Assembly (NCBI GenBank): GCA_028698395.1
Contig: JAQVDG010000003.1
Location: forward strand, 1-21,979
Length of the DNA: 21,979 nucleotides
Direction: 5' to 3'
Source: Weeksellaceae bacterium
Lineage (GTDB): Bacteria; Bacteroidota; Bacteroidia; Flavobacteriales; Weeksellaceae
The notes under the pieces were generated by a model. That model was not told where the DNA came from. It saw only the letters and a list, made by a program, of their open reading frames with translations, and ran no database searches. Within the stretch, counting starts at the first letter, position 1. The number at the start of each line of letters is the position of its first letter. The position numbers and the translations under genes were made by a program. Of this stretch, positions 1-21,979 are shown one piece after another.

Positions 1-3000
1 CGTTTTGTTAATAGTATTTCCAAACGAGGAAATTCAACAACGATAAACCCACAATTGTCAGCAATTCAAGCTGTTCAGTCTGCCTCAGATCAATTGGGCT
101 ATACAATCACACAGCCATTATCCGTTATTTCACAGGAATTTACAACGAATCAAAAGGCTAAAATAAGCAATGGAGGTATTTCTTTAAGCGATATTCCGGC
201 TCGTTTGATGTATTTCTTGAAAGAAGACGGAACTTTAGCTTTGATTTGGGAATTATCCATTCAGTCCATTAACAAAACCGAATGGTACAATGTACGTTTG
301 GATGCTACAACCGGACAGATTTTGAACAAAGTCAACTGGGTAAGTTCATGTGGTTTTGAACATTCACATGATGAGTCGGAAGATATTCATTATCATAAAG
401 ATAACTTAGTAAGTGTTGAAGCAGTACAGGAACATACTGCTGCTTTATTGGGAACTTACAATGTATTTGCCCGTCCTTTGGAAAGTCCTTTTTATGGCGA
501 CCGAACATTGGTTTATGCTGATGATGAAGTGAATTTAAACGCTTCACCTTACGGATGGCACGATACCAATGGTGTTGAAGGTCCAGAATATACTACTACA
601 AGAGGAAATAACGTGAACGCTTATGAAGATGGAGATAATTATGGATTTCAGCCTTCAGGAGGTTCTGATTTAATTTTTGATTTTCCTTTTGACCCGAATT
701 ATTCTTATTCCAACCAATCTGAATCAGCAGCTATTACCAATTTATTTTACTGGAATAATATCATTCACGATGTATTTTATGAATATGGATTTGATGAAGT
801 AAGTGGGAATTTTCAACAAAATAATTATGGAAACGGAGGAATAGGAAACGATTATGTATTTGCAGAAGCACAAGACGGAAGTGGAACTTGTAATGCTAAT
901 TTTTCAACACCGCCGGATGGAGAGAACCCAACTATGCAAATGTATATTTGTGGAAATAAAGACGGTGATTTTGATAATTTAGTAATCACACACGAATACG
1001 GACATGGAATTTCTATTCGATTAACCGGAGGCCCTTCTATTTCGGATTGTTTATGGAACAATGAACAAATGGGAGAAGGTTGGAGCGATTGGTTTGGATT
1101 GATGATTACCATGCAGGAAGGAGACGAAGCAACAACACCAAGAGGAATTGGAACGTATTTATTCGGACAAGCTCCCGGTGGAGGAGGAATCAGAACGTAT
1201 CCATATACAACGGATATGAGCATCAATCCGCATACATATAATAGTATAAAAACAGAAGCAGCTCCCCATGGCGTGGGAAGTGTTTGGGCTGCGATGCTTT
1301 GGGATTTAACCTGGGCTTTGATTGATGAATACGGTTTTGATTCGGATATTTATAATGGAACGGGAGGAAATAATATTGCACTTCATTTGGTCATAGAAGG
1401 ATTAAAATTACAACCTTGTAGTCCCGGATTTGTAGATGGGCGAGATGCGATTTTAGCTGCCGACCAAGCATTATATAACGGCGAAAATCAATGTTTGATT
1501 TGGGATGTTTTTGCCCGAAGAGGATTGGGTTCTAGTGCAGATCAAGGTTCTTCTCAAAGTAAAACAGATGGACTAGAAGCTTTTGATACGCCTTCTTCAG
1601 AAGCAGAATTCTCCGCTCCTTTCAGTGTTTGCGAAGACAAAGGAATCCTAAGCGGACTTGGTGGAGGAACTCCTTATGGTGGAGTGTATAGCGGACCGGG
1701 TGTAACCGATGACGGAAACGGTTCTACCTATACGTTTAATCCGGAAGTTGCAGGAATCGGTGTTCATAGTATTACCTATTCTGTTCCGGCTACAGCTTGT
1801 GCCGAAGCTTCTTCTGCAACCGGTGAAATTGAAGTAACAGAAGGATTACAGATTATATGCGCTTCGGACATTGAAGTATATGCTTCTACTGAAAATTGTT
1901 CAGCTATCGTAAATTATGAAAATCCAACCGGAGGAAGTACTTGTCCGGTGAGTGATTTTGAAAATTTTGATGGAATAAGCCGTCCAAATTTACCGGAAGG
2001 ATGGACTACAACAAATGACAGCGGAGCAAATAATCCTTGGAAAACAGTTAATACTCAGTCTTCATCCTCTCCTAATTCGGTTTATGCAGAAAACAAAGGC
2101 TCAAACAGTGTTTCTTCTTTGATTTCTCCTAATTATGCCATTGATAGCCCGAATGCAAAATTGAAATTTAAACTCTCTTACAGTACAGAATCCGGTTATG
2201 ATGGAGCTTTGCTTGAATACAGCACCAATAACGGAGTTATCTGGAAAGATATTCTGAATAACGGAGGTACTTTTGTTTCTGGAGCGTATAACACAACCTT
2301 AGGAAGTTATTTGTCTCCTTTCCCTAATCGTCAGGTTTGGTCAGGAAGTTCAGGTGGATTTGTACAGGTGGAAATTAATTTAAGTCCGGCTTTGAATAAT
2401 CAGAATGTACGTTTTCGGTGGAGAATGGGCAGCGATATTTATGTTGGAGGAAACGGTGTTTGGTTAGATGATGTGGAAGTAGAAGGAATTTTCAGTGAAG
2501 ATCCGATTACTACCCAAATTGCCGGACTTCCTTCCGGAAGTGAATTTCCGATAGGAACAACCGTTAATACATTTGAAATAGTAGATGGCAATGGAAATAC
2601 GCAAACTTGTTCATTTAATATAACAGTAATTGACGAAATTCCTCCGGTTATGAATTGCCCGGAAAATCAGTTTGTGGGTGTAAATCCAAATGAAGCGTAT
2701 GTTTTACCGGATTATTGGGAAACCGGATTAATTTCAGCGATGGACAATTGCTCCGAATTAGTCAATCCGACTCAAAATCCGGTTGCGGGAACTAATTTGC
2801 CAATTGGAACACATACGATTGAGTTTACTGTACAAGATGCTTCCGGAAATGAAACGGTTTGTAGTTTTGAATTAAAAGTGTTTAACTCTTTAGGGACAGC
2901 AGATGTTTCTTTGAGTAATTCCATTCAGATTTATCCTAATCCAACGGATAATTTAGTAACGATTTCTAACAACAGCACGTATGAAATTCAAAAAATCATG

Positions 3001-3156
3001 ATTTTGGATTTGAGTGGAAAGAAAATTCAAGAAACGAAATGGAATACAGTTTCAAATGAAACAACTTTATCATTAAAACACCTTCCAAGCGGAACTTATT
3101 TGATTCAAATCATAGGAGAAAATCAAACTGTTGTGAAAAAAATAGTGAAGAAATAA
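1..3156 (+). CDS. Secreted M36 (fungalysin-type) zinc metallopeptidase with T9SS sorting domain, 5' truncated by the window
   Basis: The frame is open from base 1 with no credible start, so the N-terminus and signal peptide lie off the window. The TTG at 55 is internal. The order of parts is: the end of an FTP/PepSY-like propeptide (to about nt 350); the M36 catalytic domain with the zinc motif HEYGH at 991-1005 and the third-ligand glutamate (EGWSD, Glu codon 1075-1077); a PKD-like beta domain (about 1600-1850); a jelly-roll adhesion-like domain with GW and DDVEVEG motifs (about 1950-2500); a HYR-like domain (about 2620-2880, IPPVMNCP and TVQDASGNET); and a type A T9SS C-terminal sorting domain (about 2920-3156, IYPNPTDN to KKIVKK). 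In this family the protein crosses the outer membrane by T9SS, is cut at the C-terminal domain, and degrades extracellular protein. Catalytic residues are intact. The family and the sorting signal are clear; the substrate is unknown. Confidence 0.95.
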   Translation, partial: RFVNSISKRGNSTTINPQLSAIQAVQSASDQLGYTITQPLSVISQEFTTNQKAKISNGGISLSDIPARLMYFLKEDGTLALIWELSIQSINKTEWYNVRLDATTGQILNKVNWVSSCGFEHSHDESEDIHYHKDNLVSVEAVQEHTAALLGTYNVFARPLESPFYGDRTLVYADDEVNLNASPYGWHDTNGVEGPEYTTTRGNNVNAYEDGDNYGFQPSGGSDLIFDFPFDPNYSYSNQSESAAITNLFYWNNIIHDVFYEYGFDEVSGNFQQNNYGNGGIGNDYVFAEAQDGSGTCNANFSTPPDGENPTMQMYICGNKDGDFDNLVITHEYGHGISIRLTGGPSISDCLWNNEQMGEGWSDWFGLMITMQEGDEATTPRGIGTYLFGQAPGGGGIRTYPYTTDMSINPHTYNSIKTEAAPHGVGSVWAAMLWDLTWALIDEYGFDSDIYNGTGGNNIALHLVIEGLKLQPCSPGFVDGRDAILAADQALYNGENQCLIWDVFARRGLGSSADQGSSQSKTDGLEAFDTPSSEAEFSAPFSVCEDKGILSGLGGGTPYGGVYSGPGVTDDGNGSTYTFNPEVAGIGVHSITYSVPATACAEASSATGEIEVTEGLQIICASDIEVYASTENCSAIVNYENPTGGSTCPVSDFENFDGISRPNLPEGWTTTNDSGANNPWKTVNTQSSSSPNSVYAENKGSNSVSSLISPNYAIDSPNAKLKFKLSYSTESGYDGALLEYSTNNGVIWKDILNNGGTFVSGAYNTTLGSYLSPFPNRQVWSGSSGGFVQVEINLSPALNNQNVRFRWRMGSDIYVGGNGVWLDDVEVEGIFSEDPITTQIAGLPSGSEFPIGTTVNTFEIVDGNGNTQTCSFNITVIDEIPPVMNCPENQFVGVNPNEAYVLPDYWETGLISAMDNCSELVNPTQNPVAGTNLPIGTHTIEFTVQDASGNETVCSFELKVFNSLGTADVSLSNSIQIYPNPTDNLVTISNNSTYEIQKIMILDLSGKKIQETKWNTVSNETTLSLKHLPSGTYLIQIIGENQTVVKKIVKK

Positions 3157-3176
3157 AAACATATTTTTAATAAGTT

Positions 3177-3214
3177 AAACCATCTCAAGCATAAGTTTGA
3201 GATGGTTTTTTCTA
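3177..3214 (+). terminator. Rho-independent terminator after the M36 protease gene
   Basis: A perfect 12-bp stem (3177-3188 pairs with 3197-3208, AAACCATCTCAA with its complement) has an 8-nt loop and runs into a T tract on the plus strand. It lies 20 nt after the protease stop. The preceding side is also A/T-rich, so it may act weakly for the convergent manA gene as well. Confidence 0.85.
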
Positions 3215-3228
3215 TTCGTTTGATTGTG

Positions 3229-4194
3229 TTATGGAATTACAACTTCAATTAAAACAGCATCTTTTTCCGGAATGATTTTATACGAATCAATTTCAGCCGG
3301 TATCAACAGACTTTGGTATTTTTTTAATTGTGTTCCACCCTTTCGGGTTTGAAATTTCACCCGTCCTTCCGTACAGAGATAAATCCGCATTTCGTCATTT
3401 TCATTTATAGTAATTTCCTGATTTCCATTGAGGATTTTGGTTATAAAATACGGTGTTTCAATCAAAGTATTGAATTGATTTTTATTGGAATCATAAGAAG
3501 TTTTGATTTTTTCAATCGGATTAAAATCAATTGCTTGTAAAGCTAAATCCGTGTGTAATTCTCGTTTTTTTCCGTCTTTGTCAATCCGGTTGTAATCATA
3601 AATCCGATAGGTAACATCAGAAGTTTGCTGAATTTCAGCTAATACGATTCCGGCTCCTATAGCGTGAACCCGCCCTGCCGGAATATACACAGCATCACCT
3701 TTTTTTACAGAAACTTTTTCCAGAATTTCTTCCAAAGATTCATTTTTCACGTGTTTTTCATAATCATCTTTGGACACATTTTCTTTGAATCCGATGATGA
3801 GTTCTGCATTTTTTTCGGTTTCCATGATGTACCACATTTCTGATTTTCCGAAAGAATCATGCAAACGTTTCGCTTGCTCATCGTTAGGATGTACTTGTAC
3901 GGACAAAGGCTCGGCTGCATCAATGAATTTAATCAGCAATGGAAAATTAACTCCAAATTTCTTCCAAACTTTTTTTCCGATGAGTTTTTCTTGATAAATT
4001 TCAATTAATTCATTTAAATTTTTCCCACATAATTGACCATTTTCAACACAGCTTACATTTCCTTTTACACCGGATAAACTCCAGATTTCACCCAGGTTTT
4101 CCATTTGTAATTCTGCCGGAATTGCAACATTCAGCTTATTACCGCCCCAGATTCGGTAGTGCGTGATGGGTTTAAATTTTAAAGGATAAAGCAT
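3229..4194 (-). CDS. manA: Mannose-6-phosphate isomerase, class I
   Basis: Interconverts fructose-6-phosphate and mannose-6-phosphate in the cytoplasm, feeding GDP-mannose and polysaccharide synthesis. This is the short (321 aa) type I form seen in Bacillus and many Bacteroidota. Visible family motifs are IWGG near the N-terminus, QVHPND (residues 100-105), KSEMWY (117-122) and PAGRVHAIG (172-180), which supply the zinc ligands (His102, Glu119, His177 by family analogy), then TYRIYDYNR (195-203). The ATG at 4194 is the first base triplet of a 55-bp repeat that recurs at 6440. Its native 5' leader is therefore duplicated on the far side of the adjacent restriction-modification genes. It converges on the M36 gene with a terminator between. 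Function is confident. Confidence 0.95.
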   Translation of the reverse strand: MLYPLKFKPITHYRIWGGNKLNVAIPAELQMENLGEIWSLSGVKGNVSCVENGQLCGKNLNELIEIYQEKLIGKKVWKKFGVNFPLLIKFIDAAEPLSVQVHPNDEQAKRLHDSFGKSEMWYIMETEKNAELIIGFKENVSKDDYEKHVKNESLEEILEKVSVKKGDAVYIPAGRVHAIGAGIVLAEIQQTSDVTYRIYDYNRIDKDGKKRELHTDLALQAIDFNPIEKIKTSYDSNKNQFNTLIETPYFITKILNGNQEITINENDEMRIYLCTEGRVKFQTRKGGTQLKKYQSLLIPAEIDSYKIIPEKDAVLIEVVIP

Positions 4195-4246
4195 TGTAAT
4201 AATTCGCTGTGATTTGTTTTGCTAAAATAGAAAAATACCGTGAATG
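4192..4246. repeat. 55-bp direct repeat, copy 1 (manA start codon and leader)
   Basis: Matches 6440-6494 in the same orientation at 53 of 55 positions (differences at 4206 and 4241). It begins exactly at the CAT that is the manA start codon on the minus strand and ends 34 bp before the stop of the restriction endonuclease gene. On the minus strand it carries TATTTTAG (4222-4229), one mismatch from the Bacteroidota -7 element, and it may hold the manA promoter. Confidence 0.95.
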
Positions 4247-4280
4247 AAAGGTGCGAACAGCCCGAATGTTAAGGAAAGTT

Positions 4281-5336
4281 TCACCAATTTTCACTATTCA
4301 AAAGATTATAACCTCTGTTTTTATAAAAACTCATAAATTCTTTTGAATTTGTTGCAGGGAATTCAAGTTCAATTTCATCTATAATATTTTTTAAAAGCTT
4401 ATCGCCAATACTTTCTGAATATTTTCCTCTCAATGCTTTTTCATACCATTTTAATAAATCACTTTCAGTAACGATACTTTGAATCTTTGACTTCCAACCT
4501 ATTTGATTAAGTAATGAAAGTATTACTTTTTGTTCAGTGTCTTTACAAACAATTACGATTCTATCTGCAGATACAGAAGATACTATATTTTCAGCAAGTT
4601 CTTCCGTTAAAGAAAGATGTTTGATTTGAATAGCCATTCCAAAATTTGCCCACATATCTAAACCTCTGTCAGCTGCGTTAGTAACTCCAACACGATTGAT
4701 TTTTGCTTTAAGTTTTATAGTATTTTGTTCATTTGAAAGTTGAATGATATTCCTGGCAAAATCTTCAAATTCGTTTAAAATATCTGATTTTTCAGGATTT
4801 ACACTTACTTCTACGGAAACGTCAAGGGCATCAACTAAGGCTGAAAATAAAGCATAAACAACTATTTCATAGATTTTATCTATACTTCTTCTTAAACCAG
4901 GCTCACGCCAAAACAAATCCAAGAATTCCTGAAGTTGAAATGTTGTTTTATCGTTTTCACTACAATAGGAAAGACCTGATGACATTTGGGAAAAACGCTG
5001 TAAAAATTTCCGATAAATATAGGCTTCAACAATCCCATTTTTATTTCGGTTTTCCTTACCTAAAATTTCTAAAACTTGAGGCGGGATGGCATTTTCATTA
5101 AAAATATCATCTTGATACCTTGCAGAAGAAGTAGATGTCCGCCCCAAAAATTGCAAACAAACAATATCTCTCCATTTTTTGGATGAATTTCGATACGTTT
5201 CTAATTCCAAAAGCTGGATATTTTTTTCTATTCTATCCCGGTATAATATTTCTGCGATTTGAATAGGCTTATACAAATGGACTCGTGCTTTTGAAATTAC
5301 TTTATCCAATGCTATTTTGGCTTCTTTAATATCCAT
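4281..5336 (-). CDS. Type II restriction endonuclease, HaeII-like family
   Basis: A 351-aa protein encoded directly downstream of a cytosine-5 DNA methyltransferase, with an 11-nt overlap, the usual layout of a type II R-M pair. The N-terminal segment (ISKARVHLYKPIQIAEILYRDR region, residues 14-35) and overall length match what I recall of the HaeII endonuclease family, whose founding member cuts RGCGCY. A plausible PD-(D/E)XK nuclease core lies at residues 223-240: Asp227 in GLDMWANFG, then QIKH at 237-240, so the usual Glu would be replaced by Gln237 with Lys239 retained. Glu157 in IYEIVVYALF may be the helix acidic residue. Family assignment is from recognition, not a search, and the target site is an inference. 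No truncation is seen. Confidence 0.72.
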   Translation of the reverse strand: MDIKEAKIALDKVISKARVHLYKPIQIAEILYRDRIEKNIQLLELETYRNSSKKWRDIVCLQFLGRTSTSSARYQDDIFNENAIPPQVLEILGKENRNKNGIVEAYIYRKFLQRFSQMSSGLSYCSENDKTTFQLQEFLDLFWREPGLRRSIDKIYEIVVYALFSALVDALDVSVEVSVNPEKSDILNEFEDFARNIIQLSNEQNTIKLKAKINRVGVTNAADRGLDMWANFGMAIQIKHLSLTEELAENIVSSVSADRIVIVCKDTEQKVILSLLNQIGWKSKIQSIVTESDLLKWYEKALRGKYSESIGDKLLKNIIDEIELEFPATNSKEFMSFYKNRGYNLLNSENW

Positions 5337-6303
5337 GTTTGGGCTCTAATAATGTTAATTGTACAGGTTCTTTAATTGCTTGTTTTTTTGATTTTAAGGC
5401 ATTCATCATTTCCTCTGCAATAGCTTTAATTACAGGTACAGAAACAGAATTGCCTGCCACTTTTCTAGCTTGTGAATACGGAATGTTAATTTTAAAAGTG
5501 TCTGGGAAACCTTGTAATCGTAACATTTCTCTGCCTGTTAATCTCCTCACTCCATTAACTACAAGGTAATTATAGCTTCCACCAGCTCGCAAAGCACATG
5601 AATACGGAAGTGCTGAAATATTGCCTCCAATATTTTCATGCCAAACAGATGGGAATGGTGGATTTGGTTTCACTGCATTAAATCGTTTTTGTTTTAATTC
5701 ATCGGATAAAAAATAATTTTGAGGAACATCCTTATCATTTTCTAAAATATCGTTTAGTGGCTTATAATATCCTAATGGTCTTGGGAATTTAAAATGAATT
5801 GGTTCAAGAAAACCAACTATGTATATTCGCTCTCTTTTTTGAGGAAGACCAAAATCAAGAGAATTAAAAACTTTGTGATAAACTGTATAGCCTAATTCAT
5901 TCAATTTTTGCAGAATAACAGCGAAAGTTCGCCCTTCATCATGCGTAGTAAGACGTTTTACATTTTCAAGAAGAAATGCTTTTGGTTTTTTTGCTTTTAG
6001 AATTGCTTCTATATTAAAAAATAAAGTTCCGCGAGTATCTGCGAAACCAAGACCTTTTCCGGCTATACTAAATGGTTGACAAGGGAATCCCGCTAATAAA
6101 ATGTCATGGTCAGGTATGTTCTTTGGTTCAATTAAATTAATATCTCCAAATGGCTTTTCACCAAAATTAGCTTCATACATCATTTGGGCATGCTTATCCC
6201 ATTCGGAGGAAAATACATTCTCACAACCATAAGCCTCAAATCCTAATCTTATTCCTCCGATACCTGCAAAAAGGTCTATTGTTTTAAATTGTTTTTCAAT
6301 CAT
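5326..6303 (-). CDS. DNA (cytosine-5-)-methyltransferase of a type II R-M system
   Basis: Transfers a methyl group from S-adenosylmethionine to C5 of cytosine, protecting host DNA from the partner endonuclease. All key motifs are present in order: I (FAGIGG, residues 12-17), IV (PCQP, 74-77, nucleophile Cys75), VI (ENVKR, 113-117), VIII (QKRERIY, 155-161), a target-recognition region (about 165-250), IX (RRLTGREMLRLQGFP, 253-267) and X (GNSVSVPV, 284-291). At 325 aa it is a normal single-domain enzyme. The ATG at 6303 is the first Met of the frame. The TAA stop lies inside the start of the endonuclease gene, so the nuclease is probably translationally coupled to, and expressed after, the methylase. 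No controller (C) protein gene is present. Confidence 0.96.
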   Translation of the reverse strand: MIEKQFKTIDLFAGIGGIRLGFEAYGCENVFSSEWDKHAQMMYEANFGEKPFGDINLIEPKNIPDHDILLAGFPCQPFSIAGKGLGFADTRGTLFFNIEAILKAKKPKAFLLENVKRLTTHDEGRTFAVILQKLNELGYTVYHKVFNSLDFGLPQKRERIYIVGFLEPIHFKFPRPLGYYKPLNDILENDKDVPQNYFLSDELKQKRFNAVKPNPPFPSVWHENIGGNISALPYSCALRAGGSYNYLVVNGVRRLTGREMLRLQGFPDTFKINIPYSQARKVAGNSVSVPVIKAIAEEMMNALKSKKQAIKEPVQLTLLEPKHGY

Positions 6304-6323
6304 TTGTTATAAATCATTTTAAT

Positions 6324-6331
6324 CAAATATA
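6324..6331 (-). promoter_or_regulatory. Putative -7 promoter element for the methyltransferase-endonuclease pair
   Basis: TATATTTG on the minus strand matches the Bacteroidota -7 consensus TAnnTTTG exactly, 20 nt before the methyltransferase ATG. No TTTG at -33 was found at 17-23 nt spacing, so this is tentative. It lies inside the repeat-flanked segment, so the cassette would bring its own promoter. Confidence 0.4.
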
Positions 6332-6439
6332 CTAAAAAAGTTATTCAGATTGATTTTGAAACGGGATAATCATTAATCTTAGAAGCTTAAATAAAGTTAA
6401 ATTAAAATCTACGAACTAAATAAACTTGAAATTTTGATT

Positions 6440-6494
6440 CATTGTAATAATTCACTGTGATTTGTTTTGCTAAAATAGAAAAATACCGGGAATG
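6440..6494. repeat. 55-bp direct repeat, copy 2
   Basis: Direct copy of 4192-4246 with two mismatches (6454 and 6489). The sequence outside the repeat differs on both sides. Together the copies bracket the methyltransferase and endonuclease genes; recombination between them would remove 2248 bp and leave manA divergent from the gene at 6632. Confidence 0.95.
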
Positions 6495-6617
6495 CGGATT
6501 GTTCTTTTTGTAATTTCATAAAAACTAAATTCCAAAAACATTGATAATAAGGTTTTTATATAATATACATTCTACAACTTTACAGTTTACATACCAATAG
6601 TATTCAGGAAAATACAG

Positions 6618-6625
6618 TATTTTTG
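6618..6625 (+). promoter_or_regulatory. Putative -7 element, leaderless arrangement
   Basis: TATTTTTG matches TAnnTTTG exactly and ends 6 nt before the ATG at 6632, so transcription would begin at or within a few bases of the start codon. No TTTG at -33 was found. Confidence 0.4.
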
Positions 6626-6631
6626 TCCGTG

Positions 6632-7534
6632 ATGTTTCAGCTTCAGAAAATAAAACGAAAAGATTTAGACATAAAAAAATATTCTAAAGCAATTGAAAAG
6701 GCTTTGAATTATCGAATTTATGCAGAATATTGGTATTTAGATGTTTTAACCGATGAAAAATGGGAATGTTGGATTTGTGGTGATTATGAGGTGATTATGC
6801 CCATTCCATTACAATATAAATTCGGGATTAAGTTTGTTTTACAACCTTTTTATTGTCAGCAATTAGGTGTTTTTTATCAAAATGAAATTCCGGATGGACT
6901 TTTTAAAAAATTTGAAGAAAAACTACACCAATACAAGGTTCGGGTTTATCATTTTAATGAAGAAAACACAGAACGTTACCGTCCGAAAGGAGAAAAAAGA
7001 GTAAATCATTTACTGTCTTTGCAACGAGATTATGAGGAAATCCAAAAAAAATTCAGAAAAGACCGTTTAAAGGATATTAGACGGAATAATAAATTAAATT
7101 TGATTTTGAAAGAAGAGTTTGATTTTGATTTATTTTTTGAATTGAGAAGGAAAGAATACACAGAATTAGAAAGTATTTCAGATTTGAACTTGACAAAAAA
7201 GTTTATTAAAGCTTTGTTGGATTCAGGAAAATATTTAGGTTACACGCTTTATAATGAACAAGAACAGCCTTTAGCGAGTTGTTTATTTTCCCAATCAAAA
7301 TCAAGGGTTATTTTACAGTTTTCAGCACGAAATAAATCCATAGAACCAAGAGGTGCAGCAACTTTTATGAGAAGTTTTATTATTGAAAAACTTTCCAATC
7401 AAGGTTTGTTTTTAGATTTTGAAGGTTCGTCTATACCGGGAATTGCTGATTTTAATGAAAGCCTTGGAGCTGAAAAACATTATTTTACCCGTTTTATTAA
7501 TGTTGATTCAATCAAAAGTTTTTTTAAAATTTAA
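6632..7534 (+). CDS. FemAB/GNAT-like acyltransferase family protein
   Basis: A 300-aa cytoplasmic protein with no signal peptide or membrane segment. Its sequence (YAEYWYLDVL near residue 30, DYEVIMPIPL, YCQQLGVF, then a second GNAT-like half with LASCLFSQSKSRVILQFSA and a closing LDFEGS-IPGIADFNESLGA motif) resembles a widespread Bacteroidota family of two-GNAT-fold proteins related to FemAB peptidoglycan acyltransferases. The exact reaction is unknown; cell-wall or surface-glycan acylation is an inference. I chose the ATG at 6632 over the TTG at 6623, because TTG falls inside a promoter-like TATTTTTG. The gene is divergent from the R-M cassette and from manA, and its tail converges on the EptA-like gene with only 9 bp between stops. 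Confidence 0.7.
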   Translation: MFQLQKIKRKDLDIKKYSKAIEKALNYRIYAEYWYLDVLTDEKWECWICGDYEVIMPIPLQYKFGIKFVLQPFYCQQLGVFYQNEIPDGLFKKFEEKLHQYKVRVYHFNEENTERYRPKGEKRVNHLLSLQRDYEEIQKKFRKDRLKDIRRNNKLNLILKEEFDFDLFFELRRKEYTELESISDLNLTKKFIKALLDSGKYLGYTLYNEQEQPLASCLFSQSKSRVILQFSARNKSIEPRGAATFMRSFIIEKLSNQGLFLDFEGSSIPGIADFNESLGAEKHYFTRFINVDSIKSFFKI

Positions 7535-7543
7535 ATTAGAGTC

Positions 7544-9229
7544 TTATTCTTTAATTTTCATTACTTCACGTCCTGTACCTAAAGTAAATCGTTCTTTTGG
7601 CGCTTTGTAGTTTTCAGATGAAAAGCTGTTGATTAATTCATTTTCTGAATTTTTATAAGAAATATTTGCCAAATCCAATAAAGTATAAAAAATAGTGGTT
7701 GAACTAATGGCTTCATTTAGATTTTCAGTTAAAAAATTAACCTTATCCGGGTTGCTTTTCTTGTAATTTTCTGAAAACCAAATAAAAAGAGGAATATGAT
7801 ATTCGTGTTGGGTAGGACGGGTAGAACCATGCCCGATTAATTTATTTTCGTCATCAAATAAATTTTCACCATGGTCTGAAATATACAATAAAACAGTATT
7901 TTTATTTTGTTTTTTTAAATAATCAAGAGTTTGTGCAAGGAAATAATCGGTATATAAAATAGAATTATCATAAGAATTGATAATTTTTTCTTTATTGGCA
8001 TAATCAAAATCACCATAACCCGAATCGTTCATTACAGGTTTAAATTTCTCGAATTCAGCTGGATAACGATTGGTATAACGAAAATGACTACCCAAAGTAT
8101 GAATGATGATAAATTTTTTGTTTGATTTTTCATTTAAAATTTCTTCAAAATCCGGTAAAATATCTGCATCAAAAAAATCTTTAACTTGAACATCAAAAAA
8201 GTTAGTAAAACTTTTGTCAGCAACTGTTGTCAATCTTCTTGTAATCGGATAATTGCTATTTTGATTTGCAAACCAAGCTGTATAAAATCCGGCTTCTTGA
8301 AAAGCATCTAAAACTGTTTTTTCTTTGTTTTGAATACTTAAATCCTGAGGTGTAGATCTTGTGAGTATCATGGGTACAGAATAAGTAGTAACATTGGCTC
8401 CGGAATAAACATTGGAAAAAGATAATAGATTTTTGAGAGTATCCAAATTAGGAGAAGTTTCTCTTGGGTAACCATTGATGCTAAAATTTGCATAACGAGC
8501 TGATTCTCCTATAATCAACACATAGATTTCTTCTAAGTTTTTGTCATTTTTTGATTTGGCATCAAATGAAAATTGACCGATTTGCTTTCTTAATGTTTTA
8601 TTTTTTTGAAAACTAAGTAATGTTTTTTGTGTATGAATGATTAAATCTGCCGGATATATTTTTCTGTATTTTGAAAGTGTGGATTTATAAGCAGTTTCTA
8701 ATTTAAATGAAGTTGTAATGTTTTCACTTGTTTGAATTCGAATCATATTGATAAACAAAATAACATTAAAAACAAAAAATGAAACAATTATTCCTAATCG
8801 TATTTTTTTGTCTAAGAAAGTATTTTTTATTTTACTGAAAAGATAAAAATAAATAATACTTAAACCAGCAAATAGAAATAGAATAATGAGATTAGAAGTG
8901 ATTTGCTCCATAGCTTCTGAGTAGTTGGTTCTCAAAACGGATTCGATGAATCCTTCTGTTATTGGGATACCAAGATTTCTTACAAAAATGATTTCTAAAG
9001 GAGAAAAAAGAAAAAAGAAAAACGCAATACCAAAATAAATTTTTTTAGGCAAAAAAACCAAAGGAAAAATCCAAGTAAAAACTGATAAAATCAGGTAAGC
9101 AAAAAGCATAGACAAACTACCGCTTATTTCTTTAAAGTAAAATAAAACAAAGAAATTAGGCAGCAACAAAATGATGAATAAGAGTATAGAATACAATAAT
9201 TCTTTATTTAAAGTTTTGTAGTTTGACAT
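7544..9229 (-). CDS. EptA-like phosphoethanolamine transferase (lipid A / alkaline phosphatase superfamily)
   Basis: An inner-membrane enzyme expected to move phosphoethanolamine from phosphatidylethanolamine to lipid A or another envelope glycan. At 561 aa it has the family layout: five N-terminal transmembrane segments (about 11-32, 39-60, 63-82, 112-131, 143-163), then a periplasmic sulfatase-fold domain. Metal and catalytic motifs are all visible: GES (241-243, Glu242), the nucleophile Thr in NVTTYSVP (Thr281 or 282), HTLGSH (377-382), SDHGE (451-455) and GHG (466-468). Known homologues lower binding of polymyxin and other cationic peptides; whether this one does is an inference. The acceptor cannot be read from the sequence. 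It is a single gene, with a TACTTTTG element upstream. Confidence 0.88.
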   Translation of the reverse strand: MSNYKTLNKELLYSILLFIILLLPNFFVLFYFKEISGSLSMLFAYLILSVFTWIFPLVFLPKKIYFGIAFFFFLFSPLEIIFVRNLGIPITEGFIESVLRTNYSEAMEQITSNLIILFLFAGLSIIYFYLFSKIKNTFLDKKIRLGIIVSFFVFNVILFINMIRIQTSENITTSFKLETAYKSTLSKYRKIYPADLIIHTQKTLLSFQKNKTLRKQIGQFSFDAKSKNDKNLEEIYVLIIGESARYANFSINGYPRETSPNLDTLKNLLSFSNVYSGANVTTYSVPMILTRSTPQDLSIQNKEKTVLDAFQEAGFYTAWFANQNSNYPITRRLTTVADKSFTNFFDVQVKDFFDADILPDFEEILNEKSNKKFIIIHTLGSHFRYTNRYPAEFEKFKPVMNDSGYGDFDYANKEKIINSYDNSILYTDYFLAQTLDYLKKQNKNTVLLYISDHGENLFDDENKLIGHGSTRPTQHEYHIPLFIWFSENYKKSNPDKVNFLTENLNEAISSTTIFYTLLDLANISYKNSENELINSFSSENYKAPKERFTLGTGREVMKIKE

Positions 9230-9264
9230 GGTGTTGTAATAATAACTTAATTATGTATTATCGA

Positions 9265-9272
9265 CAAAAGTA
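9265..9272 (-). promoter_or_regulatory. Putative -7 promoter element for the EptA-like gene
   Basis: TACTTTTG on the minus strand matches TAnnTTTG exactly, 35 nt upstream of the ATG at 9229, giving a leader of about 30 nt. No matching -33 TTTG was found. Confidence 0.4.
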
Positions 9273-9299
9273 TTAGTTTTTTATTAAAAAAAGATTTGG

Positions 9300-9307
9300 T
9301 ATCTTTC
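9300..9307 (+). promoter_or_regulatory. Putative -7 promoter element for the five-gene operon
   Basis: TATCTTTC differs from TAnnTTTG at the last base and lies 26 nt before the ATG at 9334. It is the best candidate in the 104-bp divergent spacer; a -33 element was not found. Confidence 0.3.
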
Positions 9308-9333
9308 CAATCGAATATTAAAATTACACTAAA

Positions 9334-10131
9334 ATGAAAAAATTATTTTTTCTAATTCACATCTTATTTTCAACAGTTTTATTTTCTCAAGAATATTTCT
9401 ATACAACCACAAATACTAATTTTCTTAATAAGACCATTAGGAATACAGGAAGGATTATATTGGGGTATGATTTTGATGCCGCTGCTAAACTACAGGTTTA
9501 TGAAAACTCTGCTACAACTACAATGGCTTTAATTGGAAACAACAAAGGGCGAATGGAGCTTATTGTAGCATCCGCATCAGGACATGGGAATCCTTGGGCT
9601 CAACAAGGAGATGCAATTATTAGAAATTTGGGAGGTAGTAAAAATTTACACTTTCACATGCCTAATACTAATTTTACTGACCCTAATTCGGATACGAGTA
9701 CTCCCAATTCTCCGGGAATAACGCGGATACGTTTTTCGGATCTTACTAATAAAAGCACATTGGTTCTTTTTAATACAGGAAAAGTAACCATAGGAACAGA
9801 TCAGTATGACAATTCTGATTATCGCCTTTTTGTAAAAGATGGTATTAAAACAGAAAAAATAAAAGTGGAATTGGCAAGTACTAACGGATGGGCAGATTAT
9901 GTATTCCACGATGATTACGAGTTGATGCCATTACATGAGGTGGAAAGCTATATTATAGAAAACAAACACTTACCCAATATGCCGTCAGCTGAGGAAATAG
10001 TAGCAGAAGGAGGCTTTGAGTTAAAAGAAATGAATGTAAAATTATTAGAGAAAATAGAAGAGCTTACCCTCTATATTATAGAACAAAATAAGCGTATAGA
10101 GCTTTTGGAAAAAAGATTGAATGAAAAATAA
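9334..10131 (+). CDS. Secreted protein with C-terminal coiled coil (tail-fibre/chaperone-like end), function unknown
   Basis: The 265-aa product starts with a signal peptide (about residues 1-18, ending at FSQ). The middle is beta-rich and low in charge. The C-terminus carries a motif common in Flavobacteriales exported proteins: YVFHDDYELMPLHEVESYI, then ENKHLPNMPSAEEI, then EMNVKLLEKIEELTLYIIEQNKRIELLEK, ending in a heptad coiled coil that probably trimerises. Such ends recall the intramolecular-chaperone region of phage tail-fibre (S74-like) proteins, but I see no Ser-Lys catalytic pair I would trust. No T9SS sorting domain is present. It is first in a tight operon, 6 bp before the next gene. 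Role unknown; a surface or adhesion role is only an inference. Confidence 0.75.
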   Translation: MKKLFFLIHILFSTVLFSQEYFYTTTNTNFLNKTIRNTGRIILGYDFDAAAKLQVYENSATTTMALIGNNKGRMELIVASASGHGNPWAQQGDAIIRNLGGSKNLHFHMPNTNFTDPNSDTSTPNSPGITRIRFSDLTNKSTLVLFNTGKVTIGTDQYDNSDYRLFVKDGIKTEKIKVELASTNGWADYVFHDDYELMPLHEVESYIIENKHLPNMPSAEEIVAEGGFELKEMNVKLLEKIEELTLYIIEQNKRIELLEKRLNEK

Positions 10132-10137
10132 ATATTT

Positions 10138-10746
10138 ATGAAAACATTGATTAGAATGGTTTTTTTAATATTAATATTTAATATGGGAAAAGCTCAAGAT
10201 TTAGATATAGGTGTTTCTTGGGTATATAAGTTAATACCAGAAAATAATGTAGAATTTATAAAATATGAAGTTATTGATAAAAATGTAATAGATAATAAAT
10301 ATTTATTATCTATTACATTTTTAGAATATAGAGGGTTGGAAATAAGTAGTCTAAAAGAAAAAGAACCTATAATTATTGGATATGTTATGTTGTATTATAA
10401 TGATAATTCTGTTTATTATATATTTGAAAATGAAAAGCCAGATTTTCAAAATAAATTTTATGACTATTCAAAAATAGAATTAGAATTAATAAATAAAAGT
10501 CATGAATTTACGGATAAAAATATTTATGAAACAAATGATTTGGACATTAGCGCATTAAATGTAATTATTCATAGTAAAGCGTTTGTTCAAAATAGTATTA
10601 ATCTTTCAAGTCAGTTTAACTTTGAAAGGATTGTATGCATAAAGTCTATGTACTTTGTAAGTGTATTTAATGAAATAGATAGGTATGTGTGTAAGGATGT
10701 TCTTTTTATAGATCAAAATTCATTGTTTAGTTTTAATAAAGAATAA
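10138..10746 (+). CDS. Exported protein of unknown function
   Basis: I do not recognise this 202-aa protein. It begins with a signal peptide (MKTLIRMVFLILIFNMGKAQ, cleavage likely after AQ) and has no lipobox Cys, no other membrane segment and no known motif. The mature part is rich in Ile, Asn, Lys and Tyr, with alternating strands suggesting a small beta protein. The DNA is markedly more AT-rich than the flanking housekeeping genes, which fits recent acquisition or weak constraint. It lies 6 bp after the coiled-coil protein gene and 4 bp before the metalloprotease gene, so it is surely cotranscribed with them and may be a partner or inhibitor of the protease (inference). Confidence 0.7.
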   Translation: MKTLIRMVFLILIFNMGKAQDLDIGVSWVYKLIPENNVEFIKYEVIDKNVIDNKYLLSITFLEYRGLEISSLKEKEPIIIGYVMLYYNDNSVYYIFENEKPDFQNKFYDYSKIELELINKSHEFTDKNIYETNDLDISALNVIIHSKAFVQNSINLSSQFNFERIVCIKSMYFVSVFNEIDRYVCKDVLFIDQNSLFSFNKE

Positions 10747-10750
10747 AATT

Positions 10751-11863
10751 ATGAAAATCAAAACATTATCCTCTCTTTTTTTATTAGTTATAATTCCTAT
10801 TCAATTATTCTCTCAGATAATCAGTCACGAACACAAATATTTAAAAGTAAATTTTCATTATATTTTAGATGAAGATGGAACTGGAAACTTTAACGAAACA
10901 GATGATGGTTTAGGGTACAGTGGATTATCTGGATATAAACATGCTGAAGAAACATTAGAATGGGTAAATCATCCTGACAGAAAAATGGCATTAAATATTC
11001 CAGAGGGTAATTTATTAGGAATCAACGATAAGAACTTTACTTTAGTTTTAGATGCAGTATATTTCCACAGAGATTCAGATTATGAAAATTGCTCTAAAAA
11101 ATATGAAATAAGTAATAAATATAAAATAAACACAGATGAAGTATTAAATATATTTGTTATTCCTAATTGTAAAAGTAGTGCAATATTTGGAACAAACATA
11201 GCTTTTGCAACGTTTGATTATGCTCGTTATATTGATTGGGTAGATGACGGAAGTCCTTGTTGTTATAGTCCTTCTTGCCCCGAAAGCAATGATTGTTATT
11301 CTTGGGTTATGCATGGTTTTAGACATGCTGTATTTCATGAAGTAGCTCATTTGTTAGGTTTGAAGCATACGGTTCGTAATCCGGATGGTACTCTGTATCC
11401 AGATAATAATCCAATAGATCCTGATGGTTGTTCGGACACTCCTTCACCTTATGAAATGAAACATATTTATGGTAGCAACCATCATCCAGCTTGTGGTTGG
11501 GGTACTGGTAATAATCCCGGATGTTCCAATAATTGGATGGATTATAGTAATGGAACTGCTTTATCTCCTTGTCAGATAAATAAAATGCATACCGCAATGG
11601 AGAACGCTTTTTATCAGCATACTATTTGTTATAATTTAGAAAGTAATTTAATTATAGGTGTAAACACTATTAATAAATCACAGATAAGTTTTTATGGTAA
11701 AACAATTCAATTACCTGGCTTAATACTTTTAGGATCTAATATTATAATTGATTTTGATGAAAAGCATGATTTCTATTTTTCAGAAGCAATGAATTTGAAT
11801 GCTGGAATTGAAATAAAACAAGGAGCTGAAGTTGAAATAATACCAGTTTATTGTCAAGAGTGA
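10751..11863 (+). CDS. Secreted pappalysin-like (M43) metzincin metallopeptidase
   Basis: A 370-aa exported zinc protease. The signal peptide covers about residues 1-21 (ending LFSQ). The extended metzincin motif HEVAHLLGLKH (196-206) gives three His ligands and the catalytic Glu197. It is followed by a DTP segment (229-231) and the Met-turn NNWMDY (260-265, Met263), the combination typical of family M43 (cytophagalysin/pappalysin). Many Cys residues (139-300) suggest disulfides. The C-terminal 70 residues hold short beta repeats ending GIEIKQGAEVEIIPVYC, like the beta-stack tails seen on other Bacteroidota secreted proteins, but no classic T9SS sorting domain. It is third in the operon. Substrate unknown. 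Confidence 0.85.
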   Translation: MKIKTLSSLFLLVIIPIQLFSQIISHEHKYLKVNFHYILDEDGTGNFNETDDGLGYSGLSGYKHAEETLEWVNHPDRKMALNIPEGNLLGINDKNFTLVLDAVYFHRDSDYENCSKKYEISNKYKINTDEVLNIFVIPNCKSSAIFGTNIAFATFDYARYIDWVDDGSPCCYSPSCPESNDCYSWVMHGFRHAVFHEVAHLLGLKHTVRNPDGTLYPDNNPIDPDGCSDTPSPYEMKHIYGSNHHPACGWGTGNNPGCSNNWMDYSNGTALSPCQINKMHTAMENAFYQHTICYNLESNLIIGVNTINKSQISFYGKTIQLPGLILLGSNIIIDFDEKHDFYFSEAMNLNAGIEIKQGAEVEIIPVYCQE

Positions 11864-11869
11864 TTTGAA

Positions 11870-12964
11870 ATGTTCAAAATCCATAAACTAAAATATTTTG
11901 AACTACAAGATTTCTTTGAAAAAGAGAAAAACAATAAATTTCTTCCGATTTCATTGAAAAGAATTCAATCTTATGTGACAAACCCTAGGAGAAGTGAAAA
12001 ATTCCCTGTTTTGTACTTAGGATATATAAACAATGAGATAGTTACTTATAGAAGTGTTTTTCAGGATTTTTTTGAAACATTTTCAAAAGAAATAATTCCA
12101 GTTATTTGGATTAGTGGTTCTTGGACAAATCCTGCCTATAGAAAAAAAGGATATTCAAGGATTATTTTTGATGAAGTTAGTAAAGATTATCAACAACATA
12201 TTTTTATATCTAATTATGGAAACATGTCGTATTCATTGTATTCAAAAAGGCTTGATTTAATAAATTATCGTTTTTTAAATGGGCAGCGATTTTATTATCG
12301 TTTTTCTTTGGCTGAAATTTTACCAACTAAATTTCATGGCTTTAATCAAATTAAATTTCTCTTAAAAATCATGGATAAAACAGGGAATTTATTAATTGAT
12401 TTAAGAAATATTTTTTATTTAAAAAAGAAGGTTTTGCCTTTGGAAATTTCGGAATTTAATGAAGAGTTAAATCATTTTATATCAAAACATAATTCAAATT
12501 CTTTGTTTAAAAGAAACACAGATGAATTTAAATGGATATTTCAATATCCTTGGGTTACACAAAAAGAAAAAGATGATAAGTTAGATGAAAAGTATTATTT
12601 CACAACATCTGCCAAATATTTTTATAAAAAAGCATATACACTTAGAAAAAACAATGAAATAAAGGGCTTTTTGTTGTATTCAATAAAAAATGAGCTAATG
12701 AATATCCACTATATTTTTTGCGAATCCGAAGCAGAAAGATTAGAGTTTTCTAAATTTATATGGAACATTGTTCAAAAAGAAAAAGTTAGTTGTTTGATTA
12801 TGACCGATGAAAAATTAATTGAATTAATGAAAAAAAACAAAGCATATATATATTCCAAATCTTGGCAAAAAGGTTTTTTTGTAGGTAAAAATTTATTGGA
12901 AAAATATCCGGAAATTCAAGAAAAGGAAATTTATATGGGTGATGGTGATACAATTTTTACATGA
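11870..12964 (+). CDS. GNAT-family N-acetyltransferase-like protein
   Basis: A 364-aa cytoplasmic protein. The N-terminal half has a GNAT core: VIWISGSWTNPAYRKKGYS at about 78-96, where RKKGYS (91-96) is the acetyl-CoA phosphate-binding loop variant, followed by the alpha helix IIFDEVSK. The C-terminal half (about 200-350) looks like a second, degenerate acyltransferase domain (KGFLLYSIKNELMNIHYIF). The acceptor is unknown. Its TGA overlaps the ATG of the polysaccharide deacetylase gene by 4 nt (ATGA), so the two are translationally coupled; this suggests a joint role in modifying an amino-sugar polymer or its precursor (inference). It starts 6 bp after the M43 protease gene. Confidence 0.72.
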   Translation: MFKIHKLKYFELQDFFEKEKNNKFLPISLKRIQSYVTNPRRSEKFPVLYLGYINNEIVTYRSVFQDFFETFSKEIIPVIWISGSWTNPAYRKKGYSRIIFDEVSKDYQQHIFISNYGNMSYSLYSKRLDLINYRFLNGQRFYYRFSLAEILPTKFHGFNQIKFLLKIMDKTGNLLIDLRNIFYLKKKVLPLEISEFNEELNHFISKHNSNSLFKRNTDEFKWIFQYPWVTQKEKDDKLDEKYYFTTSAKYFYKKAYTLRKNNEIKGFLLYSIKNELMNIHYIFCESEAERLEFSKFIWNIVQKEKVSCLIMTDEKLIELMKKNKAYIYSKSWQKGFFVGKNLLEKYPEIQEKEIYMGDGDTIFT

Positions 12965-13899
12965 TGAGTTGGGTGATAAAAAATAGTATTAAATTAAGTG
13001 GAAAGAAAATTATTTTTCCTTTTTATCATTTGATTTCCAATGAAAAATGTCCACATATCCGGAATTTATATCCGGTAAAAAGTGTTCAGAAATGGGAAGA
13101 AGAATTGGATTTTTTTCAGAAATATTTTGAGCCGATTACATTAAAAGAAATTTTACAGCACAGTAAAGACGGAACTCAACCTCAAAAATCTTCTTTTTTT
13201 CTCAGTTTTGATGATGGATTAAAGGAATGTCATTCTATTATCGCCCCAATTTTAAAGAAGAGAAATTTAAGTGCGGCATTCTTCATTAACACAGATTTTG
13301 TTGATAATCAAGCCTTGTTTTTTCGGTACAAAATCAGTTTGTTGATGGAGCATTTAAAAAATCAAAATTCTACTTTTTCAAGAGAAGAATTGTTAAAAAT
13401 AAAATATGCAGATACTCATAAAATCAGTCAATTAGCGAAAGATTTAGGAGTGGATTTTGAGCTGTTTTTAGAAAAAGAAAAACCGTATATGAATTGGAAA
13501 GAAATTGAAGATTTGCATCAACAAGGATTTTCAATTGGCGCACATTCGTCAGACCATCCTTTGTATTCGCAAATCCCGCTGGAAGAGCAAATTCGTCAAA
13601 CTCAAAGTAGTATGAATGAATTAGAGAATCATTTGAATTTGAATAAGCGAATTTTTTCTTTTCCTTTTACGGATTCGGGTGTTTCTTCCGATTTTTTTCA
13701 GTGGATGTACCAAGATGGAAAAATAGATTTGAGTTTTGGAACAGCCGGAATAAAAGACGACGAATTCCCTCGTCATTTACAGCGAATTCCTATGGATAAT
13801 AATCTAAATTCAACTTCGAATTTTATTTTAAAAAAGGTTTTGTTTTACCAACTTAAAAAGTTTTTGGGAAAGAATAAAGTGTTTCATTCTTCTTTTTGA
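12961..13899 (+). CDS. Polysaccharide deacetylase (NodB / carbohydrate esterase 4 family)
   Basis: A 312-aa metal-dependent deacetylase expected to remove N-acetyl groups from a glycan. NodB motif 1 is SFDDG (82-86; Asp84 base, Asp85 metal ligand) and motif 2 is HSSDHP (195-200; His195 and His199 metal ligands). An insert of about 80 residues (about 115-190) separates them, longer than in minimal NodB proteins. No signal peptide is evident, so it may act in the cytoplasm on a lipid-linked precursor. The start is ATG at 12961, overlapping the upstream stop; ATG at 12964 is an equal alternative. It is the last gene of the operon and converges on cmk with 16 bp between stops and no obvious terminator. 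Confidence 0.87.
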   Translation: MMSWVIKNSIKLSGKKIIFPFYHLISNEKCPHIRNLYPVKSVQKWEEELDFFQKYFEPITLKEILQHSKDGTQPQKSSFFLSFDDGLKECHSIIAPILKKRNLSAAFFINTDFVDNQALFFRYKISLLMEHLKNQNSTFSREELLKIKYADTHKISQLAKDLGVDFELFLEKEKPYMNWKEIEDLHQQGFSIGAHSSDHPLYSQIPLEEQIRQTQSSMNELENHLNLNKRIFSFPFTDSGVSSDFFQWMYQDGKIDLSFGTAGIKDDEFPRHLQRIPMDNNLNSTSNFILKKVLFYQLKKFLGKNKVFHSSF

Positions 13900-13915
13900 A
13901 TCGAAAAAATTTCTA

Positions 13916-14611
13916 TCAAAAATTATTTTCCGTTTTTTCCTGAATGATTTTCAGTACTTTTTCCAAAGTTTCTTTCGGAGAAAAAGAGCCGTTGTCAACT
14001 AAAACAGCATCTTCCGCTTGCCGCAGTGGAGCTGCTTCCCGAGTTGTGTCTAAAAAATCTCTTTCGGTAATATTTTGAACAACTTCTTCATAGGAAACAG
14101 AATGTTCAGTTTGTAAAAGCTCCTCATAACGTCTCAAAGCTCGTTTTTCTGCTGAGGCGGTTAAAAATATTTTCACATCCGCATCGGGGAAAACTACTGT
14201 TCCTATATCTCGACCATCCATGACAATTCCACCTTTTTTTGCCATTTTTCGCTGTAATTTCACGGCAAAATCACGAATTTCAGGAATTTTTGCTATCAAA
14301 CTGACTTTGGAAGAAACGTACATATCCCGAATTTCTTCTTCTACATTTTTTCCGTTTAAGAAAATTTCATTTTTCCTTTGTTCGGAATTGAATTTAAAAT
14401 AAATATCAATTGAATCCAATTGTTCCAATAATGTTTCTACCTGAATTTCATCTTCTTGAATCAAATGATTTTTAAGAGCATAAAGCGTTATAGCTCTGTA
14501 CATTGCGCCGCTATCTATATGAGTGTAGCCTAACTTTTTGGCAAGAAGTTTAGCCAAAGTACTTTTTCCAGTGGAAGAATGTCCGTCAATAGCAATGATT
14601 AAATTACTCAT
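13916..14611 (-). CDS. cmk: Cytidylate kinase
   Basis: Phosphorylates CMP and dCMP with ATP in pyrimidine nucleotide salvage; cytoplasmic. The P-loop GHSSTGKS (10-17), the substrate-binding DSGAMYRA (33-40), DGRDIGT (132-138) and the lid-region arginines (EKRALRRYEEL, 155-165) are all present, and 231 aa is the normal length. It follows porQ on the same strand by 22 nt, a pairing I recall as common in Flavobacteriales. A TACCTTTG element 4 nt before the ATG suggests it also has its own promoter, giving a nearly leaderless mRNA. Confidence 0.96.
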   Translation of the reverse strand: MSNLIIAIDGHSSTGKSTLAKLLAKKLGYTHIDSGAMYRAITLYALKNHLIQEDEIQVETLLEQLDSIDIYFKFNSEQRKNEIFLNGKNVEEEIRDMYVSSKVSLIAKIPEIRDFAVKLQRKMAKKGGIVMDGRDIGTVVFPDADVKIFLTASAEKRALRRYEELLQTEHSVSYEEVVQNITERDFLDTTREAAPLRQAEDAVLVDNGSFSPKETLEKVLKIIQEKTENNF

Positions 14612-14615
14612 ATAA

Positions 14616-14623
14616 CAAAGGTA
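14616..14623 (-). promoter_or_regulatory. Putative -7 element directly before cmk
   Basis: TACCTTTG on the minus strand is an exact TAnnTTTG match ending 4 nt before the cmk ATG, in the 22-nt porQ-cmk gap. It would give a leaderless or near-leaderless cmk transcript. No -33 TTTG at standard spacing. Confidence 0.4.
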
Positions 14624-14633
14624 GTGGTTTCAA

Positions 14634-15656
14634 TTAATAATACGGATTGGTGCGCCAATAATTCCGTCCTTGAATGAGTCGGTCCAGATTAATGACAAGT
14701 CCAAAGTGATTGGAATTTGCTCCTTCGTAGTAATTGGCATGCGCAAAATCAAATCGAAAAGCATGAATCCGAATTCCGAATCCATAGGTTAAACCGGAAA
14801 AAGTTCTTACTCCGTCTAAGCGCAATTCATTTCCGCGTTTGAAGTTATACCCCAGACGAATGTTAAATCCTTGATTGGGGAAAAGTTCACCTCCAATGGA
14901 AACATGATCCATTATTTTTCGTCCGAATTGTGTTTTTTGACCACTTTCATTCGTGGGTTTCGATATATCGAATTTTTGTAAATCATGAAAAGTCAGGCTA
15001 ACTTCCAAAGGAACGTATTCCAATCGGTGTGAAATGCCTAAATTTACCTGAAGTGGCATTTTTTCTTTGGTTCCGGCATAGGTTTCCAATTGAAATCCTA
15101 AATTCCGAACGACCAAAGAAGCACTGGTTTGTATTTCTTCATCGTGATAAACTACTCCAACGTCTGTTGCAACTGCCTGAGAACCATACGACTCTATTCG
15201 GGAATTAATGTATTTTACGCTGGCTCCAACAGTAAAAAAATCACTTAGCTTTCTGGCATAACCGACGGAAACCGCCGCATCTTTTGCTGTGAAATTTCCC
15301 GTAAACTGGTCGTATTCATCATATCCTCTAAAATCACCGTAATCAACAAATTGCCCATGAAGTGAAAGAAAATCGTAATCGCCTATTTGGTAAACTCCCG
15401 AAACAGTTCCAAATGCAACACCCGCCAAATAACTAACGTAATTTAATCCGACTTGTCCATGTGAATATTCGCTGACCATAGCCGGATTCCAATACGACAT
15501 GTTAGGGTCGGAATCCCACATGGATTGTGCATTTCCTCCTAATGCGGCTTGTCGTGGTGAGGTGGTAATATTGACAAATTCATATACCCGTTGTCCTTCT
15601 TGTGCGTTAAGAAAAGCACTTAATAAGAAAAATAACCATATATATTTTTTTGTCAT
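14634..15656 (-). CDS. porQ: Type IX secretion system protein PorQ
   Basis: An outer-membrane beta-barrel of the FadL/PorV-like fold that takes part in T9SS secretion. The 340-aa protein has a signal peptide (about 1-18, ending NAQ) and then the family opening EGQRVYEFVNITTSPRQAALGG and WNPAMVSEYS, followed by repeated amphipathic beta-strands (for example VSVGYARKLSDFFTVGASVKY, FNIRLGYNFKRG) to a C-terminal aromatic end (WRTNPYY). PorQ is known to work with other Por proteins in export and surface attachment of sorting-domain cargo, of which the M36 protease in this window is one likely example. It lies upstream of cmk on the same strand and 62 nt downstream of the ABC ATPase gene. Confidence 0.88.
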   Translation of the reverse strand: MTKKYIWLFFLLSAFLNAQEGQRVYEFVNITTSPRQAALGGNAQSMWDSDPNMSYWNPAMVSEYSHGQVGLNYVSYLAGVAFGTVSGVYQIGDYDFLSLHGQFVDYGDFRGYDEYDQFTGNFTAKDAAVSVGYARKLSDFFTVGASVKYINSRIESYGSQAVATDVGVVYHDEEIQTSASLVVRNLGFQLETYAGTKEKMPLQVNLGISHRLEYVPLEVSLTFHDLQKFDISKPTNESGQKTQFGRKIMDHVSIGGELFPNQGFNIRLGYNFKRGNELRLDGVRTFSGLTYGFGIRIHAFRFDFAHANYYEGANSNHFGLVINLDRLIQGRNYWRTNPYY

Positions 15657-15660
15657 TGGG

Positions 15661-15668
15661 CAAAAATA
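15661..15668 (-). promoter_or_regulatory. Putative -7 element directly before porQ
   Basis: TATTTTTG on the minus strand matches TAnnTTTG exactly and ends 4 nt before the porQ ATG at 15656, again a leaderless arrangement. No TTTG at -33 was found. Confidence 0.4.
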
Positions 15669-15718
15669 GCAATTAATGTAATAAACGGAGTAATTTTAAG
15701 TTTCTTGTATGCCGTATT

Positions 15719-17398
15719 TTATAATTTAGGAATGGCAGCAATCAATTCCCGGGTATAAGAAGTTTCAGGATGGGCATAAACAAGGTCGGCATCATTCAAT
15801 TCCATTTGTTTTCCGTGTTGCATCACCAATAATTGGTCGCTCATGTATTTTACGACTGCCAAATCGTGCGAAATGAAAATATAGGTCAATCCGAATTCAG
15901 CTTTTAAATCATTCAATAGATTTAAAACCTGAGCCTGAACCGAAACATCTAAAGCCGAAACGCTCTCGTCGCAAATTATAAATTTAGGTTGAACTGACAA
16001 AGCCCGGGCGATTCCGATTCTTTGCCGTTGACCTCCCGAAAATTCGTGTGGATACTTTTGTAAATCAGAAGCTTGTAAGCCTACTTTTTCTATTAATTCA
16101 ATTGCTTTCTGAATTCTTTCTTTTTGATTTTTTCCGATGGAATGAACCTTCATAGGCGTAGTTAGAATTTCACTTACCGTCATTTTAGGATTCAAGCTCG
16201 AATAAGGATCCTGGAAAATGATTTGAATTTCTTTTCTCAACTTCCGAATTTCAGATGAATTCAATTGGGTAATGTCTTTTCCCTGATAAAAGATTTCGCC
16301 GGCTGTTGGTTTTTCAAGTAATAAAACAGCCCGACTTAAAGTCGTTTTTCCACTTCCCGATTCGCCTACTAAACCCAAAGTTTCACCCGGATAGACTTTA
16401 AAATTCATAGAATCTACTGCTTTAACTGAGATTTTTTCTTTTTGAAATAAGGAAGGAGCAGAATAAAAATATTTTGATAAATTTTTTACTTCTAAAATCG
16501 GATTTTGTTGGTAAATTTTTTGATGGAATTCATTTCGTTCAGCCGAAGAATAAATTTCAGCTTCATACTTCTCATTTTTTAAATAATCGTTAACGGTTGG
16601 GAGTTTTTTGTAGCGGATTTCCAATCGCGGACGGCAGGCAATCAGTCCTTTGGTATAATTTTCTTTTGGATGATGAAAAATTTCATTTACTTTTCCTTTT
16701 TCCACAATTTCACCTTTGTACATTACCACTACTTCATCGCAGATTTCGGCAATTACACCCAAATCATGCGAAATGAAAATACAACTCATATCGCTTTCTT
16801 GTTGTAATTTTTTAATCAACTCTAAAATTGCACGCTGAACAGTTACGTCCAAAGCTGTGGTTGGCTCGTCGGCAATTAAAATTTTAGGCTCACAACTGAT
16901 GGCCATTGCAATCATAACTCTTTGACGTTGACCACCGGAAAGTTCGTGTGGATAAGCTTGATATATTCGTTCAGGATGGGGTAAAAGTACTTTTTTAAAC
17001 AATTCCAACACTCGGGTTTTAGCGTCTTTTTTTGATAATTTAAAATGTAAAAGGAGTGCTTCTTCTACTTGAATTCCACACCGAATACTCGGATTGAGTG
17101 AGGTCATAGGCTCTTGGAAAATCATGGCGATTTCTTTTCCTCTGAATTTTCGGTGTTCTTCCCGTGATAATTGGAGTAAATCCGTTTGTTGGCCATTATT
17201 TTCAAATAAAATTTTACTTTTTTTAGATATTTCGGCATTTGGAGTCAATAAACCCATTATCGCCAAAGAACTTACAGATTTTCCGCTACCTGATTCCCCT
17301 ACAATTCCTATAATTTCTCCTTTTTTGATTGAGAAATTTACTTTGTTCAACACTTGATGTTGATTAAAACATAAAGACAGGTTTTGTATTTGAAGCAT
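15719..17398 (-). CDS. Oligopeptide/dipeptide-type ABC transporter, fused double ATP-binding protein (YejF/GsiA-like)
   Basis: A 559-aa cytoplasmic protein with two complete ATPase domains in one chain, as in YejF or GsiA (equivalent to fused OppD-OppF). NBD1: Walker A GESGSGKS (34-41), Q-loop FQEP (94-97), signature LSGGQ (153-157), Walker B ILIADEPT (173-180), His211. NBD2: Walker A GESGSGKT (345-352), FQDP (395-398), signature FSGGQ (453-457), Walker B FIICDES (473-479), His511. Each NBD carries the C-terminal oligopeptide-transporter extension (NYTKGLIACRP, SYTRELIAAIP). Walker B of NBD2 ends DES, as in the family. Both sites look active. The permease and binding-protein genes are not in the window, so the substrate is inferred as short peptides. 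Confidence 0.9.
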   Translation of the reverse strand: MLQIQNLSLCFNQHQVLNKVNFSIKKGEIIGIVGESGSGKSVSSLAIMGLLTPNAEISKKSKILFENNGQQTDLLQLSREEHRKFRGKEIAMIFQEPMTSLNPSIRCGIQVEEALLLHFKLSKKDAKTRVLELFKKVLLPHPERIYQAYPHELSGGQRQRVMIAMAISCEPKILIADEPTTALDVTVQRAILELIKKLQQESDMSCIFISHDLGVIAEICDEVVVMYKGEIVEKGKVNEIFHHPKENYTKGLIACRPRLEIRYKKLPTVNDYLKNEKYEAEIYSSAERNEFHQKIYQQNPILEVKNLSKYFYSAPSLFQKEKISVKAVDSMNFKVYPGETLGLVGESGSGKTTLSRAVLLLEKPTAGEIFYQGKDITQLNSSEIRKLRKEIQIIFQDPYSSLNPKMTVSEILTTPMKVHSIGKNQKERIQKAIELIEKVGLQASDLQKYPHEFSGGQRQRIGIARALSVQPKFIICDESVSALDVSVQAQVLNLLNDLKAEFGLTYIFISHDLAVVKYMSDQLLVMQHGKQMELNDADLVYAHPETSYTRELIAAIPKL

Positions 17399-17435
17399 AA
17401 AAAATGATTAGATTTTAAATGAAAAATAAGCATTT

Positions 17436-17469
17436 CAAAAGTAATCAAAAATTTAAAAAGAAGTTCAAA
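17436..17469 (-). promoter_or_regulatory. Bacteroidota-type promoter for the ABC ATPase gene
   Basis: On the minus strand TTTG (17469-17466) is followed after 22 nt by TACTTTTG (17443-17436), fitting the consensus TTTG-N17-23-TAnnTTTG. The leader to the ATG at 17398 would be about 33 nt. It is the only site in the window where both boxes fit at standard spacing. Confidence 0.55.
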
Positions 17470-17501
17470 AAAAGAATAAGATGATTTACCCTGGTTTTTG
17501 A

Positions 17502-17524
17502 ACTAAAATTTTCCCTATTTTAGT
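17502..17524. promoter_or_regulatory. Inverted repeat upstream of hsdM, possible operator
   Basis: Perfect 8-bp arms (ACTAAAAT at 17502-17509, ATTTTAGT at 17517-17524) with a 7-nt spacer. The right arm overlaps TATTTTAG (17516-17523), one mismatch from the -7 consensus, with a TTTG at 17497-17500 only 15 nt before it. A repressor site over an hsdM promoter is possible but unproven. Confidence 0.35.
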
Positions 17525-17531
17525 GGATTCG

Positions 17532-17554
17532 ATTAAGGATAAGAAATCCTTAAT
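17532..17554 (+). promoter_or_regulatory. Hairpin in the hsdM leader
   Basis: Perfect 9-bp stem (ATTAAGGAT at 17532-17540, ATCCTTAAT at 17546-17554) with a 5-nt loop, 18 nt before the hsdM ATG. Its left side shares a 12-nt sequence (GATTAAGGATAA, 17531-17542) with the opposite strand of the hairpin at the end of the RAYT gene (20605-20616). It could be a leader structure, an operator or a REP-like element. Confidence 0.5.
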
Positions 17555-17572
17555 GTTAAAAAACTTATTTTA

Positions 17573-19132
17573 ATGTCAGAAGAACAAAAAAGAATTTTAG
17601 AGCAACAGCTTTGGAATATTGCCAATACATTGCGTGGGAAAATGAATGCGGATGAATTCCGAGATTATATTTTGGGATTTATTTTTTATAAATATTTGGC
17701 TGAAAAAATGGAAATTTATGCCAATTCTATTTTAGAAAAAGATACTATCCAATTCAAGAACATTCCCGAAGACACTCCCGAAGGACAGGGATATATAGAG
17801 GCGATTAAAGAAGAGTCGTTAGAATATTTAGGATATTTTTTAAAACCATCTGAATTATTTAGCGAAATCGCCAAAAGAGGAAATGGCGATAATAATACTT
17901 TCATTATAGAGGATTTGCAAAAGATTTTGACCAATATCCAATTGAGTACAATGGGAACGGAAAGTGAGGAAGACTTTGATAGCCTATTTGAGGATATGGA
18001 TTTAAACAGTACCAAATTGGGAAGAACAGTTGAAGATAGAAACAAATTAATTGCAAAAGTTCTGTTACATTTGGATGAAATTGATTTTAAACTCGATGAT
18101 ACCGAATTAGATGTTTTAGGAGATGCTTATGAATATTTAATTGGGCAATTTGCCAGCGGAGCGGGAAAAAAAGCCGGTGAATTCTATACGCCTCAGGAAG
18201 TTTCTAAAATTTTAGCAAAAATCGTTACCACAGGAAAAAGCAGATTAAAATCAGTTTATGACCCAACTTGTGGTTCGGGTTCTTTACTATTACGTGTGGC
18301 AAGAGAAGTGAAAGATGTTGCTCTGTTTTATGGTCAGGAAATGAATCGTACGACTTATAATTTGGCACGAATGAACATGATTTTGCACGGTGTTCATTAT
18401 TTGAAATTTGACATCAAGCAAGAAGATACATTGGAACATCCGCAACATTTGGATAATTTACCATTTGAAGCAATCGTAGCAAATCCACCTTTTTCGGCAA
18501 AATGGAGTGCAAATCCCTTATTTTTGAGTGATGACCGTTTTAGTCAATATGGAAAATTAGCTCCGGCAAGCAAAGCCGATTTTGCTTTCGTACAACACAT
18601 GATTCATCATTTATCGGAAAATGGAACTATGGCAATTGTACTGCCACATGGTGTTTTATTTCGTGGAGCAGCAGAGTTGCACATTCGCAAGTTTTTAATT
18701 GAACAGAAAAATTATTTGGATGCCGTGATTGGTTTGCCTGCCAATATTTTTTACGGAACCAGTATTCCGACTTGTATTTTGGTATTCAAAAAATGTAAAG
18801 AAGACGCTGACCATATTTTATTTATCGATGCCAGCAAGGAGTTTGAGAAAGTCAAAAATCAAAATATGTTGCGAGATGAACACATCGCCAAGATTGTGGA
18901 GACTTATCGTAACCGGACATCGATTGAAAAATTTAGTCATTTAGCAACTTTACAAGAAGTAGCCGAAAACGACTATAATCTGAATATTCCAAGATATGTA
19001 GACACTTTTGAGGAAGAGGAAGAAATCGACATTCAGGCGGTAATGCAGGAAATCAAATCGTTGGAAGCGAAACGTGCAGAATTGGATTCTGAAATTGAAG
19101 GGTATTTCAAGGAATTGGGATTAGTCTTTTAA
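17573..19132 (+). CDS. hsdM: Type I restriction-modification system, DNA methyltransferase (M) subunit
   Basis: N6-adenine methyltransferase subunit that forms M2S with HsdS and, with HsdR, the restriction complex. The 519-aa protein has the HsdM N-terminal helical domain (LWNIANTLRGKMNADEFRDYILG, about 12-34), then the hallmark GEFYTPQEVSKIL, the SAM motif DPTCGSGS (230-237), the catalytic motif NPPF (304-307) and a C-terminal coiled segment that docks on HsdS. Full length, no frameshift. The ATG at 17573 gives the typical N-terminus. It is the first gene of the type I locus and is separated from dinD by 17 bp. The leader carries two inverted repeats that may control it. The partner hsdR is not in the window. 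Confidence 0.96.
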   Translation: MSEEQKRILEQQLWNIANTLRGKMNADEFRDYILGFIFYKYLAEKMEIYANSILEKDTIQFKNIPEDTPEGQGYIEAIKEESLEYLGYFLKPSELFSEIAKRGNGDNNTFIIEDLQKILTNIQLSTMGTESEEDFDSLFEDMDLNSTKLGRTVEDRNKLIAKVLLHLDEIDFKLDDTELDVLGDAYEYLIGQFASGAGKKAGEFYTPQEVSKILAKIVTTGKSRLKSVYDPTCGSGSLLLRVAREVKDVALFYGQEMNRTTYNLARMNMILHGVHYLKFDIKQEDTLEHPQHLDNLPFEAIVANPPFSAKWSANPLFLSDDRFSQYGKLAPASKADFAFVQHMIHHLSENGTMAIVLPHGVLFRGAAELHIRKFLIEQKNYLDAVIGLPANIFYGTSIPTCILVFKKCKEDADHILFIDASKEFEKVKNQNMLRDEHIAKIVETYRNRTSIEKFSHLATLQEVAENDYNLNIPRYVDTFEEEEEIDIQAVMQEIKSLEAKRAELDSEIEGYFKELGLVF

Positions 19133-19149
19133 GTTTAAAATTTAAGAAT

Positions 19150-19983
19150 ATGAAATCGGAAGAAATAAAACAATTATTTGAACAGTTTGAAAATGTAGCT
19201 GCAGAATTAGAAGGAGTGGAATGCTGGAGTGCACGTGATTTACAATCTTTATTGGGATACAGTAAATGGGAAAATTTTGAAAAGGTAATCCAAAAAGCAA
19301 AAGATGCCTGTAAAAATGCAGGTGAAGAAGTTGCCTATCATTTTCCTGACGTCAGGAAGATGATAACAAAAGGGAAAGGTGCTAAAGATGAGATAGATGA
19401 CATTTTGTTGACTCGTTATGCGTGTTATCTGGTAGCACAAAACGGAGATAGCCGAAAACAAGAAATTGCTTTTGCACAAAACTATTTTGCAGTACAAACT
19501 CGTAGAGCAGAATTGGTGGAGCAAAGACTTTTAGAATATGAAAGAGTAAAAGCAAGAGAAAAACTGAGCCAAACCGAAAAACAACTTTCGGGTATTTTAT
19601 ATGAACGAGGTGTAGACAGTAAAGGGTTTGGAATTATAAGAAGTAAAGGTGATCAAGCCTTATTTCGACTGAACACGCAAATGCTCAAAAAGAAAATGGG
19701 TGTTCCCGATAGCAGACCTGTTGCTGATTTTCTTCCAACAATCAGTATTAAAGCCAAAGATTTGGCAGCTGAAATGACTGGGCTTAATGTACAAAGTAAA
19801 GATTTAAAAGGTCAAAACAAAATAGAAAAAGAGCATGTTGATAATAATCAAGCAGTTCGGGATATGCTTACCAAACGAGGGATTGTACCCGAAAATCTAC
19901 CTCCTGCAGAAGATGTCAAAAAACTACAACGTAAGTTGGACAGTGATGAGAAAAAATTACTGAAAGGAAAAAAGAAACCCTAA
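19150..19983 (+). CDS. dinD: DNA damage-inducible protein D (DinD) family
   Basis: A 277-aa protein of the DinD family; E. coli DinD is LexA-controlled and inhibits RecA filaments. The N-terminal part (about 20-115) is a BRO-N-like domain (WSARDLQSLLGYSKWENF, then DDILLTRYACYLVAQNGD), followed by the family helix (YFAVQTRRAEL, LLEYERVKAREKLSQTEK) and a charged, lysine-rich C-terminus (GIVPENLPPAEDVKKLQRK). It lies 17 bp after hsdM, inside the type I locus, as I have seen in other hsd loci. Its role there is not established; control of restriction during DNA damage is an inference. No clear SOS box was found just upstream, so it probably follows hsdM transcription. Confidence 0.88.
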   Translation: MKSEEIKQLFEQFENVAAELEGVECWSARDLQSLLGYSKWENFEKVIQKAKDACKNAGEEVAYHFPDVRKMITKGKGAKDEIDDILLTRYACYLVAQNGDSRKQEIAFAQNYFAVQTRRAELVEQRLLEYERVKAREKLSQTEKQLSGILYERGVDSKGFGIIRSKGDQALFRLNTQMLKKKMGVPDSRPVADFLPTISIKAKDLAAEMTGLNVQSKDLKGQNKIEKEHVDNNQAVRDMLTKRGIVPENLPPAEDVKKLQRKLDSDEKKLLKGKKKP

Positions 19984-20016
19984 ATATTTTTCGACAACGA
20001 AAATTAAACAGAAGTA

Positions 20017-20601
20017 ATGTCCGATAAATTCCAAAATAAATACCGTATTCCGTCTGCACGATTGCAGGGGTATGATTATGGGCAAAATGGTGCGTATTTC
20101 ATCACGATATGTACCCAAAATCGTGTACATTTTTTTGGAAAAATTGTCAATAATGAAATGCAATTAAACGAAATCGGACAATTAGCAGAAAAATTTTGGT
20201 TGGAAATTCCTAATCATTTTCCGTTTGTGGGATTGGGAAATTTTGTGATAATGCCTAATCACGTTCACGGAATTTTGATTATTGATAAAATAAATCATGT
20301 TGATACCGATACAACCGTTCCCGTATCCGTAGAGACGTTGCATTGCAACGTCTCTACCACCACCGATACCGAAAAAAACGAACAAATGTCAAAAATATCC
20401 CCAAAATCGGGAACGATTTCTACCATTATTCGTTCGTATAAATCAGTTGTATCAAAATTTGCACGACAAATCCACGCAGATTTTGGTTGGCAATCCCGAT
20501 TTCACGACCATATTATTCGTAATTCGGAATCGTTTGAACGCATACAAACCTATATTGAAAGTAACCCGAAAAATTGGGATAAGGATAAATTTCATAATTG
20601 A
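20017..20601 (+). mobile_element. REP-associated tyrosine transposase (RAYT, IS200-like Y1 family) gene
   Basis: A 194-aa single-strand transposase of the HUH/Y1 class. It opens with a RIPS-LQGYDYGQNGAYFITICTQNR motif; the metal-binding HUH is H82-V-H84 in MPNHVHGI; the C-terminal helix has GWQSRFHDHIIR (157-168) and TYIESNPKNW (178-187), with Tyr179 the likely nucleophile by family comparison. RAYTs are single-copy domesticated transposases linked to REP palindromes. Here residues 105-114 (VETLHCNVST) are encoded by a perfect palindrome at 20329-20357, in a variable linker. The stop codon sits inside a long hairpin (20573-20620). It lies between dinD and hsdS on the same strand, so it may have landed in the hsd operon and separated hsdS from hsdM. 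The gene appears intact. Confidence 0.88.
20329..20357. repeat. Perfect 29-nt palindrome inside the RAYT coding sequence
   Basis: Two 14-nt arms (GTAGAGACGTTGCA and its exact complement) flank one central T at 20343. The reading frame passes through, starting exactly at codon 105. GTAGAGACG...CGTCTCTAC palindromes are, to my recollection, common dispersed repeats in Bacteroidota and Cyanobacteria genomes; no second copy is in this window. Confidence 0.9.
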
Positions 20602-20620
20602 AAATTATCCTTAATCCAAT
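20573..20620. repeat. Long imperfect hairpin overlapping the end of the RAYT gene
   Basis: Arms of 21 nt (20573-20593 and 20600-20620) with a 6-nt loop: 18 Watson-Crick pairs, one G-T pair and two mismatches. It contains the RAYT TGA stop (20599-20601). It may be a REP-like end recognised by the transposase, or a transcript-stabilising or attenuating structure before hsdS. It lacks a T tract, so it is not a typical terminator. Confidence 0.75.
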
Positions 20621-20667
20621 CAGCAGAAATAATTTGACATTTAAGATGATGGATAGAGATTAAAGGA

Positions 20668-21814
20668 ATGGATTGTTCCAAACACATCACAAAAAATCCC
20701 CAAACTACGATTTCCCGAGTTTGCAGGAGATTGGGAAGCGAAGAAGTTGGGAAATATTTCTCCTCTTCAAAGAGGTTTTGATTTACCAAAACAAAGTATT
20801 GTAGCGGGAAATATTCCCATAGTTTACAGCAATGGAATTTTAAAATTTCATAATCAATCCAAAAGCAAAGCTCCCGGATTAGTAACAGGACGTTCGGGAA
20901 CAATTGGAAAATTTACTTTCATTGAAAATGGTGAGTATTGGCCACATAATACATCTTTATGGGTTACAGATTTTTGTGGCAATATTCCAAAATTTATTTA
21001 TTATCTATATCAAACTATAAATATTGAACAATTTTCAACAGGTTCAGGAGTTCCAACATTAAACAGAAACGATGTTCATAGAAAAAAATGTTCTATACCA
21101 AATATTGAAGAACAAAAAAAGATATCTTCTTTTTTAAGTTTACTTGATGAAAAACTTCAAACCCAAAGGAAAATAATTGAAAGTTTAGAGTCCTTAATGA
21201 AAGGTATGAGCCAAAAACTTTTTACTCAAAAATTACGTTTTAAAGAATTTACCGATGAATGGAAGAGAAAGACATTGGGAGAAGTTTTGATAAAAAATTC
21301 CAACAAGAATAAAAACCAAAAATATTCTACGGTTCAAAGTGTTAGTAACAAATATGGGTTTATTAATCAGGAAGAAATGTTTGAAGACAGAAGAGTTGCA
21401 AGTAACAATACTTCAAACTATTATATAATTGAAAAAGGATTTTTTGCATATAATCCCTCTCGTATCAATGTGGGTTCATTGGCTTATAAAAAAGATGAAG
21501 AAATTTCTGTAATAAGCCCATTGTATATTAGTTTTAAAGCTAATAATATTTTTTTGAAAGATGAATTTCTATGGTATTGGTTTAAAACTATTGAGTTTAT
21601 ACGACAAATGAACAATTCTTTTGAGGGAAGTGTCAGAAATACTTTAAGTTATGAAAGTTTAATAAAAATGAATATTTCTATTCCTTGCAAAGAAGAACAA
21701 ACCAAAATCGCAGGGTTTCTTTCTAAAATTTCCGATAAAATCGAAACTGAAAAGAAAATATTGGAGTTATTAGAACAACAGAAAAAGTATTTTCTGCAAA
21801 ATCTTTTTATATAA
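20668..21814 (+). CDS. hsdS: Type I restriction-modification system, specificity (S) subunit, with a one-base frame discrepancy at its N-terminus
   Basis: Determines the DNA target of the type I complex. Two target-recognition domains alternate with conserved helices: the opening KIPKLRFPEFAGDWEAKKLG (nt about 20693-20749), TRD1, CR1 (EEQKKISSFLSLLDEKLQTQ, about 21104-21163), a second repeat opening (QKLRFKEFTDEWKRKTLGEV), TRD2, and CR2 (KEEQTKIAGFLSKISDKIE) to LFI. The main frame is open from 20657 but has no ATG before the conserved start; the first usual alternative codon, TTG at 20747, would cut off the conserved opening. An ATG at 20668 lies in another frame and would join the main frame if one base were absent between 20671 and 20692, which includes an A6 run (20691-20696). 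The gene is therefore either phase-off, mutated, started at a non-ATG codon, or wrongly sequenced. A second hsdS faces it from the right. Confidence 0.85.
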
Positions 21815-21815
21815 A
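21806..21815. repeat. 10-bp palindrome at the junction of the two convergent hsdS genes
   Basis: TTTATATAAA is self-complementary and holds both stop codons: TAA of the plus-strand hsdS (21812-21814) and TAA of the minus-strand hsdS (21809-21807). The two coding regions overlap by 8 nt here. Confidence 0.7.
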
Positions 21816-21979
21816 CATATTGGCTAAAAAGTATTTTTTTTGTTCTTCCAATTTTTGTAAAATCTGATTTTCAATATCAATTTTTGAGTCGATTGAAGAT
21901 AAGAAGTTGGCTATTTTTTGTTGTTCATTTTCTGCTAAACTAATTTCAATTTTCAATCTTTTTAAATCTTTCAACTGAA
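21807..21979 (-). CDS. hsdS: Second type I specificity subunit, inverted, C-terminal 56 codons only
   Basis: Reading the minus strand from the window edge gives 56 residues and a stop at 21807. They match the C-terminal conserved helix of HsdS: ISLAENEQQKIANFLSSIDSKI followed by LEEQKKYFLANMFI. The last 30 residues line up without gaps with those of the plus-strand hsdS (EQQKKYFLQNLFI), with clear similarity but not identity in DNA. The rest of the gene lies beyond the window. It is too short to have been called automatically. The head-on arrangement with the neighbouring hsdS suggests an alternative specificity gene or partial gene of an invertible locus. Confidence 0.85.
   Translation of the reverse strand, partial: QLKDLKRLKIEISLAENEQQKIANFLSSIDSKIDIENQILQKLEEQKKYFLANMFI

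Follow-up and report, generated by a model that had tools for sequence, protein, structure and literature searches.

A probable recombinase-driven, invertible type I restriction-modification locus with head-on hsdS genes at the edge of a Weeksellaceae contig

Our analysis showed that the window (the whole stretch of 21,979 nucleotides analysed here, from a contig of a Weeksellaceae bacterium) holds hsdM and hsdS in one locus, as in type I restriction-modification systems. Its PorQ protein is 99% identical to one metagenomic cluster, and the closest matches from a named source, in Weeksellaceae and Moheibacter MAGs, reach 71-76%; the window is accordingly taken to come from an uncultured member of the Weeksellaceae. 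With a probability of about 85%, this is a recombinase-driven, invertible locus whose hsdM-proximal end lies in the window. The genes, the head-on hsdS ends and a central site were found in the window itself; the remainder of the partner gene, the repeats and the recombinase would lie beyond position 21979. The order of the locus would be hsdM, accessory genes, hsdS on the plus strand and an inverted hsdS on the minus strand, followed past the window by a tyrosine recombinase and hsdR, both on the plus strand, and the unseen part presumably has the same parts as in the relatives. In the mechanism that we propose, the dedicated recombinase would use short sites, matching between the two hsdS genes, in their opening and central segments, and the DNA between two sites would be inverted. 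Different target-recognition domains (TRDs) would then come to stand behind hsdM, so that the methylated and restricted sequence would change. The recombinase probably acts at the central site ACCCAAAnnAAAATAATT, and inversion, with the resulting change of methylation, probably also takes place in the organism of the window. A phase-variable type I locus with hsdS inversion had been put forward in the earlier note, and the relatives support it by their recombinase, their repeats and their rearranged arrays with recombinant junctions.

In the window, hsdM (17573..19132, plus strand) encodes a methyltransferase subunit of 519 aa with a TIGR00497 match of 474.2 bits (cutoff 242.75) and with N6_Mtase and HsdM_N domains. 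Between hsdM and hsdS, and on the same strand, a dinD-like gene was identified at 19150..19983 (NF008573, 350 bits, cutoff 242; Bro-N), and directly before hsdS a gene resembling REP-associated tyrosine transposases at 20017..20601, whose NF047646 match of 53 bits is below the cutoff of 80 and for which no Pfam match at 0.001 was found. The two copies of an imperfect inverted repeat (17516-17542 and 20605-20631; 27 nt, 81%) lie before hsdM and just past the transposase-like gene and so bracket the DNA in between. That gene also has a 22-nt hairpin (86%) at its end (20573-20620), and both features are possibly marks of the mobile element. Relatives of the transposase-like gene recur in Bacteroidota type I loci (L006, L023, L024, L026, L033, L049, L050 and L052), at varying places among hsdM, hsdS and hsdR. 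The accessory slot, located between hsdM and hsdS or after hsdS, also varies (L001 11580-12584, L027, L156 8244-9146), and its contents are dinD-like, of the RhuM family in L001 or of the Fic family in L156. Elsewhere on the minus strand of the window (4281-6303), a HaeII-type endonuclease (PF09554, 544.5 bits) adjoins a C5-cytosine methyltransferase (PF00145, 320.3 bits), and this is a second restriction-modification system. Promoter-like sites (14 versus 10.3 in shuffled sequence) were near the shuffled level and terminator-like sites (3 versus 0.9) were few, and neither were used.

The plus-strand HsdS frame, delimited from its open frame and a start scan, extends from 20657 to 21814, is complete apart from its missing start, and matched Methylase_S PF01420 with 97.8 bits in two stretches in a Pfam scan. 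The earlier note was thus correct about the end of this gene at 21814 but not about a start at 20668, as the ATG there belongs to a different frame from HsdS. Translation of the minus strand from 21977 to 21807 gave QLKDLK...NMFI and a stop, namely the C-terminal 57 codons of a second, inverted hsdS, which lies beside the first and runs off the window. The C-termini of the two proteins align with 29/53 identities (E = 5e-14), which confirms that the minus strand encodes another HsdS end and that the two ends are homologous. Also as previously claimed, the stop codons overlap within a 10-bp palindrome: the plus gene ends at 21814 and the minus gene at 21807, giving an 8-bp overlap inside TTTATATAAA (21806..21815), which inspection of the sequence showed to be perfectly palindromic. 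The identical 8-bp stop overlap was found in 16 of 47 head-on relatives and is therefore not a chance feature. No unusual single-stranded DNA folding of the stop palindrome was detected (z 0.69). TTTATATAAA was dropped as a candidate crossover point because the longest repeats of the relatives start elsewhere. The visible 60-base arms match at 40/60 positions and are, as had been noted, similar but not identical. Between 17500 and 21979 in the window, 36 pairs of inverted repeats were found. Those of greatest length reach 30 nt and pair imperfectly (73-86% complementarity); the longest exact one among the 25 listed pairs (15 nt) joins hsdM with hsdS, and none of the listed pairs was therefore taken as the crossover repeat.

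Related loci were collected by an HsdM search, whose best 80 of 557 matches gave 80 loci, and from 320 genomes of one family, where HsdM was found at 52 places in 50 genomes. From these places 30 regions were added, 9 were already among the first 80, and the other 13 were left out. After removal of two duplicates from the 110 loci, 108 related hsdM loci were obtained: 47 have head-on hsdS, 43 have hsdS on a single strand only, and 18 are unassigned because of an early contig end or because hsdS was not scored in them. These loci are not independent, as L008 and L134 are near copies and so are L123, L132 and L149. In the HsdM tree, the HsdM of the window falls inside a head-on clade of 60 leaves (support 0.998), which is made up of 45 head-on loci, 13 unassigned loci, L003 and the window. 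Arrays of four, in which two full outer hsdS genes enclose two back-to-back half genes, were seen in L001, L007, L008, L132 and L149, so that such an array can hold more than two specificities for each half.

The nearby recombinase that the earlier note had called for was found in the relatives, and the window ends before the corresponding place. Scored by a profile built from seven locus recombinases, it is present in 41 of the 47 head-on loci but in just 1 of the 43 single-hsdS loci, and in the six head-on loci without it (L007, L021, L022, L070, L144 and L149) the contig breaks off at the inverted hsdS or shortly behind it. The one single-hsdS locus that bears it is L003 (11592-12676), where a short hsdS fragment runs into the recombinase gene without an inverted copy; L003 is a decayed locus. 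The recombinase gene is on the plus strand and adjoins the inverted hsdS at the 5′ end of the latter; in the 41 loci the recombinase frame starts anywhere from 87 bp ahead of the end of the inverted hsdS frame to 98 bp beyond it. The tyrosine recombinase domains PF00589 and PF14659 were found in the four examples scanned. Housekeeping XerC and XerD were set aside, the scores of four locus recombinases being 70-86 bits against cutoffs of 335 and 330. An hsdR-like frame follows the recombinase on the plus strand in 41/41 loci, and in two of these, L001 and L006, the presence of type I R-subunit domains was verified. Because of this layout and of the position of the window HsdM in the head-on clade, the same recombinase and hsdR are expected past 21979.

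Comparison of the two arms within each head-on locus revealed a longest exact inverted repeat with a median of 26 bp, and a repeat of at least 20 bp in 37 of the 47 loci. In cross-locus pairings (n = 2162) the median was 15 bp and 24.9% reached 20 bp, the latter partly because some loci are near copies. In 24 of the 37 loci the longest repeat begins within the opening, and in the other 13 within the central segment that follows TRD1, in line with the earlier suggestion that the crossover repeats lie in the opening or CR1. An exact 20-bp repeat is absent in 10 of the 47 loci, which counts against the explanation that we prefer. The exact inverted repeat between the plus and minus hsdS of L146 is 503 bp long. 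It includes the opening and TRD1 and extends into the central segment, which looks like the result of a TRD having been copied from one gene to the other. In L014 the exact repeat is 67 bp long.

The proposed crossover site ACCCAAAnnAAAATAATT was located by pattern match at 21161..21178 on the plus strand of the window, in frame in the central hsdS segment, which encodes TQxKII. Its 20-bp form (21161-21180) has no mismatch, and 0.03 matches would be expected at up to 2 mismatches. Among the 83 TQxKI[IL] instances in the head-on loci, CAA, AAA and ATA were each used in 83/83 and ACC in 75/83; fully canonical codons were found in 67/83, as compared with about 1.2% predicted from the codon usage of hsdM and hsdR. 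As controls, 0 of 256 invariant HsdM residues (47 loci) and 0 of 137 invariant recombinase residues (41 loci) were codon-invariant, and 20 and 13 of them, respectively, reached 90%. The codons at the site are frozen far beyond what the protein would need. The 47 head-on loci contain 67 copies of the site, all inside hsdS; 41 of these loci have it, 25 of them on both strands. It was not found in the 43 single-hsdS loci and was found twice in the 18 unassigned ones. The absence of the canonical form from six of the head-on loci (L028, L031, L080, L138, L144 and L147) counts against our reading.

Among the 320 genomes of that one family, 31 contain the 20-bp form, in 51 copies altogether, while the reversed control pattern gave 0, and 17 of the 31 genomes have a plus and a minus copy on one contig. 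Six of the 31 had no HsdM match; 11 of their 12 site matches were inspected, and 11/11 are in hsdS frames, on seven stretches of which four have a more distant HsdM. The recombinase was scored in 4/7 of these stretches; of the others, L151 and L155 are cut off early, and in L156 the place of the recombinase is taken by a Fic-family gene, after which the contig ends. Judged by their record titles, the loci that bear the site come from Flavobacteriia, Sphingobacteriia, Chitinophagia and Cytophagia. When 395 genomes of the phylum were scanned with the 18-bp pattern, there were 18 matches in 14 genomes, little above the 10 of the reversed control; therefore single matches mean little, and the site is uncommon in the phylum as a whole. 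In the 36 loci where both strands have a near-canonical site, the two spacer letters of one strand agree with those of the other in 33, whereas 10,000 shuffles gave a mean of 12.5 agreements and a maximum of 22. Such agreement is what one would expect if strand exchange, as with tyrosine recombinases, depends on an overlap that matches. No description of this Bacteroidota site was found in the open-access literature searched, which omits most subscription papers. The letters of ACCCAAAnnAAAATAATT were not found in the available portion of the text of PMC4948785, nor were the letters of the repeat treated in that paper, as far as the search of this text shows. The shared crossover site looks newly recognised.

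Among loci with identical hsdM, REARRANGEMENT was seen. The hsdM and recombinase genes of L008 and L134 are identical where aligned, and the hsdM of L132 is the same as in L123 and L149. In both sets the hsdS arrays are built from a common stock of blocks (97-100% identical) that differ in order and orientation. At the central site, the plus copy of L134 has the left flank of the L008 plus copy (70/70) and the right flank of the L008 minus copy (70/70), and the minus copy of L149 has the left flank of the L123 minus copy (70/70) and the right flank of the L123 plus copy (70/70); the crossover falls in a shared 23-bp block. At the opposite junctions, the right flank of the L134 minus copy matches the L008 plus copy at 48/70 positions, and that of the L149 plus copy matches the L123 minus copy at 50/70. 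Simple reciprocal exchanges, considered for L008/L134 and for L123/L132/L149, were rejected as the flank counts fail on one side. These arrays contain additional half genes and were rearranged more than once. Since the comparison is between genomes, we infer the time scale and the enzyme.

The conserved opening segment IPKLRFPEF...KKLG, which holds the 5′ inverted repeat in the relatives, was identified by translation at 20696..20752 on the plus strand of the window. No ATG, GTG or TTG was found in the plus HsdS frame from 20657 to this opening, a point overlooked in the earlier note, and the first candidate start is a TTG at 20747, behind it. Among the 44 plus copies scored, which include the window and one inner copy, an ATG precedes the opening in 40 and a GTG or TTG in 3; the window is the only one without any start codon, which counts against the preferred explanation. 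Of 41 minus copies scored, 32 have no start before the opening, an ATG was seen there in 6 and a GTG or TTG in 3, which is the silent-copy arrangement known from Porphyromonas gingivalis and Tannerella forsythia (available text of PMC7394358). The plus copy of the window looks like a start-less cassette placed in the expressed position, and may not be translated at present.

It is therefore possible, although we do not consider it probable, that the family is invertible and this particular copy is crippled, a transposase-like insertion or other decay having removed the hsdS leader and start. Full-length HsdS would then not be made from the plus position at present, and such damage is compatible with the invertible locus that we favour. 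Besides the missing start, unique among the plus copies scored, the end of the transposase-like gene just 56 bp before the hsdS frame points in this direction. So does P0122 (355 aa), a near-identical protein from other samples, whose same late start, seen at the protein level, speaks against a one-off error. However, the remaining 385 codons are intact and the conserved segments are kept, and an unusual start or an upstream sequence error may account for the missing start.

Two further explanations concern the inversion itself. General homologous recombination between long repeats, with the recombinase as a bystander, would suit loci such as L146 and L014 with their long exact repeats, and some hsdS inversions in pneumococcus are independent of PsrA according to the available text of PMC7096588. 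We nevertheless regard it as unlikely. The recombinase and head-on hsdS occur together, and the codon-frozen site with its matched spacer letters fits a site-specific enzyme. The recombinant junctions fall within the shared block of 23 bp, which is short for RecA. Still less likely is a static tandem, in which two diverged hsdS genes stand head-on by chance or for regulation without any exchange. The limited identity of the visible arms would agree with it, as would the search for chimeric HsdS proteins (identical over one half) from the species of the window, which found none among the best 120 of 6264 protein matches, a result that counts against inversion. Against a static tandem stand the HsdM clade of the window, the site, the association with the recombinase and the rearranged relatives.

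The invertible locus may also be one case of something wider. We think it fairly probable that, in several Bacteroidota classes, head-on hsdS genes and one tyrosine recombinase family form a travelling module that serves unlike HsdM families. Its in-frame crossover site of 18-23 bp, ACCCAAAnnAAAATAATT, would have its DNA letters fixed at a cost in codon choice, and two spacer letters would have to match between copies. The window would carry one such module, whose start an adjoining mobile element may have switched off. Inverting type I systems give one clone several methylation patterns, which affect phage resistance, DNA uptake and possibly gene regulation. With a short marker site, inverting loci can easily be found in assembled genomes, and the site may help to explain contigs that end inside hsdS, that of the window included. 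A defined pair of recombinase and site is also gained, which can be tested in environmental Flavobacteriia.

The known systems are compared here by their descriptions in the available parts of the sources. A survey found 875 of 22,107 hsdS genes with a repeat in a second hsdS (PMC7394358), and signs of inversion were reported in 13 bacterial species or groups (PMC5903667). A tyrosine recombinase already studied for inverting hsdS is PsrA, which in the pneumococcal cod / SpnIII locus inverts DNA between hsdS copies, much as proposed here (PMC7096588, PMC4948785). That locus likewise has one expressed hsdS with further donor copies, and one of its repeats (IR1) is just 15 bp, with IR1-like sequences inside the longer repeats; it differs in having three hsdS genes, three repeat pairs and another gene order, and in belonging to another phylum (PMC7096588, PMC4948785). 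The inverting type I loci of Streptococcus suis, Actinobacillus pleuropneumoniae and Mannheimia haemolytica are also from other phyla, and at the latter two a recombinase/integrase gene is present, as in the relatives studied here (PMC7394358). P. gingivalis and T. forsythia, of the same phylum as the window, have two variable hsdS genes on opposite strands, as here, and inverted repeats of at least 20 bp, as in the present relatives (PMC7394358). In these two species the hsdM-proximal hsdS has a start and the inverted one is silent without an ATG (PMC7394358), whereas in the window the plus copy itself is without a start. Inverting type I loci with recombinases are thus already well known, and the window adds a new member.
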